From Metabacillus flavus (lineage in GTDB: Bacteria > Bacillota > Bacilli > Bacillales > Bacillaceae): a stretch of 64,000 nt of DNA. Shown here piece after piece: positions 1 to 64,000 of this stretch (the stretch's first letter is position 1; each line of letters starts with the position of its first letter). The stretch is from the NCBI RefSeq assembly GCF_018283675.1, contig NZ_JAGVRK010000001.1, forward strand, positions 186,001 to 250,000, given 5' to 3'. The position numbers and the translations under genes are program-made. The notes below the pieces were generated by a model that ran no database searches, was not told the origin of the DNA, and worked only from the letters and a program-made list of their open reading frames with translations.

Positions 1-698
1 GATCTACACACCCTGAAGCTATGGCTGCTTTTGTCCTGGAAAAAGGCGCTGATATCGGACTTGCATTCGATGGAGACGGAGACCGTTTAATTGCAGTAGA
101 TGAAAAAGGAAATATCGTAGATGGCGATCAGATCATGTTTATCTGTGCCAAATACTTGAAAGATCAAGGACAGCTGAATCAGGATACAGTTGTATCAACG
201 GTTATGAGCAACCTTGGTTTCTATAAAGGGCTTGAAGCAGCAGCAATTCAAAGTATCCAAACAGCTGTAGGCGATCGTTATGTAGTAGAAGAAATGAAGA
301 AGAATCAGTATAACTTGGGCGGAGAGCAATCAGGCCATATTATCTTCCTTGACTACAACACGACAGGTGACGGTCTTCTCACAGCAATTCAGTTAGTGAA
401 TATTTTGAAAGCAACAGGCAAAACCCTTTCTGAACTGGCTGAAGAAATGACGAAATTCCCTCAGCTTCTGATCAATGTCAGGGTATCAGACAAGCATCAC
501 GTAACGGATAATGCTAAAGTGAAAGCAGTCATTGAAGAAGTAGAAAAAGAAATGGCTGGAAACGGAAGAATTCTTGTACGTCCTTCCGGAACAGAGCCTC
601 TAGTCCGCGTAATGGCAGAAGCACCGACTGAAGAGCTTTGCCGTCAATACGTAGAGCGCATCGTAGCCGTTGTTAAAGACGAAATGGGTATCGAATAA
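1..698 (+). CDS. glmM: Phosphoglucosamine mutase GlmM, C-terminal part (5' end outside window)
   Basis: Converts glucosamine-6-phosphate to glucosamine-1-phosphate for UDP-GlcNAc and cell-wall synthesis. The reading frame is open from base 3 (STHPEAM) and ends at TAA 696-698. Visible are the metal-binding loop DGDGDR near the left edge, the sugar-binding GGEQSGH segment, and the C-terminal phosphate-binding RPSGTEP loop, all typical of the alpha-D-phosphohexomutase family. The phosphoserine loop lies upstream of the window. glmS follows on the same strand behind a terminator and its own promoter, the usual Bacillus arrangement of product-linked genes. Confidence 0.96.
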
Positions 699-717
699 CC
701 TACATAGAATTCGAGGG

Positions 718-745
718 AAACGGGGCCTTAATGGCCTCGTTTTTC
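718..745 (+). terminator. Intrinsic terminator of glmM
   Basis: The 7-bp stem CGGGGCC/GGCCTCG (one G-T pair), extended by AAA/TTT, closes a short TTAAT loop and is followed by a T run. Confidence 0.85.
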
Positions 746-985
746 GTTTATTCACCTTTTCTTATGTGATGATTTGAGCATTTAAATTTTCTTTCTTGCT
801 GTGATGATTTTCCCTTGTAAAGGAAAAAAGAAGTATTGAAAATCCATCTATTTTTCAAAAATAGGTTAGAAAACCTCTCAAACAGGGTAAAAGTCATGTT
901 GCATCTGTCCTTAACAAGACATCCTTTAGCAACATATACTAAAGGGGTCGGGGGGTAAAGAGCAAGCCGTGGGGAAATATTAGGA
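746..985. other. Gene-free stretch upstream of glmS
   Basis: No open frame with a ribosome binding site is seen here on either strand. The stretch is AT-rich and ends in the probable glmS promoter. Confidence 0.6.
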
Positions 986-1015
986 TTGACGGTTTTCTCC
1001 GATGTATTGTAATAT
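986..1015 (+). promoter_or_regulatory. Probable sigma-A promoter of glmS
   Basis: TTGACG at 986-991 and TAATAT at 1010-1015 are separated by 18 bp. The element lies about 60 bp before the ribozyme core, so the transcript would start with a short leader before the cleavage site. Confidence 0.65.
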
Positions 1016-1073
1016 AAACCTTGTGTTTCGCTTTATGAACCCGGGCAATGAGTAAAGTGAAATACAGAGCAGC

Positions 1074-1232
1074 ACAAAGCGCCTGAACTAAGCACGGACG
1101 ACCCATCGCTTAGTTGACGAGGAGGAGGTTTATCGATGAATCGGCGGATACCTCCCGGCTGTACGATAGCAGCCGCAAGTCTTTCTTTAAAACAGCGGGG
1201 CAACCTGCTGGACAAAGAGAGGGACACTAATC
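1074..1232 (+). ncRNA. glmS ribozyme-riboswitch
   Basis: Self-cleaving RNA that uses glucosamine-6-phosphate as cofactor and lowers glmS expression when the sugar is abundant. The sequence shows the invariant GCGCC just after the cleavage site (between A1078 and G1079), a P2-like stem ACTAAGC/GCTTAGT, the conserved GACGAGG..GGTTTATCGA core, CGGCGGAT, CTCCCGGCTGT and CAGCCGCAAG segments, and a final stem ending near GGACAAAGAG. Order and spacing match the Bacillus glmS class. It lies on the same strand as glmS with about 100 nt between the ribozyme end and the start codon. Confidence 0.95.
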
Positions 1233-1266
1233 GAATCCTATAGAATAAAACATCTAACATGTGTGA

Positions 1267-1308
1267 GGGGACAGTGAAGGTCCCCAAAGTTGCGGCATTC
1301 CTGTCCCC
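1267..1308 (+). promoter_or_regulatory. Competing hairpins between ribozyme and glmS start
   Basis: The arm GGGGAC (1267-1272) can pair with GTCCCC (1280-1285). Extended to GGGGACAG (1267-1274) it can instead pair with CTGTCCCC (1301-1308). The two pairings exclude each other and lie just before the glmS ribosome binding site. A regulatory role is inference only. Confidence 0.4.
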
Positions 1309-1334
1309 TTCGCAGAAGCGGGAGGAAAACGATT

Positions 1335-3137
1335 ATGTGTGGTATTGTAGGTTACATTGGACTGAATGACTCGAAAGAAATTTTGCTTAAAGGTTTGGAA
1401 AAGCTTGAGTACCGCGGATACGATTCTGCTGGTATCGCTTTATCCGGCGAAGAAGGCGTAACAGTCTTCAAAGAAAAAGGACGCATCGCAGATCTTCGTT
1501 CCATCGTGGATTCAAGTGTGATTGCACCGGTTGGAATCGGTCACACGCGCTGGGCTACACATGGTGAACCAAGCCGTGTAAATGCGCATCCGCATCAAAG
1601 TGCATCTTCACGTCTGACTTTGGTTCATAACGGAGTTATCGAAAACTACGTACAGCTTAAAAAAGATTACCTTCAGGATGTTGAACTTCAAAGTGAAACA
1701 GACACTGAGGTAGTCGTACAGGTTATCGAAAAAATGATGGAAAAAGGCGCTGGCGTAGAAGAAGCTTTCCGTCAAACTCTTTCCATCCTAAAAGGATCTT
1801 ACGCTATCGGATTGCTTGATAATCAAGATCCAAATACAATTTATGTAGCAAAAAACAAAAGCCCGCTTCTAGTTGGACTTGGAGAAGACTTCAATGTCAT
1901 TGCTTCTGATGCAATGGCAATGCTTCAAGTGACGAACCAGTATGTTGAGCTTATGGATAAAGAAATGGTTATCGTGACTCGTGAACAGGCAGTCATTAAA
2001 ACACTGACTGGAGAAGTCGTTGAACGTGCTCCTTACACAGCAGAAATCGATGCAAGCGATATTGAAAAAGGAACATACCCTCACTACATGTTGAAAGAAA
2101 CCGACGAGCAGCCGCTTGTATTGCGGAAAATCGTTCAAAAATATCAAAACGAAGACGGCAAGCTGACAATCGATCAAAACATCGTTGATGCGATCGACGA
2201 AGCTGACCGTATTTATATTGTGGCATGCGGAACAAGCTACCATGCAGGTCTTGTTGGGAAACAGTTCATTGAAAGATGGGCAAAAACACCAGTAGAAGTG
2301 CACGTGGCAAGCGAATTCTCTTACAACATGCCTTTGCTTTCCGAAAAGCCGCTATTCCTTTTCATCTCCCAAAGCGGAGAAACAGCGGACAGCCGTGCCG
2401 TTCTTGTTCAAATTAAAGAACTTGGCTACAAAGCATTGACGCTTACAAACGTACAAGGCTCCACGCTTTCCCGTGAAGCTGATTTCACCCTTCTTCTTCA
2501 TGCAGGCCCTGAAATCGCAGTAGCTTCTACAAAAGCGTATACAGCCCAGCTGGCGGTTCTAGCCATCACAGCTGCTGTAACAGCAGAAATGAAAGGCCAC
2601 GAACTTGAGCTGGATTTAGTGAAAGAGCTTGGTATCGCTGCAAACGCAATGGAAGCCCTTTGCGACCAAAAAGAAGAGATGGAGTACATCGCACGCGAGT
2701 ACCTGTCTACAACACGCAACGCCTTCTTCATCGGCCGTGCGGTTGACTACTATGTAGGCCTTGAAGGCGCATTGAAACTGAAAGAAATCTCTTACATCCA
2801 GGCAGAAGGATTTGCCGGAGGAGAGCTTAAACACGGAACGATCGCATTGATCGAACAAGGCACACCTGTTATCGCTCTAGCTACACAAGAACACGTTAAC
2901 TTGAGCATCCGCGGAAATGTGAAGGAAGTTGCTGCCCGTGGAGCAAACCCTTGCATCATTTCCGGAAAAGGACTTGAGCAGGAAGACGACCGTTTCGTCC
3001 TTCCAGAAGTACACGAAGCCCTTTCACCGCTTGCTTCTGTTATTCCGCTTCAGCTAATTGCTTACTATGCTGCTCTGCATAGAGGCTGTGACGTGGATAA
3101 GCCGCGTAATTTGGCGAAGAGTGTGACGGTTGAATAA
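1335..3137 (+). CDS. glmS: Glutamine-fructose-6-phosphate aminotransferase (isomerizing) GlmS
   Basis: Makes glucosamine-6-phosphate from fructose-6-phosphate and glutamine, the first step toward UDP-GlcNAc; cytosolic. The start ATG at 1335 has GGAGG 10 bp upstream and gives the required N-terminal Cys after Met removal (MCGIVGYIG). Residues 1-220 are the class II glutaminase domain ([15 protein letters not shown]). Two SIS sugar-isomerase domains follow ([17 protein letters not shown]), and the end is the typical [12 protein letters not shown]. The 600 aa length fits the family. Expression is expected to be controlled by the upstream ribozyme. An in-frame ATG at 1290 would place coding sequence in the leader and has no ribosome binding site. 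Confidence 0.98.
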
Positions 3138-3155
3138 AAAGAGGTTCTAAAAAAT

Positions 3156-3187
3156 CCTGTTGTATTTACGCAACAGGGTTTTTTTAG
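3156..3187 (+). terminator. Intrinsic terminator of glmS
   Basis: Perfect stem CCTGTTG/CAACAGG with an 8-nt loop followed by a run of seven T. Confidence 0.9.
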
Positions 3188-3324
3188 TATATTCCCCGAC
3201 TGGATTTATTTGGAACGGGAGGCAGTCTCTTATTGGGCTGTCTTTTTTAGATTGTGTTAGAATAGTTTAGATATAAGCTGCCTGCTTTCTGATAGCTATT
3301 TGCAGGGGAGGTCCCATAATTACA

Positions 3325-3735
3325 ATGAAAATGATAAAAACCATCCTATTTGCCTCAATCGGTGCGATCGCTCTCCTAATTGGAATCGCAGGAACCTTCC
3401 TTCCTGTTCTGCCAGGAGGTCCTTTTTACTTAATCGCGGCCTTTTGCTTTGCGAAAAGTTCAAAGAGGATCGATAATTGGTTCAAGAGCACCTGGATCTA
3501 TAAAAAATATGTTTTGGCATTCCTGCAGAAAAAAGGGATGAGCCGAACGGAGAAAATCAGAATTAATGTGATAGCGGATATTTTTATTTTGGCCTCTGTG
3601 CTATATGTAGATATTTTGTTAGTGAGAATCTTGCTGATTCTTCTTGCTTTATATAAGCATTATTATTTTATATATAAAATTAAGACGATCCACCTGGAGG
3701 ATGCTGAGGCTTCAAAGAAGTCCAAATCCATGTAA
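3325..3735 (+). CDS. DUF454 (YbaN-like) small membrane protein
   Basis: A 136-aa inner-membrane protein of unknown function. The N-terminal half has two hydrophobic segments (about residues 5-27 and 33-45) separated by LPVLPGGPFYL, the Pro/Gly-rich signature of the DUF454/YbaN family. A central amphipathic stretch contains WIYKKYVLAFLQKKGMS, and a third hydrophobic segment covers about 88-118. A GGGGAGG ribosome binding site lies 14 bp upstream of ATG 3325, so ATG 3331 is an alternative start. It appears monocistronic. No role can be assigned from context. Confidence 0.8.
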   Translation: MKMIKTILFASIGAIALLIGIAGTFLPVLPGGPFYLIAAFCFAKSSKRIDNWFKSTWIYKKYVLAFLQKKGMSRTEKIRINVIADIFILASVLYVDILLVRILLILLALYKHYYFIYKIKTIHLEDAEASKKSKSM

Positions 3736-3981
3736 AATTCTCAGTGAATAAGGCTTGCTATGCTGGCAGTAAACGTTAGAACAACATTGGGTAACCATGG
3801 TGTTTAAACATATAATTCGCAAAAAGTAAGCGTCCCTAATAGTGTTTCACGAGGATTGGGTTTCAATGCCTGCAGTTTTAAGCTTTTTTGACGCTTATAA
3901 TTTACGGCAAAAGACATAAGCTATAAAAGATATTCCTCCGAATATCAAGGCACTAGATCCTAACTACGAGGTGATTAGCGA
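3736..3981. other. Gene-free stretch before the YpzG-like ORF
   Basis: No supportable gene, repeat or structured RNA was seen in this AT-rich stretch. Confidence 0.5.
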
Positions 3982-4134
3982 ATGAGTTACCGAGAACAGT
4001 TAGACCAGCATTCAGCCCAGTTTCATCATAATTGGACAAGGCCAAAGCGTTCAAAATCGCAAGTGTGCGGTCATACCGAGATGTCGCAGACCAACATCAT
4101 TCTGCGCAGTAATGCCAAAGCCCATCGCTGGTAA
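3982..4134 (+). CDS. Small YpzG-like protein (50 aa)
   Basis: A short reading frame with GAGGTGA eight bp upstream of its ATG, flanked by a good terminator downstream. The 50-aa product starts MSYREQLDQHSAQFHH, continues with a basic NWTRPKRSKSQV segment, and ends with SNAKAHRW. It is hydrophilic and basic with no signal or membrane segment. I recall this pattern from the YpzG family of small Bacillus proteins of unknown function; the family match is from memory and should be treated as tentative. The clean ribosome binding site and terminator support it being a real gene. Confidence 0.7.
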   Translation: MSYREQLDQHSAQFHHNWTRPKRSKSQVCGHTEMSQTNIILRSNAKAHRW

Positions 4135-4179
4135 GGAAATAGCGTTAAGGTAGAAGGATAGGAATTCAGCAAGACAGAA

Positions 4180-4211
4180 GAAGGCCTGGAGTTAATCCAG
4201 GTCTTCTTTTT
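4180..4211 (+). terminator. Intrinsic terminator of the YpzG-like gene
   Basis: Ten-bp stem GAAGGCCTGG/CCAGGTCTTC (one G-T pair), 7-nt loop, then a T run. Confidence 0.9.
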
Positions 4212-4281
4212 GTTAGCCCTTCTTTTTTAAAACTGCTGTTATAATGAAAAGAACAAAAGCAAAGTGAGGAGGTTGTTTTTT

Positions 4282-4950
4282 TTGCTGCGTGCATGTCTCA
4301 GAGTGGAGGAAGGGCACGGTTTTGCTCAGGGCGCCTTCATCCCGTTTAAGCGAAACAGAATGCTGATTGGACGGTCGTCTGAAGGAAATCATCTGGACGT
4401 GCATTTTTCCAATCCGTACATATCCAGAAAACATGCGGTCATTCAATGCGAAAATGGAACCTATACCATTACCAACTTAAAGAGTAAGCACGGTGTAGAA
4501 GTGAACGGTCTTTCCCTGGAGCCGCTTCAGCAGATTCCGCTGGGGGATCAGGACTTCATCTCCCTTGCGAAAGGGGCAGTAAAGCTGACCTTTATTAATC
4601 AGTATGAAGACGAGATTGAAACAACAAAGGACCTGATTTGCCCTGAACGGCAGGTGTTTAAGATTTGCAAAGAAAAGCGCTTAGTGCTGATCCAGGGGCA
4701 ACCGCTGCGGCTGAACGGAAAGTATATGGAGCTGCTGCTTTTCCTGGAGGAACATTGTAATAAAGTGGTCAGTTACGATGAAATAAAAAAACGAATTTGG
4801 CCTGAAAGATTTTCCGATAACAGCGGGATGCTTCATGAGGTCGGGCAGGAAGAGCTGAGTGCGCTCGTATACCGGCTCCGTAAAAAGCTTGGCAAATCCG
4901 GCAAAAAGATTGTTACGGCACCAGGAGCGGGATATATGCTAGAAAAATAA
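4282..4950 (+). CDS. FHA domain plus C-terminal winged-helix regulator
   Basis: A 222-aa probable phosphothreonine-responsive transcription factor. Residues about 20-90 form an FHA domain: GRS at 30-32, SRKH at 48-51, N65 and N75-G76 correspond to the phosphopeptide-binding positions. Residues about 120-222 look like an OmpR/PhoB-type DNA-binding domain (KYMELLLFLEEH, SYDEIKKRIWPE, LVYRLRKKLG, TAPGAGYML). The start is TTG 4282, nine bp after AGGAGG; GTG 4264 lies before that ribosome binding site. Domain order is opposite to EmbR-type FHA regulators. A class D beta-lactamase gene follows 111 bp downstream on the same strand, a possible but unproven target. Confidence 0.75.
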   Translation: MLRACLRVEEGHGFAQGAFIPFKRNRMLIGRSSEGNHLDVHFSNPYISRKHAVIQCENGTYTITNLKSKHGVEVNGLSLEPLQQIPLGDQDFISLAKGAVKLTFINQYEDEIETTKDLICPERQVFKICKEKRLVLIQGQPLRLNGKYMELLLFLEEHCNKVVSYDEIKKRIWPERFSDNSGMLHEVGQEELSALVYRLRKKLGKSGKKIVTAPGAGYMLEK

Positions 4951-5061
4951 TTAACTGAAAATTAAGAACTTTATTAGGTGTATTCTATTTTCCTTCTATG
5001 TTTTTATAGATTTCCGGCTGATAGAATGAGGCTGTAAAAACAAAAGAGGAGGAAGAGAAGA

Positions 5062-5862
5062 ATGAAAAAATTAAGAAAGCAAATGATTTTTGCTGCTTTG
5101 GCAGCAGCAGTGATTCTGGCAATATGGGTGAAACCTGACGCAGAAGCACTTGCTGGCAAGGAGGAAATCAGAAAGCTTGAGGCAGAAGAGTTTTTTACCT
5201 CTCATTCGGGGACATTTGTTCTTCACGATGTGAAAAAAGACCGGACTTTTGTTTTCAACGAAAGTCGTGCAAAGGAAAAAACCGCTCCTGAATCCACATT
5301 TAAAGTTCCGAACGCTCTGATTGGCCTTCAAACGAAAGCCGTTGAGGATGAATACGACATCAAATACTGGGACGGAGTGGAAAGGGAGATTCCTGTATGG
5401 AATCAGGATCATACCTTAGGTTCTGGGATGAGACATTCGGTGGTGTGGTACTATCAGGCGATGGCCCGGGATATCGGAGAGCAAAGAATGAAAGAGTGGG
5501 TAGACAAAATCTCTTATGGTAATAAGGATATCAGCGGTGGAATCGATCAGTTCTGGCTGAACAGCACTCTTAAAATATCACCGCTGGAGCAGACTGAATT
5601 TATGGAATCGCTGTATAAGGAAGAACTGCCTTTCGATCAGGCAGTGATGAATACAGTAAAACGGATGATGGTTCAGGAAGAAGGAAATCATTACACGATT
5701 TATGCGAAAACCGGACAGGGGGGCGGAAAGGGATGGTATGTGGGAATCATTGAATCTGGAAAGAGTACCTATACGTTTGCAGCCCATATTGATGGAACAT
5801 CAGCGGATGCAAAAAAGATAACGAGAGGCATTTTGCAGAAATATAAGCTGATTACGAATTAA
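5062..5862 (+). CDS. Class D beta-lactamase (YbxI/BSU-type)
   Basis: Hydrolyses beta-lactams by an acyl-enzyme serine mechanism; secreted or membrane-tethered. Residues 8-22 form a signal/anchor helix. The class D motifs are all present: S78-T-F-K81, S126-V-V128, Y152-G-N154, W165 and K216-T-G218. The 266 aa length matches the intrinsic class D enzymes of Bacillus (BSU-1/BPU-1 type). GAGGAGG lies just upstream of ATG 5062. There is no BlaR/BlaI pair nearby; the adjacent FHA/winged-helix gene is the only regulator-like neighbour. Because the active-site motifs are intact, activity is plausible; the substrate range cannot be told from sequence. Confidence 0.9.
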   Translation: MKKLRKQMIFAALAAAVILAIWVKPDAEALAGKEEIRKLEAEEFFTSHSGTFVLHDVKKDRTFVFNESRAKEKTAPESTFKVPNALIGLQTKAVEDEYDIKYWDGVEREIPVWNQDHTLGSGMRHSVVWYYQAMARDIGEQRMKEWVDKISYGNKDISGGIDQFWLNSTLKISPLEQTEFMESLYKEELPFDQAVMNTVKRMMVQEEGNHYTIYAKTGQGGGKGWYVGIIESGKSTYTFAAHIDGTSADAKKITRGILQKYKLITN

Positions 5863-5924
5863 ATCTATTATTAAAAGCATTTGTAATCGATTGAATCCTG
5901 AAAAAGGGTCCGGTTTTTAAGCTG

Positions 5925-5962
5925 CACCCCAAAAGTTAGAGTGAAAACTAACTTTTGGGGTG
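5925..5962. repeat. Perfect inverted repeat at the edge of an IS remnant
   Basis: CACCCCAAAAGTTAG (5925-5939) and its exact complement CTAACTTTTGGGGTG (5948-5962) flank an 8-bp loop immediately upstream of a transposase remnant. Such CACCCCAAAAGTTAG ends are typical of IS150-group IS3-family elements. Confidence 0.7.
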
Positions 5963-5970
5963 TTTTATTT

Positions 5971-6258
5971 ATGGCTAAGTATAGTGACCAATTTAAGTTG
6001 ATGATAGTAAAGGAATTTCAGGAAGGGCATCTAGGATATATCCTGCTGGCAAATAAACATGGCATGCCTAGTAGTTCACCCATCAAGAGGTGGGTCAAAC
6101 TCTATGAGAAGTTTGGATTGGAAGGTTTAAGAATGAAACATCATCTCATGTCATCAAGCTTCGGAATTTCTTCCCTTCAAGCAATGCCAGGGGAATCCAT
6201 AAAGGGAAGCAGATGGCGCTCTCTATGCAGCCAAAAGAAATGGAAGAAATTGCGTTAA
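5971..6258 (+). pseudogene. Degenerate IS3-family (IS150-like) transposase OrfA remnant
   Basis: The frame starts MAKYSDQFKLMIVKEFQEG and continues LLANKHGMPSSSPIKRWVKLYEKFGLEGL, the helix-turn-helix N-terminal part of IS150-type OrfA. After about 60 residues the similarity is lost (frame damage or deletion). No OrfB (DDE domain) or second terminal repeat follows before the next gene, so this is a dead fragment. It marks an old insertion between the beta-lactamase gene and the stress genes. Confidence 0.75.
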
Positions 6259-6332
6259 AATTTATGAGCAGGCAATTTGAGCGGCCAATTTAATTTATGG
6301 CTTCCTGTCTGCTCATGAGCCTTTTTCCAAAT

Positions 6333-6359
6333 AAAAAAACCTGATCATGATGGATCAGG
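6333..6359 (-). terminator. Intrinsic terminator of the YtxH-like gene
   Basis: On the minus strand the stem CCTGATC/GATCAGG with a 6-nt loop is followed by seven T. Confidence 0.85.
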
Positions 6360-6373
6360 CCGTATCAGGTATC

Positions 6374-7006
6374 TTAATTTTTTGCTGCAGATGTATCATC
6401 ATTGCTTGAAAGAACCGTATCTTTTTCTTCATCTTCATCATCATCATCAGATGCACTGCTGTTTTTTTCACGGCCCGTGTATTCTTCTTCGTCCTCGTCT
6501 TCATCTTCATCTTCATCTTCGTACTTGCTCATTTTTGCTTCAAGCTCTTTCATTTGCTCCTGCAGTCTCTTCTTTTCTTCTTTTAATGAATTGTAATCTT
6601 CGTTGTCCTCATCAGAATCGTAGCTGTTATCATCCTGAACATCTGTGTTTTCCTCATATTCACTGTCATCGTACTCTTCATCCTCAGAGCTCAATTCCTG
6701 TTCATCTTCATTCTCGGGGAATTCATTATCCTCTTTTTTGCGTTTTTTCATGAAATTTAGTTTGCCGATGGCCTTTTTGGATTTTTCTCCAACGCCTTTG
6801 AAACGGTCAAGCTTGCTTGTCACATCTTCCATGTCTGCGTCGATGCCTGCGTTCTTAAGTGCTTCATTTCCCATAAGGGACAGAAGTTTTTTGCTGCGTT
6901 CAGGTGTGGCAAAATAGCCGACTGTTGCTCCTAAGATTCCTCCGGCCACTGTCCGTTTCACCGTACCGCCCTTGAACATATCTTTTGCAAGTTTTGATTT
7001 ATTCAT
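6374..7006 (-). CDS. Acidic YtxH/GvpT-like glycine-zipper protein
   Basis: 210 aa of unknown function. Residues about 10-35 (GGTVKRTVAGGILGATVGYFATPERSK) form a short glycine-rich hydrophobic segment as in YtxH and in the B. megaterium GvpT protein. From residue 90 onward the protein is strongly acidic and low-complexity (long Asp/Glu/Ser runs) around a predicted coiled coil at about 140-165 (LKEEKKRLQEQMKELEAKMSK, shown as two parts of one helix). ATG 7006 has GGAGG at the right distance. It follows the YflT-like gene by 68 bp on the same strand and probably shares its stress promoter. The GvpT resemblance is limited to the zipper region. Confidence 0.65.
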   Translation of the reverse strand: MNKSKLAKDMFKGGTVKRTVAGGILGATVGYFATPERSKKLLSLMGNEALKNAGIDADMEDVTSKLDRFKGVGEKSKKAIGKLNFMKKRKKEDNEFPENEDEQELSSEDEEYDDSEYEENTDVQDDNSYDSDEDNEDYNSLKEEKKRLQEQMKELEAKMSKYEDEDEDEDEDEEEYTGREKNSSASDDDDEDEEKDTVLSSNDDTSAAKN

Positions 7007-7074
7007 TGTTTTTCGCCTCCGTAAGCTATTAGGTAATCATTTATTCAAAAGAGAAGGTCTTTTTCCAAGATCTC

Positions 7075-7416
7075 TTAAAACGAAACTTCATCCTGATTTG
7101 TCACGATTAATAGTACTTTTCCTTTATCCAATTCTTCTTCCAGCTCCTCGGCCTTTTTTGTGTCAAAGCCGATTTTTTGCATCTTAACGACGAGTTTGTC
7201 GTCTTTGCTTCTGAATATATTTTTTGTAGCCGTTCCAAGACCGGTCACCTTTACGCCTACCTTATTGGCGTCTGTTTCCTTTCTTGAACGTCTTACATGG
7301 TCATTGTCATGGGAAAGGATATAAATATCCTCATCGCGCACCCCGTCTTTGCGAATTTTATCAATGGATTCTTTTAAATGTTCGTCATTATGGAATAACT
7401 TGAATTTCGGACTCAT
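7075..7416 (-). CDS. General stress protein 17M-like (YflT family)
   Basis: A 113-aa cytosolic protein of the YflT (heat-induced stress protein) family; biochemical role unknown. The family pattern is clear: KLFHNDEHLKESIDKIRKDGV, EDIYILSHDNDH, DANKVGVKVTGLGTA and a C-terminal LDKGKVLLIVTNQ. The start was set to ATG 7416 because AGGAGG lies 8 bp upstream; the longer frame to 7485 runs through the promoter. A sigma-B-type promoter sits 24 bp before the start. The YtxH-like gene downstream is likely cotranscribed. Confidence 0.88.
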   Translation of the reverse strand: MSPKFKLFHNDEHLKESIDKIRKDGVRDEDIYILSHDNDHVRRSRKETDANKVGVKVTGLGTATKNIFRSKDDKLVVKMQKIGFDTKKAEELEEELDKGKVLLIVTNQDEVSF

Positions 7417-7439
7417 ATATATCGCCTCCTGAAAAAGAG

Positions 7440-7464
7440 TTTCCCCAATGCCCGGAACATAAAC
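7440..7464 (-). promoter_or_regulatory. Sigma-B-type promoter of the YflT-like gene
   Basis: On the minus strand GTTTAT (7464-7459) and GGGAAA (7445-7440) are separated by 13 bp, matching the Bacillus sigma-B pattern GTTTAA-N12-15-GGGWAW. Confidence 0.7.
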
Positions 7465-7564
7465 CCATAAAAGAGGTATTCCCAATACTTTAATAAAATA
7501 TGAGTGAATAGTCCTTTGTCTTACCAGGAATATACTGTAAATTCAGGAAGATTTAGCAGAAGCA

Positions 7565-7597
7565 GAAAAAAGACTGCACGAAGGCAGTCTTTTTTTG
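7565..7597 (-). terminator. Terminator of the cupin gene
   Basis: Stem AAGACTGC/GCAGTCTT with poly-A on the left and poly-T on the right, so it could work in both directions. Confidence 0.8.
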
Positions 7598-7605
7598 AAC
7601 AAGTT

Positions 7606-8205
7606 CTATCTGGCACCCCAATAATGAGGCGGCTGAAAATAGTCAATAGAAGCATTCGGCTGCAGCGCCGGGGGAGTTCTTTCCTCACCTGTACAGTCTT
7701 CATAAGGTCCGATGTACGTACTGGGCTTGACGGGCTCTGTTACCTGCTTCCATTCGTTTTCGCTGATGCAATACGTTTGAGACATGATGCTTGCCGGAGT
7801 GAATTTCAGGATGTCGGAGCCGAGCACCACTTCGGGGTTCGATGCATTAAAGATGGCAAGAAGATGTGTGTTATCCTCTATAGCTTGTTCATAGTGCCAC
7901 CATCCTTGGGGGACATTAGCGACCTGCTGGGGGGAGATTCGATAGGTAAGGAGCTGTTTTGTAAAGGGGTTTAAAATGGAAACGTCAGCAGAGCCTGATA
8001 TGCAGTAGACGAGTTCCGCTGCATTTTGGTGGTAGTGCGGTTCTACGAGGTTCCCTTTGCTTAAGAAGATATCAAGCAGGGACGTCTTAACGGTGTTCAG
8101 CTGTTTAGATCCCATAATTGTAATGTAATTTTCGTCGTTCTTTTTAAACAGGAAGCTATTGCGCATGTCGAACGCAAACTGCGGTGAAGCCTGGCTCTCG
8201 TACAT
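7606..8205 (-). CDS. Cupin-domain protein
   Basis: 199-aa single-domain cupin of unknown substrate. Motif 1 reads PHYHQNAAELVYCISG (two His and a Glu as metal ligands) and motif 2 VPQGWWHYEQ with the fourth His, as in oxalate-decarboxylase/germin-like cupins. The start ATG 8205 has AGGAGG nine bp upstream. The longer open frame to 8310 would overlap the mtl control region. It is divergent from mtlA and shares the 190-bp intergenic region with it. No signal peptide. Enzymatic or structural role cannot be decided. Confidence 0.75.
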   Translation of the reverse strand: MYESQASPQFAFDMRNSFLFKKNDENYITIMGSKQLNTVKTSLLDIFLSKGNLVEPHYHQNAAELVYCISGSADVSILNPFTKQLLTYRISPQQVANVPQGWWHYEQAIEDNTHLLAIFNASNPEVVLGSDILKFTPASIMSQTYCISENEWKQVTEPVKPSTYIGPYEDCTGEERTPPALQPNASIDYFQPPHYWGAR

Positions 8206-8282
8206 AATCTGTTCCCTCCTGACAAAACCACTCTGAAGACAGAATATGTACATTCGCCCAGATTGGTTCCTGAACAAAAGTT

Positions 8283-8351
8283 TTGACACGCTATTCTGCG
8301 ACAAAGTCATATTTCCTATTCGTTGAGTGGAAGCGTTTTATAAAGTACACT
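8283..8351 (+). promoter_or_regulatory. mtl operon promoter with MtlR-like operator and cre site
   Basis: TTGAGT (8323-8328) and TACACT (8346-8351) are separated by exactly 17 bp. Upstream, TTGACAC..GCGACAA (8283-8304) is an imperfect dyad like the MtlR operator (TTGnCAC arms). TGGAAGCGTTTTAT (8328-8341) sits inside the promoter and resembles a cre box, suggesting CcpA repression by blocking RNA polymerase and activation by MtlR from upstream. Confidence 0.6.
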
Positions 8352-8394
8352 TAAATCAAGATATATGATATTTTTTCAGAAAGGAAGAGCGCAT

Positions 8395-10305
8395 ATGGCT
8401 CAAAATAATATAAAAGTTGGCGTTCAGAAGTTCGGCAACTTCCTAAGCTCGATGGTAATGCCGAATATCGGTGCGTTTATCGCCTGGGGTTTGATTACGG
8501 CATTATTTATTCCTACCGGCTGGCTGCCGAATGAAGGGTTCGCCAAGCTTGTAGATCCAATGGTTACTTATTTGCTTCCATTACTGATTGGTTACACTGG
8601 AGGTAAGCTTATTCATGATCAGCGGGGAGGCGTGGTCGGTGCGATCGCCACGATGGGTGTCATCGTAGGATCAGGCATTCCGATGTTCCTCGGTGCCATG
8701 ATTATGGGACCTCTGGGCGGCTACGCTATTAAGAAATTTGATCAGTGGGTTGAAGGAAAGGTAAAAGCCGGCTTTGAAATGCTGGTGAATAACTTCTCTG
8801 TCGGAATTATCGGCGGTATTCTAGCACTTCTCTCGTTAGTAGGTGTAGGACCTGCTGTATCAGCGTTCACTGGAATTCTGGTAGCAGGAGTAGACTGGAT
8901 GGTAGGATTGGGCATTCTACCGCTGACCAGCATTCTGATCGAACCAGCGAAAGTTCTTTTCTTAAATAACGCAATCAACCACGGCGTACTGTCTCCGATT
9001 GCATTGGAGCAGGCAAAACAGCATGGACAATCGGTTCTGTTCCTGCTTGAAGCGAATCCTGGTCCGGGACTTGGAATTCTTCTTGCTTATACGTTCTTTG
9101 GCAAAGGATCGGCTAAACAATCTGCACCGGGAGCAGCCATCATTCAATTCCTGGGCGGAATACATGAAATTTATTTCCCTTATATTTTAATGAAACCTAT
9201 GCTGTTTGTGGCCGCAATCCTTGGCGGGATGAGCGGAGTATTCACACTTGTCCTATTTGGCGGAGGTCTTGCTGCTCCAGCTTCACCGGGAAGCATCATC
9301 GCCATTCTGCTTGCAACACCAAAGGACGGCGGAACATACATTGCTAACATTTTGGGAGTACTCGTCGCTGCAGCAGTTTCCTTCATCGTTTCTGCACTTG
9401 TCTTGAAAACAAGCAAAGACAAAGAAACAAGTATTGAAGATGCAGCGAACAAAATGCAGGAAATGAAGGGCAAGAAAAGCAGCGTTGCAAACACGTTTGC
9501 TGCTTCTGCTTCAGCCGGTGAATTCCCTAAGGATGTAAACAAAGTTATTTTCGCATGTGATGCCGGAATGGGCTCAAGTGCGATGGGTGCATCGATTCTA
9601 AGGAAGAAATTTAAAGAAGCGGGATTAAGCATTACCTCTGTAAACTCGGCGATTTCCACTCTTCCAAGCGATGCGGAAATCGTGATTACACAGGAAGAAT
9701 TAACTCCGAGAGCGAAAAATAAGGTTCCGAATGCGCATCATATTTCAGTCGACAGCTTCCTTGCGAGTCCTGAATACGATAAATTGGTAGACCGTTTGAA
9801 AAATGGATCGAATGAAGAGGCTCCGGTTGAGGAAGCTCCTGCTTCAGCCCCTGTTGAAGAACCGGCTTCCGATTCAGATGTCCTTCTTAAAGAAAACATC
9901 TTCCTGAATCAGCGTTTTGCAGACAAAGATGAAGCAATTCGTTTTGCCGGCCGCGTTTTAGTAGATGGAGGCTATGTGAAGGAATCCTATATTGAGGCTA
10001 TGATTGCAAGGGATGAAATGACGTCTACCTATATGGGGAATGATGTGGCGATTCCTCATGGTACAGAGGATGCCAAGAAAGATGTCATTAAGTCCGGTGT
10101 AACCATTCTTCAAATTCCGGAAGGCGTTGATTTTGGAGGACAAAAGGTACGACTTCTATTCGGAATCGCCGGAAAAGATGGGACGCACCTTGAGATTCTC
10201 TCAGGTATTGCCGTAACATGCTCGGATATGGAGAACATTGAAAAAATGGCTTCTGCATCCACGAAGGAAGAACTGATGGATGTAATCGGAGGACTAAATA
10301 AATAA
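8395..10305 (+). CDS. mtlA: Mannitol PTS permease, fused EIICBA
   Basis: Takes up mannitol and phosphorylates it to mannitol-1-phosphate. The 636-aa protein has the membrane EIIC domain (about 1-340, with the conserved GGIHEIYFPY), then EIIB (CDAGMGSS, phosphocysteine C388), an Ala/Pro/Glu-rich linker, and a complete EIIA domain (about 490-636, AIPHGTE with His555 as phosphorylation site). In B. subtilis EIIA is the separate MtlF, so this is an E. coli-like fusion. ATG 8395 follows AAAGGAAG; the longer start has no ribosome binding site. mtlR and mtlD follow. Confidence 0.96.
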   Translation: MAQNNIKVGVQKFGNFLSSMVMPNIGAFIAWGLITALFIPTGWLPNEGFAKLVDPMVTYLLPLLIGYTGGKLIHDQRGGVVGAIATMGVIVGSGIPMFLGAMIMGPLGGYAIKKFDQWVEGKVKAGFEMLVNNFSVGIIGGILALLSLVGVGPAVSAFTGILVAGVDWMVGLGILPLTSILIEPAKVLFLNNAINHGVLSPIALEQAKQHGQSVLFLLEANPGPGLGILLAYTFFGKGSAKQSAPGAAIIQFLGGIHEIYFPYILMKPMLFVAAILGGMSGVFTLVLFGGGLAAPASPGSIIAILLATPKDGGTYIANILGVLVAAAVSFIVSALVLKTSKDKETSIEDAANKMQEMKGKKSSVANTFAASASAGEFPKDVNKVIFACDAGMGSSAMGASILRKKFKEAGLSITSVNSAISTLPSDAEIVITQEELTPRAKNKVPNAHHISVDSFLASPEYDKLVDRLKNGSNEEAPVEEAPASAPVEEPASDSDVLLKENIFLNQRFADKDEAIRFAGRVLVDGGYVKESYIEAMIARDEMTSTYMGNDVAIPHGTEDAKKDVIKSGVTILQIPEGVDFGGQKVRLLFGIAGKDGTHLEILSGIAVTCSDMENIEKMASASTKEELMDVIGGLNK

Positions 10306-10311
10306 TAGAAG

Positions 10312-10360
10312 GGAATAGAAAGGTGAAATCCACCTTTCTATTCCTGTTTTACATATAAAT
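10312..10360 (+). terminator. Hairpin terminator between mtlA and mtlR
   Basis: Perfect 14-bp stem GGAATAGAAAGGTG/CACCTTTCTATTCC with a 5-nt loop, followed by TGTTTT. It may reduce mtlR/mtlD expression relative to mtlA. Confidence 0.75.
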
Positions 10361-10384
10361 TGTCCGCTTGAAATGAGGGATGTT

Positions 10385-12475
10385 ATGTTTGTTACCGCTA
10401 GGGAAAAAGCAATAATAGAGCTCATTATTAAGACGTCAGGCAAACATACCGCTCATTCAATTGCTGCTTTTCTTCATGTCAGTGTCAGAACTGTGCAGCG
10501 GGATCTGAAAAACATTGAACCGATTCTGAACCGGTTTGACCTTTCCCTTGCGAAGTCACAGGACAAGGGGCTTTCCATTACCGGAAAGAATGAGAATATC
10601 TTCAAGCTTGTTCAGATGATGGTGAATATCAAGCTTGTCGATCTGACAGCTGAAGAAAGAAAATTACTCCTTTTGATTGAATTAATGGAAGAGAAAGAGG
10701 CCATTAAGCTTGCTCCGCTCGCGAATGATCTTGGAATAAGCGTTACGACCCTTGTCACCTATATGGACGAGCTTTCAGGCTGGCTCAGCAGCTTCGGAAT
10801 GGAGCTCTCCAGGAAAAAAGGAGTAGGGGTGGAGATTGTTGCGCGGGAGGACTCCAGACGGAAAGCGCTGGCCAGCTTTTTCCTTATGTATTTTAATGAA
10901 GAACTGATTGAAAATGTTTTTCGCCTGAGTCAGAAGGAAAATGAGGATCAAAAGGTGCTTCATTACTTTGACCCGGCGTACTTAAGAGCAGTAGATGAAC
11001 AATTAAGCTTTCAGAACAATGGCTATTTAAAGCTCGCGGATAGCGCTTATATCGCCCTCATTGTCCATATTTGCATCACGATCCAAAGGCATGAAGGCGG
11101 GTTCCGGCTGTCTGAGGGGGAAGAAGACCCTAACATCCATGAATATGAAGAGTATAAGAGGATTAAAGAGGTCAGCCGCGGAATAGAGGAAATTTTTTCA
11201 ATCGTCCTGGATGAGGCGGAAATTCATTTTCTATCTGTCATCTGGAGAGGATCCCGAGTCCAGGAAGCCGAAGAGGTTTACTATGACAGCGTCGTGATTG
11301 GCCGTTCCATTAAGAGAATCATTCAGCATGTTTCTCAAAAATTGAACATCGATCTAACCTCGGATTTTTCTTTGTTTCAAGGGTTATTTGCCCATATGGA
11401 ACCGTCGCTTTTCCGGATTCAGCAGGGACTTGGATCGTTTAATCCGCTGACAGACGATATAAAAAAGAAGTATCCGGTTCTTTATATGGCTGTAGCACAG
11501 AGTCTTGAATTAGAGTTTAACGATATCGAGTTTCCCCCCGATGAAATAGCCTATATTGTGCTGCATTTCGGATCGGCGCTTGAGCTGAGGAAAGAAGACC
11601 TATCCATTCGGGCTCTCGTTGTATGTCCGACCGGCATCGGAACATCCAAGATGCTCGCCAGCCGGATAAAGAAGGAAATGGCGGAGATTTCATCAATTGA
11701 GATCTCATCCCTAAAAGAAATTCAGGAAATCGATTTGCAGCAATTTGATTTAGTCATATCGACCGTCAGGCTGCCTTTTTTTCAGCAGAGCTACGTGCTG
11801 GTCAACCCATTGCTGAGCGATGAGGATATTGGTTCGATTCGGCACTTCTTAGGGGAGCACATTCAAACGTTCACAAGCAAGCAGCATTATGCAGACCAAA
11901 GTCCGCTGAAGGCTTTTAATGAAACAATGGAAGCATCCTCCTCCTTGGAAGCCCTTTTGCAGGAGATGGAGGACACCCACGCTTCCATTCGAATGATTTT
12001 AAAGAACTTAGCAGTGTCTGACCGGAAAAAGGCTGACAGTCATCATCGTCTTTTGGAAGAAATGGCAGCCGAATGCGAAGCCGAGGGCCTGCTGAACGGA
12101 GCGAAAGCAGTAGCGGAACAGCTGCTGGCACGGGAACGGCAAGCGGGTCTTGGCATTCCGGATACAAACATGGCCCTTTTCCATGCAAGGCATGAGGGCG
12201 TAAAGGAGCTCATCTTCCGTGTTGTCCATCTCGACGAACCCTATCAAATCAAAGGGATGGACCGAAACGATATGCAGGCGAGAAATATCCTGCTCCTTTT
12301 AGCACCGATGCATTTACGGCCCAAGCAGCTTGAAATTGTCAGCTTAATTAGTACCGCAATTGTAGAAAGCAAAGAAAATATGCTCATCTTTTCATCCTCG
12401 AATGAACAGATGATCCGCCGGAAATTAGGAGAAACGTTTTACGCTTACGTACAAAATAAACGGATAAAGGAATGA
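10385..12475 (+). CDS. mtlR: Mannitol operon activator MtlR (PRD-containing)
   Basis: Phosphorylation-controlled transcription activator of mannitol genes. It has an N-terminal DeoR-like HTH (AREKAIIELI.. SVRTVQRDLKNIE), a second HTH region, two PTS regulation domains (about 190-400), an EIIB-Gat-like domain (VVCPTGIGTSKMLASRI, Cys present), and a C-terminal EIIA-like domain (about 550-696; PDTNMALFHARHEGV). ATG 10385 is preceded by GAGGGA; ATG 10373 has no ribosome binding site. Its stop overlaps the mtlD region. The 696 aa length fits the family. Confidence 0.94.
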   Translation: MFVTAREKAIIELIIKTSGKHTAHSIAAFLHVSVRTVQRDLKNIEPILNRFDLSLAKSQDKGLSITGKNENIFKLVQMMVNIKLVDLTAEERKLLLLIELMEEKEAIKLAPLANDLGISVTTLVTYMDELSGWLSSFGMELSRKKGVGVEIVAREDSRRKALASFFLMYFNEELIENVFRLSQKENEDQKVLHYFDPAYLRAVDEQLSFQNNGYLKLADSAYIALIVHICITIQRHEGGFRLSEGEEDPNIHEYEEYKRIKEVSRGIEEIFSIVLDEAEIHFLSVIWRGSRVQEAEEVYYDSVVIGRSIKRIIQHVSQKLNIDLTSDFSLFQGLFAHMEPSLFRIQQGLGSFNPLTDDIKKKYPVLYMAVAQSLELEFNDIEFPPDEIAYIVLHFGSALELRKEDLSIRALVVCPTGIGTSKMLASRIKKEMAEISSIEISSLKEIQEIDLQQFDLVISTVRLPFFQQSYVLVNPLLSDEDIGSIRHFLGEHIQTFTSKQHYADQSPLKAFNETMEASSSLEALLQEMEDTHASIRMILKNLAVSDRKKADSHHRLLEEMAAECEAEGLLNGAKAVAEQLLARERQAGLGIPDTNMALFHARHEGVKELIFRVVHLDEPYQIKGMDRNDMQARNILLLLAPMHLRPKQLEIVSLISTAIVESKENMLIFSSSNEQMIRRKLGETFYAYVQNKRIKE

Positions 12476-12480
12476 TGAAG

Positions 12481-13623
12481 ATGAAAAACACGATTCATTT
12501 TGGCGCAGGAAACATAGGCAGAGGCTTTATCGGGGCCCTTTTCTCTCAATCAGGCTACCATGTAACATTTGTGGATATTGCAGATGACATCATTAACAAG
12601 CTGAATGAGGAAAATGGCTATAAGGTAAAAACAGCGGCAGATCCACAGAAAGTGATGGAAATCACAAACGTTTCCGGCTTGAACAATATGAAGCAGGAAG
12701 ATGAAGTAATCGAAGCGATTGGTCAGGCTGAATATGTAACAACAGCGATTGGCCCGAACATTCTTCCGAGAATCGCCCCGCTGATTGCAAAGGGTATCGT
12801 GAAGCGCTTAAAAGGAAATGAAGCGCCTCTTTATATTATTGCCTGTGAGAACCAAATTGGTGCGACTGATATTTTAAAAGGACATATCCTTGAGCAAATG
12901 GATGAAGAGACGAAGGGCAAGCTAGAAGGCCGGGTATTTTTCTTCAACTCCGCTGTGGACAGGATTGTTCCGATTCAAAACAACCAGGGGTCACTTGATG
13001 TCCTCGTAGAAACGTATTATGAGTGGGTCGTTGAGACGGACCAGGAAATTCCGAATGTAGATGGGATGATTACCGTTCCGGACCTTGCTCCATTCATCGA
13101 AAGAAAGCTCTTCACTGTAAATACTGGCCATGCTGTTACCGCCTATTTTGGGTGGCTTGCAGGGAAAGAAACCATTGATGAAGCTCTCAATGACGAAACC
13201 ATTTCCGTTCAGGTCAAAAACACACTGAAAGAGACGGGTGCATACTTAGTAAAAACATACGGACTGGACCAGGGCGAGCACGACAAGTATATCGAAAAAA
13301 TCATTGGCCGCTTTCAAAATCCTTACCTTCATGATGGCGTATCAAGGGTTGGGCGGTCCCCGCTCCGGAAGCTTGGATCAGAAGACCGCCTTGTCAAACC
13401 GGCAAGAGAGTCTGCCCGTCTTGGATTGCCAACTGAAAACCTGGCGAAAGCCATTGCTGCGGCTCTTCTTTTTGATGTGAAGGACGATTCCGAATCCGTT
13501 GAACTGCAGAAGATGATCAGCGAGCATGGTGTCGAGTACGTTCTGACTGAGGTAAGCAAGCTTGATCCGAACAGCTCATTAGTGAAAGAGATCGCTGCTC
13601 AGTACGAACAGCTGAAAAAATAA
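12481..13623 (+). CDS. mtlD: Mannitol-1-phosphate 5-dehydrogenase
   Basis: Oxidizes mannitol-1-phosphate to fructose-6-phosphate with NAD. The N-terminal Rossmann motif FGAGNIGRGFIG (residues 7-18) and the C-terminal catalytic domain (NTGHAVTAYFGWLAG; RVGRSPLRKLGSEDRLVKPA) identify MtlD of the polyol long-chain dehydrogenase family. ATG 12481 lies nine bp after AAAGGA, which itself sits in the end of mtlR; ATG 12472 and 12475 are too close to it. 380 aa, normal length. Last gene of the mtlARD operon. Confidence 0.96.
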   Translation: MKNTIHFGAGNIGRGFIGALFSQSGYHVTFVDIADDIINKLNEENGYKVKTAADPQKVMEITNVSGLNNMKQEDEVIEAIGQAEYVTTAIGPNILPRIAPLIAKGIVKRLKGNEAPLYIIACENQIGATDILKGHILEQMDEETKGKLEGRVFFFNSAVDRIVPIQNNQGSLDVLVETYYEWVVETDQEIPNVDGMITVPDLAPFIERKLFTVNTGHAVTAYFGWLAGKETIDEALNDETISVQVKNTLKETGAYLVKTYGLDQGEHDKYIEKIIGRFQNPYLHDGVSRVGRSPLRKLGSEDRLVKPARESARLGLPTENLAKAIAAALLFDVKDDSESVELQKMISEHGVEYVLTEVSKLDPNSSLVKEIAAQYEQLKK

Positions 13624-13636
13624 ACAGCAGGCTTTG

Positions 13637-13674
13637 CCGCTTCTACCGGAGTATACGGGGGAAGCGGTTTTTTT
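13637..13674 (+). terminator. Terminator of the mtl operon
   Basis: Stem CCGCTTC/GAAGCGG followed by seven T. Confidence 0.85.
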
Positions 13675-13678
13675 ATTC

Positions 13679-13858
13679 GCTCTGTTAAAGCCTGAGGTTG
13701 ATTTTAACACCTGTTGATTGGAGTGGAAGGCGCGAGACTCCTGCGGGAGCAGCGGGACAGGTGAGACCCCGCAGGCGCAAAGCGGCGAGGAGGCTCACCG
13801 CCCGCCCCGCGGAAAGCGAGCGCCTGCAACGGAAATCAACAGCAAAGTTTAACAGAGC
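13679..13858 (+). repeat. Dispersed 180-bp repeat, family 1, copy 1
   Basis: Bounded by perfect 11-bp inverted ends GCTCTGTTAAA and TTTAACAGAGC, with a second inverted pair (TTGATTT/AAATCAA). The GC-rich core holds GAGACTCCTGCGGGAGCAGCG and GACAGGTGAGACCCCGCAGG, GAGGAGGCTCACCG, CCGCGGAAAGCG. Two further copies lie at 17176-17357 and 34205-34387. It has no coding capacity and resembles a MITE or REP-like intergenic element. Confidence 0.85.
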
Positions 13859-13943
13859 TTTTTTATTAGGACGTACAGCTTCCTTTTTTCTTTAATAAAA
13901 GCAGAGGTACATAAAAATTAGCAGAAGCAAAGGAGGCTATACG

Positions 13944-14303
13944 ATGAATAAGGACCACCTTGATGCATTGTGCAAAGCTCAGAAAGGCACTTTCCATAAT
14001 TACCAGCCGGATTGGCAGGCAGACCGCTATCATGTTGGCGGAAAAATGTTTGCTATGCTTGGAAGCGATGCAAAGGGAAAGCCGATTATCACATTAAAGT
14101 GCGATCCAGTTCGGGCTGAAGAATTAAGGGAAGAATATGAGGGCATTATACCGGGCTATTACATGAACAAAACCCACTGGATTTCCATCTGCCTTGATGC
14201 CTCTTTGCCGAATGATTTTGCCGAAAGTCTAATCGAACATTCCTATCAATTGGTTTTTGACAAGCTGCCGAAGAAAGTCCAAAGAGAAATTGTTTCTGAG
14301 TGA
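13944..14303 (+). CDS. MmcQ/YjbR-family protein
   Basis: 119-aa cytosolic protein of the MmcQ/YjbR (double-wing DNA-binding-like) family. Typical features are the N-terminal CKAQKGTFHNYQPDWQ region, FAMLGSDAKGKPIITLKCDP, the GYYMNKTHWISICLD strand-turn motif, and the C-terminal helix LIEHSYQLVFDKLPKK. AAGGAGG precedes ATG 13944. It stands alone after the repeat element. Function is unknown in most species; DNA binding is suggested only by the fold. Confidence 0.85.
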   Translation: MNKDHLDALCKAQKGTFHNYQPDWQADRYHVGGKMFAMLGSDAKGKPIITLKCDPVRAEELREEYEGIIPGYYMNKTHWISICLDASLPNDFAESLIEHSYQLVFDKLPKKVQREIVSE

Positions 14304-14419
14304 GGGCGGCATTCTCTTATCGTTTTTCTATTGATTTCCTACCAAACACAAAAACAGGATAAAACGCCTCACTCTTCCGCAATCTAAAGATGGACGAAAA
14401 ACGGATAGGGTGATACGTC

Positions 14420-15832
14420 ATGCAAAACGATTGGTTTTCGGTTATCCCATTTTTAATTGCCATTCCCATTGCCATCAAAACGAAGCAGGTGCTGCCGGGC
14501 CTGTTTGCCGGATTGCTCGCTGGGTCTTATTTATTGCAGCCTTCTTTAGTCGGAGGCCTCACGAAAATGATTGAAATCCTCGTGAAGGGAATCATTGATC
14601 CGGGGAACATCAAAATTTTTATGTTTTTGTATGCCTTTACGGGCTTAATCGGAATGATTAAAATAGCAGGTGGTATTCGCGGGTTCGTAGAAGCGGCATC
14701 TGCAAAGGTTCAGACAAAGAAACAAGCACTTTTTCTCACTTACATATCGACGATCGGCACCTTTGCGGCCCCGAGCTTCCGGTTCGTCACCATTGCTCCG
14801 ATTATGAGAGCGCTATTGAAAAAGGTCAAAATGTCGACACAGGAATTGGGGTTTGTTATTGAAACAACGGCTACTCCGATTATTGTCCTCATTCCAATTG
14901 CGACTGCGTTTGTCGGATACATGACCTCACTCATCGACCTTGCCCTTGAAAACGAAAAAATCAAGGCGGACTCCTATCAATTGTTTCTCCAAAGCATCCC
15001 ATTTAATTTCTTTTCCTATGTCCTGATTTTAGTCGGAATTTATTTGAGTTTTTTCCATCATTCAAAATCGACAGAGGAGAGCGATCCGGAAGAGATCGGC
15101 GATGGATCCGGTGAAGACGACTGGCACAATTGTGATCCATCGGTAGGAAAGGATCTCCCGGAGCGGCCATGGAATTTATTTGTACCGCTTATCCTCGTCA
15201 TTGGCCTGACCTTTCTGTTCACATGGTGGGATGGACACCAAAAAGGAGGGGGCTTCTTTACAGCCTTTATTAAAGCAGACGTCCTCACCGCTATGCTGAC
15301 GGCGCTGCTTGTCGCATTGATTTTAACTTTCCTTTTTTTCAGATTTCAGAAAATCAAAACAGGAGAACTGCTGAATAACTTTATCCTTGGCGGAAATGAT
15401 TTAATGTCTGTCATTGTGCTGCTTTCTTTCGTTTGGGGGCTTTCGTCTGCGAGTGAGGAGCTTGGGTTTTCCCGTTTTGTTACGAGCCATTCACAATGGA
15501 TTCCCTCATCCCTGCTGGTTCCGATTCTCTTTATGTTTGGAGCGGCGGTATCCTATTTCATTGGCTCCGCCTGGGGAACATGGGGAATTCTCATGCCGCT
15601 CGGCGTTTCCATTGCGATTGCCTCTGATCTGTCGCTGCCTCTGGTCATTGGGACAGTGTTTGCGAGCGGAACATTTGGAGCATTTGCCTCTCCGTTAAGC
15701 GACGATACCAATACGATTGCACGGATTCTTAATTTATCGGTGCTGAAGTATGCAAGATATAAGCTGAAGCCGGCTCTCATTGCGGCCGGGATAACGGTGG
15801 TTTTGTACGGAGCGGTTTCATTTTTTTTGTAA
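14420..15832 (+). CDS. NhaC-family Na+/H+ antiporter-like permease
   Basis: 470-aa polytopic membrane protein. Around 11 hydrophobic segments are visible. It has the NhaC-type VLPGLFAGLLAG start, internal TIGTFAAPSFRFVTIAPIM and a C-terminal GSAWGTWGILMPLGV and FGAFASPLSDDTNTIA, conserved in NhaC/YheL-type carriers. A hydrophilic, acidic loop is found at about residues 215-245 (STEESDPEEIGDGSGEDD). Likely exchanges Na+ (or an organic anion, as in some NhaC paralogues) for protons. Monocistronic; the following 400 bp are repeats. Confidence 0.85.
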   Translation: MQNDWFSVIPFLIAIPIAIKTKQVLPGLFAGLLAGSYLLQPSLVGGLTKMIEILVKGIIDPGNIKIFMFLYAFTGLIGMIKIAGGIRGFVEAASAKVQTKKQALFLTYISTIGTFAAPSFRFVTIAPIMRALLKKVKMSTQELGFVIETTATPIIVLIPIATAFVGYMTSLIDLALENEKIKADSYQLFLQSIPFNFFSYVLILVGIYLSFFHHSKSTEESDPEEIGDGSGEDDWHNCDPSVGKDLPERPWNLFVPLILVIGLTFLFTWWDGHQKGGGFFTAFIKADVLTAMLTALLVALILTFLFFRFQKIKTGELLNNFILGGNDLMSVIVLLSFVWGLSSASEELGFSRFVTSHSQWIPSSLLVPILFMFGAAVSYFIGSAWGTWGILMPLGVSIAIASDLSLPLVIGTVFASGTFGAFASPLSDDTNTIARILNLSVLKYARYKLKPALIAAGITVVLYGAVSFFL

Positions 15833-15854
15833 AGTAGTGGGTGGGATTGGGATT

Positions 15855-16110
15855 GGGGTCAGTCCCCAACTCCTTCACCGCAGAAGGGGACAGAGGCTTA
15901 GGGCGTTGAGGCCTTGTGTACCAACGGTTTGAAGAGCAGGTGCCGGAGCTTTCGTTCGCTAGCACACAGCGGGTCAGGCACGGTGCCAGTCCTCAACTCC
16001 TTCACCGCAGAAGGGGACAGAGGCCTAAGTCATTGAAGCCTTGCGTGCCAACGGCTTCAAGAGTCGGTGCCGGAGCTTTCGTTCATTAGCAGACTGCGGG
16101 TCAGACACAC
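15855..16110 (+). repeat. Dispersed repeat, family 2, tandem pair A
   Basis: Two head-to-tail units of about 128 bp. Each has CAGTCC..AACTCCTTCACCGCAGAAGG, GGGGACAGAGGC, CGTGCCAACGG-like, GGTGCCGGAGCTTTCGTTC and ends in GCGGGTCAG. The unit junction is palindromic (CAGGCACGGTGCCAG). Related pairs are at 46089-46342 and, inverted, at 58631-58889. No gene was seen in this 400-bp gap. Confidence 0.8.
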
Positions 16111-16125
16111 ATACGTAAAAACTTG

Positions 16126-16160
16126 AGGCCTCGCTGATGTACTGGCTGAGCGAGGCCTTT
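16126..16160 (+). terminator. Hairpin after the family 2 repeat
   Basis: Stem AGGCCTCGCT/AGCGAGGCCT is followed by only three T, so terminator activity is uncertain. Confidence 0.5.
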
Positions 16161-16249
16161 AGTATTGGCGGGAGAAGAGAATTACCTTTTTAAAAAAGGA
16201 CTTTTGGAAGGAATCTTGAAATGATTAAAAATGAAAGGAGTGTATGTGC

Positions 16250-16636
16250 ATGTCCAATCCAATTACACCATTCCTCATGTTTTCCGGCCAGGCAGAGGAG
16301 GCGATGAACCACTACCTCTCCATCTTTGATGATTCGAATATTCAGCAGATTTTTCACCATGAAGATGGCAAAGTGATGTATGCTATTTTCACACTTAAAG
16401 GACAAACGTTCATGTGCATCGATAACACGAATGGCGACCATCATGCCTTTACCCCGGCTTTGTCATTGTTTGTGGCCTGCAAATCTGATGAAGAAATCGA
16501 GACCGTTTTTCGAAAGCTATCTGATCATGGAAAGGTGCTGATGCCGCTTGCCCCAACACCCGTGAGCGAGAAGTTCGGATGGGTGGAGGACAAATATGGT
16601 GTCTCATGGCAGCTGAATCTGGAGAAAAAACAATGA
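16250..16636 (+). CDS. VOC-family protein (PhnB/3-dmu-9-like)
   Basis: 128-aa protein of the vicinal-oxygen-chelate (glyoxalase-like) superfamily, PhnB type: PFLMFSGQAEEAMNHYLSIF at the N-terminus, central GKVMYAIFTLKGQTFMCID, and the C-terminal EKFGWVEDKYGVSWQL. ATG 16250 is nine bp after AAAGGAG; ATG 16244 is only three bp away. It overlaps the next gene by 4 bp (ATGA), so both are probably translated together. Substrate is unknown. Confidence 0.82.
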   Translation: MSNPITPFLMFSGQAEEAMNHYLSIFDDSNIQQIFHHEDGKVMYAIFTLKGQTFMCIDNTNGDHHAFTPALSLFVACKSDEEIETVFRKLSDHGKVLMPLAPTPVSEKFGWVEDKYGVSWQLNLEKKQ

Positions 16637-17148
16637 GCCCAGTAATAGAGGACCTCTTAAAGCATAGAGGACCATTAGCGGTCATGATGTGCGGGGTCGC
16701 GGGCTCAGGAAAGACGACCTTTGCCCAGCAGCTCGAAAAGGAAGGTTTTACTAGGCTCTCCATTGATGAAGAAATATGGGCTGTTCATGGGCGGTTCGGA
16801 ATTGACTACCGTGAAGAAGAGTACGAGAAGTTCAAAGAGGAAGCAGAAATAAAGCTTCGGAAACTACTAGAGGAGCTAATACAAAATGGGCAATCTGTAG
16901 TCATTGACTTTAGTTTTTGGCAGCGTGCGAGAAGAAATGCGTATAAACAGCTGATTGAAGAAACAGGCGGTGAGTGGAAGCTCATTTATTTGAAGGTGCA
17001 CCCGGAGGAACTGCGAAAGAGGCTGAAGATACGAAGCAAGCGCTTTGATGCCAACGCAGCCTTTCCAATTACAGAAGAGATTTTAACTAATTTTTTAAAT
17101 GGTTTCGAAGTACCGTCAGGAGAAGGGGAAATCGTGATTGAACCGTAG
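16633..17148 (+). CDS. P-loop kinase-like ATPase (zeta-toxin/AAA_33-like)
   Basis: 171-aa cytosolic nucleotide-binding protein. Walker A is GVAGSGKTT at 21-29; SVVIDFSFW at about 96-104 is the Walker-B-like strand and YLKVHPEELRKRLKIRSKR the arginine-rich lid of P-loop kinases. The start ATG 16633 overlaps the TGA of the VOC gene (ATGA), with GGAG ten bp upstream; the longer frame would run 57 bp into that gene. It resembles small bacterial ATPases annotated as AAA-family or zeta-toxin-like; no antitoxin partner is seen. Substrate unknown. Confidence 0.78.
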   Translation: MSPVIEDLLKHRGPLAVMMCGVAGSGKTTFAQQLEKEGFTRLSIDEEIWAVHGRFGIDYREEEYEKFKEEAEIKLRKLLEELIQNGQSVVIDFSFWQRARRNAYKQLIEETGGEWKLIYLKVHPEELRKRLKIRSKRFDANAAFPITEEILTNFLNGFEVPSGEGEIVIEP

Positions 17149-17175
17149 GCCCTGAATGGGGCTTTTTTTGTATTA

Positions 17176-17357
17176 GCTATGTTAAAGCTTGGTGTTGTTT
17201 TTTAACACCTGTTGATTGAAGCGGAAGACGTGAGACTCCCTCGGGAGCAGCGGGACAGGTGAGACCCCGCAAGCGCCTGGCGATGAGGAGGCTCACCGCC
17301 CGCCCCGCGGAAAGCGAGCGTCTGCAGCGGAAATCAACAAGCCAAATTTGACAGAGC
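17176..17357 (+). repeat. Dispersed repeat, family 1, copy 2
   Basis: Same orientation and core as copy 1, with diverged ends GCTATGTTAAA and TTTGACAGAGC. It sits directly after the kinase-like gene. Confidence 0.85.
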
Positions 17358-17480
17358 CTTTATATTTATAAAATTCCTTATACATACTCTGCGATTTTCT
17401 AATTTGTATTATGGATCAGATGGGACTAGAATAGGGTCTGTAAAACAAATTCAACCATTCACATGAGGAGGAACCAAATC

Positions 17481-18146
17481 ATGGCGAAACATATATTAAT
17501 GGTCGTAACAACGGCTGACAAAATGAATAATGGTCACAGCACAGGCTTGTGGCTTTCAGAGTTCGGAGAAGCGTACGTAGAGTTTGCAAAACTCGGATAT
17601 GAAGTAACGGTTGCAAGCCCGCTTGGGAAAAAAGCTCCGGTTGACGACCGCAGTCTGGAAGGCGGAGAAACTTCGCAGGAAATTCTGGATACAGCGAAAT
17701 ATCTGGAAAACACTGTGAAGCTTGAGGACATTGAGGACCTGTCTGTATTCGATGCGGTCTTCATGCCCGGCGGACACGGTACGATGTTCGACCTTCCGGA
17801 CAACATTAAGCTTCATGAAATTGTCCGCGATATGTATGAAGCGGATAAAATCGTGGCAGCTGTTTGCCACGGTCCGGCTGGTCTTGTTGGCGTGAAGCTT
17901 TCTGACGGAACACCTCTTGTAGCCGGCAAAACGGTAACAGCTTTCACAGATGAAGAAGAAAGAGAAACGACATTGGATCAATACATGCCATTCCTGCTTG
18001 AAACACGTCTTCGCGAGCTTGGTGCGAACGTTGTGACAAAAGATAATTGGACGGATCATCTTCAAGCGGATGGGAACCTGATCACAGGCCAAAATCCGCA
18101 GTCCACAATCAGCGTGGCAAAAGAAGTTATTAAACAATTGAGCTAA
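17481..18146 (+). CDS. DJ-1/PfpI-family protein (Hsp31/glyoxalase III-like)
   Basis: 221-aa cytosolic protein, probably a glyoxalase III/deglycase-type stress protein. The nucleophile elbow AVCHGPAG places C129 and H130, with the acidic partner in the LSEFGEAY segment (residues 26-32) and MPGGHGTMFDL at 95-105, typical of the Hsp31-like branch. ATG 17481 is preceded by AGGAGG; the upstream in-frame start lies before that site. Monocistronic, terminated right after the gene. Catalytic substrate is inferred only from family. Confidence 0.87.
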   Translation: MAKHILMVVTTADKMNNGHSTGLWLSEFGEAYVEFAKLGYEVTVASPLGKKAPVDDRSLEGGETSQEILDTAKYLENTVKLEDIEDLSVFDAVFMPGGHGTMFDLPDNIKLHEIVRDMYEADKIVAAVCHGPAGLVGVKLSDGTPLVAGKTVTAFTDEEERETTLDQYMPFLLETRLRELGANVVTKDNWTDHLQADGNLITGQNPQSTISVAKEVIKQLS

Positions 18147-18155
18147 GAAGAAATC

Positions 18156-18187
18156 AAGACCTCTTGCACAGCAAGGGGTCTTTTTTT
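18156..18187 (+). terminator. Terminator of the DJ-1/PfpI gene
   Basis: Stem AAGACCTCTTGC/GCAAGGGGTCTT with a 3-nt loop and a T run. Confidence 0.85.
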
Positions 18188-18316
18188 GCAGCCGAAGGAC
18201 ATATGCAAACCAATCCTTCCTGTTTTTTAATAAGAGGCGGGGATTGTGGTTTATAAGTGGCAGGTGCACGGAAAAGTTAGTGAAGACAAGGAACAAATTC
18301 AATCAGTACAAGAATG

Positions 18317-18347
18317 AAAAACCGGAGAAATGGATCTCCGGTTTTCG
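18317..18347 (-). terminator. Terminator of hmp
   Basis: On the minus strand AAAACCGGAGA/TCTCCGGTTTT forms the stem, followed by further T. Confidence 0.8.
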
Positions 18348-18350
18348 TCT

Positions 18351-19529
18351 TCATACAGCCTGCGGCTGGCTCAAATCCACAGCCGGCCCAAAAAACTCAT
18401 AATGAATCCTGTTTTCCTTAATACCCAGCAGTGATAAAGCTTCAAGCATCGCCTTCAAAAATGGAACAGGCCCGCACACATAGAAGTCTCCTTTTTTCGT
18501 AAGAAGGATTCGCTGGAGCTGTTCGAATGAAAGTCTTCCATCCGTATTCTCATAGAAAACAGCAGCCTCCGCATTTGTCATGCTTTCTATTAGGTTATTT
18601 ACTTCCTTCTTAAAAGCATGAACCTGTTCATTTTGGGCTGCGTGGATAAACTGCACATTCCGTTCCGGGTCTTTTTTTGCAAGATCGTTCAGCATGCTGA
18701 TGAATGGAGTCACTCCTACTCCACCGCTTAAAAAGGTAATGGGCTCCGTACCGTTATCAACGAGGGTGAAATCTCCAGCGGGTGCACTGACCTCAATGAA
18801 ATCCCCAATGTTCAATTGATTATGGAGGAAGCCGGATACCGTTCCTAGCTGTTCTTTTTTAACTGATATTCTAAAGGTTCCGGTGCCGGGCGCATTTGAT
18901 AAACTGTACTGCCTGTTATGCCAGAAAGCATCTCCGTCAGGTTTGACTCTGACTGAAATATACTGTCCCGGCAGAAAATCCGGAAGGGATTGGTGATCAG
19001 CCGGGGTTAAGTAGAAGGAGGTAATAACGTCACTTTCTTCCACCTTATTTGCAATCTTAAAGGTCTTGAAACCGCTCCAGCCGCCATCTTGATTTTCAGC
19101 TTGGTAATACATTTCCTCTTCTTCTCCAATGAAAACTCCAGCAATGACTCCATAGGCTTCTCCCCATGCAGAAATGACTTCGTCTGTTGCTTGATCACCT
19201 AAAACCTCCTTCATTGCTTCTAATAAATATTTTCCTACAATCGGGTAATGTTCTTTCTTTACTCCGAGACTCCTGTGCTTATGTCCTACCTGCTTGACGA
19301 CGGGCAAAATTACCTCAAGATTGTCGATGTTCGCAGCGGCTGCAAGTACAGCTTGAGCAAGTGCTTTCTGCTGTCTTCCCTGCTTTTGATTCGATTGATT
19401 GAATAAGTTTAATAGTTCAGGATGATCGTGAAACATGTTTTTGTAAAAGCAGGATGTAATGGCTGTTCCATGTTGGATTAAAACAGGTACGGTAGATTTA
19501 ACAATATATTTGGTTTTTTCGCTTAGCAT
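18351..19529 (-). CDS. hmp: Flavohemoglobin (nitric oxide dioxygenase)
   Basis: Detoxifies NO to nitrate with O2 and NAD(P)H. 392 aa. Residues 1-138 are the globin domain (CFYKNMFHDHPELLNLFN, proximal His in VGHKHRSLGVKKEHYPIVG). The FAD-binding domain follows (FLPGQYISVRV, RQYSLSN), then the NAD-binding domain (FLSGGVGVTPFISML, DFYVCGPVPFL) and the C-terminal YEFFGP. ATG 19529 has AAAGGAG upstream. The upstream region carries dyad repeats like NsrR sites. Confidence 0.97.
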   Translation of the reverse strand: MLSEKTKYIVKSTVPVLIQHGTAITSCFYKNMFHDHPELLNLFNQSNQKQGRQQKALAQAVLAAAANIDNLEVILPVVKQVGHKHRSLGVKKEHYPIVGKYLLEAMKEVLGDQATDEVISAWGEAYGVIAGVFIGEEEEMYYQAENQDGGWSGFKTFKIANKVEESDVITSFYLTPADHQSLPDFLPGQYISVRVKPDGDAFWHNRQYSLSNAPGTGTFRISVKKEQLGTVSGFLHNQLNIGDFIEVSAPAGDFTLVDNGTEPITFLSGGVGVTPFISMLNDLAKKDPERNVQFIHAAQNEQVHAFKKEVNNLIESMTNAEAAVFYENTDGRLSFEQLQRILLTKKGDFYVCGPVPFLKAMLEALSLLGIKENRIHYEFFGPAVDLSQPQAV

Positions 19530-19555
19530 GAGAATCTGCTCTCCTTTATAAACAA

Positions 19556-19620
19556 GTATTTTTAATACATCTTAAAAATACTCTTGTAAATAGATTAAAA
19601 CAATATTGTAAATACATCTT
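19556..19620 (-). promoter_or_regulatory. NsrR-like operator region of hmp
   Basis: GTATTTTTAA (19556-19565) and TTAAAAATAC (19572-19581) form a perfect 10-bp inverted repeat. Read on the minus strand, AAGATGTATTAAAAATACTTG and AAGATGTATTTACAATATTG are two similar blocks, close to the AAGATGTATTT pattern of Bacillus NsrR sites. Binding is inferred. Confidence 0.6.
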
Positions 19621-19702
19621 TAAAACAACTGACACAAACCTATGACAATTAGGTGAAATATGGAAGGGTAAGTCATTTTTTCACAGTTTTCCAATTTTCA
19701 TA

Positions 19703-19731
19703 TTGACAGCATAAGGAAAATATTCTAATGT
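19703..19731 (+). promoter_or_regulatory. Sigma-A promoter of the Bce-type exporter
   Basis: TTGACA (19703-19708), 17-bp spacer, TAATGT (19726-19731). It is followed by ACTA/TAGT-rich imperfect repeats (19732-19757) that may be a regulator site. Confidence 0.6.
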
Positions 19732-19792
19732 ACTAATTGTACTATTTGTAGTAATACAGTTAACACAAATAAGATTATAGGGAGTGTTCATT

Positions 19793-21670
19793 TTGACCTT
19801 TCGCAAGCTGGCGCTGAATAACGTTCTCCGCAATTGGAGGACGTATGCCGCCTATTTTTTGAGCAGTGCCTTCTCTGTGTTTGTATTTTTTACTTATGCT
19901 GTTCTTGCGTTTCATCCGGAATTAACTGCTGCGAGGCTAAGAGATGCTTCTACAGGAATGCATTTTGCCGAATCGATTATTTATGTGTTTACGTTCTTTT
20001 TCATTTTGTATTCCATGAGTACGTTTCTGAAAACAAGGAAAAAAGAGTTCGGGCTCCTAATTATGCATGGGATGACGAAGCTTCAGCTGAGAAAGCTCGT
20101 TTTTCTGGAAAATATGATCATCGGCATGCTTTCCGTTTTATCTGGAATAGGAGCTGGACTGCTTGCATCAAAGGGGCTGCTGATGCTCGGATCGTCTGTC
20201 ATCGGACTTACTCCGAGCCTGCCGTTTTATTTTCCTCAAAGCGCCATTGCTCTGACATTAACGGCCTTTACTATTTTATTTTTAATCATTTCGTCTTTCA
20301 CTGCAGCCGTCCTGAAAGGAAATAAGCTGATTGATTTGCTGACAGGCACTGAAAAACCGAGACCAGAACCGAAGGCATCTAAAATCCGGACAGGGCTTGC
20401 GGCTATTCTGGTTCTCGGAGGATATGCAGCGGCCATTGCTGCGAAGGGAGTCATGGTGGTAACTGCGATGATTCCCGTTACGATCGCGGTTGTCATCGGT
20501 ACGTATTTCCTGTTCACGCAAGCCAGTGTCTGGATCATTTTAAGGCTGAAAAAGAATGAGCGCATCTATTTGAAGCGGACGAATATCGTGACTTTTTCAG
20601 ACCTTTCCTATCGAATGAAGGACAACGCTCGGATGTTTTTTATCGTCTCGATTGTCTCGACGGTTGCCTTTGCTGCGATTGGTACGCTTGTCGGTTTCCG
20701 GGCGCTGATGACAAACGGAGTGACGCAGCAGCAGCCTTATACGTTCGTCTATCAATCGACTGCAAAGGATCAAAAAAAAGCCGAGCGGATCAGCCAAATT
20801 GAGAATGGGCTGAAGGGATCGGTTTATGAAAAACTGAGCGTTGCCTATAAACAGCTTAATGATGAAAATCAGGCCTATACGTTTATGGGACAGACCGATT
20901 ACAATCGTGCGGCCGCTCTGTGGGAAGAACCGAAGCTTTCCCTTCAAGAAGGGGAGACCGCTATTATGCAGGATGACCTTCTGTACCCGCGGGGTCTGAG
21001 TCAGAAGCAGCAGCCGGAGCCGGTAAAAATCGATGGAGTTTTTGGAGCAGCCAAACCGCAAGTATTGAATAAACTGCTTTTCTCCATGGGTTTGTTTGCC
21101 GGAGACTTGGTCATCCTGCCGGACCAGCAGTTTGCTGCAATAAAAGCAGATGAAAAATCCTACACAGCGTATCGGACAGAAAATCCCTCTGCCACACTTG
21201 CTGCCGGGAAAAAGCTTGAACTGGCCTTCAGTCAGAAAGAGGATCCAGCCTTTCTTTTTACATCGTCAGCTGTACAGATTGAACAAGTGACACAATCAAT
21301 CAATATCTTTTTATTTGTCGGACTGTTTATCGGATTTGTTTTCTTCGCAGCTGCCGGAAGCTTCCTTTATTTCCGCCTCTATGCCGATTTCGAAGGGGAT
21401 GTGAAAAAATATCAGGCGATTTCAAAAATCGGATTGACCGACAAGGAAATGAAGAAAATTGTAACCGTTCAAATGTCGCTGCTGTTTTTCGTTCCCGCGG
21501 GGGTAGCAGCTGCACACGGATTTGTCGCGCTGATTGCGCTTGGCAATATGTTCGGTACGAGAATTTGGATGGAAATTACAATGGTGCTTGGAAGCTTCAT
21601 GCTGATACAGACTGTTTACTTCCTTGTCATTCGCATGGGTTATGTAAGTAAAGTGAAGCAAGCCATTTAA
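19793..21670 (+). CDS. BceB-type ABC transporter permease
   Basis: 625-aa FtsX-like permease of the BceAB/peptide-resistance type. Ten hydrophobic segments are visible: the N-terminal FRKLALNNVLRNWRTYAAYF plus helix, an FtsX core, and a roughly 200-residue extracellular domain (about 305-500) between helices 7 and 8, as needed for sensing or removing peptide antibiotics. TTG 19793 gives the family start MTFRKLAL with GGAG eight bp upstream; GTG 19784 overlaps the ribosome binding site. The ATPase gene follows 13 bp downstream. The order permease-then-ATPase is reversed relative to bceAB, and no two-component system is adjacent. Confidence 0.87.
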   Translation: MTFRKLALNNVLRNWRTYAAYFLSSAFSVFVFFTYAVLAFHPELTAARLRDASTGMHFAESIIYVFTFFFILYSMSTFLKTRKKEFGLLIMHGMTKLQLRKLVFLENMIIGMLSVLSGIGAGLLASKGLLMLGSSVIGLTPSLPFYFPQSAIALTLTAFTILFLIISSFTAAVLKGNKLIDLLTGTEKPRPEPKASKIRTGLAAILVLGGYAAAIAAKGVMVVTAMIPVTIAVVIGTYFLFTQASVWIILRLKKNERIYLKRTNIVTFSDLSYRMKDNARMFFIVSIVSTVAFAAIGTLVGFRALMTNGVTQQQPYTFVYQSTAKDQKKAERISQIENGLKGSVYEKLSVAYKQLNDENQAYTFMGQTDYNRAAALWEEPKLSLQEGETAIMQDDLLYPRGLSQKQQPEPVKIDGVFGAAKPQVLNKLLFSMGLFAGDLVILPDQQFAAIKADEKSYTAYRTENPSATLAAGKKLELAFSQKEDPAFLFTSSAVQIEQVTQSINIFLFVGLFIGFVFFAAAGSFLYFRLYADFEGDVKKYQAISKIGLTDKEMKKIVTVQMSLLFFVPAGVAAAHGFVALIALGNMFGTRIWMEITMVLGSFMLIQTVYFLVIRMGYVSKVKQAI

Positions 21671-21683
21671 AGGAGGAGCTAAT

Positions 21684-22445
21684 ATGCTTGAAGTGAAAAA
21701 TGTTTCGAAGGTGTATGAAGGGAAGGTTTCCTATCGGGCGCTTTCCAAAATTGATCTGACCGTTCAGCAGGGAGAGTTCATTGGAGTGATGGGTCCATCG
21801 GGAAGCGGGAAAACAACGCTTTTGAACATGGTGTCAACAATCGATTCCCCCACATCCGGCGAGATTTTAATTGATGGCAAGAATCCAAACCGCTTATCGT
21901 CCAAAGAGCTGGCGCTGTTCCGGAGACGGGAGCTTGGATTTATCTTTCAGCATTTTAATCTCCTGCCGACTCTCACTGTGAAGGAAAACATCGTCCTGAG
22001 TCTCACACTCGATGGCATGAGAGTGAAGGAAATGAATGAGAAGGCTGAGAGGATTGCAGAAAAACTCGGAATCGCTCCTATTTTAAATAAACGAACCTAT
22101 GAAATTTCCGGCGGACAGGCTCAAAGAACGGCAATCGCACGGGCGATTATCTATCAGCCGAAACTGATTTTGGCGGATGAACCAACAGGGAATCTGGATT
22201 CGAAATCAGCAAGAGATGTCCTTGAAATCATGGAATCAATCAATAAAGAAGCAGGAGCTACCATGATGATGGTTACACACGATGCTTCCGCCGCAAGCTA
22301 CTGTGACCGCATCGTTTTCATCAAGGACGGAAAGCTTCATAACGAATTGAAGAGGGGGGAAAGCAAGGAGCAGTTTTATAAGAAAATTATTAAGGTTCTT
22401 TCTCAAATGGAAGAGGAGGCCGGGGAACCAGCAGTAAGCTTTTAG
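21684..22445 (+). CDS. BceA-type ABC transporter ATPase
   Basis: 253-aa ATPase for the preceding permease. Walker A GPSGSGKTT at 37-45, Q-loop FIFQHFNLLPTLT, signature ISGGQ, Walker B LILADEPTGNLD and switch His in VTHD are all intact. Close to the MacB/LolD/BceA group; the C-terminal extension (KLHNELKRGE.. FYKKI) is typical of BceA. Likely exports or releases peptide antibiotics at the membrane. GGAGG lies just before ATG 21684. Confidence 0.92.
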   Translation: MLEVKNVSKVYEGKVSYRALSKIDLTVQQGEFIGVMGPSGSGKTTLLNMVSTIDSPTSGEILIDGKNPNRLSSKELALFRRRELGFIFQHFNLLPTLTVKENIVLSLTLDGMRVKEMNEKAERIAEKLGIAPILNKRTYEISGGQAQRTAIARAIIYQPKLILADEPTGNLDSKSARDVLEIMESINKEAGATMMMVTHDASAASYCDRIVFIKDGKLHNELKRGESKEQFYKKIIKVLSQMEEEAGEPAVSF

Positions 22446-22472
22446 AGTTGAGAAGAAGTTCGAAACCAGTTT

Positions 22473-22585
22473 TTCATCATAAACCTTTGAAAATTCATCA
22501 TAAATATGAAAATTTCATCATAAACCATTGGAAATTCATCATAAATGCGAAAAATTCATCATAAATAAACTAAAATTCATCATAA
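22473..22585. repeat. Helically phased tandem array of TTCATCATAA
   Basis: Six copies of TTCATCATAA start at 22473, 22494, 22514, 22535, 22555 and 22576, so the period alternates 21 and 20 bp (about two DNA turns). The spacers are AT-rich and differ. The array lies between the ends of two convergent genes. It looks like an iteron-like or protein-binding array; no function is known to me. Confidence 0.85.
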
Positions 22586-22642
22586 CCTCTAGTTCAACAG
22601 GCGTTTATGATCCAGGCATTCACCATTTTAATAAATCATACT

Positions 22643-22671
22643 CAAAAAGACAGCCCGCAGGCTGTCTTTTT
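22643..22671. terminator. Bidirectional terminator
   Basis: Stem AAAAGACAGCC/GGCTGTCTTTT with loop CGCA, poly-A on the left and poly-T on the right, placed between convergent genes. Confidence 0.85.
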
Positions 22672-23905
22672 AGCTTTCCTTCAATGTTTCCTTCAATGCT
22701 TTATTCTGATAGTCCGCTACATTGATCGGCCGATTGTTTAGGACCTTGACGCCTTTAATGTTTTTGCCGGCGAAGATGCCATAACGTCCATTTGCAAGGG
22801 TGTTGTTGGAAACAGTGATGTTTGCAGCATCCCGTTTTGTCTCGGATGTAATCGATACCACAGAGGAGTCGGCGTAATTGGCCCTGCTGCCATTCTGTAT
22901 ATAATTCGAGTCGATTTTAACATGGCTTGCATTGGCGACATCGATGATTCTTCCATAATCTCCGGCACCGCTGATGGAGTTCTGCTGAATAACCGTATGG
23001 TCGGCGTAAACTGAAATCGCGGCCCACATATCATATTTTTTTGGATCGTAGTAGGTGGTGTAGTAGTTGTTTTTCCGGAAGCTGTTGTAAATGATATTCT
23101 TTTTGATCACAGCTCCTGGAGACTGTATTTTAATGGCTCTTTTATGGATATTGGTAAAGGTGTTGGCAAGGATGTTCACGTTCACTTTTTCTTTAAATCC
23201 CTGAACGACAATTCCATCTCCGTCATCCTTCGGTCCGATGCTTGAGAAGGAGGAGTTGGAAATCGTCACGTTTTTCGCAGCTGACTGTTCCTTTGAAGCC
23301 GGGCTGATCAGAACACCGCGTGATACATGATGATCCCAGCCCTCGATCGGGTTTCGGGCCATTACATTAAAAATTCTGCTTTCATCTAATGTAGTATGAT
23401 TTGTACCGCCCTCAATCCTCACAGCACTTACGGTTTGCCGGGACAGTTTCTTAGGTTCCTCAGGCTGATTGAAATTTTGAAGTATGCTTTTTGAAATATG
23501 GGCATAGGAAGAACCGGCCTCGACGGTAATGCCTCTCAGCGCCTTCGCCTTACCATCCACTGTCAGATCGTGAATATGTACATGGTCGCCTTTTATTCGG
23601 AAAACGGATGCTAACCCGAAGTCAGCAAAGATGCGAGCGTGATCTCCGTAAACCTCTGTATTTCCTTTTACGGTCAAGTCATCGCTCACCTTATACTTTC
23701 CCTTTGGAAAAAACACTTTTTTATGGGTTCCGTCCCTTAATGCCTTTTGAATGGCTTTTGTATCATCCTTGACCCCGTCTCCAACAGCACCATATTTTTT
23801 AACATTGATGAAGTCCGTGCTTTTTTCATCATCCTTTTGCAAAACCATGATAATCAAAAAAAGAATGGAAACGGCCAAGACCACAAGCCCTGCTTTCTTT
23901 TTCAC
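22670..23905 (-). CDS. Membrane-anchored right-handed beta-helix protein (pectate lyase 3-like)
   Basis: 411-aa extracytoplasmic protein. Residues 5-21 form an N-terminal hydrophobic anchor without a lipobox. Then INVKKYGAVGDGVKDDTKAIQKAL, the signature entry of the pectate-lyase-3/GH28-type beta-helix family, followed by regularly spaced short strands (HDLTVDGK, ITVEAGSSYAHISKS, VTISNSSFS, ILANTFTNIHKRAIKI, ITVSNNTLANGRYGIFAG). GTG 23905 is seven bp after AGGAGG; TTG 23908 is four bp. It may bind or cut a polysaccharide, but no catalytic set can be identified. Confidence 0.78.
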   Translation of the reverse strand: MKKKAGLVVLAVSILFLIIMVLQKDDEKSTDFINVKKYGAVGDGVKDDTKAIQKALRDGTHKKVFFPKGKYKVSDDLTVKGNTEVYGDHARIFADFGLASVFRIKGDHVHIHDLTVDGKAKALRGITVEAGSSYAHISKSILQNFNQPEEPKKLSRQTVSAVRIEGGTNHTTLDESRIFNVMARNPIEGWDHHVSRGVLISPASKEQSAAKNVTISNSSFSSIGPKDDGDGIVVQGFKEKVNVNILANTFTNIHKRAIKIQSPGAVIKKNIIYNSFRKNNYYTTYYDPKKYDMWAAISVYADHTVIQQNSISGAGDYGRIIDVANASHVKIDSNYIQNGSRANYADSSVVSITSETKRDAANITVSNNTLANGRYGIFAGKNIKGVKVLNNRPINVADYQNKALKETLKES

Positions 23906-24157
23906 CAAAAGCCCTCCTTACCATACTTCCTCTTCCACTTTAACTCATTCCCCTGCAAGGCGAAACCAAACTTGGTCTTAGGAAGTGGGGGCTATTTTCC
24001 TTAATAGGTTTAATCGCTTATTGAATGCTTTTAGTAAGTCGCGGAAAATAGAACTAAAAGACCAGAACATTGGAAATGGATTTAATTTTTTTTATAGTTT
24101 ATAATACTATTTAATTAGATAAATAGACCTATTTTAGAGGATTTGAGGAGGAATATA
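23906..24157. other. Divergent intergenic region
   Basis: No gene seen. TATAAT at 24100-24105 is a probable -10 box for the DICT gene; no good -35 is visible. Confidence 0.4.
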
Positions 24158-24709
24158 ATGATGACATTGCAAAAATTGTCTCTTTTTCAAGAATGTTTCG
24201 GAGCGGTAGAAGGCGAAACAGAACGGCTGGAAAATGCCCCTCTGTCAAGGCTGAATGCACAATCCTTAAAATACGAAACGAGTGTTCCGCAGCTTGAGTA
24301 CATGTGCTTGATGATGGAAAATATGGTTTTAACCAAAAAGCTTAAAGGAAATGTATACGCTGGTTTTCAGAAGTTTTCCCGTGCGAAAAATGTACTCGAT
24401 CGTTTTCAAGCGATGACGGAATTTTCTCAAGTTCATATATTCGGAGAAAATGATGCAGACATGGATCCGGCAGATGGAATTGACTATATCGCATTGCCTC
24501 CTAAAGCCGAGTTAATGAGAGAATGGTTCCTCGTAATTGATTCGCCGATGTTTAAGTCGATGATGGTAGCGTTTGATATGGAAGGCTTCGGGCAGCATGA
24601 AGTAGAAGAGAGCCGTAAATTCAAAGGAATCAAAAGCTCCAGCCCTGCTGTAGTCAAACAGGCAGTGAGTCTCCTTGCACCACATGTTAAAGAAACGACG
24701 ACCGTATAA
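24158..24709 (+). CDS. Stand-alone DICT sensory-domain protein
   Basis: About 183-aa soluble protein that appears to be a single DICT domain (a predicted sensory domain otherwise joined to diguanylate cyclases and two-component proteins). Characteristic stretches are LSLFQECFGAVEGE at the start, LEYMCLMMENMVLTKKLKGNVYAGFQKFS split around the middle, and a C-terminal EWFLVIDSPMFKSMMVAFD. No output domain is attached. ATG 24158 is six bp after AGGAGG; ATG 24161 is equally possible. It is followed by a terminator and then the S-component/chemoreceptor pair. Confidence 0.65.
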   Translation: MMTLQKLSLFQECFGAVEGETERLENAPLSRLNAQSLKYETSVPQLEYMCLMMENMVLTKKLKGNVYAGFQKFSRAKNVLDRFQAMTEFSQVHIFGENDADMDPADGIDYIALPPKAELMREWFLVIDSPMFKSMMVAFDMEGFGQHEVEESRKFKGIKSSSPAVVKQAVSLLAPHVKETTTV

Positions 24710-24716
24710 ATGATAG

Positions 24717-24746
24717 AAAAGACAGCTTACGAAGCTGTCTTTTCCT
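24717..24746 (+). terminator. Terminator of the DICT gene
   Basis: Stem AAAAGACAGCTT/AAGCTGTCTTTT with an ACG-containing loop, followed by TTTT. Confidence 0.8.
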
Positions 24747-24767
24747 AAATTAAAGGAGCTTAATACC

Positions 24768-25364
24768 ATGTCCAAAACACAAAGAATGACCTCCATTGCC
24801 ATTCTGGCTTCATGCAGCATGCTATTGTATTATTTTAAAATTCCACTTCCATTTTTCCCGCCATTTCTTACTCTCGACCTAAGTGATATTCCAGCGCTGA
24901 TTGGCGCAATTACAATGGGGCCTTTGGCAGGGATTTTGGTTCAGCTTGTAAAGAACATTGTGGAGTATGTGCTGCATGGCAGCTATGTAGGTTTTCCGGT
25001 AGGTCAATTTGCCAATTTTATATCCGGATCTCTAATTGCAGGATTGATTGGATTGTTTTATTTCTACCGTAAAAAACTGGACTGGACGAGCTATGGCATC
25101 TCCATTCTTATTTTTTTAGCGGCGATGTACGCAGTTAACTACTATTTTATTCTGCCGTCCATTATGAATCTTCTCGGTTTAAATGCTGTAGAGTATACAG
25201 CATCTTTTTCCCAGTTCAATCCAATGGTAAAAGATATGAGGACGGCAGTGCTGTTCGTCATCCTGCCCTATAACCTCATAAAAATCTCAATGGTCTACTT
25301 GATTGGCATTCCGTTTACTTTCAAGCTTGTTCGGATTCTGCAAAAAAGGAGCTTTGCAATATGA
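24768..25364 (+). CDS. ECF transporter S component, RibU/FmnP-like
   Basis: 198-aa membrane protein with about six hydrophobic segments. It follows the RibU pattern: a short N-terminal helix, FLTLDLSDIPALIGAITMGPLAGI, VKNIVEYVLHGSYVGFPVGQFANFISG, and a conserved N-Y-Y pair in helix 5. It would bind a small vitamin such as riboflavin and use shared EcfAA'T modules encoded elsewhere. There is no FMN riboswitch in the 58 bp after the upstream terminator, unlike typical ribU/fmnP genes, so the ligand is uncertain. AAAGGAG precedes ATG 24768. The stop overlaps the next start. Confidence 0.8.
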   Translation: MSKTQRMTSIAILASCSMLLYYFKIPLPFFPPFLTLDLSDIPALIGAITMGPLAGILVQLVKNIVEYVLHGSYVGFPVGQFANFISGSLIAGLIGLFYFYRKKLDWTSYGISILIFLAAMYAVNYYFILPSIMNLLGLNAVEYTASFSQFNPMVKDMRTAVLFVILPYNLIKISMVYLIGIPFTFKLVRILQKRSFAI

Positions 25365-26551
25365 TGCAATCAAGAATACCGATGATCGCAGGAGGATCAC
25401 TCTTTGCTATTGTTCTTACGTTTTATCATTATTTCGTGATGTCTTTCGCTGCATCCTTGGCTGGTACGGCGGTCATGACCGGTTTGCTGTTTGTCTTCCT
25501 TTTTAGAAAAAAGTCAGTACCTGCCAAAGAAGCGGAAGAACCGGTGGCGGAAACTCCGTTTGTGGGTTCACTAGAGGAATTAAGGCACCTGGAAGCTCAT
25601 GGGGGACATCTTCAATTGATGAACTCTCAGGTGAGTGCGTCTTCAGAACAGGTGGGTACACAGCTTATGGAGATGGTCCAGGATATTAATTCCCAAAAAG
25701 AGATTATCCAAGTATTCGGTGACCGCTTAGGTAAAATTAACGGGATGATTCAAAATTTGGATTCAATTATTGAAGTAACCTCTCATACAGCAGCGGATGT
25801 CACCGTTTTATCAAAAAGCGGAATACAAAAAGCTGCAGCTTTCAGCCAGGTTTTCTCAAGGATTGTGACAATTTCGGATGAATTCGCAGCCTATAATCAG
25901 TCGCTTGTTGTAAAAATGAGAGAAGTAACCAAAGCATTAAGTTCTATTGATTATATAGCCAATCAAACGAACCTTCTTGCACTGAATGCAGCGATTGAAG
26001 CGGCAAGAGCAGGGAAACATGGAGCCGGATTCGGGATTGTGGCCGATGAAATCCGCAAACTTTCGGCTCAGGTAAAGGAAAGTGCGATTGCCATTGAATT
26101 GATCGTAGAAGATGTGCACAAAAGCATCCTGTCACAGGAAACGGCCTTTGATTTGAATCAGGAGATTCTTCAAGAAGGAAGAGAAAAAGGCCATGAAATG
26201 GACGGGATATTTAAAGAAGTCATGACGGCTGTTGATCATTTGGCGGAGCAGTCAAATGAAGTGCAAAGAGACTCAGCCGAAGTGGAAATGGAGAATCAGC
26301 TTCTAATCGACCGGATGAATGAGATTCTGGAACTGACTGAAAAGTTAAGCATGAGGACTGAGGGATCTGCTGAGATTACAATGGAGCAGCAATCCCATTT
26401 AATGGAACTGGAGATGACGGCCTCTACCATCAAGGAGCACATTCAGGCAATCCAGGAGAAGTTAAAAGAACAAACCGGTGTCCATGAAAATGTGGCCTGG
26501 ATCCGTCCTGCCGTTATAAGAGAAAGGGATGAGCTAGAGGAGGCAAAATAA
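25361..26551 (+). CDS. Methyl-accepting chemotaxis-like protein without periplasmic sensor
   Basis: 396 aa. Two closely spaced transmembrane helices (about 5-28 and 30-48) leave almost no extracellular domain. After a short linker comes a long coiled coil with the receptor tip IANQTNLLALNAAIEAARAG and GFGIVADEIRKLSAQ, where CheA/CheW bind. Its ATG overlaps the TGA of the S-component gene by 3 bp, with AGGAG inside that gene, so translation is coupled. The membrane-embedded arrangement suggests sensing through the membrane or through the adjacent S component. Length of the signalling hairpin is short; membership in a particular heptad class was not counted. Confidence 0.85.
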   Translation: MMQSRIPMIAGGSLFAIVLTFYHYFVMSFAASLAGTAVMTGLLFVFLFRKKSVPAKEAEEPVAETPFVGSLEELRHLEAHGGHLQLMNSQVSASSEQVGTQLMEMVQDINSQKEIIQVFGDRLGKINGMIQNLDSIIEVTSHTAADVTVLSKSGIQKAAAFSQVFSRIVTISDEFAAYNQSLVVKMREVTKALSSIDYIANQTNLLALNAAIEAARAGKHGAGFGIVADEIRKLSAQVKESAIAIELIVEDVHKSILSQETAFDLNQEILQEGREKGHEMDGIFKEVMTAVDHLAEQSNEVQRDSAEVEMENQLLIDRMNEILELTEKLSMRTEGSAEITMEQQSHLMELEMTASTIKEHIQAIQEKLKEQTGVHENVAWIRPAVIRERDELEEAK

Positions 26552-26582
26552 AAAGGACTCCTCAGTTTGAGAAGTCCTGAAG
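26552..26582 (+). terminator. Hairpin after the chemoreceptor-like gene
   Basis: Imperfect stem AGGACTCCTC/GAGAAGTCCT next to the stop codon, without a clear T run. Confidence 0.4.
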
Positions 26583-26747
26583 TATTTATTTTTCACCAGC
26601 AATCAAGTCTTTACCCCGGGCGCTTTTTGGCTATTGAAAAGATTTTGTTTTTCCGTCTGCAAGGCCTTCCTTGACCAGCTTGACCCGCAGAAATCACACG
26701 CCTTCCAATCCAGCCAACAGGGCGCTTTAAGAGAGCATAAATAAAAA

Positions 26748-26769
26748 AGCCAGGGAATCCCCTGGCTTA
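26748..26769 (-). terminator. Terminator of nox
   Basis: On the minus strand GCCAGGGG/TCCCTGGC-type stem followed by six T; it touches the nox stop codon. Confidence 0.8.
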
Positions 26770-28098
26770 GCCAATAGCTTGAAGTCCTGCCTGGTTTAGA
26801 AAGTTCCAAGGCTTGTTATAGTGAGGCTGGAAGAAGAAGTCGACGAAGCCGAGTTCATCAATCGTCATCTCATTTTGAATGCAGACAGAGAGAGTGTTGA
26901 CGGCTTGGGTTACATCAGTTTCTGACATTACTTGAGCGCCGACGATGCGGTTCGTTTCTTCCTCATAAACTACTTTCAACATGATTTCATTGTATTCAGG
27001 CATGAATTCAGGCTTGTCGTTTTCTTTGATTGTGATGGATTTCACATTCATATTTAAATGAGAGGCCGCGGTTTCGGTTACACCTGTGGAGGCGATGTTC
27101 AGGTCATAAATTTTAATCCCTGATGTACCTTGTGTTCCCATATAGCGGACCGTCGGCTTCATAATATTTTTCGCAACAAGAGTGCCCATCCGGACTGCGT
27201 TGGTTGCAAGCGGAATGTAAGCTGGCTGTTTTGTCGGGTTGTAGCGGATTGCACAGCTGTCGCCTGCAGCAAAGATGCTTTCATCACTCGTTCTCATATA
27301 TTCATCCACAATAATTGCCCCGTTAGAAAGCATGTTAACTTCGCCTTTTAAAAGACCAGTATTCGGCTTGAAGCCGATGCAGAGGATGACAAGGTCTGCT
27401 TCGTACTCACCTTTGGATGTAATGACTTTCGAAACGCTGCCGTCAGTACCTTCGAAACGCGTTACGGTTTGTCCGAGGGCAAGAGTTATATCTTTAGCAG
27501 CAAGCGTACTCTCAATCTGATTCGTATATTCAGGATCCAGGTACTTGTTTAAAATCCGTTCTTCTCCATCAATCAGCGTCACATTTTTCCCATAATGCTC
27601 AAACGCCTCTACAAGTTCGATTCCGATGTAGCCTGCACCGACAACTGTAATGTTTTTGGCATTCTTTGATTTCTCAATGATTGTTTTAGCATGGGAGTAA
27701 TTTTTGCAAAGCTGAATGTTATTTAGCTGAATGCCTTCCAGCGGAGGAACGACTGGCCATGAACCGGTTGTGATAACTAGTTTATCGTAAGAATCCTTAA
27801 AGGATTCACCTGTCTTCATATCGGTTACTGTGATTTCTTTTCCGTGACGATCGATATTGGTCACTTCGTGTTTTAATTTCATATGGATGCCCTGATCGGC
27901 TAGCTGTTCTGGTGAAGAGTAGAATAAGCTCTCCGCTTTTTCTACAACTCCGCCTACATATAGCGCTATTCCGCAGGAAAGGAAGGACACATTATCATTT
28001 TTCTCGTAAACGGTAATCTCTGCTTCAGGGTATTGTTTTTTCATATTTGAAACGGCTGCAGTACCAGCGTGTGTACATCCAATAACAATAACTTTCAT
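26767..28098 (-). CDS. nox: NADH oxidase (water-forming type, Nox)
   Basis: Reoxidizes NADH with O2 and keeps redox balance. 443-aa FAD-dependent pyridine-nucleotide-disulfide oxidoreductase: FAD motif VIGCTHAGTAA at the N-terminus, single redox-active Cys C42 in SFLSCGIALYVGG (cysteine sulfenic acid type, as in Nox, Npx and CoA-disulfide reductase), NAD motif VVGAGYIGIELVEAF, and FAAGDSCA. ATG 28098 follows AGGAGG by 7 bp. Three Rex boxes surround its promoter, which supports an NADH-linked role. CoA-disulfide reductase activity cannot be excluded. Confidence 0.9.
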   Translation of the reverse strand: MKVIVIGCTHAGTAAVSNMKKQYPEAEITVYEKNDNVSFLSCGIALYVGGVVEKAESLFYSSPEQLADQGIHMKLKHEVTNIDRHGKEITVTDMKTGESFKDSYDKLVITTGSWPVVPPLEGIQLNNIQLCKNYSHAKTIIEKSKNAKNITVVGAGYIGIELVEAFEHYGKNVTLIDGEERILNKYLDPEYTNQIESTLAAKDITLALGQTVTRFEGTDGSVSKVITSKGEYEADLVILCIGFKPNTGLLKGEVNMLSNGAIIVDEYMRTSDESIFAAGDSCAIRYNPTKQPAYIPLATNAVRMGTLVAKNIMKPTVRYMGTQGTSGIKIYDLNIASTGVTETAASHLNMNVKSITIKENDKPEFMPEYNEIMLKVVYEEETNRIVGAQVMSETDVTQAVNTLSVCIQNEMTIDELGFVDFFFQPHYNKPWNFLNQAGLQAIG

Positions 28099-28121
28099 TA
28101 GAAAAGACCTCCTAATATGTT

Positions 28122-28222
28122 TTGTGAAGCAATTCACAAGTATATGTGAATTGCTTCACATGACTTACCTTCAGTATACTCCGCTTAATTGAAAATGCAA
28201 CATATTGTGAAGTATTTCACAA
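28122..28222 (-). promoter_or_regulatory. nox promoter with three Rex operators
   Basis: Minus-strand promoter TTGCAT (28200-28195), 16-bp spacer, TATACT (28178-28173). Rex-type palindromes lie at 28122-28139 (TTGTGAAGCAATTCACAA, perfect), 28144-28161 (ATGTGAATTGCTTCACAT, perfect arms) and 28205-28222 (TTGTGAAGTATTTCACAA). Two are downstream of the promoter and one just upstream of the -35. They match the Rex consensus TTGTGAAnnnnTTCACAA. Confidence 0.9.
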
Positions 28223-28287
28223 AAAAGACAAATTAAAATTTTCAAAGTGGATTCGGCAAGAATGAGCTGGAAGGACTTGATAATAAA

Positions 28288-28315
28288 AAGAGGCCGTCTC
28301 ATCCCGGCCTCATTT
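28288..28315 (-). terminator. Terminator of the DUF948 gene
   Basis: On the minus strand GAGGCCGG..CGGCCTC forms a stem followed by TTTTTATT. Confidence 0.75.
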
Positions 28316-28316
28316 G

Positions 28317-28679
28317 CTATTTCAATTTAATTTGAACAGGCTTGCTTTCCTGCATATGAATCGTCTTTGGCTTCGAATTTTGAGCAGTTGCTCTTTTTAC
28401 TGAACTTGTAACGTTCTGAATAACCTCGCCAACATCATGCACAGATTCAATCAGAGGATCCACCGCTTTGACCTTCCCTTTTACATCAACTGAAATTTGA
28501 TTAGCGGTGTGAATCAGTTCCTCCGCTTCCTCCGTCAGACCGTTCACAGCACTCCTGGCATCCGATAACGTTTTCTTGGTCTCAGCGAGAGTAACCATCA
28601 CCTTGCGCAGCGTCATAATCAGGAAAACAACGAGAATCGTAAAGGCCACCGCAGCAATAGCCGCACTCCATTCAAGCAT
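28317..28679 (-). CDS. DUF948 protein (YtxG-like)
   Basis: 120-aa membrane-anchored protein. Residues 3-24 form one N-terminal transmembrane helix, followed by a coiled-coil region (LAETKKTLSDARSAVNGLTEEAEELIHTA, in parts) and a basic tail. This matches the DUF948 family that includes the general stress protein YtxG. Unlike B. subtilis it is not next to ytxH/ytxJ here, and no sigma-B promoter is evident upstream. Function unknown. Confidence 0.8.
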   Translation of the reverse strand: MLEWSAAIAAVAFTILVVFLIMTLRKVMVTLAETKKTLSDARSAVNGLTEEAEELIHTANQISVDVKGKVKAVDPLIESVHDVGEVIQNVTSSVKRATAQNSKPKTIHMQESKPVQIKLK

Positions 28680-28804
28680 CCGGACCAGCTCCCTTCGTAT
28701 ACTCTCATTCTATGAGCGTAGTCGTAAGGACATTCCATTTCCGGGTATTGGAATATTTAGAGTATGATAGAGTGGTTAAAGAATAGAAAAGAGGAGCGGA
28801 TTCC

Positions 28805-30871
28805 GTGCTTTCATCATTAAACGCGATCAACCAGCTTAAATCAGGGAATACTCTGCTGCTTCGGGAGCACAAGTGGCTGAAATTCCTAACCCTGACGAAA
28901 GAGAAAAATGTGAATCTTGAACAAATTGACTCGCTTGAGCATATGACAGAAAACCCTGTACTGGAGTATGTGGAAAGAACGCTCATCACGCTTGATGGCT
29001 TGCATCTTCCGGAATACCAAAAACAAGCAGTGGAAGAAGTCCTCATCTGGAGTGAAACAGCTAAATGCGGCCTTCCCCACCAAAGGCGTGAATGGCTGAA
29101 AAAGGGCTATCAGCTTGCCATACACAATATTGGATCTGCGCAAATTTATGCTTCCGAAATGGAAAAGCTGCCGGAATCAAAACGGGATCGTGAACGGGAA
29201 GAACTAATATACCTCCTCATCCTGACTCACGGATTAGCGGGACAATACATAAGAGGAGAAGTTCGATATGCTTCACTCCTCCCTCTAACACATGTAATCA
29301 AGAATGATTTGTTCTCTATTTTATATGCCTTAAACCAATGCATCATCGAAGGGGTGTCTCCCGGCATATGGAAATCTGTTGAAGAGGAAATGAAAGAAGT
29401 GATCACTTGGATCTGCGCAGGTGAAACGAGCAGGGAGCAGAACCTTTATGAGAGGATAAAAAGACTTAGAACCAATGCAGCCATTTTCGGAGAGGACTTT
29501 GCAGCAGTCTATAAAGAATTTGTGAAGGAAATTCCTCTAGCTGAACCCCGGCTGGACGCTTTTTTTCAAACGATCGACATGTGGTATGTGGAAGCCGCGC
29601 TGTATGATTTCAGTTTTGAGGAATTTATCAAGATATTCTTGCTAACAGAGAAGCAGGCGCAGGATTCTGCTCTTAGTCAGATTTCCTTTGAACCAATGAT
29701 GAAGGAACTGTATTACGACTATAAAGGAAGAAAGACTGTTAATGTATACAAAAAAAGAATTATAGAATCCTATCTTGATGAATATTCGATCGAAGAGCTT
29801 CTGAATGGAAAGCAGCCGGAGAATGAACATGTCCAGCTAATTTCCGCAGCTTTGAACGAGCATGAGGAGATGGCGGGCATTTATTTCTCCTTTTCAGCCG
29901 CAGCCGAAAAGCTGATCGAGTTTTGCCAGGAGGCTGAAAAATCTCCGCTCTATGACCGGGCAATCGTGCTTTTATACGATTTGTTCAATTTCAGGAAAGA
30001 TGGATATGATAGACTGAATAACGAACAAACGTATTTAAGCGATATGAACAGTTCGCAGGATTTCAAGAAAAAAATTGCCGATTACGCAATAGGAGAAACA
30101 ATGATTGATATTGGTCCGGGAGGCGGGGTGATGCTCGATCTGTTAACCCAGTACCATCCAGAGGCTAAAATAATTGGAATTGATATTGCTGTAAATGTAG
30201 TAGAAGAGCTGAAAAGGAAAAAGCAAAGAGAGCAGGCCGCATGGGAAGTCATGCAAGGGGATGCATTGGAGCTCGAGCATTATGTGGGAAAAGAAGGTGC
30301 AGACACAATTGTTTTCTCCTCCATCCTGCATGAAATGTTTTCCTACATTCCTTACGAAGGTAAAAAGTTTAATCATCTCGTCATCGCTCAAGCGTTGAAA
30401 AGCTCCTTGAAAGCCCTTCGGCCAAAAGGGAGAATCATTATCCGGGACGGCATCATGACTGAACCTGCGGAACAAAAAAGAATCATTCGGTTTAAAGATT
30501 CGAAGGGCCTTTCTTTTTTCAAAAGGTATGTACAGGATTTTGAGGGGAGAGCGATTGAATATACATTAGCTGGAGAGGATGCCGTTCTCCTGAATGTAAA
30601 CGATGCGATGGAATTCCTCTACACGTATACATGGGGAGAAGAAGCCTATCCGCATGAAATTCAGGAGCAATTTGGCTACTTTACACCCACGTTATTTAAA
30701 GAGTTTATAAAGACTGCTCTCGGAAGTGAAGCCGAAATTCTGCTCTTCGAACATTATCTGCAGGAAGGCTATGAAGAGCATTTGCTGAAGAAAATAGAGC
30801 TAACGGATGAAAACGGTATTCCTGTCAGGCTTCCAGACAGCACCTGCTTTATCGTTATTGAAAAAAAATAA
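28805..30871 (+). CDS. Large class I SAM-dependent methyltransferase with helical N-terminal domain
   Basis: 688-aa cytosolic protein. Residues about 1-400 are helical with no recognizable motif. The region about 425-600 is a class I methyltransferase: motif I MIDIGPGGGVMLDLL near residues 432-446, acidic end of strand 2 IIGIDIA, motif II-like MQGDALEL, VFSSILHEMFS and LRPKGRIIIRDG. GTG 28805 follows GAGGAG. It is divergent from the DUF948 gene and monocistronic. The substrate is unknown; no neighbour suggests a pathway. Confidence 0.75.
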   Translation: MLSSLNAINQLKSGNTLLLREHKWLKFLTLTKEKNVNLEQIDSLEHMTENPVLEYVERTLITLDGLHLPEYQKQAVEEVLIWSETAKCGLPHQRREWLKKGYQLAIHNIGSAQIYASEMEKLPESKRDREREELIYLLILTHGLAGQYIRGEVRYASLLPLTHVIKNDLFSILYALNQCIIEGVSPGIWKSVEEEMKEVITWICAGETSREQNLYERIKRLRTNAAIFGEDFAAVYKEFVKEIPLAEPRLDAFFQTIDMWYVEAALYDFSFEEFIKIFLLTEKQAQDSALSQISFEPMMKELYYDYKGRKTVNVYKKRIIESYLDEYSIEELLNGKQPENEHVQLISAALNEHEEMAGIYFSFSAAAEKLIEFCQEAEKSPLYDRAIVLLYDLFNFRKDGYDRLNNEQTYLSDMNSSQDFKKKIADYAIGETMIDIGPGGGVMLDLLTQYHPEAKIIGIDIAVNVVEELKRKKQREQAAWEVMQGDALELEHYVGKEGADTIVFSSILHEMFSYIPYEGKKFNHLVIAQALKSSLKALRPKGRIIIRDGIMTEPAEQKRIIRFKDSKGLSFFKRYVQDFEGRAIEYTLAGEDAVLLNVNDAMEFLYTYTWGEEAYPHEIQEQFGYFTPTLFKEFIKTALGSEAEILLFEHYLQEGYEEHLLKKIELTDENGIPVRLPDSTCFIVIEKK

Positions 30872-30890
30872 GCTGGAAAAGGGTGGGCAG

Positions 30891-30951
30891 TTGACATCCT
30901 TTTTTCATCGTGTTAATTTGTATATACAAACGTAATGGTTGTATATACAAA
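30891..30951 (+). promoter_or_regulatory. Promoter with twin TTGTATATACAA operators
   Basis: TTGACA (30891-30896), 17-bp spacer, TAATTT (30914-30919). The palindrome TTTGTATATACAAA (30917-30930) overlaps the -10 box, and TTGTATATACAA (30939-30950) lies with its centre exactly 21 bp further. The pattern fits a dimeric repressor, perhaps a GntR-type one, binding side by side on one DNA face. No regulator gene is adjacent. Confidence 0.75.
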
Positions 30952-30967
30952 TAAGGGAGCGGAATCA

Positions 30968-31621
30968 ATGAATAAAACGATGATCATTGTAGGGGCTGGC
31001 GAAGGAATCAGCATGGCAGCCGCAAAAAAATTTGGGAAAGAGGGATACTCTGTAGCCCTTATTGCCCGGCGTAAAGAGGCGCTAGACCAATATGTATCCG
31101 AACTTGCTGAAGATGGAGTAGAAGCAAAAGGGTTCCAGGGGGATGCTTCTAATGAGAACAGTTTATCAGCAGCAATTTCCGCTGCTATCGAAATGTTTGG
31201 CAGCATCCATGTGCTGCTCTATAATGCAGCCGCGGGAACGCCCGGAAAGCCGACAAGCTTAGCAGCCAGCGATTTGATTCGCGACTTCAGCGTGAGTGTT
31301 GGCGGTGCATTAACCAGTGTGAAGGCTGTACTTCCTGCCATGGAGAAAACAGGCGGGGGATCGATCCTATTAACAGGAGGAGGACTTGCTCTTTATCCTT
31401 ATGCGGATTATTCCTCGTTGGCAATAGGGAAAGCGGGCATCCGGAATTTAGCCTATAGCCTGAGCCAGGAACTTGAACCAAAAGGAATATATGTTGGAAC
31501 GCTGACCATAAAAGGATTCGTACAAGAGGGAACAAGCTTTTCCTCTGAAAAAATCGCAGAAAGATACTTTCAGATGCATGCCGAAAAAAAGGAACTTGAG
31601 GCTGTTTTTGAAGGGGAATAA
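30968..31621 (+). CDS. SDR-family protein with atypical active site
   Basis: 217-aa Rossmann-fold short-chain dehydrogenase/reductase. The N-terminal nucleotide motif is degenerate (VGAGEGISMA instead of TGxxxGIG), the NAAAG motif is present, and the catalytic region reads YADYSSLAIGKAG, so the usual YxxxK spacing is not kept. It may be a non-canonical or inactive SDR. ATG 30968 is used because GGGAGCGG lies upstream; ATG 30935 lies inside the operator. Tight repressor control is suggested by the twin palindromes. Confidence 0.8.
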   Translation: MNKTMIIVGAGEGISMAAAKKFGKEGYSVALIARRKEALDQYVSELAEDGVEAKGFQGDASNENSLSAAISAAIEMFGSIHVLLYNAAAGTPGKPTSLAASDLIRDFSVSVGGALTSVKAVLPAMEKTGGGSILLTGGGLALYPYADYSSLAIGKAGIRNLAYSLSQELEPKGIYVGTLTIKGFVQEGTSFSSEKIAERYFQMHAEKKELEAVFEGE

Positions 31622-31624
31622 TCA

Positions 31625-31660
31625 GAGAAGCCGCCTCAGCGATTGCCGGGCGGCTTTTTT
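31625..31660. terminator. Bidirectional terminator
   Basis: Stem AAGCCGCC/GGGCGGCTT between convergent genes, followed by a T run on the plus strand. Confidence 0.75.
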
Positions 31661-32892
31661 TAATAACTTTTAGATTCATGCATTGGTGTGACAGCGGCTT
31701 TCCGTCTGCTCATTATGTGTACTTTTATAAGCATAGGAATACCAAGCGCTGTCATCACCGCAAGAGCCCCAAAAAGAAGAATCGGCTGCGTCGTTCCGAA
31801 GGAGTCAAGCAGAATGCCCCCTGCAAATGGGCCAATAACACTCCCGATCCCCGTGAAGCCCATGGCGCCGAAATACGAGCCCTTCAATCCCGGTTTGGCA
31901 AGCTGATCCACAAACATATCCGTCATGCAGAACATCAATACTTCCCCAACCGTGAACAAAACCACGATTCCCAGAATCCCGAATAAACTGTCCGTCAGAC
32001 TAAAAGTCAGCAGGCTGATTGAAACAAGCAGATTTCCAGCCAAAATCGAAAGAATAGGGCTGTACTTTTTCCCAAACTGAATGAGCGGATACTGAAACAC
32101 GATGACAACAATTGCGTTTAACGTTAGCATCAAGGAGAAAAATTGGGCTCCATTCTCGATTTTCGGCGACATCGCAAAGAACTGAGGCAGCGTCGAACTA
32201 AATTGGGAATAACCTGCAACAGACAATACAATTCCAACCAGTCCCAGCAGAAAAACGGTATCCTTTCTCAGCACGCCGAATGCTTCCCTCACCGTTACAA
32301 TAGGTTTCGCAGTGGAAGGTGTTCCAATTTTATGTACGGATAGCATATAAACAAGCGACAATCCATACAGCAGACTGGCTCCCGCTGCATAATAAAACGC
32401 AGAAAGGGAGGTAGAAGAACCAAGCTGAAGGCCGATAATCGGCCCGAACACGACACCGACATTGATCGCTGTATAGCGGAGATTGAAAAGAACCAGCCGG
32501 TTTTTCTCCTCTGTCACGTCCGAGAGAATCGCCCTGGATGTAGGCTCAAATACGGCCCGGCAAAGTCCGTTCAGCATATTCATCACAAAAAACATCCATA
32601 CAGCAGAGGACTGGGCAAACCCGATAAAAACGAGACTCCAAGCGAAAATAGATACAAGCAGAACCGGCTTTTGTCCAAAACGATCAGATAAATACCCTCC
32701 ATAAAAACTCGCTGCAATCCCCACAAGAGAACTCGCTGCAATAATCGCCCCTGTTACAGAAGCAGAAACCCCCATTTCACTAGTCAGGTAAATGGCCAGA
32801 AAAGGAATGCTCATCGAAGTGGCCATTCGGCTGAACAAAGTTCCGATAATGATATTCCAGGCAATAGGATGAACCATACGCAATGTATTCAT
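31660..32892 (-). CDS. MFS drug-efflux-type transporter
   Basis: 410-aa major facilitator with about 12 hydrophobic segments. The loop 2-3 motif GGYLSDRFGQKPVLL is canonical for MFS, and the MdtH/YttB-like order of ANIIIGTLFSRMATSMSIPFLAIYL-type N-terminal residues supports the DHA1 drug/H+ antiporter group. ATG 32892 is preceded by GGAAAGGA; the upstream in-frame ATG 32952 has no site. It is convergent with the SDR gene. Substrate unknown. Confidence 0.85.
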   Translation of the reverse strand: MNTLRMVHPIAWNIIIGTLFSRMATSMSIPFLAIYLTSEMGVSASVTGAIIAASSLVGIAASFYGGYLSDRFGQKPVLLVSIFAWSLVFIGFAQSSAVWMFFVMNMLNGLCRAVFEPTSRAILSDVTEEKNRLVLFNLRYTAINVGVVFGPIIGLQLGSSTSLSAFYYAAGASLLYGLSLVYMLSVHKIGTPSTAKPIVTVREAFGVLRKDTVFLLGLVGIVLSVAGYSQFSSTLPQFFAMSPKIENGAQFFSLMLTLNAIVVIVFQYPLIQFGKKYSPILSILAGNLLVSISLLTFSLTDSLFGILGIVVLFTVGEVLMFCMTDMFVDQLAKPGLKGSYFGAMGFTGIGSVIGPFAGGILLDSFGTTQPILLFGALAVMTALGIPMLIKVHIMSRRKAAVTPMHESKSY

Positions 32893-33047
32893 GTAAAAAA
32901 CTTCCTTTCCATTCTCTGATCCTATTTTATCCCAGGTCATCGCTTCCGTCATCCATCGTTGGATGGAGAGTTTGGTTTGTCACATTTGTAGAGGAGCAAG
33001 CAGATAGACTAGTAAACCGATAAGAGAGTGAGTTTGTGGGTGGAGAA

Positions 33048-33105
33048 ATGAGTTATCAGACAAACGGGGGCAGAATGAGTTCGTCAGACAAAATCGTCAG
33101 ACAAA
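33048..33105 (+). repeat. Short repeats of GTCAGACAAA
   Basis: ATGAGTTATCAGACAAA (33048-33064), ATGAGTTCGTCAGACAAA (33075-33092) and TCGTCAGACAAA (33094-33105) are three related copies in a 290-bp intergenic region that holds no gene. TTAAACAAACGTTTAA (33134 region) downstream resembles a TetR-type operator. Confidence 0.6.
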
Positions 33106-33241
33106 CCATCCCCCACCCCACCCCTCCCATGCCTTAAACAAACGTTTAATTAACACCCCGCCCAAACAGCATGTTTGAAATAGATTCACGTTTTTGAAAC
33201 AATATGGACAAGATAAGAACAGCTGAAAGGAGAGATGCAAG

Positions 33242-33886
33242 ATGAAAGTAATCATAGCAGGTGCAAACGGTCAGATTGGAAAGCAGGTAGTGGAGCTGCT
33301 TCAAAGCGGCGGGGAGCATACTCCGATTGCAATGGTGAGGAAGCAGGAGCAGGCGGATGCTTTTGCTGAGAAGGGGATTGAAACGGTGCTGGCTGATTTG
33401 GAGGGAACGGTTTCCGATCTTGAAAATGCGGTGAAGGGCAGCGATGCGATTGTATTCACCGCCGGTTCCGGTGGAAGTACGGGTTCAGATAAAACGCTTC
33501 TCATTGATTTGGATGGGGCAGGAAAGCTGATTGAAGCCGCAAAACAGACTGGCGTTCAGCGGTTTGTGATGGTGAGTGCGCTTCAGGCTCATAACCGGGA
33601 AAACTGGAATGAGCAGCTGCTTCCGTATTATGCAGCGAAGCACTATGCGGATAAGGAGCTTGAACGGAGCGGTTTGGATTATACGATTGTCCGTCCGGGC
33701 GGATTGCTGAATGAGCCGGGGACGGGAAAGGTTTCAGCAGCAGAAAATCTCGAGCGCGGTTCGATTCCTAGAGAGGATGTGGCGAGGGTGATTGCGGCAT
33801 CGCTTGCAGAGAATCACACGTTTAAGAAGTCCTTTGATTTAATCAGCGGGGACACATCAATAGATGAAGCCATTCGCTCGATTTAA
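33242..33886 (+). CDS. NAD(P)-binding atypical SDR (YhfK-like)
   Basis: 214-aa cytosolic protein of the extended/atypical SDR group (NmrA-like, B. subtilis YhfK type). The dinucleotide loop is AGANGQIGKQVVELL at residues 6-20, followed by MVRKQEQ (phosphate of NADP), VSALQAHN, the YYAAKHYADKELERSGL segment with Y-x(3)-K-like residues, and VRPGGLL. AAAGGAG lies upstream of ATG 33242. Reductase substrate unknown. Confidence 0.87.
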   Translation: MKVIIAGANGQIGKQVVELLQSGGEHTPIAMVRKQEQADAFAEKGIETVLADLEGTVSDLENAVKGSDAIVFTAGSGGSTGSDKTLLIDLDGAGKLIEAAKQTGVQRFVMVSALQAHNRENWNEQLLPYYAAKHYADKELERSGLDYTIVRPGGLLNEPGTGKVSAAENLERGSIPREDVARVIAASLAENHTFKKSFDLISGDTSIDEAIRSI

Positions 33887-34000
33887 AAGGAGAGCCAGGG
33901 AGCAGCCGCTTCCTGGTATTTTTTGTTTGCTTTCGTCGTGAGCGGGTATAGTTGTACTAAGCAAATGAGACCTTCAAAAATGGCTTGGGAGGTGTGAACT

Positions 34001-34156
34001 GTGGCTCAGGACGTGTTATGTGATGTGGGCAACTGTGTCTATAATGAAAAAGGCAGAAAGTGCGGCGCTGCACAAATCTACGTAGTCAGTCATAAGGGAT
34101 CGAAAGCCGAAACCAGTCATGAAACAGATTGCCAAACATTTAAGCCTGAAAAATAA
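34001..34156 (+). CDS. Small DUF1540 protein (51 aa)
   Basis: Too short for a standard ORF scan. GTG 34001 follows GGGAGGTG and the frame ends at TAA 34154-34156. The protein MAQDVLCDVGNCVYNEKGRKCG, AAQIYVVSH, and ETDCQTFKPEK contains the four-cysteine pattern (C7, C12, C21, C44) of the DUF1540 family, small proteins found in spore formers that probably bind a metal. A terminator follows directly. Function unknown. Confidence 0.8.
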   Translation: MAQDVLCDVGNCVYNEKGRKCGAAQIYVVSHKGSKAETSHETDCQTFKPEK

Positions 34157-34168
34157 CGACAATTAGAA

Positions 34169-34200
34169 GGACAGCCTTTTTTAGGGGCTGTCTTTTTTTT
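34169..34200 (+). terminator. Terminator of the DUF1540 gene
   Basis: Stem AGGACAGCC/GGGCTGTCTTT with T-rich loop, followed by eight T. Confidence 0.85.
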
Positions 34201-34204
34201 GAAG

Positions 34205-34387
34205 GCTATGTTAAAGCAAGGTGTTGATTTTACACACCTGTTGATTGGAGTGGAAGGCTTGAGACTCCTGCGGGAGCAGCGGGACAGGTGAGACCCCGCA
34301 GGCGCTAAGCGGCGAGGAGGCTCAAGCAGCCCGCCCCGCGGAAAGCGAAAGCCTGCAACGGAAATCAACAGCCAAGTTTAACAGAGC
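34205..34387 (+). repeat. Dispersed repeat, family 1, copy 3
   Basis: Ends GCTATGTTAAA and TTTAACAGAGC, same orientation as the other copies. The core is nearly identical to copy 1. It separates the DUF1540 gene from the gas vesicle genes. Confidence 0.85.
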
Positions 34388-34505
34388 TTTTTTGAAAAGG
34401 TTTCCGCCGAGCGGAAGCCTTTATTGCGTTTTTAAATGAATTCATAAAAATGAGCATTCAGGTAAATCTAACAAAAACAGGCAGAAATGAAAGGAATGGG
34501 AACAC

Positions 34506-34763
34506 TTGAAAAACACGCTTGAAGCCATTGAACAGTTTTTTAGCGAATATCTTACGTCCCCTCATAAGATTCCTTCTGTTGAACCGGATGATGAGGGATT
34601 CCGCGCATTGGTCGAAATCATTGAAGAAAAAGAGTATATGAGAAAGTATGCGCGGGATGAGATGGTGGGAGTGTACGATGTGAAATTAAACAGCCAAAAC
34701 GAGGTCATCTCGTATTCGCGAAAATACTTGAAGCACCGTGGAGAGACGGGCCAATGGGATTGA
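34506..34763 (+). CDS. gvpO: Gas vesicle protein GvpO family (GvpR of B. megaterium)
   Basis: 85-aa accessory protein and the first gene of the gas vesicle cluster. The C-terminal half (EIIEEKEYMRKYARDEMVGVYDVKLNSQN, in parts, then EVISYSRKYLKHR) is the core of the GvpO family, which includes B. megaterium GvpR. TTG 34506 follows AAAGGA by 11 bp. It overlaps gvpF/L by 10 bp. Its role is in assembly; exact function is not known. GvpN, which normally follows GvpR in B. megaterium, is missing. Confidence 0.85.
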   Translation: MKNTLEAIEQFFSEYLTSPHKIPSVEPDDEGFRALVEIIEEKEYMRKYARDEMVGVYDVKLNSQNEVISYSRKYLKHRGETGQWD

Positions 34764-35491
34764 CTTCTGATGCAGGACTGTACGTTTTTTGCATTGCCGC
34801 AAGGCCGGACTGTGAAGTGGACAGGAGAATTTATTTTGAGGGAATGGACCGTGAATTGCTGATTATCCCGTATAAGGATCTGTTCCTGGCAGCCGCGCAG
34901 GTTCCGTTGCTGTTAAGACCATCGAAAGAAAATCTGCTTCTGCATCAAAAGGTCATCACATCCTTTATGGATGGCAGCGAGGCTGTCTTTCCGTTCAGCT
35001 TCGGGCACATTGTACATTCTTTGAAAGAGGCAGAAGGTCTGCTTAAGCGTCTTTATCCCGAGCTTCAGGGGATTCTACCATCCCTTAAAGGAAGAGTAGA
35101 GGTCGGTCTGAAGGTGATTGGGAAAAAAGATTGGCTGGCGCAGGAATTGGATAAAAAAGTGAAGCCTGCTAAAAGCACGCTTTATAAAGACCGGATTAAA
35201 CAGGGAGAGCTTGCTGAACGTTTTTTTCTTTCTTTAAGAAAGCAATTTAACGAGAGCATTCATCAAAAGCTTCATGACGCTGCGGATGATTCCAGGCAGA
35301 ATGACATTTTGACAGAAACGATGCTGCTGAACGGATCGTATCTCATTAGAAGAGAGCAGGAGGATTCATTTGATGAACTTGTTTCAGAGCTGTACGAAAC
35401 ATTCAAGGACCAGGCTGATTTTGTTTATACGGGACCATGGCCGCCTTATAACTTCATTAATATTCATTTGAGAGCAGAGAAGAGCTCATGA
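34754..35491 (+). CDS. gvpF: Gas vesicle protein GvpF/GvpL
   Basis: 245-aa GvpF/L-family protein that binds GvpA and starts vesicle assembly. The family pattern is seen in GLYVFCIAA at the start, VPFSFGHI (here FPFSFGHIVHS), KGRVEVGLKVI in the middle and TGPWPPYNFINI near the end. It overlaps gvpO by 10 bp and the gvpG start by 4 bp (ATGA), so the operon is translationally coupled. Gas vesicle clusters usually carry two F/L paralogues; only one is here. Confidence 0.92.
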   Translation: MGLTSDAGLYVFCIAARPDCEVDRRIYFEGMDRELLIIPYKDLFLAAAQVPLLLRPSKENLLLHQKVITSFMDGSEAVFPFSFGHIVHSLKEAEGLLKRLYPELQGILPSLKGRVEVGLKVIGKKDWLAQELDKKVKPAKSTLYKDRIKQGELAERFFLSLRKQFNESIHQKLHDAADDSRQNDILTETMLLNGSYLIRREQEDSFDELVSELYETFKDQADFVYTGPWPPYNFINIHLRAEKSS

Positions 35492-35745
35492 TGCCTGTCC
35501 TGTTATTGCCGCTGAAGCTGTTCCTGCTAGCTGCTGAAAAAGTAAAGGAAGAAGCAGATAAGCAACTGTATGACGTTGGTATTATTCAGAAAAACCTGCT
35601 GATGCTTGAGCTCAGGCATGAAAAAAATGAAATTCATGAAGATGAGTACAGGCGGCAATATGAAGAATGGATCAGAAGATATGAATGCGCAAAAGACATG
35701 GAAAGACGACAGTGGAGCAAGCTGCTGGATGATGAGTCTGTGTAA
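35488..35745 (+). CDS. gvpG: Gas vesicle protein GvpG
   Basis: 85-aa helical accessory protein. LLLPLKLFLLAAEKVKEEADKQLYD (split as one amphipathic helix) at the start and LMLELRHEKNEIHEDEYRRQYEEW match GvpG, whose helices contact GvpF/L. The ATG 35488 overlaps the TGA of gvpF/L. No membrane segment. Confidence 0.9.
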   Translation: MMPVLLLPLKLFLLAAEKVKEEADKQLYDVGIIQKNLLMLELRHEKNEIHEDEYRRQYEEWIRRYECAKDMERRQWSKLLDDESV

Positions 35746-35759
35746 GGGAGGTAAGGGGC

Positions 35760-36041
35760 GTGCTGTCTGAACAAACGAGTTCAATAGTCGATGTACTGGA
35801 AAGAATTCTTGATAAAGGCGTCGTCATCGCTGGGGATATCCGGATTAACCTGGCGGATGTAGAGCTTTTGACCATAAAAATCCGTCTGATTGTGGCTTCT
35901 GTCGATAAAGCGAAGGAAATCGGACTGGATTGGTGGGAAAGAGATCCTTATTTAAGTTCAAAGGCACACCCTATTGAAGAACGGCCAAAAGGAGAGCGTA
36001 CCGGCCTGCTTGATGCACTTGATTTGAAAAGATTAATTTAA
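35760..36041 (+). CDS. gvpJ: Gas vesicle protein GvpJ (A-family minor shell/accessory)
   Basis: 93-aa GvpA-family protein of the J type: SIVDVLERILDKGVVIAGDIRI, NLADVELLTIKIRLIVASVDKA and EIGLDWWERDPYLSS, a tail diagnostic of GvpJ of B. megaterium. GTG 35760 has GGGAGG 8 bp upstream. GvpJ is thought to nucleate the vesicle end. Next gene follows by 15 bp. Confidence 0.88.
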   Translation: MLSEQTSSIVDVLERILDKGVVIAGDIRINLADVELLTIKIRLIVASVDKAKEIGLDWWERDPYLSSKAHPIEERPKGERTGLLDALDLKRLI

Positions 36042-36056
36042 AGGGAGGCAGTCCAT

Positions 36057-36440
36057 ATGGATGACGATTCTCGGGAATCCTATAGACGGGATTCCATTCT
36101 GGAAACGCTTGTGATTACAGCCAATCGTTACGATTTTGAGCTGGATTTGATTTTAACTGTGGATGGCAAGGCGGTGACCGGGGGTCTTATTTCGGCTTCC
36201 GATTACTTAGAGGGATTAGGCCATTTATTTGAGCAGCGTGCCGATGAGCATTCGGCCAAATTGAGTGAGCGTTTTTACGAAGCAAGCAAAGGGGCGGGAG
36301 ACCATGGGACGGCTGCGTTCATTCATTTGAAAAATGTATACATCGAAGGGGAAAAAGCGGCCGTTTCTGCATTTTGGAGAGGCAGGCTTGATCAGGTAAG
36401 CGGATTTGTCATTGGAAAGCCCGTTAGGAGAACACAGTAA
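36057..36440 (+). CDS. gvpU: Gas vesicle accessory protein GvpU-like
   Basis: 127-aa soluble protein with no signal. [59 protein letters not shown] and [16 protein letters not shown] follow the B. megaterium GvpU pattern as I recall it. GvpT, which normally separates gvpJ and gvpU, is absent. GGGAGG precedes ATG 36057. GvpU has been connected with gas vesicle clustering in the cell. Confidence 0.75.
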
Positions 36441-36460
36441 AAAATAAGGAGGGGGTAAAG

Positions 36461-36742
36461 ATGATGCTTGAAAAATGCAGGGATGGATCGAGCCTTGTAG
36501 AAGTCGTGGATCGCATATTGGATAAAGGAATTGTCATCGATGTATTTGCGCGAATTTCGGTTTTGGGGATTGAATTAATTACAGTGGAGGCAAGGATTGT
36601 CGTTTCAAGTATTGAGACGTGGCTGCGCTATGCTGATGCTGTTGATCTGCTGAAAAGTACTGAGGATGTTCATGATCCCAATAATGGACAATCATACCGG
36701 GAGCCTAAGGACCTTTTAGACAACTTATTATTCCAAATTTAA
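36461..36742 (+). CDS. gvpA: Gas vesicle structural protein GvpA-like
   Basis: 93-aa shell protein candidate. [40 protein letters not shown] (as consecutive short parts) and [11 protein letters not shown] form the conserved GvpA helix-beta-beta-helix core. The C-terminal tail (about 25 residues, acidic) is longer and different from standard GvpA. It is placed last, whereas gvpA is usually first. ATG 36461 follows GGAGGGG; ATG 36464 is an equal alternative. If functional it is the only major shell protein in the cluster. Confidence 0.85.
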
Positions 36743-36772
36743 AAACGAGAGCCGGAAGCCCTCGTTTTTTTC
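36741..36772. terminator. Terminator of the gas vesicle operon
   Basis: Stem AAAACGAG/CTCGTTTT followed by T; also acts for the opposite gene. Confidence 0.8.
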
Positions 36773-36946
36773 CTATTCACCGTTTTTAGTTTTTATGCTT
36801 TGATCAATGGTGCCTGCTGCGTAATGGTGGCCAATTTGTTCGTGGGTCACTTCAAGACCAGTTGTTGTATGTTCCTTTTCCTTTTCGGCCGGATCGAATG
36901 ATTTGCCTGCTACCTCTTCTGCCATTTCGGTTAGTTTGGTGCTCAA
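36773..36946 (-). CDS. Small YozQ-like (DUF4025) protein
   Basis: 57-aa hydrophilic protein. TTG 36946 has AAAGGAG nine bp upstream, so the product begins MSTKLTEMAEEVAGKSFDP; the longer ATG frame would include the ribosome binding site. It continues TTGLEVTHEQIGHHYAAGTIDQ, resembling the YozQ/DUF4025 small protein family of Bacillus. Function unknown. Convergent with the gas vesicle operon. Confidence 0.75.
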   Translation of the reverse strand: MSTKLTEMAEEVAGKSFDPAEKEKEHTTTGLEVTHEQIGHHYAAGTIDQSIKTKNGE

Positions 36947-37096
36947 GCTGAATCTCTCCTTTCGATGTGCATGCATCCTTTTGATGCACCTACTTGTCCA
37001 TTCCCGATTTCATCTATTCTTACACAGTTTTATTTCTTTGAAGGGACAAGTTGTGTATAATCCGAGTGAAGTGATTAATGGAAGGACGGTGTCAGG

Positions 37097-37399
37097 ATGC
37101 TGACAATTACTAGCCACGAAGCGGAACTGCTTGAGGATCCGTTTGGGATATTGCCTGGTGAACGGTATGAATTTTTATTGGATTTGGATGTTCCGGAGGA
37201 TGATGAGCTTTATTCTGAGAACGGGATCTACTTACGGGTGATTTTCCTGCTGGAGAATGAGCAGGCGCGGATTACTCAATATCAATTTTATGAAAAAGAG
37301 ACAGAACAGAGCTTTGACTTCGGTTTGGATGAGGAAGAGGAAGCAATGGTTGCCTCTTATTGCCTTGAGCATTTGCCTGAGGAGCAGGAAGAAGAATAA
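37097..37399 (+). CDS. DUF6509-like acidic protein
   Basis: 100-aa acidic cytosolic protein. LEDPFGILPGERYEFLLDLDVPEDDELYSENGIYLRVIF (in parts) and RITQYQFYEKET are consistent with the DUF6509 family as I recall it. It has no signal or membrane segment, and no function is known. GGAAGGA precedes ATG 37097 and a terminator follows. Confidence 0.65.
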   Translation: MLTITSHEAELLEDPFGILPGERYEFLLDLDVPEDDELYSENGIYLRVIFLLENEQARITQYQFYEKETEQSFDFGLDEEEEAMVASYCLEHLPEEQEEE

Positions 37400-37400
37400 G

Positions 37401-37431
37401 AAAAGGCTGCCGGACAGCAGCCTTTTTCTTA
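37401..37431. terminator. Bidirectional terminator
   Basis: Stem AAAAGGCTGC/GCAGCCTTTTT between convergent genes. Confidence 0.8.
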
Positions 37432-37830
37432 TGCGGTTTTATTCCCGGCTTCCGCGATATGGAACATGAGGTGGGCAAGGTGATGAATGGGACCGTACAC
37501 TTCCTCGTCGCCTTCTGCTGCCTGCTGTTCTTCACTGAATTCAAGGTCATTTAAGTAAAGAGCTGTAAACTGGTAGAAATCTTTCAATTCAAATCCATAG
37601 CATGCAACCGGATCCTCTTCGTTTTCCTCGTACTGCAGAACAAGATAGGATTCGCTGCGGTCTTTATCCTCGGCATCGAAAAATACAAAGTAGCCTACAT
37701 TTGTATCAAGCTCGAATAAATGGCGGGTCCCGCCTTCCGTTTTGGCTGCAAAATCCTCTTCAGATAGCTTATAGACCGTCATGTCCTCTGTTTCGTCTTC
37801 TTTATGAAATGCTACTGTAAAAGTCTCCAT
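37429..37830 (-). CDS. Conserved acidic protein of unknown function
   Basis: 133-aa soluble, strongly acidic protein starting METFTVAFHKEDET with clear GAGGAGG upstream. It has alternating strand-like segments (YFVFFDAEDKD, YLVLQYEENEE, YGFELKDFYQFTALYLNDLE) and a C-terminal helix PIHHLAHLMFHIAEA. I do not recognize a family. It is separated from the DUF6509 gene by a shared terminator. Confidence 0.7.
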   Translation of the reverse strand: METFTVAFHKEDETEDMTVYKLSEEDFAAKTEGGTRHLFELDTNVGYFVFFDAEDKDRSESYLVLQYEENEEDPVACYGFELKDFYQFTALYLNDLEFSEEQQAAEGDEEVYGPIHHLAHLMFHIAEAGNKTA

Positions 37831-37860
37831 TTGTAATCCTCCTCTGAATTATGTACGTGT

Positions 37861-38370
37861 TTAGTATGACCCTTTTTCGAAAAAAACGTGTTCGGCTTGA
37901 AGTGTCTCTCCAATGTTGATCAGCCCGAAGGAGAAGCGGGGCTGCCTTCTTTTATCAGTTGGGGATCCCGGATTAAAAATGAGAAGCCCCTTGTCCTGTT
38001 TTTTAACGGGAATATGAGAGTGGCCAAAGATCAGACAGTCTAGATGTTCGTCTTTGAAGGCATTCAGAGCCCGTCTTTCAGTTGAAGCCCCTTTTCCTTC
38101 ATGGCCGTGGACAACACCGATCTTAAAGCCGTTCATGTCCAGGAGCAGACGGCGGGGGAGAAGGTGTTTAAGTTCCTCATCATCCGCATTTCCGTATACC
38201 GCATGAACGGTTCCGAGCCTGCACAATTCCCGGCAGGCGTCAGCGTTTAGAAAATCTCCGGCATGAATGATGGCATCAGCCGTTTGAAGCTCAACTAAAA
38301 GGCGGGGCGGAAGAGATTTTGCTCTTTTAGGAATATGGGTATCAGAGAGCACAACAATCTTCACCTTCAT
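37861..38370 (-). CDS. Metallophosphoesterase (YfcE/YsnB-like phosphodiesterase)
   Basis: 169-aa binuclear metal phosphodiesterase. Metal and catalytic residues are D10 and H12 (LSDTH), D39 (AGD), N61 (YGNAD), H88 (VHGH) and H117-H119 (GHSH), the full MJ0936/YfcE set. ATG 38370 follows AGGCGG; the upstream ATG 38403 lacks a site. Likely acts on small phosphodiesters; cAMP has been proposed for relatives. Not clearly in an operon. Confidence 0.9.
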   Translation of the reverse strand: MKVKIVVLSDTHIPKRAKSLPPRLLVELQTADAIIHAGDFLNADACRELCRLGTVHAVYGNADDEELKHLLPRRLLLDMNGFKIGVVHGHEGKGASTERRALNAFKDEHLDCLIFGHSHIPVKKQDKGLLIFNPGSPTDKRRQPRFSFGLINIGETLQAEHVFFEKGSY

Positions 38371-38429
38371 CACCGCCTGTTTTGTATGGCTAAAGAATAC
38401 CACAAATCTCCGGCTGAAAGAAAAAAGCT

Positions 38430-38455
38430 GACAGGCATTGCTGTCAGCCTAAGGG
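38430..38455 (-). terminator. Terminator of the DinB-family gene
   Basis: On the minus strand GCTGACAGC..GCTGTCAGC-type stem followed by six T. Confidence 0.75.
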
Positions 38456-38456
38456 A

Positions 38457-38951
38457 TTAGCCCAGAGAGTGCATGTTTGTCCATTCCTCTTTGCTCGGTC
38501 CGTATACACCCGGTACGTTCAGGCCGGCCTGTCGCATCAATACCGTCATCTGTCCGCGGTGGTGAGCCTGATGCTGGATCAGCGTGCGCAGAACAGCATG
38601 AAGAGGTACTTCATCTCCGAAAAATTCACGTGTTTCATTTAACGTTTCATCCGCCCATTGTTCCTGGATCGCTTTAATCATAGAGTCACTTGTATTCTTG
38701 TAATCAGATGCAATCTCTGCTGCAGACTCAGGAATGGTTTCTACATGGGGAGGGTGCTGGAAATTCAATCCGGTTTGAGCAAGCATGGTGTGAAGAGCAA
38801 CCGTGATATGCCACCCTAAGCCGCCAAGATAATTGTATCCCGGTGCAATTTCCTGACTTAGTGATTCGTCTGTCAGCGTCTGAAGGATTTTTTCTGTGGC
38901 TTGTGATTCGATTTTCCATTCCTCAATAAATTCTTGTCTGGATGTAAACAT
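38457..38951 (-). CDS. DinB-family protein
   Basis: 164-aa four-helix bundle metalloprotein of the DinB/YfiT superfamily. The three metal-ligand histidines are visible: WHITVALH (H48), HQAHHRG (two His near 129 and 133). Often thiol-transferases (bacillithiol or similar) but also DNA-damage-induced proteins; no substrate can be given. AGGAGG precedes ATG 38951. Monocistronic. Confidence 0.85.
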   Translation of the reverse strand: MFTSRQEFIEEWKIESQATEKILQTLTDESLSQEIAPGYNYLGGLGWHITVALHTMLAQTGLNFQHPPHVETIPESAAEIASDYKNTSDSMIKAIQEQWADETLNETREFFGDEVPLHAVLRTLIQHQAHHRGQMTVLMRQAGLNVPGVYGPSKEEWTNMHSLG

Positions 38952-39089
38952 GGCTGGTTCCTCCTCTTTCTATCTATGGACTCTGTAACATACATATAGG
39001 TTTATTACCCGATTATTGTAAAAACAAGGCCAGTTCGAAAAAAATAATGTTCAGCTGAGATATAATGAAGCAAAAAAGGAGGGGACGGT

Positions 39090-39815
39090 TTGTTTTTACG
39101 AAGCATCCGGCTTAAGCCAATCAGCGGATCTATGCCTAATTATTACCCTTTCACCATACCGGCGATCCGAAATTTAAAAGAACTATCATTTCATAGTGAT
39201 GTGACCTTTTTCTGCGGAGAAAATGGTTCGGGAAAATCAACCCTGCTTGAAGCGATTGCCTTTCAATGCGGGTTTCATACTGCAGGAGGCAGCCGCCATA
39301 ACCGCTACGAGGTCCATGCATCGAATTCCGACCTTGGGGAGCATCTTCAGCTTTCATGGCTTCCAAGAGCGCAGGACGGGTTCTTTTTCAGGGCCGAATC
39401 CTTTTACCAGTTTGCGAGCCATATTGACGAAACAGATGAGGATGAATATAAAAGCTACGGCGGGAAGTCCCTTCATCAGCAATCGCACGGGGAATCCTTC
39501 CTATCGCTGTTTGCAAACCGGCTCAATGGAAAAGCAATCTATCTTCTGGACGAACCGGAGGCAGCGTTATCACCTCAAAGACAGCTCGCTCTGCTCAGAG
39601 TGATTTATGATTTGACAAAGGAAGGCGGTGCCCAGTTTATTATCGCGACCCATTCCCCCATTTTGCTTGGGTACCCGGGTGCATCCATCCGGTTATTTGA
39701 AGAGGGAGAGATTGTGGAAACAGAATATGAAAATACGGAGCATTACAGTCTGACTAAATATTTCCTGCAGAACAGGGAAAGGCTCTTGGCTGAGCTTTTT
39801 AAAGAGGAAGAGTAA
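39090..39815 (+). CDS. AAA-family ATPase (SMC/ABC-like, 241 aa)
   Basis: Short P-loop ATPase of the ABC/OLD-like group. Walker A GENGSGKST at 43-51, ABC-type signature SHGES at 132-136, Walker B IYLLDEPEAALSP at 150-162, and switch His in ATHSPIL. TTG 39090 follows GGAGG by 7 bp. It has no long coiled coil, so it is a compact form as seen in many bacteria of unknown role. No partner gene adjacent. Confidence 0.83.
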   Translation: MFLRSIRLKPISGSMPNYYPFTIPAIRNLKELSFHSDVTFFCGENGSGKSTLLEAIAFQCGFHTAGGSRHNRYEVHASNSDLGEHLQLSWLPRAQDGFFFRAESFYQFASHIDETDEDEYKSYGGKSLHQQSHGESFLSLFANRLNGKAIYLLDEPEAALSPQRQLALLRVIYDLTKEGGAQFIIATHSPILLGYPGASIRLFEEGEIVETEYENTEHYSLTKYFLQNRERLLAELFKEEE

Positions 39816-39816
39816 A

Positions 39817-39849
39817 AAACCCAAGAGCCGGGGCTCTTGGGTTTCAGGT
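39817..39849. terminator. Bidirectional terminator
   Basis: Perfect stem AACCCAAGAGCC/GGCTCTTGGGTT between convergent genes. Confidence 0.9.
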
Positions 39850-41015
39850 TAAAACGTAACATCTTCTCCATTGTAGGCAGCATGGAATAATTTTCGCATC
39901 TCATCCTCGGAGGTTTCACGGGGATTCGTTGATGTGCAAGGGTCAGCAATAGCGTTCTTGGCCATTTCATCCACATGCTTCTCAAACAGCTCCTCTGAAA
40001 TGCCATATTCCTTCAAGGAATTTGGCACATTCATTTCTTTGTTCAACGAGCGTACCCACTCAACAAGAGAATCGGTCAGCTCCTCGCTGTTTCCGCCCTT
40101 CAAGCCAAGACGCTTCGCAATAGCAGCAAACCGGTCAGCGGATACGGTGCGGTTAAACTGGATTACATATGGCAAGTAAATGCCGTTTGCACAGCCATGC
40201 GGAATTTCAAACGTTGGACCGCTCTTATGGGCCATGCTATGAACGTTTCCGAGCACAGCGTTGGAGAAGGCCATTCCTGCCATCGCCTGTGCGTAATGCA
40301 CTTGTTCTCTCGATTCTTTGCTGCCTTTATAAGAAGAAACAAGATGATCCTTTAGAATTTCCGCTGCTTCAATTGCAAGGGAATCTGTAAAAACCGTCCT
40401 TGGCTTCGCTACGTATGACTCAATACTATGGGTAACGGCATCCATGCCGCTGTATGCAATCAATTTTTGAGGAAGGTCCTCCACCATAACCGGGTCAATA
40501 ATCGCGATATCCGGTGTCAGCTCAAAGCTTGCGATCGGGTATTTAATGCCAGTTTTCCCGTCTGTTATGACCGATAAATTGGAAATCTCGGAAGCCGTCC
40601 CGCTCGTAGTCGGAATGCCGATAAATTTAGCTTTCTTGCGAAGCGGAGGCAGATTGAACAGTTTGATGGTCTCTTCAAACGCAATCTCAGGATATTCATA
40701 GAAAATCCACATGGCTTTTGCAGCATCCATAGGGGATCCGCCGCCCACTCCGATAATCCAATCCGGTTCGAAATCACGGAGATGCTGGGCCTGTTCCTGT
40801 GCCATTTGGATTGTCGGCTCCTCGGTTATGCCTTCAATTACCTTTGTCTCAATGTCTTTTTCAGAAAGGTAAGATAGAATTTTATCAAGGTGTCCATTTT
40901 CTTTAACAGATCCGCCGCCGATGATAATAGCTGCTTTTCTGCCTTCAAGCTCTTTCAGTTTTTCTAACGCATTCTCTCCAAAAAAGATGTCTCTTGGTAT
41001 AGTAAAGCGATTCAT
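39849..41015 (-). CDS. Iron-containing alcohol dehydrogenase
   Basis: 388-aa NAD(P)-dependent alcohol dehydrogenase, group III. GVGGGSPMDAAKAM binds the cofactor; AYSGMDAVTHSIE and HSMAHKSGPTFEIPHGCANGIYLPY give the Asp and three His that hold Fe2+. The length is normal. Similar to butanol-dehydrogenase-type enzymes; substrate undetermined. ATG 41015 follows AGGAG. No Rex or cre box was found in front. Confidence 0.92.
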   Translation of the reverse strand: MNRFTIPRDIFFGENALEKLKELEGRKAAIIIGGGSVKENGHLDKILSYLSEKDIETKVIEGITEEPTIQMAQEQAQHLRDFEPDWIIGVGGGSPMDAAKAMWIFYEYPEIAFEETIKLFNLPPLRKKAKFIGIPTTSGTASEISNLSVITDGKTGIKYPIASFELTPDIAIIDPVMVEDLPQKLIAYSGMDAVTHSIESYVAKPRTVFTDSLAIEAAEILKDHLVSSYKGSKESREQVHYAQAMAGMAFSNAVLGNVHSMAHKSGPTFEIPHGCANGIYLPYVIQFNRTVSADRFAAIAKRLGLKGGNSEELTDSLVEWVRSLNKEMNVPNSLKEYGISEELFEKHVDEMAKNAIADPCTSTNPRETSEDEMRKLFHAAYNGEDVTF

Positions 41016-41167
41016 GTGTAAAACTCCTTCTTTAGTGAGTGTCTTTTGGTTATACTAATGCATTACCTTGTTTGTGAGATGCTAAACATATGCATGTGCA
41101 GGCAAATGTTTATCCCTCAGGGAAGTTTTGTTCTATAGTATAAGCACAGAAATAAGGAGGAATGTAC

Positions 41168-41455
41168 ATGTCTCAAATTACAATCAATGCCATTATGAAA
41201 GCGAAATCCGGCAAAGAAGAGCAACTCTTTGGAGAAATGAAAAAAGCGCTGGCTCCTTCAAGAGCGGAGGAAGGCTGCATCAGCTATGATCTTCATCGTT
41301 CAAAAGAGGATCCGGGAGTTTTCGTTTTCTATGAAAACTGGAAGGATCAGGCTGCGGTAGATGCCCATATGCAATCCGCCCACTATCAGGCTTACCGCGA
41401 GGCAATCGCTGATCTCATTGAAACGAGAGAAGTGCATTTTCTGGAAAAAGTATAA
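41168..41455 (+). CDS. ABM-superfamily putative quinol monooxygenase
   Basis: 95-aa protein of the antibiotic-biosynthesis-monooxygenase fold (YgiN-like): ITINAIMKAKSGKEEQLF, EEGCISYDLHRSKEDPGVFVFYENWKD and HYQAYREAIADLIE. ATG 41168 lies seven bp after AAGGAGG; ATG 41162 is too close. It may act on quinols or redox-active metabolites. Monocistronic. Confidence 0.87.
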   Translation: MSQITINAIMKAKSGKEEQLFGEMKKALAPSRAEEGCISYDLHRSKEDPGVFVFYENWKDQAAVDAHMQSAHYQAYREAIADLIETREVHFLEKV

Positions 41456-41464
41456 TAGTAATCC

Positions 41465-41493
41465 GCACACCGTTTTCAAACGGTGTGTTTTTT
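41465..41493 (+). terminator. Terminator of the monooxygenase gene
   Basis: Stem CACACCGTTT/AAACGGTGTG and six T. Confidence 0.9.
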
Positions 41494-41515
41494 AATGGAA
41501 ATTAAGCTTTTTATA

Positions 41516-41605
41516 TTGAAAATCAGAGCGTTCGTATTATAATTGAAAATGCTTAAAGTAAACTTTTAGTAATGTAATACAAAACTTCTTCACTTTAAAG
41601 TTTAC
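41516..41605 (+). promoter_or_regulatory. Promoter and operators of the polyamine operon
   Basis: TTGAAA (41516-41521), 16-bp spacer, TATAAT (41538-41543). Just downstream AAAGTAAACTTT (41555-41566) is a near palindrome, and AAAGTTTAC (41597-41605) repeats its arm inverted (exact complement of GTAAACTTT at 41558-41566). They are candidate sites for the PuuR-like regulator encoded next. Confidence 0.6.
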
Positions 41606-41634
41606 CTATTATAAACAGGAATGAAGGGTAATGT

Positions 41635-42177
41635 ATGCAAATAGGGAAAAAAATAAAAAATCTCCGTCTGAAAAGCGGGCTGACTCAGGAAGAGCTTGGG
41701 GAACGAACGGATTTAAGCAAAGGCTACATTTCTCAGCTTGAACGGGATTTAAGCTCCCCATCTATGGAAACCTTTTTCAGTATTTTGGAAGTGCTGGGAT
41801 GCACCCCGGAAAAGTTTTTTGAATCAGGGGATTCTATTCAAAAGGTTGTGTATTCAGAAGAAGATCAAACAGGGTATAAAGATGAAGAGAAGGGCTATGA
41901 GATTCACTGGCTCGTTCCTGAATCCAATGAGAAAGAAATGGAACCGGTCCGTCTTCTCTTCAAGGAAAAAGGGGAATTTAAAGAATTTGAACCCTCTTCA
42001 TCCGAAACATACGGTTATTGCTTGAACGGCAGGGTGGCTATTCGGATTGGCACCAGATATTACAGTGCAAGTGCCGGGGAATCTATTTATTTTTCCGCTG
42101 CGGATACTCACCAGATTACGAATGACTTCGATGGACCATCAGAGATTATCCTCGTCGCTACCAATTCCTACTTATAA
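41635..42177 (+). CDS. XRE-family regulator with cupin domain (PuuR-like)
   Basis: 180-aa transcription factor. Residues 1-60 are an HTH_3 domain (KIKNLRLKSGLTQEELGERTDLSKGYISQLERDLSSPS, in parts), residues about 105-178 a C-terminal cupin (GYCLNGRVAIRIGTRYYSASAGESIYFSAADTHQI). This is the architecture of the polyamine regulator PuuR/PotR. It is the first gene in front of potABCD, 36 bp upstream, and probably controls them with polyamine as ligand. Confidence 0.88.
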   Translation: MQIGKKIKNLRLKSGLTQEELGERTDLSKGYISQLERDLSSPSMETFFSILEVLGCTPEKFFESGDSIQKVVYSEEDQTGYKDEEKGYEIHWLVPESNEKEMEPVRLLFKEKGEFKEFEPSSSETYGYCLNGRVAIRIGTRYYSASAGESIYFSAADTHQITNDFDGPSEIILVATNSYL

Positions 42178-42213
42178 TCAAACGTTTGTTTAAATATCAT
42201 TTAGGAGGCTGTT

Positions 42214-43320
42214 ATGAAAAACGAAACCATTATCCGCTTTGAAGGGGTATCCAAGCAATATGATGAAGCTGCGCCAGTACTGGACAGTGTTAGCTTTGAA
42301 ATTGAGCGGGGCAAATTCTATACCTTGCTTGGACCATCCGGATGCGGAAAAACTACGATTCTCCGTCTTATTGCCGGGTTTACGGAGCCGTCAAACGGAA
42401 GCATTTATTTCAATGGAAAAGTAATAAATGATGTACCGGCTAACAAGCGCCAGGTAAACACTGTGTTCCAGGATTATGCATTGTTTCCCCATTTGAACGT
42501 CTTTGAAAACGTTGCGTTTGGCCTGCGCATCAAGAAAATGAAAAAAGAGCAGATCGCGGAAAAAGTAAAGAAAGCGCTCCGTTTTGTCAATCTTGAAGGT
42601 TACGAAACACGTGAAATCACGGAAATGTCCGGCGGGCAGAAGCAGCGTGTTGCCATTGCGCGTGCCATTGTCAACGAGCCCGAGGTTATTTTGCTGGACG
42701 AACCGCTTTCCGCACTTGATTTAAAGCTCCGCACGGAAATGCAGTATGAGCTGAGAGAACTGCAGCGCAGACTCGGGATCACGTTCATATTTGTTACCCA
42801 TGACCAGGAAGAAGCGCTCGCCATGTCAGATGAGATTTTTGTATTGAATAAAGGCCAAATCCAGCAAAGCGGAACGCCTACAGACATTTATGATGAACCG
42901 ATTAACCGGTTTGTTGCCGACTTTATCGGAGAGTCAAACATTGTACCCGGGACGATGATTGAAGATTGCATGGTGGAGTTTGCCGGTCAGAGATTCGAGT
43001 GCGTGGATAAAGGCTTTCTCCCAAGCGAATCTGTTGAGATCATCGTACGCCCGGAGGATTTGGTCATCGCCAAAAGGGAAAATGGAAAGCTTCAGGTGAA
43101 GGTAGATTCCCAGCTTTTCAGAGGCGTTCATTATGAAATCTGCTGCTATGATGAAGCAGGAAATGAGTGGCTCGTCCATTCAACGAAAAAAGCAACGGTT
43201 GGAGATGAAATCGGGCTCGACTTTGAACCGGAGGCGATTCACGTCATGAGATTCAACGAAACGGAAGAGGAATTCGATAAGCGTCTTGAATCCTATGCTG
43301 GGGAAAGCCATGCAAACTAA
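42214..43320 (+). CDS. potA: Spermidine/putrescine ABC transporter ATPase
   Basis: 368-aa ATPase that powers polyamine uptake. Walker [10 protein letters not shown] at 40-48, [13 protein letters not shown], signature MSGGQKQR, Walker [20 protein letters not shown], and a C-terminal TOBE-like domain. The stop overlaps potB. AGGAGG lies before ATG 42214. Confidence 0.94.
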
Positions 43321-44113
43321 ATCACGCAATCTGTACCTGATTCCTTACGTACTATGGATGGTGCTCTTCGTAGCTGCACCAATCGTTCTCATATTTTACT
43401 ATTCGTTATTTGATATTGAAGGAAACCTGACGCTCGCCAACTATGCAAAGTTCTTTACGCCGGTCTATATGCAGATGACCCTGAGCTCATTCTGGTATGC
43501 ATTCCTTATTACTGCATTTTCATTGCTGATTGCCTACCCGACAGCGTATTTGCTGACAAAAACGAAGCATAAACAGCTCTGGCTGCTGCTGATTATCCTG
43601 CCGACCTGGATTAATCTTTTGCTTAAAGCTTACGCGTTCCTTGGAATTTTCGGCACATACGGAACGGCGAACAATCTGCTGGCATGGCTCGGAGCCGGAA
43701 GACAGCAGATTCTGTTCACAGACTTTAGTTTTGTCTTTGTATCCGTATATATTTTCATTCCATTTATGATTTTGCCGATTTATAACTCCCTTGAGGAAAT
43801 GAACCCTTCTTTAATCGATGCAGCGAGGGACCTTGGATCTTCTCAATGGGAGACATTCAAAAAGGTGATCTTTCCGCTTACGATTTCTGGTGTGAAATCA
43901 GGCTGTCAGGCCGTTTTCATTCCTGCGCTCTCACTGTTTATGATCACGCGTTTGATTGCCGGGAACCGGGTCATCACACTTGGGACTGCCATTGAGCAGC
44001 ATTTCCTCGTCACACAGGACTGGGGGATGGGGGCCACGATTGCGGTGTTCCTGATCATCGCCATGGCAATCATTATCTTACTAACCAATAACCGAAGGAG
44101 GAGCGCAAGATGA
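43310..44113 (+). CDS. potB: Spermidine/putrescine ABC transporter permease PotB
   Basis: 267-aa membrane subunit with six helices and the EAA loop ([25 protein letters not shown]) that docks on PotA. ATG 43310 is used (GGGGA upstream, overlap of 11 bp with potA); ATG 43286 is without a site. The stop overlaps the potC start (ATGA). Confidence 0.92.
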
Positions 44114-44913
44114 GAAAAAACAGCAAGCTTTCCAATCTTTATTTAGTTCTCGTCTTCGCCATCCTTTACGCACCGATTTTTTATCTGATGTATTATTCCT
44201 TTAACAGCGGGGGAACCATGAGGGAGTTTGAAGGGTTTACGCTGGACTGGTATAAGGAGGTTTTTCAGGATACAAGGCTGCTGATTATCGTTCTTAACAC
44301 CTTGATCATTGCGCTGCTTTCCTCGGCAATTTCCACCATTATAGGGGTCCTGGGTGCATTGGCGATTACGTATGTAAAAAGAAGACGCACGAAAAATACG
44401 CTCCTTACACTGAACAATGTACTGATCGTTAGTCCCGATGTCATCATCGGTGCATCCTTCCTGATTCTTTTTACGATGATTGGAATTAAGCTCGGTTTCA
44501 CCTCGGTGCTGCTCTCGCATATCGCGTTTAGCGTACCGATCGTTGTCATTATGGTCCTGCCTAAGCTTGAGGAAATGAGCTCGTCTCTTGTGGACGCAGC
44601 AAGAGACCTTGGAGCAAGCCGAAGGGAAGTTCTCACCAAAGTAGTCCTCCCTTATATCACACCGGGAATCTTTGCCGGCTTCTTTATGGCTCTGACTTAC
44701 TCGCTTGATGACTTTGCCGTTACTTTCTTTGTAACAGGAAATGGGTTCTCTACTTTATCGGTTGAAATTTACTCTCTGGCACGCCAAGGAATTTCCCTGA
44801 CGATTAATGCACTGTCCACACTGATTTTCCTTGTGACCATCCTGCTTGTAGTGGGCTATTACTTTATTACACAGCGAAATAACCGCGTGAAAGGGGTGGC
44901 AATCCGAAAATGA
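44110..44913 (+). CDS. potC: Spermidine/putrescine ABC transporter permease PotC
   Basis: 267-aa second membrane subunit. LYLVLVFAILYAPIFYLMYYSFN, the EAA loop SLVDAARDLGASRREVLTKVVLPYI and SLDDFAVTFFVTG are typical PotC. ATGA overlap with both neighbours shows tight translational coupling. Confidence 0.93.
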   Translation: MRKNSKLSNLYLVLVFAILYAPIFYLMYYSFNSGGTMREFEGFTLDWYKEVFQDTRLLIIVLNTLIIALLSSAISTIIGVLGALAITYVKRRRTKNTLLTLNNVLIVSPDVIIGASFLILFTMIGIKLGFTSVLLSHIAFSVPIVVIMVLPKLEEMSSSLVDAARDLGASRREVLTKVVLPYITPGIFAGFFMALTYSLDDFAVTFFVTGNGFSTLSVEIYSLARQGISLTINALSTLIFLVTILLVVGYYFITQRNNRVKGVAIRK

Positions 44914-45983
44914 AACAGCTGCTCAACGCCTTTATCGCGATTGCTGTCATTTCCGTTATTTTATATGTATCCATTAATCAGCTGAACAGCTCCCAAGGCT
45001 ATTCAAGCGGGAATACACTCACCATCTACAATTGGGGAGATTACGTAGATCCTGAGCTAATTGATCGTTTTGAAAAAGAAACAGGCATCAAAGTCATTTA
45101 CCAAACCTTCGATTCAAATGAAGCGATGATGACGAAAATCTCTCAAGGGGGAACGACGTTCGATGTAGCAATGCCCTCTGAGTATGCCATCAGCAAGATG
45201 AAGGAAGACGGCCTGCTGATTCCGCTTGACCATTCCAAGCTTCCCAATCTGAAAAATATTGATGCAAGATTCATGGATTTATCTTTCGATCCGGGCAATC
45301 AATATTCTATCCCCTACTTTTGGGGAACAGTTGGAATTGTATACAACCCTGACATGGTGAAGGGCAAAAAAATCACAAGCTGGAATGACCTATGGGACCC
45401 GGAAATGAAAAATAAAATCCTTCTTGCAGATGGAGCGAGGGAAGTGATGGGGATGGGGCTGAACAGCCTCGGCTACTCTCTTAATGATACGAATGAAGCT
45501 CACCTTCAGGAGGCAAAAGCGAAGCTGAACACACTCACTCCAAACGTCAAAGCGATCGTAGGAGATGAAATCAAAATGCTTCTTGCCAACGAAGAAGCAG
45601 CCGCCGGAGTGGTATGGTCCGGAGACGCCTCCGAAATCATGGGCGAAAACGAAAAGCTCGATTACGTTGTGCCGGAGGAAGGCTCCAACCTGTGGTTTGA
45701 TAACATGGTCATTCCGAAGACAGCCGCCAACCGGGAAGGGGCCCATCAGTTCATCAACTTTATGCTTGAACCGGACGTAGCCGCTCAAAACGCGGAGTAC
45801 GTCGGCTACTCCACTCCGAATAAAGAAGCACTCGCTATTTTGCCGGAAGAAATCTCAGGTGACGAACGCTTCTATCCGGACGCTGAAACAACAGAGAAGC
45901 TTGAAGTGTACGATAACCTCGGTAAAAAAATGCTCGCTCATTATAATGAATTGTTTTTGGAATTTAAAATGCACAGGAAATAA
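44910..45983 (+). CDS. potD: Spermidine/putrescine-binding protein PotD
   Basis: 357-aa extracellular solute-binding protein. LTIYNWGDYVDPELIDRFEKETGIKV (in parts), YQTFDSNEAMMTKI, MPSEYAISKM, IPYFWGTVGIVYNP and LWFDNMVIPK are PotD signatures. It starts with a hydrophobic helix at 5-22 but has no lipobox cysteine, so it is probably held by an uncleaved anchor or released, unlike the lipoprotein PotD of most Bacillus. Last gene of the operon. Confidence 0.93.
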   Translation: MKQLLNAFIAIAVISVILYVSINQLNSSQGYSSGNTLTIYNWGDYVDPELIDRFEKETGIKVIYQTFDSNEAMMTKISQGGTTFDVAMPSEYAISKMKEDGLLIPLDHSKLPNLKNIDARFMDLSFDPGNQYSIPYFWGTVGIVYNPDMVKGKKITSWNDLWDPEMKNKILLADGAREVMGMGLNSLGYSLNDTNEAHLQEAKAKLNTLTPNVKAIVGDEIKMLLANEEAAAGVVWSGDASEIMGENEKLDYVVPEEGSNLWFDNMVIPKTAANREGAHQFINFMLEPDVAAQNAEYVGYSTPNKEALAILPEEISGDERFYPDAETTEKLEVYDNLGKKMLAHYNELFLEFKMHRK

Positions 45984-45985
45984 TA

Positions 45986-46022
45986 AAGAAGCGGCGGTCC
46001 TTTGGGGGATCGCCGCTTTTTG
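45986..46022 (+). terminator. Terminator of the pot operon
   Basis: Stem AAGCGGCG/CGCCGCTT followed by TTTTTGG. Confidence 0.8.
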
Positions 46023-46088
46023 GTTTGGAATGGGCAGCGTTTTGAGCGGCGCCTGTCCCCTAGTGAGTGTGTATTGAGAAAAAGTTAG

Positions 46089-46342
46089 GTGCCAGTCCCC
46101 TGCTGCTTCACCGCAATCGGGGACAGAGGGAGGGCACCTCAATCCCTTGCCCCTCAACGGTTTTGAGAGCTGGTGCCGGAGCTTTCATACAGTAGAGAAT
46201 TCGGGGACAGGCACCGTGCCAGTCCCGCACTCCTTCACCGCAATCGGGGACAGAGAGCAAGTGCTCCAATCCCTTGCAGCCCAATGGTTTGGAGAAGCGG
46301 TGCCGGAGCTTTCACGCATTAGAGAACATGGGGACAGGCACC
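46089..46342 (+). repeat. Dispersed repeat, family 2, tandem pair B
   Basis: Two head-to-tail units of about 128 bp with GTGCCAGTCCC, TTCACCGCAATCGGGGACAG, CAATCCCTTGC, GGTGCCGGAGCTTTCA and a closing GGGGACAGGCACC. The inner junction GGGGACAGGCACCGTGCCAG is palindromic. No gene in this gap. Confidence 0.8.
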
Positions 46343-46385
46343 GCCGCAAGCCCTCCTTAACAGTTAATAATTATCTCCCATAAAA

Positions 46386-46499
46386 TGAAACCTTTGCCCC
46401 TGCTTGTCCGTAATACAACCTGTAGGTGTTTTCACCCCGTCGAATGACAGGGAACATGGTCGCTCAAAGTTGAATGCTTTGGAAAATATGTGGTATCAT
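46386..46499 (+). promoter_or_regulatory. ECF-sigma-type and sigma-A-type promoters of the ter cluster
   Basis: TGAAAC (46386-46391), 17 bp, CGTA (46409-46412) fits the envelope-stress ECF pattern TGAAAC-N16-CGTA of sigma-W/M/X. TTGAAT (46470-46475), 18 bp, TATCAT (46494-46499) is a second, vegetative-type promoter. The yceCDE homologs of B. subtilis are also under several stress sigma factors. Confidence 0.6.
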
Positions 46500-46590
46500 T
46501 TGCTTGGAATGCTATATGCGGCTTTATTTGCTTCAGCATATGAAGAAACAAGGTTTTAAAGGCTTTATTACTGGGAAGGAGTGTTGAAGA

Positions 46591-47187
46591 ATGGCCATTT
46601 CCTTGCAAAAAGGGCAGAAAATTGATTTAACTAAAGGCAGAGCCGGATTGTCTTCCATAACTGTAGGACTAGGCTGGGATCCAGTTAAGAAAAGCGGCGG
46701 GTTCTTTGGTTTCGGCGGAGGAAGCAGCAACGTGGATTGTGACGCTTCGGTTATGATGCTGAATGAGAACGGAAAGCTTGCGGATAAAAAGGATTTGATC
46801 TATTTCGGCAACAAAACAAGCTCCTGCAGCAGTGTCCAGCACTCCGGAGATAACCTTACCGGAGATGGAGAAGGGGATGACGAACAGGTTAAAATTGACC
46901 TGAGCCGTATACCTTCACATATACATAGGCTTGTATTCGTTGTAAATATTTATCAGGCTGTTCAGCGCAAACAGGACTTTGGAATGATTCAGAACGCATT
47001 TATCCGCGTGGTTGATAATTCCAGCAATGCTGAGCTTGTTCATTTCAACCTGACAGACGACTTCTCCGGTTTAATGGCTCTTGTTCCGGGCGAAATTTAC
47101 CGTCATAACGGAGAATGGAAATTCTCTGCAGTAGGCGACGGAACAAAAGATACATCCATTAGTGAAATTGCGAACCGCTACGTTTAA
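46591..47187 (+). CDS. TerD-family stress protein (YceC-like), paralogue 1
   Basis: 198-aa Ca2+-binding TerD-type protein. MAISLQKGQKIDLTKG and GLGWDPVKK are typical, but the first Ca-site motif, usually DFDLDAS, is VDCDAS here and is preceded by a Gly/Phe/Ser-rich insertion (SGGFFGFGGGSS). The second site GDNLTGDGEGDDEQ is intact. GAAGGAG is upstream. First gene of the ter cluster. Confidence 0.92.
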   Translation: MAISLQKGQKIDLTKGRAGLSSITVGLGWDPVKKSGGFFGFGGGSSNVDCDASVMMLNENGKLADKKDLIYFGNKTSSCSSVQHSGDNLTGDGEGDDEQVKIDLSRIPSHIHRLVFVVNIYQAVQRKQDFGMIQNAFIRVVDNSSNAELVHFNLTDDFSGLMALVPGEIYRHNGEWKFSAVGDGTKDTSISEIANRYV

Positions 47188-47220
47188 TAGAATGTTAGTT
47201 TCATAAAGCAAAACTTCCAT

Positions 47221-47292
47221 CAGAGGGGAATCCTCATACTCCACTGCTGGCAAGGTGAACCATATGGCTTTCACGGGCAGTATCTCCCCTGA
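47221..47292 (+). other. Long imperfect hairpin between terD paralogues 1 and 2
   Basis: Outer arms CAGAGGGGA/TCTCCCCTGAG, then ACTGCT/GGCAGT, and GTGAA/TTCAC near the loop form a stacked hairpin of about 70 nt. It has no T run, so it is not a simple terminator; it may be a processing or stability element. Confidence 0.5.
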
Positions 47293-47354
47293 GAAAGGAT
47301 TTATCGCCCGTTAATGCGAAAAAAAAACTACTAATAAAAGCGAGGTTATGCAAA

Positions 47355-47933
47355 ATGGCAATCAGTTTAGCAAAAGGACAAAAAGTAGACTTAACAAAAT
47401 CAAACCCGGGCTTGACGAATATTATCGTAGGACTTGGATGGGACACGAATAAGTACGACGGCGGTCAGGACTTTGACCTTGATTCTTCTGTATTCCTATT
47501 AAATGCAGATGGAAAATGCTCTTCTGAAGCAGACTTTGTTTTTTACAACAATACAAAGGGCGCAAACGGCGCGGTTGAGCACACTGGAGACAACCGTACC
47601 GGTGAAGGAGACGGCGATGACGAGCAGGTAAAGGTTAACCTGACTAGCGTACCTGAAAGCATTCAAAAGATTGCGTTCACAATTACAATCCACGATGCTG
47701 AAACACGCAGCCAGAACTTTGGCCAAGTCAGCAATTCCTACGTTCGAATCTTGAGCGAAACAAACGGCGAGGAATTGATCCGCTACGATCTTGGTGAGGA
47801 TTTCTCTATTGAAACAGCAGTCGTAGTAGGCGAGCTTTACCGTCACGGAGCTGAGTGGAAATTCAGCGCAATCGGCAGCGGTTATCAAGGCGGGCTGGGT
47901 TCTCTTGTAAGCGACTATGGCTTGAACGTCTAA
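47355..47933 (+). CDS. TerD-family stress protein (YceD-like), paralogue 2
   Basis: 192-aa TerD-type protein with both Ca sites intact: [22 protein letters not shown] and [15 protein letters not shown]. The C-terminal half ([12 protein letters not shown].. [12 protein letters not shown].. [14 protein letters not shown]) is canonical. TerD proteins are needed for resistance to tellurite, phage and envelope stress in other bacteria; the molecular role is unclear. A weak GCGAGG lies upstream. Confidence 0.94.
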
Positions 47934-47956
47934 TTTTTGGACGTTTACTTGAAACT

Positions 47957-48051
47957 GGGGTGACTTCACGCAAGCAGTCAGCCTATTCTGAGCTAGGCAC
48001 TATGGTGTACTGCTTAGATTAGGCTTTCTCTTGCAGGTCGCCCCTTTTTTA
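47957..48051 (+). terminator. Elaborate 95-nt hairpin with T run between terD paralogues 2 and 3
   Basis: Nested pairs GGGGTGAC/GTCGCCCC, GCAAG/CTTGC, AGCCTA/TAGGCT, CTGAGC/GCTTAG and AG-CAC/GTG-CT leave a tiny loop, and six T follow. It can act as a partial terminator or could be part of a small RNA. Confidence 0.6.
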
Positions 48052-48085
48052 GAATGGATAAATTATAAGCAAATGGGGGATAACC

Positions 48086-48664
48086 ATGACACTTTCCTTG
48101 TCGAAGGGCCAAAGAATTGATTTGACCAAAACAAACCCCGGATTGACAAAGGTAATGATCGGTCTTGGGTGGGATACGAACCGTTATAATGGCGGGCATG
48201 ACTTTGATTTGGATGCTTCTGCATTTCTTGCCGATGCTTCCGGAAAAGTTCAAAATGACAGCGAGTTTATTTTTTATAACCAGCTGAAAAGCCCGAATGG
48301 CGCCGTTGAACATACAGGAGATAACCGTACAGGTGAAGGCGATGGAGATGATGAACAGATTCTGGTTGATTTTTCTCTGATGCCTGCACACGTTGATAAG
48401 ATCGGCATCGCTGTGACCATTCATGATGCAGATGCAAGAAGGCAGAATTTCGGACAGGTTTCCAATGCGTTTGTCCGCATCGTTGACGCGCAGACCGATA
48501 AAGAAATTCTGCGCTATGATCTCGGAGAAGATTTTTCAATCGAAACAGCGGTTGTTGTTTGTGAACTGTATAAGCACGGAGCGGATTGGAAATTCAATGC
48601 CATCGGCAGCGGGTTTTCCGGCGGTCTTGCCTCTTTATGCCGCAATTACGGGCTGCAAGTATAA
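48086..48664 (+). CDS. TerD-family stress protein (YceE-like), paralogue 3
   Basis: 192-aa TerD-type protein close to paralogue 2, with [20 protein letters not shown] and [14 protein letters not shown], both Ca sites complete. GGGGGATA precedes ATG 48086. In B. subtilis the TerC homolog (yceF) would follow, but here the lyase gene follows 90 bp downstream. Confidence 0.94.
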
Positions 48665-48754
48665 GGTTATTTGCTGCTGAATAAGAACCGGGGAGGCAGC
48701 CTGCCTTCCTGCATCTTTTTCAAATAGCAGATCATTAGAAGGGGAGGGGAAATA

Positions 48755-49984
48755 TTGAAGCATTTTCACTATCTTCCGGTCCATACACTGGACGAAATTT
48801 TTTACAGCAAGCCAGTTCCATTCAGCCGAACCTCCTCTAAAGAACAGCTGGCTTACGCACTAGGGGCGACACTTTACATGCCGGGAACGAGAGAACAAAT
48901 TTCTAGTGATGTGCTATCTGGAAAATTTCTTGAGGGCAAGCATGAGGGATTAACAAGCATGGCAATTTGTCTGGAGGATTCCATTGGTGATGACGAGGTA
49001 GAGGCGGCAGAAATCAATACAGTCCATCAGCTGCAGACGATTTATGCAAGCATCGAAAAAGAAGCGTTCAGTGAAGAACTGCTCCCGCTTATTTTCATAC
49101 GGGTACGGGAAGCAGAACAGATGACAGAGCTCATCCGCCAGTTAGGAAAGGCGGCAAGCCTTCTATGCGGTTTCGTTTTTCCGAAGTTTACTGCAGCCAA
49201 TGGGAAAAAATACTTCGAAACACTTCAGCAGCTGAACGAGGGATTCTCTTTATCCCTTTATGGAATGCCGATTCTTGAATCCTATGAAATCATCTATAAG
49301 GAAACAAGAATGGAGGCGCTCGTTGGAATTAAAGAGCTGCTTGATGCCCACTACGATCTCGTATTAAATGTTCGAATCGGAGCGACCGATTTTTCAGGGC
49401 TCTTTGGGATAAGAAGAAGCAGCGATACAACCATCTACGATATATCCGTCATTCGGGACTGTATCACAGACATTATCAATATGTTCGGCCGGAGTTCAAA
49501 GGAGTATGTCATCTCGGGTCCGGTTTGGGAATATTTCTATGGTTCCAAGCGGATTATGAAGCCTCAGATCAGACAGTCTCCTTTTCAGCAGGCATTCGGG
49601 CGAAACGGTCTTCAGGTGAGGACGGAAATGATTAACCGCTTTGAGGATGCCCTGATTCATGAAATCATGCTTGATAAGACGAATGGGCTTGTGGGCAAAA
49701 CGGTGATTCACCCATCTCATATTAAGGTCGTGCATGCATTGAATGTGGTGACCCATGAGGAATATTTGGATGCCAAGGCCATTTTGGACAGCCAGGATGG
49801 AACGAACGGTGTGTTTAAGAGCACGTATGCCAACAAGATGAATGAAGTAAAACCACATACAAACTGGGCACGGAAAGTGCTGCTCAAATCTTCTATTTAC
49901 GGGGTGCTTCATGACCAACAATCCTTCATTGACCTTCTTAACACAAAACAAAAAGAGCAAATACTCACTGGAAATCTTAGATAA
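48755..49984 (+). CDS. HpcH/HpaI aldolase/citrate-lyase-type protein of the Ter module
   Basis: 409-aa TIM-barrel lyase. MAICLEDSIGDDEVEAA holds the Glu/Asp metal region, LIFIRVREA and GFVFPKFT are inner strands, and LVLNVRIGATDFSGLFGIRR and TVIHPSHIKVV complete the family pattern. TTG 48755 follows the AGGGGAGGGG site by a few bp. It overlaps the next gene by 74 bp. In Ter systems this lyase is linked with a phosphoribosyltransferase, a HAD phosphatase and StiP in a module predicted to make a nucleoside-like metabolite; chemistry is untested as far as I know. Confidence 0.85.
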   Translation: MKHFHYLPVHTLDEIFYSKPVPFSRTSSKEQLAYALGATLYMPGTREQISSDVLSGKFLEGKHEGLTSMAICLEDSIGDDEVEAAEINTVHQLQTIYASIEKEAFSEELLPLIFIRVREAEQMTELIRQLGKAASLLCGFVFPKFTAANGKKYFETLQQLNEGFSLSLYGMPILESYEIIYKETRMEALVGIKELLDAHYDLVLNVRIGATDFSGLFGIRRSSDTTIYDISVIRDCITDIINMFGRSSKEYVISGPVWEYFYGSKRIMKPQIRQSPFQQAFGRNGLQVRTEMINRFEDALIHEIMLDKTNGLVGKTVIHPSHIKVVHALNVVTHEEYLDAKAILDSQDGTNGVFKSTYANKMNEVKPHTNWARKVLLKSSIYGVLHDQQSFIDLLNTKQKEQILTGNLR

Positions 49985-51311
49985 AATCAGCGTCGACATT
50001 GAGATAAGGGAAAACCCGCTTCATCTCTCATTGAACAGTCTGTTTGAGATGGGAGCAAGAATTAACAAAAAGAGAAGCTTCCTGTTTGTCAGCAAGGTTC
50101 TTGGTAAGCACTTGCCGGTATCACCAAAGGTCTCTTTGCTGGCAGGAGCCGCGCTTGCAGGACAGTACATGGAAAAAGTCCACGGGAACGTTCACCCGTA
50201 CAAAGAGGAAATGAAGGAGGCAATTGAAACGGGAGAGGCGGGAGAACTGCTGCTGCAGGCTGTTCAGCAGGGGAAATTCAGGCTTCCTGAGGAGACCGTT
50301 TTTATCGGTTTTGCCGAAACGGCTACTGCACTTGGACATGCCGTTTTCAACTGCTTCGAAAATGCCAGGTACCTTCATACGACCCGTGAGGAAGTGCAGG
50401 ATCTAAGATCGGCTATTAATTTTGAAGAAGAGCATTCCCATGCGACCTCGCACAGGTGCTATGCCGGAACGGAATTCTTCGATCATCCGTATCCGATTGT
50501 ACTGGTGGATGATGAATCCACAACTGGGAAAACGGCTCTGAATATTATCGAGTCCATTCAGGCAATTTTTCCGAGAAAGGAATACACCATCGCGACGCTG
50601 CTGGATTGGCGGACGGATGAGTACAGAGAAGAGTTTCGCAGAATGGAAGAGAAGCTTGGGATTGTCATCCGCGATGTGTCCCTCCTATCAGGATCAATGG
50701 AAGCAAAAGGGGCTTCTATAGACAATCTTTACGAAGCGGAAACAATGGAACGTCCATTGGCAGAGGCTGAAGTATGCATGACCGGACTCTCTGCCGCCTC
50801 CGATTATCAGACGGAATGGGTTTCAAAAGGGGAAAGCGCTGCAGCGCCTTCCTATCTTTCCAGCACAGGAAGGTTCGGCATGGATGATTCCCTTCAAAAG
50901 GAAGCGGGCCGTTTTATCAGTGATGCAGCTGAAGAGCTTCGCATAAAAAGAAGGGGAGGACGCACTCTCTGCCTGGGCACAGGTGAGTTTATGTACATAC
51001 CGATGCGGATTGCAGCGGAAATGGGGGATGGCATCCACTATCAATCTACGACGAGAAGCCCCATTCACAGCGTGAAAAAAGAAGGGTACCCGATTTTTTC
51101 GAAGTTTGCTTATCCAAGTCCTGAGCAGCCGGATATCGGGCATTTCTTTTACAATGTTGAGCCAGGCATGTATGACGAAGTCTTTGTGTTTTTGGAAAGG
51201 GAAGTCCCCGATGAACAGCTTGCCCCGATGCTTGAGCAGCTGAAATCTCTTGTTCCGCTTATTCACGTCGTTTACTTTTGCAGAAGGAAAGGTGATCAGC
51301 ATGCCCGCTAA
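49911..51311 (+). CDS. Phosphoribosyltransferase of the Ter module (PRTase-TRSP type)
   Basis: 466 aa. The PRPP-binding loop IVLVDDESTTGKT is at residues 196-208, with the flexible HATSHRCYAG loop before it; this marks a type I phosphoribosyltransferase. The C-terminal half (about 300-466; LCLGTGEFMYIPMRIAAEM.. HYQSTTRSPIH) corresponds to the TRSP domain found only with these enzymes. Start ATG 49911 overlaps the lyase by 74 bp with weak GGGGTG upstream; a later start would cut the N-terminal helix. Probably joins a base-like moiety to ribose phosphate. Confidence 0.85.
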   Translation: MTNNPSLTFLTQNKKSKYSLEILDKISVDIEIRENPLHLSLNSLFEMGARINKKRSFLFVSKVLGKHLPVSPKVSLLAGAALAGQYMEKVHGNVHPYKEEMKEAIETGEAGELLLQAVQQGKFRLPEETVFIGFAETATALGHAVFNCFENARYLHTTREEVQDLRSAINFEEEHSHATSHRCYAGTEFFDHPYPIVLVDDESTTGKTALNIIESIQAIFPRKEYTIATLLDWRTDEYREEFRRMEEKLGIVIRDVSLLSGSMEAKGASIDNLYEAETMERPLAEAEVCMTGLSAASDYQTEWVSKGESAAAPSYLSSTGRFGMDDSLQKEAGRFISDAAEELRIKRRGGRTLCLGTGEFMYIPMRIAAEMGDGIHYQSTTRSPIHSVKKEGYPIFSKFAYPSPEQPDIGHFFYNVEPGMYDEVFVFLEREVPDEQLAPMLEQLKSLVPLIHVVYFCRRKGDQHAR

Positions 51312-51332
51312 AACAATGATGCCCCAGTACCT

Positions 51333-52415
51333 ATGGGAAGCTACTCTCAAAAAGATGTTGTCTTTCTATTAAAGGATATCAGCGATGTCATGCCCGAAAG
51401 CTCCACACAAGACAGGGAAGAAGCTGTCCAGTCAGGAACCCACTATTCAGAAATGCTGCCGATTGAATACAAGCCATCGGAAGAGTATATTAAACTCTTT
51501 CACCTATCACTTGCTCAGTATAAAGAAAGACTTGCGATTGCCACGGGAGTTGTCGCGGAGCAAATCATAAAAGAACGGGGAAAAGATGCTGTTCTCGTTT
51601 CCCTTGCACGGGCCGGCACTCCAATCGGAATCCTTATAAAACGATATATTCTTTTCAAATATGGGATAGATGTGCCTCATTACAGTGTTTCCATCATCCG
51701 CGGCCGCGGAATTGATGAAAATGCCATGAAGTATATTTTTGAAAATCATCCATCCGAATCGATCCAATTTGTGGACGGATGGACAGGAAAAGGCGCCATC
51801 AAGAAAGAACTGAATGAAGCCGTTGCGCATTTAAATAAAACATATGGCACCAATATCAGTGATACAATGGCGGTATTAGCAGACCCGGGATATTGCGTGA
51901 CCATTTACGGCACAAGAGGAGATTTCCTAATTCCGAGTGCCTGCCTGAACTCCACTGTGTCAGGGCTCGTCAGCCGCACCGTTCTGAACAGCGAGTTTAT
52001 AAACCCAGCGGACTACCACGGAGCCAAGTACTATCGCGAGCTGGAAAGTGAAGATTTGTCGCTTCATTTTATCGAAACGATTGCAGACCAATTCACGCTT
52101 GTAAAAGAAGAAGTAGAAAGACATCTGGAAGCCATGACGGCATCTGAGCCGACTTGGCAAGGCTTAGCTGATATTAAAAAAATTCAAGATGATTTCGGAA
52201 TCGAGAACATTAATTTAATCAAGCCTGGTGTAGGGGAAACCACAAGGGTGCTGCTTCGCCGTGTGCCATGGAGAATTCTAGTGAAAAGTCTTGATAATGC
52301 GGATCTTGAACATATCCGCCTGCTTGCGGAAGAACGGAACGTACCGATCGAAGAATACCCGGACATGTCCTATTCCTGCTGCGGACTGATTAAACCGCTC
52401 AAGGAGGGAAACTGA
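51333..52415 (+). CDS. StiP-family (cysteine-protease-like) protein with PELOTA RNA-binding domain
   Basis: 360 aa. The first 270 residues are StiP (GSYSQKDVVFLLKDI, SLARAGTPIGILIKRYI, YSVSIIRGRGID, FVDGWTGKG, ADPGYCVTIYGTR). The last 70 residues (INLIKPGVGETTRVLLRR.. DMSYSCCGLIKPL) form a PELOTA/L7Ae-like RNA-binding domain. ATG 51333 is the only start after the in-frame stop at 51309-51311 and has no close ribosome binding site, so it relies on reinitiation from the PRTase gene. Stop overlaps the HAD start. Confidence 0.85.
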   Translation: MGSYSQKDVVFLLKDISDVMPESSTQDREEAVQSGTHYSEMLPIEYKPSEEYIKLFHLSLAQYKERLAIATGVVAEQIIKERGKDAVLVSLARAGTPIGILIKRYILFKYGIDVPHYSVSIIRGRGIDENAMKYIFENHPSESIQFVDGWTGKGAIKKELNEAVAHLNKTYGTNISDTMAVLADPGYCVTIYGTRGDFLIPSACLNSTVSGLVSRTVLNSEFINPADYHGAKYYRELESEDLSLHFIETIADQFTLVKEEVERHLEAMTASEPTWQGLADIKKIQDDFGIENINLIKPGVGETTRVLLRRVPWRILVKSLDNADLEHIRLLAEERNVPIEEYPDMSYSCCGLIKPLKEGN

Positions 52416-53227
52416 TGATTTTTGCAAGCGATCTTGACCAAACGCTCATTTATTCAAGACGATCCTTCAGACATGACCCGGCAGAGGAAGACATCCGCCT
52501 GATTGAAACGCTCGATGGAAAAGAAATTTCCTTTATGACCCATAGAGCAATTGAACTCCTGAAGCAGGTTGCTGAGCGGGCTATGTTTGTTCCCGTTACG
52601 ACAAGAACAATCGAACAATTTAAACGAATCACCATTTTTCAGTCGGAGCTTTCTTCAGAGTACGCGGTAACAAGCAACGGCGGCAACATTCTTAAGAACG
52701 GAACACCGGATGCAGACTGGAACAGACTGATTACCGGGCAGCTGAAAAACGGATTGGCAAGGGAAGACATGCTTGAGAAGTTCAAGGAGATTGCCCATGA
52801 TGAATGGGTATTGAAGCAAAGAACCGCTGACGATTTGTTCAGCTACTGCATCATTGACAGGGACAAGGTTCCGGCTGAGCTTGACTCTTTTACAAAGTGG
52901 CTCAGTGAAGCAGGATGGACGCACTCCATGCAGGGCAGAAAGCTTTACTTTGTACCAAAGCCTGTAAGCAAGTGGGCAGCAATTGAATACATCAAAGGCA
53001 TTGAGGGCAAACAAACCGTTGCAGCGGCAGGTGACTCTTTGCTTGATCTATGCCTTCTTGAAAATGCTGATTTTCCATTTGCTCCAAGGCACGGAGAACT
53101 TCAGGAGCAGGGACAGGATTCATATGGGAAGATCATCAGAACAGAACAGGAAGGGATTTTCGCCTCGGAGGAAATCCTGGCTAAGGTTCTGGAAATAACA
53201 GAACAAAACTTAAAGGTTATCAGATAA
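52415..53227 (+). CDS. HAD-family phosphatase of the Ter module
   Basis: 270-aa sucrose-phosphatase-like HAD hydrolase. The nucleophile motif DLDQT is at residues 6-10, VTTRTIEQF motif II, KWAAIEYIK motif III Lys and AAAGDSLLDLCLL motif IV. It shares one base with the previous stop (TGATG). In the module it would remove the 5'-phosphate from the PRTase product. Confidence 0.9.
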   Translation: MIFASDLDQTLIYSRRSFRHDPAEEDIRLIETLDGKEISFMTHRAIELLKQVAERAMFVPVTTRTIEQFKRITIFQSELSSEYAVTSNGGNILKNGTPDADWNRLITGQLKNGLAREDMLEKFKEIAHDEWVLKQRTADDLFSYCIIDRDKVPAELDSFTKWLSEAGWTHSMQGRKLYFVPKPVSKWAAIEYIKGIEGKQTVAAAGDSLLDLCLLENADFPFAPRHGELQEQGQDSYGKIIRTEQEGIFASEEILAKVLEITEQNLKVIR

Positions 53228-53261
53228 ACAGATTGCTTATTAAAGGGGAAGGATGAGAAGT

Positions 53262-54869
53262 ATGGTGAAAAAGATTAGACCAATCAAGGCCGATGCGAAT
53301 GAAAAGGATTGGCTGAGTTTGTTCAAAACTCCATTATCTCTCCGCGACTCCTTCCTGCATTCTGAAGATGAACTTGCTTTCACCCAGGCTGCATTCCGCA
53401 TTCTTGGTACATATCCGGACGAGGATGAATATCAGGAGGTCTTGTACGACCTTGTTCATGATGAAGAGATAAACGTTGTGCACCTAAGCGGTGCGCTTGA
53501 TAAATCCATTCCGCAGGATCTTTTTCAGGCCATTCAGCGGGTGTTAATGATCAATACCGAGGAAAATGGGCTCTCCGTCAACAGACTGGTTGCTTTTATG
53601 GAGGGGGAGAGCCTTATTCCAAAGGCTGGCAACGATAGTCTATCCGTACATTACCGGAAAAATTGGATGATCCTGCTCGAACAGTTTAAAGCCTCTCATC
53701 CGGAGGGGTTTTTGCATCCGGAATTTCGAAGGGTATTCACCGATCTGGTAAAATGGAGCCATAATCATCTTGCTGCATGGAACGCTGAAATGGCGGAACA
53801 GCCGCCCAAGGTTCTCTGGTACGGTCCTGCGTCTAAAAGCGAAACCTATTTTTTGTATTACTTGATTCTTGTAGGAGCCGATGTCTTAATTTTCCATCCT
53901 GAAGGAAAAGATATCATGGCTTTGTTCGATGCGGATGAAACCCTCACAAGCACCATTCGCCTGAGTTCAACCGGAAGATTGCTGCCATTTCCTGAACAGA
54001 AGCCCGTCCGTAAAGGAACGGTTGCCTTCCGGGCTTCAAGGGAAATTGAGCAGATGCTCCATACGGAAGATTCAATGCTGTATAAGCCGTGGCAGTTCCG
54101 TTCCTATATCCCCAGGTCGATTACATTAAAAACAACCTATGATGAACTATTTATTTTAGTAAAAGAAAAAGCTCTCATTCGTCCGAATTTTGAAGCATCC
54201 AGCCAAACGGTGCAAATCCCGGCGCTTTTCGCTAAAGTAGCCGGTGTCTCCAAAAACAGAAAGGAATATTGGGCGAAAATCCAGCAGATCACCGATCACG
54301 AGCTTGCCTGGACGATTCGTTCCTTTCCGTTTACAAAAACAATTCCCGGCAACAATCATTTTCATTATCAGGCAGCACTCGGAGAAGATGGGCAGCTGGA
54401 TCCTGAGAAAATGATGGCAAGCAACTGGTGGGCATACAAAGAGCTTCCGACCGGGCTGCAGCAGGGACTCGCTTCGGCCATTTCCCGCTATTGTGCCTAC
54501 CCTAAATTAAAAGCCCCGCAGCATGAATCAGAGTACCAGACACAGCTCTATTTATTTAACCAGGCGCTGTACCTGCCACCGGATATTTTAAGGCTAGTAC
54601 AGAAATTCGACTACGCCCAGGATATACCGAAAATCGTTCTTTATAATACAGAAAAAAATGGACCCTTCGGCCGGTCGGATGCAGCCCTCCTTCTATTGAT
54701 GAACGAACTGGGAATGGACATCATCGTATTCAATCCGGCAGGCCAGAACGATTTGGAACATTATATCAATGAGAGCAGCTATGACATTCATTGGCTGGAG
54801 GAAGTCAGCTTTGAAGAGGAATTCAAAGAATCTTCTCTGATTAAAAAAATGTTTAAAAAATGGTTTTAG
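53262..54869 (+). CDS. YceG-like protein of the Ter system
   Basis: 535-aa protein homologous in its layout to B. subtilis YceG, with no known activity. Stretches such as VLWYGPASKSETYFLYYLILVGADVLIFHPEGKD (split), TLKTTYDELFILVKEKALIRPNF and KIVLYNTEKNGPFGRSDAALLLLMNELGMDIIVFNPAG (split) suggest two Rossmann-like folds. ATG 53262 is 9 bp after AAAGGGGAAGG; ATG 53253 directly abuts it. Between the HAD and telA-like genes. Confidence 0.8.
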   Translation: MVKKIRPIKADANEKDWLSLFKTPLSLRDSFLHSEDELAFTQAAFRILGTYPDEDEYQEVLYDLVHDEEINVVHLSGALDKSIPQDLFQAIQRVLMINTEENGLSVNRLVAFMEGESLIPKAGNDSLSVHYRKNWMILLEQFKASHPEGFLHPEFRRVFTDLVKWSHNHLAAWNAEMAEQPPKVLWYGPASKSETYFLYYLILVGADVLIFHPEGKDIMALFDADETLTSTIRLSSTGRLLPFPEQKPVRKGTVAFRASREIEQMLHTEDSMLYKPWQFRSYIPRSITLKTTYDELFILVKEKALIRPNFEASSQTVQIPALFAKVAGVSKNRKEYWAKIQQITDHELAWTIRSFPFTKTIPGNNHFHYQAALGEDGQLDPEKMMASNWWAYKELPTGLQQGLASAISRYCAYPKLKAPQHESEYQTQLYLFNQALYLPPDILRLVQKFDYAQDIPKIVLYNTEKNGPFGRSDAALLLLMNELGMDIIVFNPAGQNDLEHYINESSYDIHWLEEVSFEEEFKESSLIKKMFKKWF

Positions 54870-54884
54870 GATGGAGGAAAAAAG

Positions 54885-55976
54885 ATGAATACGAACGAAT
54901 TGCAGGCTATGAATCTTGAAAAAAAAGAAGAGCTGCTGGAAACCGGTACGAACGAAATAAAAGCCCAGCTTAGAAAAGAGCCGGAAGTGCAAAAGCTTGC
55001 CCAAAACATCGATCATAAAAACCAGCTTGCCCTGCTGGAGTATGGAAAAGAACCGGCAAACGAAATTTCTGCCTTTTCCGGCAGGATTCTTAATACGATT
55101 AAATCGAGCAGCATGGAAGAATCCAGTGCTCTCTTAAAGCACCTCGGGAAAATCATGGATCGCTTCGACAGCAAGGATTTTGTGGAGAAAAAGGGCTTGA
55201 TGGCAAAAGTGTTCAACCGTGGCCAAAAAGTGATAGACAAGCTGTTTTCAAAATACCAGACGATGGGCTCAGAAATTGACAAGGTGTACGTAGAAATCAT
55301 GAAGTACGAAAACGAGATGAAAGGCTCTACTCAGACGCTTGAACAGCTATATGAGCAGAACTTTCAGTACTACACCGAGCTTGAGAAATATATTGTCGCG
55401 GGCGAAATGAAAGTCGAAGAGCTCCGGGCAAAGGTTCCCGAGCTTGAGAGCAGGGCGGCAAGCGGCAATCAGCTTGCGGGAATGGAACTGGATACGCTGA
55501 AAAACGGAATCGAGCTAATGGAACAAAGAGTATATGACCTGGAAATGGCCAAGCAGGTTGCCTATCAGGCAGCACCGCAAATCCGCCTTCTGCAAAGAGG
55601 GAACACGAAGCTGATTGCCAAAATCAATTCCGCATTCGTAACGACTATTCCAATTTTTAAAACGGGTTTGATCAATGCCATCGCAGCAAAAAGACAAAAC
55701 CTTGTCGCCCAATCCATGAACGAACTGGATAAGCGCACGAACGAAATGCTGCTAAAAAACGCACAGAACATTTCGAAGCAAAGCACAGAGATTGCAAGAA
55801 TGTCCGGCAGCCCGAGCATTAAGATCGAAACGATGGAAGAAACATGGAGCATCATTATGAAAGGGATGCAGGAAACAAAGGCCATTGAAGATGAAAACAA
55901 AAAGATGCGCGAAGAAGGCAAGGTCCGGATCGAGCAGCTTCAAGAGAATTTCAAGCGGCTTGAACAGCAGCGCTAA
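54885..55976 (+). CDS. Toxic anion resistance protein TelA-like (YceH)
   Basis: 363-aa cytosolic coiled-coil protein of the TelA/KlaA family. Long helices (EISAFSGRILNTIKSSSMEESSALLKHLGKIMDRFDSKDF, in parts), the family core RLLQRGNTKLIAKINSAFVTTIPIFKTGLINAIAAKRQ and a helical tail identify it. TelA proteins are linked to tellurite and cell-envelope stress. Overlaps the ribosome binding region of the VWA gene. AGGAGG is upstream. Confidence 0.93.
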   Translation: MNTNELQAMNLEKKEELLETGTNEIKAQLRKEPEVQKLAQNIDHKNQLALLEYGKEPANEISAFSGRILNTIKSSSMEESSALLKHLGKIMDRFDSKDFVEKKGLMAKVFNRGQKVIDKLFSKYQTMGSEIDKVYVEIMKYENEMKGSTQTLEQLYEQNFQYYTELEKYIVAGEMKVEELRAKVPELESRAASGNQLAGMELDTLKNGIELMEQRVYDLEMAKQVAYQAAPQIRLLQRGNTKLIAKINSAFVTTIPIFKTGLINAIAAKRQNLVAQSMNELDKRTNEMLLKNAQNISKQSTEIARMSGSPSIKIETMEETWSIIMKGMQETKAIEDENKKMREEGKVRIEQLQENFKRLEQQR

Positions 55977-55995
55977 AGGAAAGGGAGCGAATGGA

Positions 55996-56661
55996 TTGAG
56001 CACGATTAATCTGATGAAGAAGAATGTGCAAATTGTTCTCGAGAAAAAGCAGCTGGCCGGGGTAACAGCCAGAGTCGGCCTTGTGCTCGATATCTCAGGC
56101 TCAATGAGAAAGCTCTATAAAAACGGGACAGTCCAAAAGGTAGTGGAGAGAGTCCTTGCCGTCGCAAGCCAATTTGATGACGATGGCATGCTTGACGTTT
56201 GGGTATACGACAATGAGTTTGCCCGTCTCAAGCCAGTTACGGAAAGAGATTTTAACGGCTACGTCGAGAACGTGATCCTCTCTGATTCACTGATCCATAA
56301 ATTCGGACGAAACGATGAGCCCCCTGTCATGGAGGATGTCATCCGAAAATATACAAGCGAAGAATCCAGTAAGGATCCTGCTTTCATTGTGTTTATTAAT
56401 GACGGAGGCTGCAAAAAAACCATTAAAAAACCTGTCATCGAATCCTCTAACCAGCCGATTTTCTGGCAATTTGTCGGTATTGGCGACAGCAATTTTGAAG
56501 TGCTGGAAAACCTGGATTCAATGGAAGGCCGATACATCGATAACGCCAGCTTTTTTCACATCCAGGATGCAGAAACGGTGACAGACGAAGAACTGTACAG
56601 CCAGCTCTTGGACGAATTCCCATCATGGATTGAGGAAGCGAAGGCAAAGGGAGTACTGTAA
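55996..56661 (+). CDS. VWA-domain protein of the Ter system (TerF/TerY-like)
   Basis: 221-aa von Willebrand A-domain protein. MIDAS residues D32-I-S34-G-S36 (DISGSM) with a later Thr/Asp (FINDGGCKK) bind a metal. TTG 55996 follows AAAGGGAG by 9 bp and gives MSTINLMKKNVQIVL; the longer ATG frame runs inside telA. VWA proteins in Ter clusters are thought to serve as adaptors for complexes with TerD. Last gene; a terminator follows. Confidence 0.9.
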   Translation: MSTINLMKKNVQIVLEKKQLAGVTARVGLVLDISGSMRKLYKNGTVQKVVERVLAVASQFDDDGMLDVWVYDNEFARLKPVTERDFNGYVENVILSDSLIHKFGRNDEPPVMEDVIRKYTSEESSKDPAFIVFINDGGCKKTIKKPVIESSNQPIFWQFVGIGDSNFEVLENLDSMEGRYIDNASFFHIQDAETVTDEELYSQLLDEFPSWIEEAKAKGVL

Positions 56662-56664
56662 GGA

Positions 56665-56700
56665 AAAGCCCCGGGAATATTAATTCCCGGGGCTTTTATT
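56665..56700 (+). terminator. Terminator of the ter cluster
   Basis: Stem AAGCCCCGGGAAT/ATTCCCGGGGCTT followed by TTA TTT. Confidence 0.9.
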
Positions 56701-56742
56701 TGGTGCAGATATTCAGAAGGTGCTTTAGAAAGAGACAGCGCG

Positions 56743-57789
56743 TTAAAAAGAATTCATATACCGCCGGTCAATGGCATGCTTGATGGTCCATGCAGTTTTT
56801 CCATGGTAATGAATTCGGCCATAGGTGAGGAAGCCCTCTTTTCCGCCGGTCGATAAAATAGCGAGAAACTGCTTCTGAGGCCGGAAAGGAACAAGATCCC
56901 GTTTTTCTGCCGCTCGTTTTAGGTTCTCCCACAGCACTGTGGATTGGCGTACAGCGTAGACTCCGTTTTTCGGAAGCTGTGGATATCGGTTAATGGATAC
57001 ACAGTCCCCTGCCGCGAAAATGGAAGGACTGTACCTCAGCCGCTCATCAACCTGTAAATAACCATTTGCGTCCGTTGCTAAGCTTGATTGTTTGAAAAGG
57101 GAAGGAGCCTCCGCGCCCCCCAGCCAAAGCAAATGGGAAAAGGGAATCTGGTCATCTCCTATAACAAGTACCCCGCTGTCCAGCAGCCGGGCTTTTTTAT
57201 TCTGTATGACGTTAACCCCTTTATGCTCGCACACTTCATGAAGCTTTTGACTATGTGCGGAAGAAAGCAGGTGTACGCCGCTAATCAGCGATACAGGCCG
57301 CATCAAGCTATTGTGTTTCCTGTAAGCTGAAGCCGCAAGCGAAAGCTCTACACCTGAAGCCCCTCCCCCAACAATAACGGGCCGCTCTCCTTCTCTAAAG
57401 GAACGAATGGCCTCTGGAAATGTGTAATTCGGTTTAATCGGGAGAATGAAGGGAGAGCGAATTTGAGAAGAGCCAATATCAAATGACAGCAAATCATAGG
57501 TGAAAGTTCGGCCAGAGGAGATCAGGACTGATTTTCCATCCGCATCAATACCCGTTATTTTATCTTCCACGAAGGTGAAGCCGTGCTTTTTCGATAAGGC
57601 TTCAAGGTCAATTCGGATTTGATTCTCACTGTATATTCCTTCGGTGAAGCCTGAAAACATGCCGGAATAATATTGATAGCGGGACGGAGAAATAAGGATA
57701 ATTTCCGTATGCGGAAAATGCCTCAATGAGCCATCCGCGATCCCGGCAAGATGGGCATGCCCGCCGCCGGCAAGTATAATCGTGTTCAT
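56743..57789 (-). CDS. FAD-dependent pyridine nucleotide oxidoreductase (NDH-2/SelD-N-like)
   Basis: 348 aa. FAD motif LAGGGHAHLAGIADG at the start, NAD motif VIVGGGASGVELSLAA at about 135-150, and FAAGDCVSI near 265. The GGGHAHL variation is typical of the group found as N-terminal part of some SelD proteins and as stand-alone NDH-2-like enzymes. GAGGAG precedes ATG 57789. No partner in the window. Electron acceptor unknown. Confidence 0.83.
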   Translation of the reverse strand: MNTIILAGGGHAHLAGIADGSLRHFPHTEIILISPSRYQYYSGMFSGFTEGIYSENQIRIDLEALSKKHGFTFVEDKITGIDADGKSVLISSGRTFTYDLLSFDIGSSQIRSPFILPIKPNYTFPEAIRSFREGERPVIVGGGASGVELSLAASAYRKHNSLMRPVSLISGVHLLSSAHSQKLHEVCEHKGVNVIQNKKARLLDSGVLVIGDDQIPFSHLLWLGGAEAPSLFKQSSLATDANGYLQVDERLRYSPSIFAAGDCVSINRYPQLPKNGVYAVRQSTVLWENLKRAAEKRDLVPFRPQKQFLAILSTGGKEGFLTYGRIHYHGKTAWTIKHAIDRRYMNSF

Positions 57790-57932
57790 GGGTTCTGACT
57801 CCTCTGCAGGTTGCTGTCTTCATTTTGTCCGATTCCGATTCTCATAGCAAGAAAGAAGGAGAAGTTTTAAGTTAAACAAACGTTCTTTCTGACGAAAAAA
57901 ATTTTAAAAGCATAGGATTGTTTAGAAGTCAG

Positions 57933-57964
57933 CGTTTCGTGATAGTAATAAGTAAAACGAAACG
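57933..57964 (+). promoter_or_regulatory. Inverted repeat in the leader of the methyltransferase gene
   Basis: CGTTTCGT (57933-57940) and ACGAAACG (57957-57964) are exact complements separated by 16 bp, just before the ribosome binding site. It could be an operator or mRNA hairpin. Confidence 0.4.
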
Positions 57965-57977
57965 AAGAGGTGCCGAC

Positions 57978-58586
57978 ATGTTCAGCTTGATCAGGAGGAA
58001 TTTCAGCAAACCGAAAGGCTGGATTGGGGTCATAACCGGAAAAATCATGGCCCAGGAAAATCAATTTATCAACAAATGGACCATCTCAAGAATGGGAGTC
58101 CGGCGCGGCGACAAGGTGCTGGAGGTTGGTTATGGTCCAGGATACGCTCTGGAATACATCCTTAAGAACTACCCTGTGGTGAAAGCCGACGGGATTGATA
58201 TTTCTGAAACAATGAAGGAGCAGGCGTCGATCCGGCTGAAGGATTATATAGAAGCCGGTAAAACAGAACTTTCGGCAGCAGATATCGGAGAGGCTCGAAT
58301 ACCTGCGAATTCCTATCATAAAATTCTCTCTGTAAATAATTACACGATTTGGGATGAACCGAGGAAAGGGCTATCCCATCTATATGAAGCCATGCTTCCC
58401 GGCGGAACCATTGCCATCACCATGCAGCCGCGCGAGGAAAACGCGAGTCCCAACAAAACGAAAATGTTCGGCAAACAAATTTATGATGATTTATCTGCAT
58501 GCGGATTTGAACGAATTTCAATGAAGTTTAAGAGAGTGAAGCCGGAAATGACGGTGTGTGTGACGGCGCGGAAGCCTTGGAAGTGA
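57978..58586 (+). CDS. Class I SAM-dependent methyltransferase
   Basis: 202-aa soluble methyltransferase. Motif I VLEVGYGPGYALEYIL at about 52-67 with following acidic VKADGIDIS, motif II-like LSAADIGE, and post-I GGTIAITMQPRE. ATG 57978 follows GAGGTG; the upstream ATG lies before the inverted repeat. No membrane segments. Small-molecule or lipid substrate; not predictable. Confidence 0.85.
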   Translation: MFSLIRRNFSKPKGWIGVITGKIMAQENQFINKWTISRMGVRRGDKVLEVGYGPGYALEYILKNYPVVKADGIDISETMKEQASIRLKDYIEAGKTELSAADIGEARIPANSYHKILSVNNYTIWDEPRKGLSHLYEAMLPGGTIAITMQPREENASPNKTKMFGKQIYDDLSACGFERISMKFKRVKPEMTVCVTARKPWK

Positions 58587-58630
58587 CTGGGTAAACGGGA
58601 CTTTCTCTAATCGGCGGAACTAAGGGCGAG

Positions 58631-58889
58631 CAGGTGTCTGACCCGGCTTTCGCTAAAGGACTAAAGCTCTGGCACCGACGCTCTAGACCGCTGGTGCATA
58701 AGGCTTCGCCGGAGAGTGTCTCTGTCCCCGGATGCGGTAAAGCATAACGGGACTGGCACCGTGCCAGTCCCGCTGCTCTTTATCAGACTAAAGCTCCGGC
58801 ACCGCTGCTGCAATCCCTTGATAGATAAAGGATTGCAGTATGTGACCTCCGTCCCCGGCTGCTTTAAAGCGGAGCGGGTCAGGCGCGCC
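58631..58889 (-). repeat. Dispersed repeat, family 2, tandem pair C (inverted)
   Basis: On the minus strand two units show GGTGCCGGAGCTTTAG and GGTGCCAGAGCTTTAG, CGGGACTGGCACGGTGCCAG at their junction, and GGGGACAGAGAC. It is the reverse orientation of pairs A and B. Confidence 0.75.
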
Positions 58890-58921
58890 TCAATTGGAAC
58901 TGTAATAAAAAAATAGCACAC

Positions 58922-58955
58922 AAAAAAGCTGAACCGCAAACGGTTCAGCTTTTTC
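58922..58955 (-). terminator. Terminator of the ohr operon
   Basis: On the minus strand AAAAGCTGAACCG/CGGTTCAGCTTTT forms a stem with a 5-nt loop and T run. Confidence 0.85.
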
Positions 58956-58966
58956 CATTCAATCTA

Positions 58967-59392
58967 TTATTCCGCTCTGCCTTTAAGGTCTACATCAATG
59001 TTTCCGCGAGTTGCTTTAGAGTATGGGCAAACTTGGTGAGCGGCTTCGATTAGTTCTTGTGCTGTTGCGTCATCTACGCCTTTAATGATTGCTTCCAGTT
59101 CAACCTCAAGTTTGAATCCGCCGTCAGCTTCATCTTTCCCGATGGAAACGTTGGCTGTTACTTTTGTGCCTTCAGTTTTAATGCGTTTTTGGCGAATAAC
59201 CAGATTTAGAGCGCTGTCGAAGCAAGCAGAGTAGCCGGCTGCGAAAAGCTGTTCAGGGTTTGTTCCGTCTCCGCCCTGTCCGCCAAGACCTTTTGGCATA
59301 GCGACAGCGAAATCAAGCTGTCCGTCTGAAGATTGGATACGTCCTTCGCGTCCGCCAGTTGCCGTTGCAGTTGCTGTATAAAGTGCATTCAT
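58967..59392 (-). CDS. ohrA: Organic hydroperoxide resistance protein
   Basis: 141-aa Ohr-type thiol peroxidase that reduces organic hydroperoxides with dihydrolipoyl or bacillithiol-type donors. The two catalytic Cys are C57 (YSACFDSAL) and C122 (QVCPYSKATRGN), and the active-site Arg is expected at the GGREGR region. It starts 4 bp before the end of ohrR (ATGA), so both form one operon under OhrR. In B. subtilis ohrA and ohrR are divergent with ohrB, so the order differs. Confidence 0.94.
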   Translation of the reverse strand: MNALYTATATATGGREGRIQSSDGQLDFAVAMPKGLGGQGGDGTNPEQLFAAGYSACFDSALNLVIRQKRIKTEGTKVTANVSIGKDEADGGFKLEVELEAIIKGVDDATAQELIEAAHQVCPYSKATRGNIDVDLKGRAE

Positions 59393-59838
59393 GATTTGTT
59401 TCCTCCTTGTTTTAGATGAAATGTCAGATTTCTTAAGGTTTTAAGAAGCAGTTTGTACTCTTCTATGGATAACCCCAATTTGGGGGCAACCTGATCGGGA
59501 ATGCAAGATGCCTCTATTCTAAGCTTTTCCCCGCTGCGGGTGAGGCTAATCGTCATTTTGCGCTCGTCTTCTGCCGAACGCGTTCTCTCTATGAATCCCG
59601 CTGCTTCCAGTCGCTTCAGCATCGGGGTGAGAGTTCCGGAATCAAGCATGAGCTTTTCGCCGATTTCCTTAACGGTCAGATGATTGCTTTCCCAAAGAAC
59701 GAGCATGACAAGGTACTGCGGGAATGTAAGCTTTAAAGGTTCAAGCATCGGTCTGTACATGCTTGAGATTTCTTTTGAGCTTGCATAGAGTGCAAAGCAA
59801 AGCTGATTCTCAAGCTTCAGTTTTGATTCGTTATCCAT
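59389..59838 (-). CDS. ohrR: Organic hydroperoxide sensor, MarR-family repressor OhrR
   Basis: 149-aa MarR-type repressor with a single N-terminal sensing Cys C14 (NQLCFALYASS), the wHTH (LTVKEIGEKLMLDSGTLTPMLKRLEAAGFIERTRSAEDERK, in parts). Peroxide oxidation of Cys releases it from DNA. ATG 59838 is used because the GGAAG site is nine bp away; ATG 59844 is too close. Its operator lies upstream at 59872-59884. Confidence 0.94.
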   Translation of the reverse strand: MDNESKLKLENQLCFALYASSKEISSMYRPMLEPLKLTFPQYLVMLVLWESNHLTVKEIGEKLMLDSGTLTPMLKRLEAAGFIERTRSAEDERKMTISLTRSGEKLRIEASCIPDQVAPKLGLSIEEYKLLLKTLRNLTFHLKQGGNKS

Positions 59839-59871
59839 GATCATGGTCTTCCTTTGCTAATTAAGTTGTGC

Positions 59872-59884
59872 ACAATTAAATTGT
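59872..59884 (-). promoter_or_regulatory. OhrR operator
   Basis: ACAATTAAATTGT, followed by ATAC, matches the OhrR box (TACAATTAAATTGTA). It lies between the two genes, upstream of ohrR, so ohrR-ohrA would be autoregulated. Confidence 0.85.
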
Positions 59885-59911
59885 ATACGATGTTAATTCA
59901 AAGCACAACTT

Positions 59912-61444
59912 TTATGCTTCATCTGTATTCAGCTTTTTCAGTGGCTTGTCTGCAGGCCCTTCCATCACATCTCCGTCAATGGAGAATCGCGAACCGTGGC
60001 AAGGGCAGTCCCACGAACGGTCCCCATGGTTCCATTCCACTTCACAGCCTAAATGGGTGCAGGTGGAGTCAACTAAATGGAGGCAGCCTTGCTGATCTTT
60101 ATAAGCAGCCGCTTTCTGGCCTTTATGAGTGACGAGAGCCCCTTCATCAACCCGAAGCTCTTCTATTTTTTTCCTAGAGCCGAAATCCAGCTTGCCTCCA
60201 ATTAAATGGCCGGCCACATTCAGGTTTTGCGATAGGAATGTTTTGATGCTTGGATCAGCAATAAAGCGGGATGGGCAGAACACATCCTGATAAGGGTTTT
60301 CTTTTTCCAGCACGAGGTCGCGGATCATCATCGCAGCCGCCGTTCCGTTCGTCATGCCCCATTTTCGGTAACCGGTAGCTGCCAAAATCGATGGTTTGCC
60401 CTTCGTGACAGGTCCCACATAGGGGATTTTATCGAGCGTGATTAAATCCTGTGCCGACCACTTGTACACCGTTTCCTTTAGCCCAAGATGAACCTTTCCA
60501 AACAATTCAAGGCTCTCGTAATGCTTTTCTGTATCAAATCCTTGTCCGGTTTTATGACTGTCCCCGCCAATTAAAATCAGGTCTTCGCCATTCATAGGGG
60601 TAGAGCGGATCGACCGGGTCGGAGTGTCCGCGCTTAAATACATTCCGCCGGGATACGGCTGCCTGGTTTTAACACCGAGGACATAGGACCGCTCGGCGTA
60701 CATTCTTGTAAAGTAAAAGCCGTTCCCGTCATAGAAGGGGAAGTGTGAGCAGGAAATGGCATGCTTTGCCTTAATATGGACGCCATCCCTTGTGATGACT
60801 TTTGCTCCGCCTTCAAATGCTTCTGCATCTACAGCAACAGTATGCTCATAGATTTCAGCACCCATTTCCTGAAGCTCCTGAACCATTTGGTTTAAATAGG
60901 AGAGAGGATGAAATTGAGCCTGATTCCGGATCATGATTGCGCTTTTTATGGATAAATCAAAAGGGAGGGAGTCCGCCATTGCACAATCCGCATCGAGCTT
61001 TACATAGGCTTTATATTCCTTCTCAAGCTTTGTAATGTTTTTGTTTTCCGTCGTGTAAATATAAGCATCCTGGTCCGAAAAATCACAGGAAACATTGGCG
61101 GCATAATCTCGCATAAAGGCAAGAGCTTCATCATTCGCACGGAAATATTTTTTCGTCTTTTCTTCGCCGATGTGGTGCATCAGCTCATCGTAGATCAGGT
61201 CATGCTGGGTCGTGATTTTCGCAGTTGTATGCCCGGTTGTGCCGTTTAATAACACATCCGCTTCAAGAAGAACGACTTTGACTCCTTCTTTGGCCAGCAA
61301 GTAGGCAGCAGTAATTCCGGTAATGCCGCCGCCGACAATAACAGCTTCTGTTTCCAGACTTTGCTGGAGCTTGGGGAAGGATGGGAGCTCGGCAGATTCT
61401 CTCCAATATGGTTCTGGAGTTGAGGGAATCGGTTGATTTGGCAA
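59912..61444 (-). CDS. FAD-dependent oxidoreductase with C-terminal Rieske domain (YhfW-like)
   Basis: 510-aa soluble flavoprotein. The FAD motif AVIVGGGITGITAAYLLAKEG is near residues 34-55; a DAO-type fold follows. A Rieske [2Fe-2S] domain lies at about 420-510: C462-T-H464, C480..H483, with C467 and C482 available for the stabilizing disulfide. TTG 61444 has AGGAGG 7 bp upstream. Same layout as B. subtilis YhfW. Substrate unknown. Confidence 0.88.
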   Translation of the reverse strand: MPNQPIPSTPEPYWRESAELPSFPKLQQSLETEAVIVGGGITGITAAYLLAKEGVKVVLLEADVLLNGTTGHTTAKITTQHDLIYDELMHHIGEEKTKKYFRANDEALAFMRDYAANVSCDFSDQDAYIYTTENKNITKLEKEYKAYVKLDADCAMADSLPFDLSIKSAIMIRNQAQFHPLSYLNQMVQELQEMGAEIYEHTVAVDAEAFEGGAKVITRDGVHIKAKHAISCSHFPFYDGNGFYFTRMYAERSYVLGVKTRQPYPGGMYLSADTPTRSIRSTPMNGEDLILIGGDSHKTGQGFDTEKHYESLELFGKVHLGLKETVYKWSAQDLITLDKIPYVGPVTKGKPSILAATGYRKWGMTNGTAAAMMIRDLVLEKENPYQDVFCPSRFIADPSIKTFLSQNLNVAGHLIGGKLDFGSRKKIEELRVDEGALVTHKGQKAAAYKDQQGCLHLVDSTCTHLGCEVEWNHGDRSWDCPCHGSRFSIDGDVMEGPADKPLKKLNTDEA

Positions 61445-61507
61445 AGGGATGCCTCCTTTGTTTATGTACTACCACCTAATTTTTCCAAAAACGAAGGAAT
61501 CATGTAG

Positions 61508-61540
61508 AGAAAATAAAAAAGAGTGCGGTTTCCCGCACCT
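61508..61540 (-). terminator. Terminator of msrA
   Basis: On the minus strand GGTGCGGG..CCGCACT-type stem followed by six T. Confidence 0.8.
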
Positions 61541-62070
61541 TATTTCCAATTCTCTTTTGCAAAAACATCCCTGCCGGATTCCACTCGTTCCTGCTTGTAT
61601 TTTTCAGGATTCTTTTTATAGAAATCCTGATGATATTCTTCAGCGGGGTAGAATGTACTTGCTTCTCTGATTGGCGTAACAATCGGTTTCTTAAACTTAC
61701 CGCTTTCCGCCAGTTCCTTTTTAGTGGCTTCGGCTGCCTGCCGCTGCTCTTCCGTATGATAGAAAATAATCGCCCGGTATGACTCGCCCCGGTCAATAAA
61801 CTGGCCCTCATCATCCGTCGGGTCAATTTGCTGCCAATAAAGCTCCAGCAATTTTTCATAAGGAAAAAGACTGGGATCATATTGAATCTGCACCGCTTCC
61901 GCATGGCCGGTTGTTTGAGCTTTTACTTCTTCATAGGTCGGGTTTTCTTTATGTCCGCCTGTATAGCCGGATACAATGCCGTGAATGCCGGGAAGCTCGT
62001 CGAATGGTTTCACCATGCACCAAAAGCAGCCTCCTGCGAATGTAGCCGTTTCTAGTTGAGTTGCTGTCAT
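61540..62070 (-). CDS. msrA: Peptide methionine-S-sulfoxide reductase MsrA
   Basis: 176-aa repair enzyme. GGCFWC contains the catalytic C15, and C18 is the second Cys of the motif. GYTGGHKENPTYEEV, TGHAEAVQIQYDP and EEYHQDFYKKNP are signatures. AAGGAGG precedes ATG 62070. MsrB is not adjacent, so this copy is separate from the usual msrAB pair. Confidence 0.96.
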   Translation of the reverse strand: MTATQLETATFAGGCFWCMVKPFDELPGIHGIVSGYTGGHKENPTYEEVKAQTTGHAEAVQIQYDPSLFPYEKLLELYWQQIDPTDDEGQFIDRGESYRAIIFYHTEEQRQAAEATKKELAESGKFKKPIVTPIREASTFYPAEEYHQDFYKKNPEKYKQERVESGRDVFAKENWK

Positions 62071-62132
62071 GTTTTATTCCTCCTTAAAAATCTTTCCCAC
62101 AGTATAAATCTGATTAGACACTGGTGTATAGT

Positions 62133-63179
62133 TTATTGAACTGCGGTCCTCTTTCTCTCCACAATCGGCATGACTGTTTTAGAAAAACGCTCCATTTCTT
62201 CAAGCTGCGGTGAAAATTGGAGCAGCAGCAGATCAAGACCTGCCTCTTCAAACTGGATGATCCGCTCTGCAATCTGTTCAGGGGTTCCGACTAGATTCGG
62301 GCGCAGTCCCCGGTTTGAAACCGAATAATCCTGAAGCTGGATTTGCTGTTCAAGCTGGGATTTGCTTGTGAAATCTTTGAAGCCTGCGTAAGCGGAGGAC
62401 TCTTTTACATCGGTTATGCGAGCGAGCTCTTCTGCCGCCTCTTCCTCAGAGTCCCTGCATATCACGTATGCGGCCATTCCAAAGGAGGCGAATGGATTTT
62501 CATTCACGGTTTCTCTTAAACGAACCATTTCTCCGATTTTTGAACGGATTTCATCCACCGTTCCCCCGTGCATCACATAAGCGTCGCAATAGCGGGCAAT
62601 CGTCTCTTTTCCGCGCGGACTTTCCCCTCCTGCATACAGGATCGGATTCGGTTTTTGAACTGGTTTCGGGAAAAGCTTTGCTTCTTTGCATTCATAATGC
62701 CTTCCTTTATGGGAGAATGAATCTTCCGTCCAAAGACCTTTCAAGACCTCAACAAACTCCTCTGTCCGGCTGTAGCGCTCATCATGCTCGGTAAAAATGC
62801 CTCCGTACTGTCTCGCTTCTTCTTCCCACCAGGCGGAGACGACATTTAACGTAAATCGGCCATTGCTCATCTGATCAAGATTGGCCGCCATCTTGGCCGC
62901 CACTGCGGGGTTATGAAAGCCCGGTCTGATGGCCGTCATAATTTCAATTTTTTCAGTGACTGCGGCAAGTCCCGCTGCCGTTGTCCACGCTTCAAGCGAA
63001 TCGTATTCCGGGCCTTTAATATCGTTTAAATAAAGCTCTGCAATCAAAGTTGTGCTATAGCCCCATTTCTCTCCTGACTGAATGACCTTTTTTGCATAGT
63101 CGAATGTAGGAGGCATCTTTTCATCCTGAACATTTCTAAGCCAGCCCCCGAAAAGGGGAAGCCAAAATCCGTATTTCAT
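62133..63179 (-). CDS. LLM-class flavin-dependent monooxygenase
   Basis: 348-aa luciferase-like FMNH2-dependent monooxygenase of the SsuD/SfnG group. KYGFWLPLFGGWLRN at the N-terminus, ALRPGFHNP-type (AIRPGFHNPAVAAKMAA), SNGRFTLNVVSAWW and YAGGESPRGKETIARYCDAYV are characteristic. It would oxidize a sulfonate, sulfone or similar substrate with reduced FMN from another enzyme. ATG 63179 has GGAAAGG ten bp upstream, better than GTG 63188. It follows the ATP-grasp gene by 16 bp. Confidence 0.88.
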   Translation of the reverse strand: MKYGFWLPLFGGWLRNVQDEKMPPTFDYAKKVIQSGEKWGYSTTLIAELYLNDIKGPEYDSLEAWTTAAGLAAVTEKIEIMTAIRPGFHNPAVAAKMAANLDQMSNGRFTLNVVSAWWEEEARQYGGIFTEHDERYSRTEEFVEVLKGLWTEDSFSHKGRHYECKEAKLFPKPVQKPNPILYAGGESPRGKETIARYCDAYVMHGGTVDEIRSKIGEMVRLRETVNENPFASFGMAAYVICRDSEEEAAEELARITDVKESSAYAGFKDFTSKSQLEQQIQLQDYSVSNRGLRPNLVGTPEQIAERIIQFEEAGLDLLLLQFSPQLEEMERFSKTVMPIVERKRTAVQ

Positions 63180-63195
63180 CCCACTCACACCTTTC

Positions 63196-64000
63196 CTAGC
63201 ACGGGCATATATACCCCTGATTGAATTTATTTTTCACTTGCTGTACAGAAGGTGCGCGGTCTTCAGCTGAAAATACAGCTTCTGTTATATGTGTGGAGGT
63301 TTCCCCGAAGAGCACCGAAGCCATTTCGGAATCGGACAGGTGCCCATGGAAAGTACCGGGACGTTCCTGCTTAACCTTTAAATAGTCATCGAAATATACC
63401 CATTTTGAATAGTCCAATACTGGATATTGGGATTCTCCTTTCAACCCGGTCACTTCGTTATAAGCGAGAAGAGGCAGGTTAACTCCGGAGAAAATCGGAA
63501 GTCCGATCCATTTCCAAACTCGTGTATTCACATCCAGTAATTTATATGTGTCATCCCGTTTGTCATATACGAATTCTGTCTCCGCAATTCCGTAATACCC
63601 TTGCGCTTTTAATATTTCAGCTCCGTAAGAGACAAACCGGCCGCCTTCAGCAGACTCTACAAGACAGCCCGTTCCGAAGTTCAAAGGATATTGCTCAAGC
63701 TTTCTGCCGGTAAACTGGCCTTTTATTTCCCCGTCCATACTGGTATAGGTGCAAAGAGAATAAAAGTCTGAAAGAGAGCTACTGATGATATCCTGGATCA
63801 CAACCTCATGGCTGGCTGTTTTGGCCAGTATGCCGGTGAGCTCCTCCGTACTGTTTGCAGTAAAAGCCTTCGTCTGAAAAGCTTCATAAAAACTGCGCTG
63901 TTCCACAGGTTTTACGATGCATGGAAAAGGAAGATCGTCAGGATATTCTCCTGAAAACTCTTCCGGATACCACGTTGCAGGGATCGGAATGTCTAAGGAA
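63196..64000 (-). CDS. ATP-grasp domain protein (carboxylate-amine ligase-like), 3' part
   Basis: The frame is open to the right edge of the window, so the N-terminal part is missing. Visible coding gives LPFPCIVKP (start of the ATP-grasp lysine strand) near the edge, then IQDIISSS, GYYGIAETEFVYDKRDDTYKLLDVNTRVWKWIGLP (in parts; E and N metal ligands) as in carboxylate-amine ligases. It is upstream of the LLM monooxygenase by 16 bp and probably cotranscribed. An internal GTG at 63906 is not needed as a start. Substrate unknown. Confidence 0.8.
   Translation of the reverse strand, partial: SLDIPIPATWYPEEFSGEYPDDLPFPCIVKPVEQRSFYEAFQTKAFTANSTEELTGILAKTASHEVVIQDIISSSLSDFYSLCTYTSMDGEIKGQFTGRKLEQYPLNFGTGCLVESAEGGRFVSYGAEILKAQGYYGIAETEFVYDKRDDTYKLLDVNTRVWKWIGLPIFSGVNLPLLAYNEVTGLKGESQYPVLDYSKWVYFDDYLKVKQERPGTFHGHLSDSEMASVLFGETSTHITEAVFSAEDRAPSVQQVKNKFNQGYICPC

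Follow-up and report, generated by a model that had tools for sequence, protein, structure and literature searches.

The genome of Metabacillus flavus carries a second, diverged gas vesicle (gvp) operon of six genes, in addition to a canonical gvp cluster on the same contig. These six genes lie in what is here called the window, the whole stretch of 64,000 nucleotides that was analysed, which is C1:186001-250000 of a 4.03 Mb genome assembled in two contigs and 99.99% complete. The most probable reading of the operon, to which we give a probability of about 0.6 from sequence comparison, is that it is an alternative module for the shell, its chaperones, and vesicle clustering, one that would use the L, S, K, and N proteins of the canonical cluster in trans. 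It is called the satellite here because a canonical cluster holding N, L, S, and K is present in the same genome.

At 34506-36742, six co-directional open reading frames follow one another in the order gvpR/O-F-G-J-U-A, all of them intact (Table 1). The R and F frames overlap by 10 bp and the F and G frames by 4 bp; the remaining gaps are 14, 15, and 20 bp. Each of the six families is backed by a curated model above its curated cut-off, R marginally so. Pfam gives no match to U2, which the NCBIfam GvpU model recognises, and A2 also matches PF00741 at 51.7 bits (cut-off 25). The TTG start of gvpR2 is supported by the relatives, which start at this point as well, Metabacillus mangrovi with GTG, M. 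idriensis and Fictibacillus with ATG; gvpR2 is 80-99% identical to the R of four other satellites. The C-terminal tail of J2 is shorter than that of most canonical J copies with which it was aligned.

Here, then, a shell protein of the GvpA type stands in one run with accessory proteins of the O/R (just), F/L, G, J, and U families, as in a gvp gene cluster. No N, K, S, L, or T gene is found at the locus, and with L, S, K, and N not encoded there it is not a complete, self-sufficient cluster. A preliminary description of this DNA had named the same gene families, had placed gvpA last, and had pointed to the overlaps, and each of these observations holds, the identity of R only just.

Table 1. 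The six genes of the satellite and the element upstream of them (positions in the window)
Feature	Position	Strand	Basis
Conserved, promoter-like element ATTMATAAAAA-N10-GGWAAATCT, not sigma-70 type	34440..34469	+	Upstream of gvpR in satellites
gvpR2 (GvpO/R family), TTG start	34506..34763	+	PF05800, 25.9 bits, cut-off 25 (only just over)
gvpF2 (GvpF/L family)	34754..35491	+	PF06386 (GvpL_GvpF), 156 bits
gvpG2	35488..35745	+	PF05120, 52 bits, cut-off 30.6
gvpJ2	35760..36041	+	PF00741 (Gas_vesicle), 63 bits
gvpU2	36057..36440	+	NCBIfam GvpU NF041667, 110 bits, cut-off 70
gvpA2, alternative shell protein	36461..36742	+	NF006874 (GvpA, PRK09371), 104.8 bits, cut-off 100

Searching the whole genome with PF00741 delivers five GvpA-family proteins, of which the window holds two and C1:3114778-3118886 the other three. 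The latter lie in a canonical cluster at C1:3113230-3119679, on the minus strand, whose order (Q-A-R-N-F-G-L-S-K-J-T-U) is like that of B. megaterium. Genome-wide counts are three for GvpF/L, one for GvpK, and one for GvpN over the cut-off, and every GvpN, GvpK, GvpF/L, and GvpA-family protein beyond the window's own falls within C1:3113230-3119679. In this cluster Q (110 bits, cut-off 100), A, R, G (76 bits, cut-off 30.6), K, N, F, L, and U are supported by models, and A, S, and J by the A family. T is named by its position; it has a YtxH domain (PF12732) and scores only 19.7 bits against the GvpT model (cut-off 80). Near the canonical cluster, at 14290-14924 of locus L006, a 42-base unit is repeated in tandem about 15 times, with 94% matches.

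The genes that the preliminary description had reported as missing (GvpN, GvpK, GvpS, and a second GvpF/L) are indeed missing from the locus, but not from the genome, where N, L, S, and K sit in the canonical cluster. That description had suggested from their absence that the set may build a very small shell or something other than a buoyant vesicle. The inference to a self-contained set fails, because the search of the rest of the genome for gvpN, gvpK, gvpS, and gvpL that it had itself proposed found them. A standalone minimal system, as the default reading, was rejected on the finding of the canonical cluster. A partial gvp locus should not be read as the whole system of the organism.

Published work on B. 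megaterium offers a division of labor against which the satellite can be set. In the passages of PMC11445434 on which this account draws, chaperoning of the shell protein is assigned to F, perhaps together with G; the shell protein depends on S, K, and J for its contact with L, the proposed seeding step; N elongates vesicles and contacts the shell protein directly in an assay; and clustering of vesicles is attributed to U. The passages used from PMC11223475 report that L, S, K, and J are essential, that an N knock-out (N being assigned to elongation) showed no vesicles, that R, T, and U are dispensable and that omitting all three narrows the vesicles, and that the clustering role of U could not be confirmed.

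Under the preferred reading, the satellite would supply a shell protein (A2) and a minor shell protein (J2), with F2 and G2 acting as their own chaperones, R2 as a modulator, and U2 as a clustering factor. Seeding by L, S, and K, and elongation by the ATPase N, would be provided in trans from the canonical cluster. The canonical N would then have to accept A2, since N is reported to contact the shell protein directly (PMC11445434). The predicted product is gas vesicles with a shell of pure A2 or of mixed A1/A2, altered in shape, strength, or packing, and the satellite would be controlled differently from the canonical set. With the exception of J, the genes that are kept and those that are missing appear to follow the split between chaperone functions and seeding or elongation functions in those published passages. 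J is counted there as a seeding gene, yet it is kept in five of the six satellites, which speaks against this reading.

Satellites of this lineage were found in six species: M. flavus itself, Bacillus sp. SJS (G003), G004, M. mangrovi (G002), M. idriensis (G051), and Fictibacillus sp. FJAT-27399. All six have F2 in one clade, A in last place, no N, and the conserved upstream element. A canonical cluster with GvpN is co-resident in every one of these genomes (none of the six is without it), which argues for the use of its products. GvpK and GvpN are present in all six species of the window's genus, the satellite in four of them. This absence from two species, with the absence of J2 from M. mangrovi, indicates that the satellite is dispensable, and this counts against the preferred reading. 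In a sample of 80 genomes from the family, GvpA-family proteins and GvpK occur in exactly the same 17, none having GvpA without GvpK.

In the order sample, R2-type GvpR (182-191 bits) appears in 2 of 397 genomes, those of the window and of M. idriensis; the other R matches reach at most 110 bits, and 110 of the 397 have any R match. In the family of Fictibacillus sp. FJAT-27399, R2-type GvpR occurs in one of 34 genomes, that strain itself. In the class sample, an F2-type protein (496 bits) occurs in one of 398 genomes, the window's own, other F matches scoring 257 bits or less. A species collection, of which the best 80 of 147 GvpR-encoding stretches were kept, holds four satellites among those 80. 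Among the papers searched, none joins "gas vesicle" and "Metabacillus", and none, as judged by titles and the openings of abstracts, describes this satellite, which is no proof of novelty.

The synteny comparison that the preliminary description had called for finds the same six-gene order, R-F-G-J-U-A, in SJS and G004, but different sets elsewhere: nine genes, R-F-G-L-S-K-J-U-A, in M. idriensis and Fictibacillus, and five, R-F-G-U-A, in M. mangrovi. In G005, which lacks the satellite, the flanks seen in the window lie 60 bp apart, as against 2.8 kb in the window (33922 to 36741). In M. mangrovi the satellite is on a different contig (C28, about 4 kb downstream of glmS) from those flanks (C24). 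Thus, either the satellite has moved, or it was gained more than once, or the region was rearranged. Carriage by plasmid or phage was considered and rejected: F2 matched 28 plasmid records, with identity below 60% among the matches listed (10 of 28), and a phage search with A2 gave no match. The window has a glmS ribozyme at 1067-1235 (Rfam RF00234, 124 bits). Just upstream of the satellite, at 34190-34400, lies a dispersed repeat of about 200 bp that is 83-93% identical, among the matches listed, to many copies in all six species of the genus; it is absent at this place in G004 and SJS, and it has no Rfam match at the gathering threshold.

The history of the satellite is best read from F and L. 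In a tree of F, the six satellite F2 proteins form one clade (100/100) apart from 90 other F rows, on a branch of some 1.9 changes per column, which the midpoint root divides into 1.5 and 0.37; its length may in part reflect fast evolution. Within that clade Fictibacillus, a member of another family, joins M. idriensis (99/84), a grouping that points to horizontal transfer. Duplicate contigs (L067, L068, L069, and L071) were dropped before the F tree, the L tree, and the A comparison, as were matches with less than 75% coverage or with stops.

The L-S-K genes of the two nine-gene satellites have a different origin, for by sequence comparison they are an import from a canonical cluster. Their L and S share 87-98% identity with the canonical counterparts in the M. 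idriensis group, and in the tree of L both satellite L proteins fall inside a canonical clade (98/94). Starting in the gap ahead of L and running through K, the DNA of these satellites matches the canonical cluster of M. idriensis at 78-98% per 60 bases; the match falls off in the G/L gap and in the K/J gap, to about 50% in the latter, and is 49-78% on either side of L-S-K. BLAST joins L-S-K and part of J as one piece over 1.6 kb, at 85% (M. idriensis) and 88% (Fictibacillus). A single import common to both satellites has a p-AU of 0.163 and is thus not rejected. Because both edges of the import coincide with gene boundaries, we favor a history in which L-S-K was inserted into a satellite that had none before. 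A history in which an older L-S-K was replaced in the nine-gene satellites and lost in the window's genus would also fit. Simple deletion of L-S-K from a nine-gene ancestor is set back by the import, but might still hold with an ancestral copy replaced in one branch and lost in the other. It may therefore be that the six genes represent the older condition and not a cut-down one, and the earlier account of the B. megaterium order with N, L, S, K, and T cut out misstates the history of a set whose F2 is a separate, diverged clade and whose L-S-K, where present, was imported.

The shell protein A2 matches the solved B. megaterium shell (PDB 7r1c) at 1.5e-25. Six of its residues (V13, S49, I51, E52, D59, and D62) are found in all six A2 proteins and are missing from every one of the 146-147 other A copies from Bacillales in the comparison; of those copies, two of 146 have G9 and three of 147 have L35. 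More widely, E52 is not unique to A2, being present in the Anabaena shell protein (8gbs). The cryo-EM study, in the passages used (PMC9994262), has Val35 and Ile37 touching at the seam where monomer addition is thought to occur and residues 51-61 of helix 2 adjoining GvpC, and its Anabaena docking model has Glu52 and Glu59 binding GvpC. As a pointer from this analogy, position 35 of A2 would be a seam contact, and positions 52 and 59 would belong to the outer helix, to which GvpC binds in the Anabaena model. Directed evolution is reported to have delivered S9G-R31L-R85L as its best GvpB variant (PMC11264329), and shell variants of the A2 type might be usable for acoustic reporters.

The satellite also has a private upstream element. 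ATTMATAAAAA-N10-GGWAAATCTRAC stands upstream of gvpR in all six satellites, the pattern having been derived from these same sequences, and it is absent from the other loci compared, including the canonical clusters of the genus. The genome of the window has one copy of the pattern and its reversed control none. The element is kept even though the synonymous sites of the M. flavus and M. idriensis satellites are mostly saturated (dS is undefined for five of the six genes). Its second half may resemble the -10 elements of sigma-B or sigma-F promoters. A sigma-70 promoter was rejected for the satellite, no sigma-70-type site being found in 34000-37000, where shuffles gave a mean of 4.0.

Selection on the six genes is purifying. 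Pooled dN/dS, by the method of Nei and Gojobori and with dS above 1 in some pairs, is 0.111 between M. flavus and SJS (six genes; 95% bootstrap 0.075-0.160), 0.114 between M. flavus and G004, 0.105 between M. flavus and M. mangrovi (five genes), and 0.152 between the M. idriensis and Fictibacillus satellites. The satellite frames used are intact in all six species. Gene by gene, all values are below 0.25: 0.00-0.02 for A (M. flavus with SJS and with G004), 0.18 for F, and 0.24 for U (interval 0.09-0.65), with gvpR2 at 0.02-0.16 in the pairs with M. flavus. For the canonical counterparts, four pairs yield 0.024-0.042, canonical S of M. mangrovi being left out of the pooled values. The satellite is thus about fourfold higher, so that constraint on it is weaker than on the canonical cluster, another point against the preferred reading. 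As against plain decay, these values and the intact frames agree with the earlier statement that the set is under selection and not decaying.

Purifying selection and the A2 signature count for the preferred reading. A rival view is that the satellite is the remnant of a complete second cluster losing genes stepwise, from nine to six to five. We consider such decay unlikely. The three gene contents are indeed nested, dN/dS is above the canonical values (for F and U between close species in particular), two species of the genus have no satellite, and the truncated second locus of G072 shows that decay of this kind occurs. However, satellite frames are intact in all six species, pooled dN/dS is far below 1, with A2 at the low end between close species, and in the nine-gene form L-S-K was imported and is no leftover.

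The earlier interpretation, by which a minimal set would act autonomously to form a very small shell or a structure without buoyancy, seems to us quite improbable. The strong divergence of the satellites, the selection on them, and their separate shell protein and upstream element would suit it. Against it, each of the six satellite genomes also has a canonical cluster, and work on B. megaterium reports that L, S, K, and J are essential and that the N knock-out showed no vesicles (PMC11223475). Least probable of all is that A2, J2, or U2 poisons, caps, or clusters canonical vesicles, limiting or reshaping them without a shell of its own. The lack of L, S, K, and N from the satellite would be expected of such a regulator, the changes in A2 include the seam and the outer helix, omission of R, T, and U together narrows vesicles (PMC11223475), and U is said to cluster them (PMC11445434), though PMC11223475 did not confirm this. 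Yet a full F2-G2 chaperone pair is kept with A2, which suggests that A2 is made in quantity, and two satellites carry L-S-K as if to build. In M. idriensis and Fictibacillus this shell shares its operon with L, S, and K of canonical type, which is likewise a point for the preferred reading, trans use of canonical proteins, but what it shows is a shared operon and not trans use.

A wider generalization is offered tentatively, as one that may well prove wrong. Here, gvp operons would consist of an exchangeable engine (L-S-K and N) and a module for shell, chaperones, and clustering (A, F, G, R, and U). The satellite would be a free-standing, long-kept shell module on a promoter of alternative-sigma type, reusing the resident engine to make vesicles of a second kind when the cell is in a different state, and L-S-K would have moved as a unit into satellites. 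The matter bears on how gas vesicles are seeded and on which helper proteins recognize the shell protein. A natural module without L, S, K, and N, together with natural transplants of L-S-K, provides ready-made swap experiments.

Known systems resemble the satellite in part. The gvpAPQBRNFGLSKJTU cluster of Bacillus (Priestia) megaterium shares its six families and the relative order R-F-G-J-U, whereas the satellite has no N, L, S, K, T, P, or Q, has A last, and has an F in a separate, strongly diverged clade. In Halobacterium salinarum, as reported in PMC9501494, one cell has two gvp (vac) regions that are related but expressed differently; the second set of M. flavus has no L, S, K, or N genes. 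In genus g49, a second cluster A-R-F-G-L-S-K-J (L155 of G240 and L161 of G312) is N-less like the satellite, and the GvpN gene of these genomes stands beside another, canonical-type R; G411 also has two R. In contrast to the satellite, this cluster keeps L-S-K, has A first and no U that was found, and has its F outside the satellite clade.

Several other loci are of note in their own right. Clusters without GvpN were seen in L062 (G013), L129 (Virgibacillus sp. YIM 98842), and L138 (Jeotgalibacillus terrae); none of these three genomes, drafts in part, has GvpN over the cut-off, and GvpN may thus have been lost repeatedly. The broken second gvp locus of G072 (L051 10488-11042) has a truncated A, the end of K, and J, the intervening genes being missing. 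GvpU-family proteins of 67-84 bits (NCBIfam cut-off 70) are present in 21 of 21 g4 genomes (L052, L053, and L054 being among the g3/g4 loci), and because 19 of the 21 have no GvpA-family protein the GvpU label may mislead there; weaker matches, at 64-70 bits, occur in six of seven g3 genomes. In G001, a member of the window's genus, the canonical genes are in two places (L056 and L057), the others being separated by about 330 kb from U and a weak T match.
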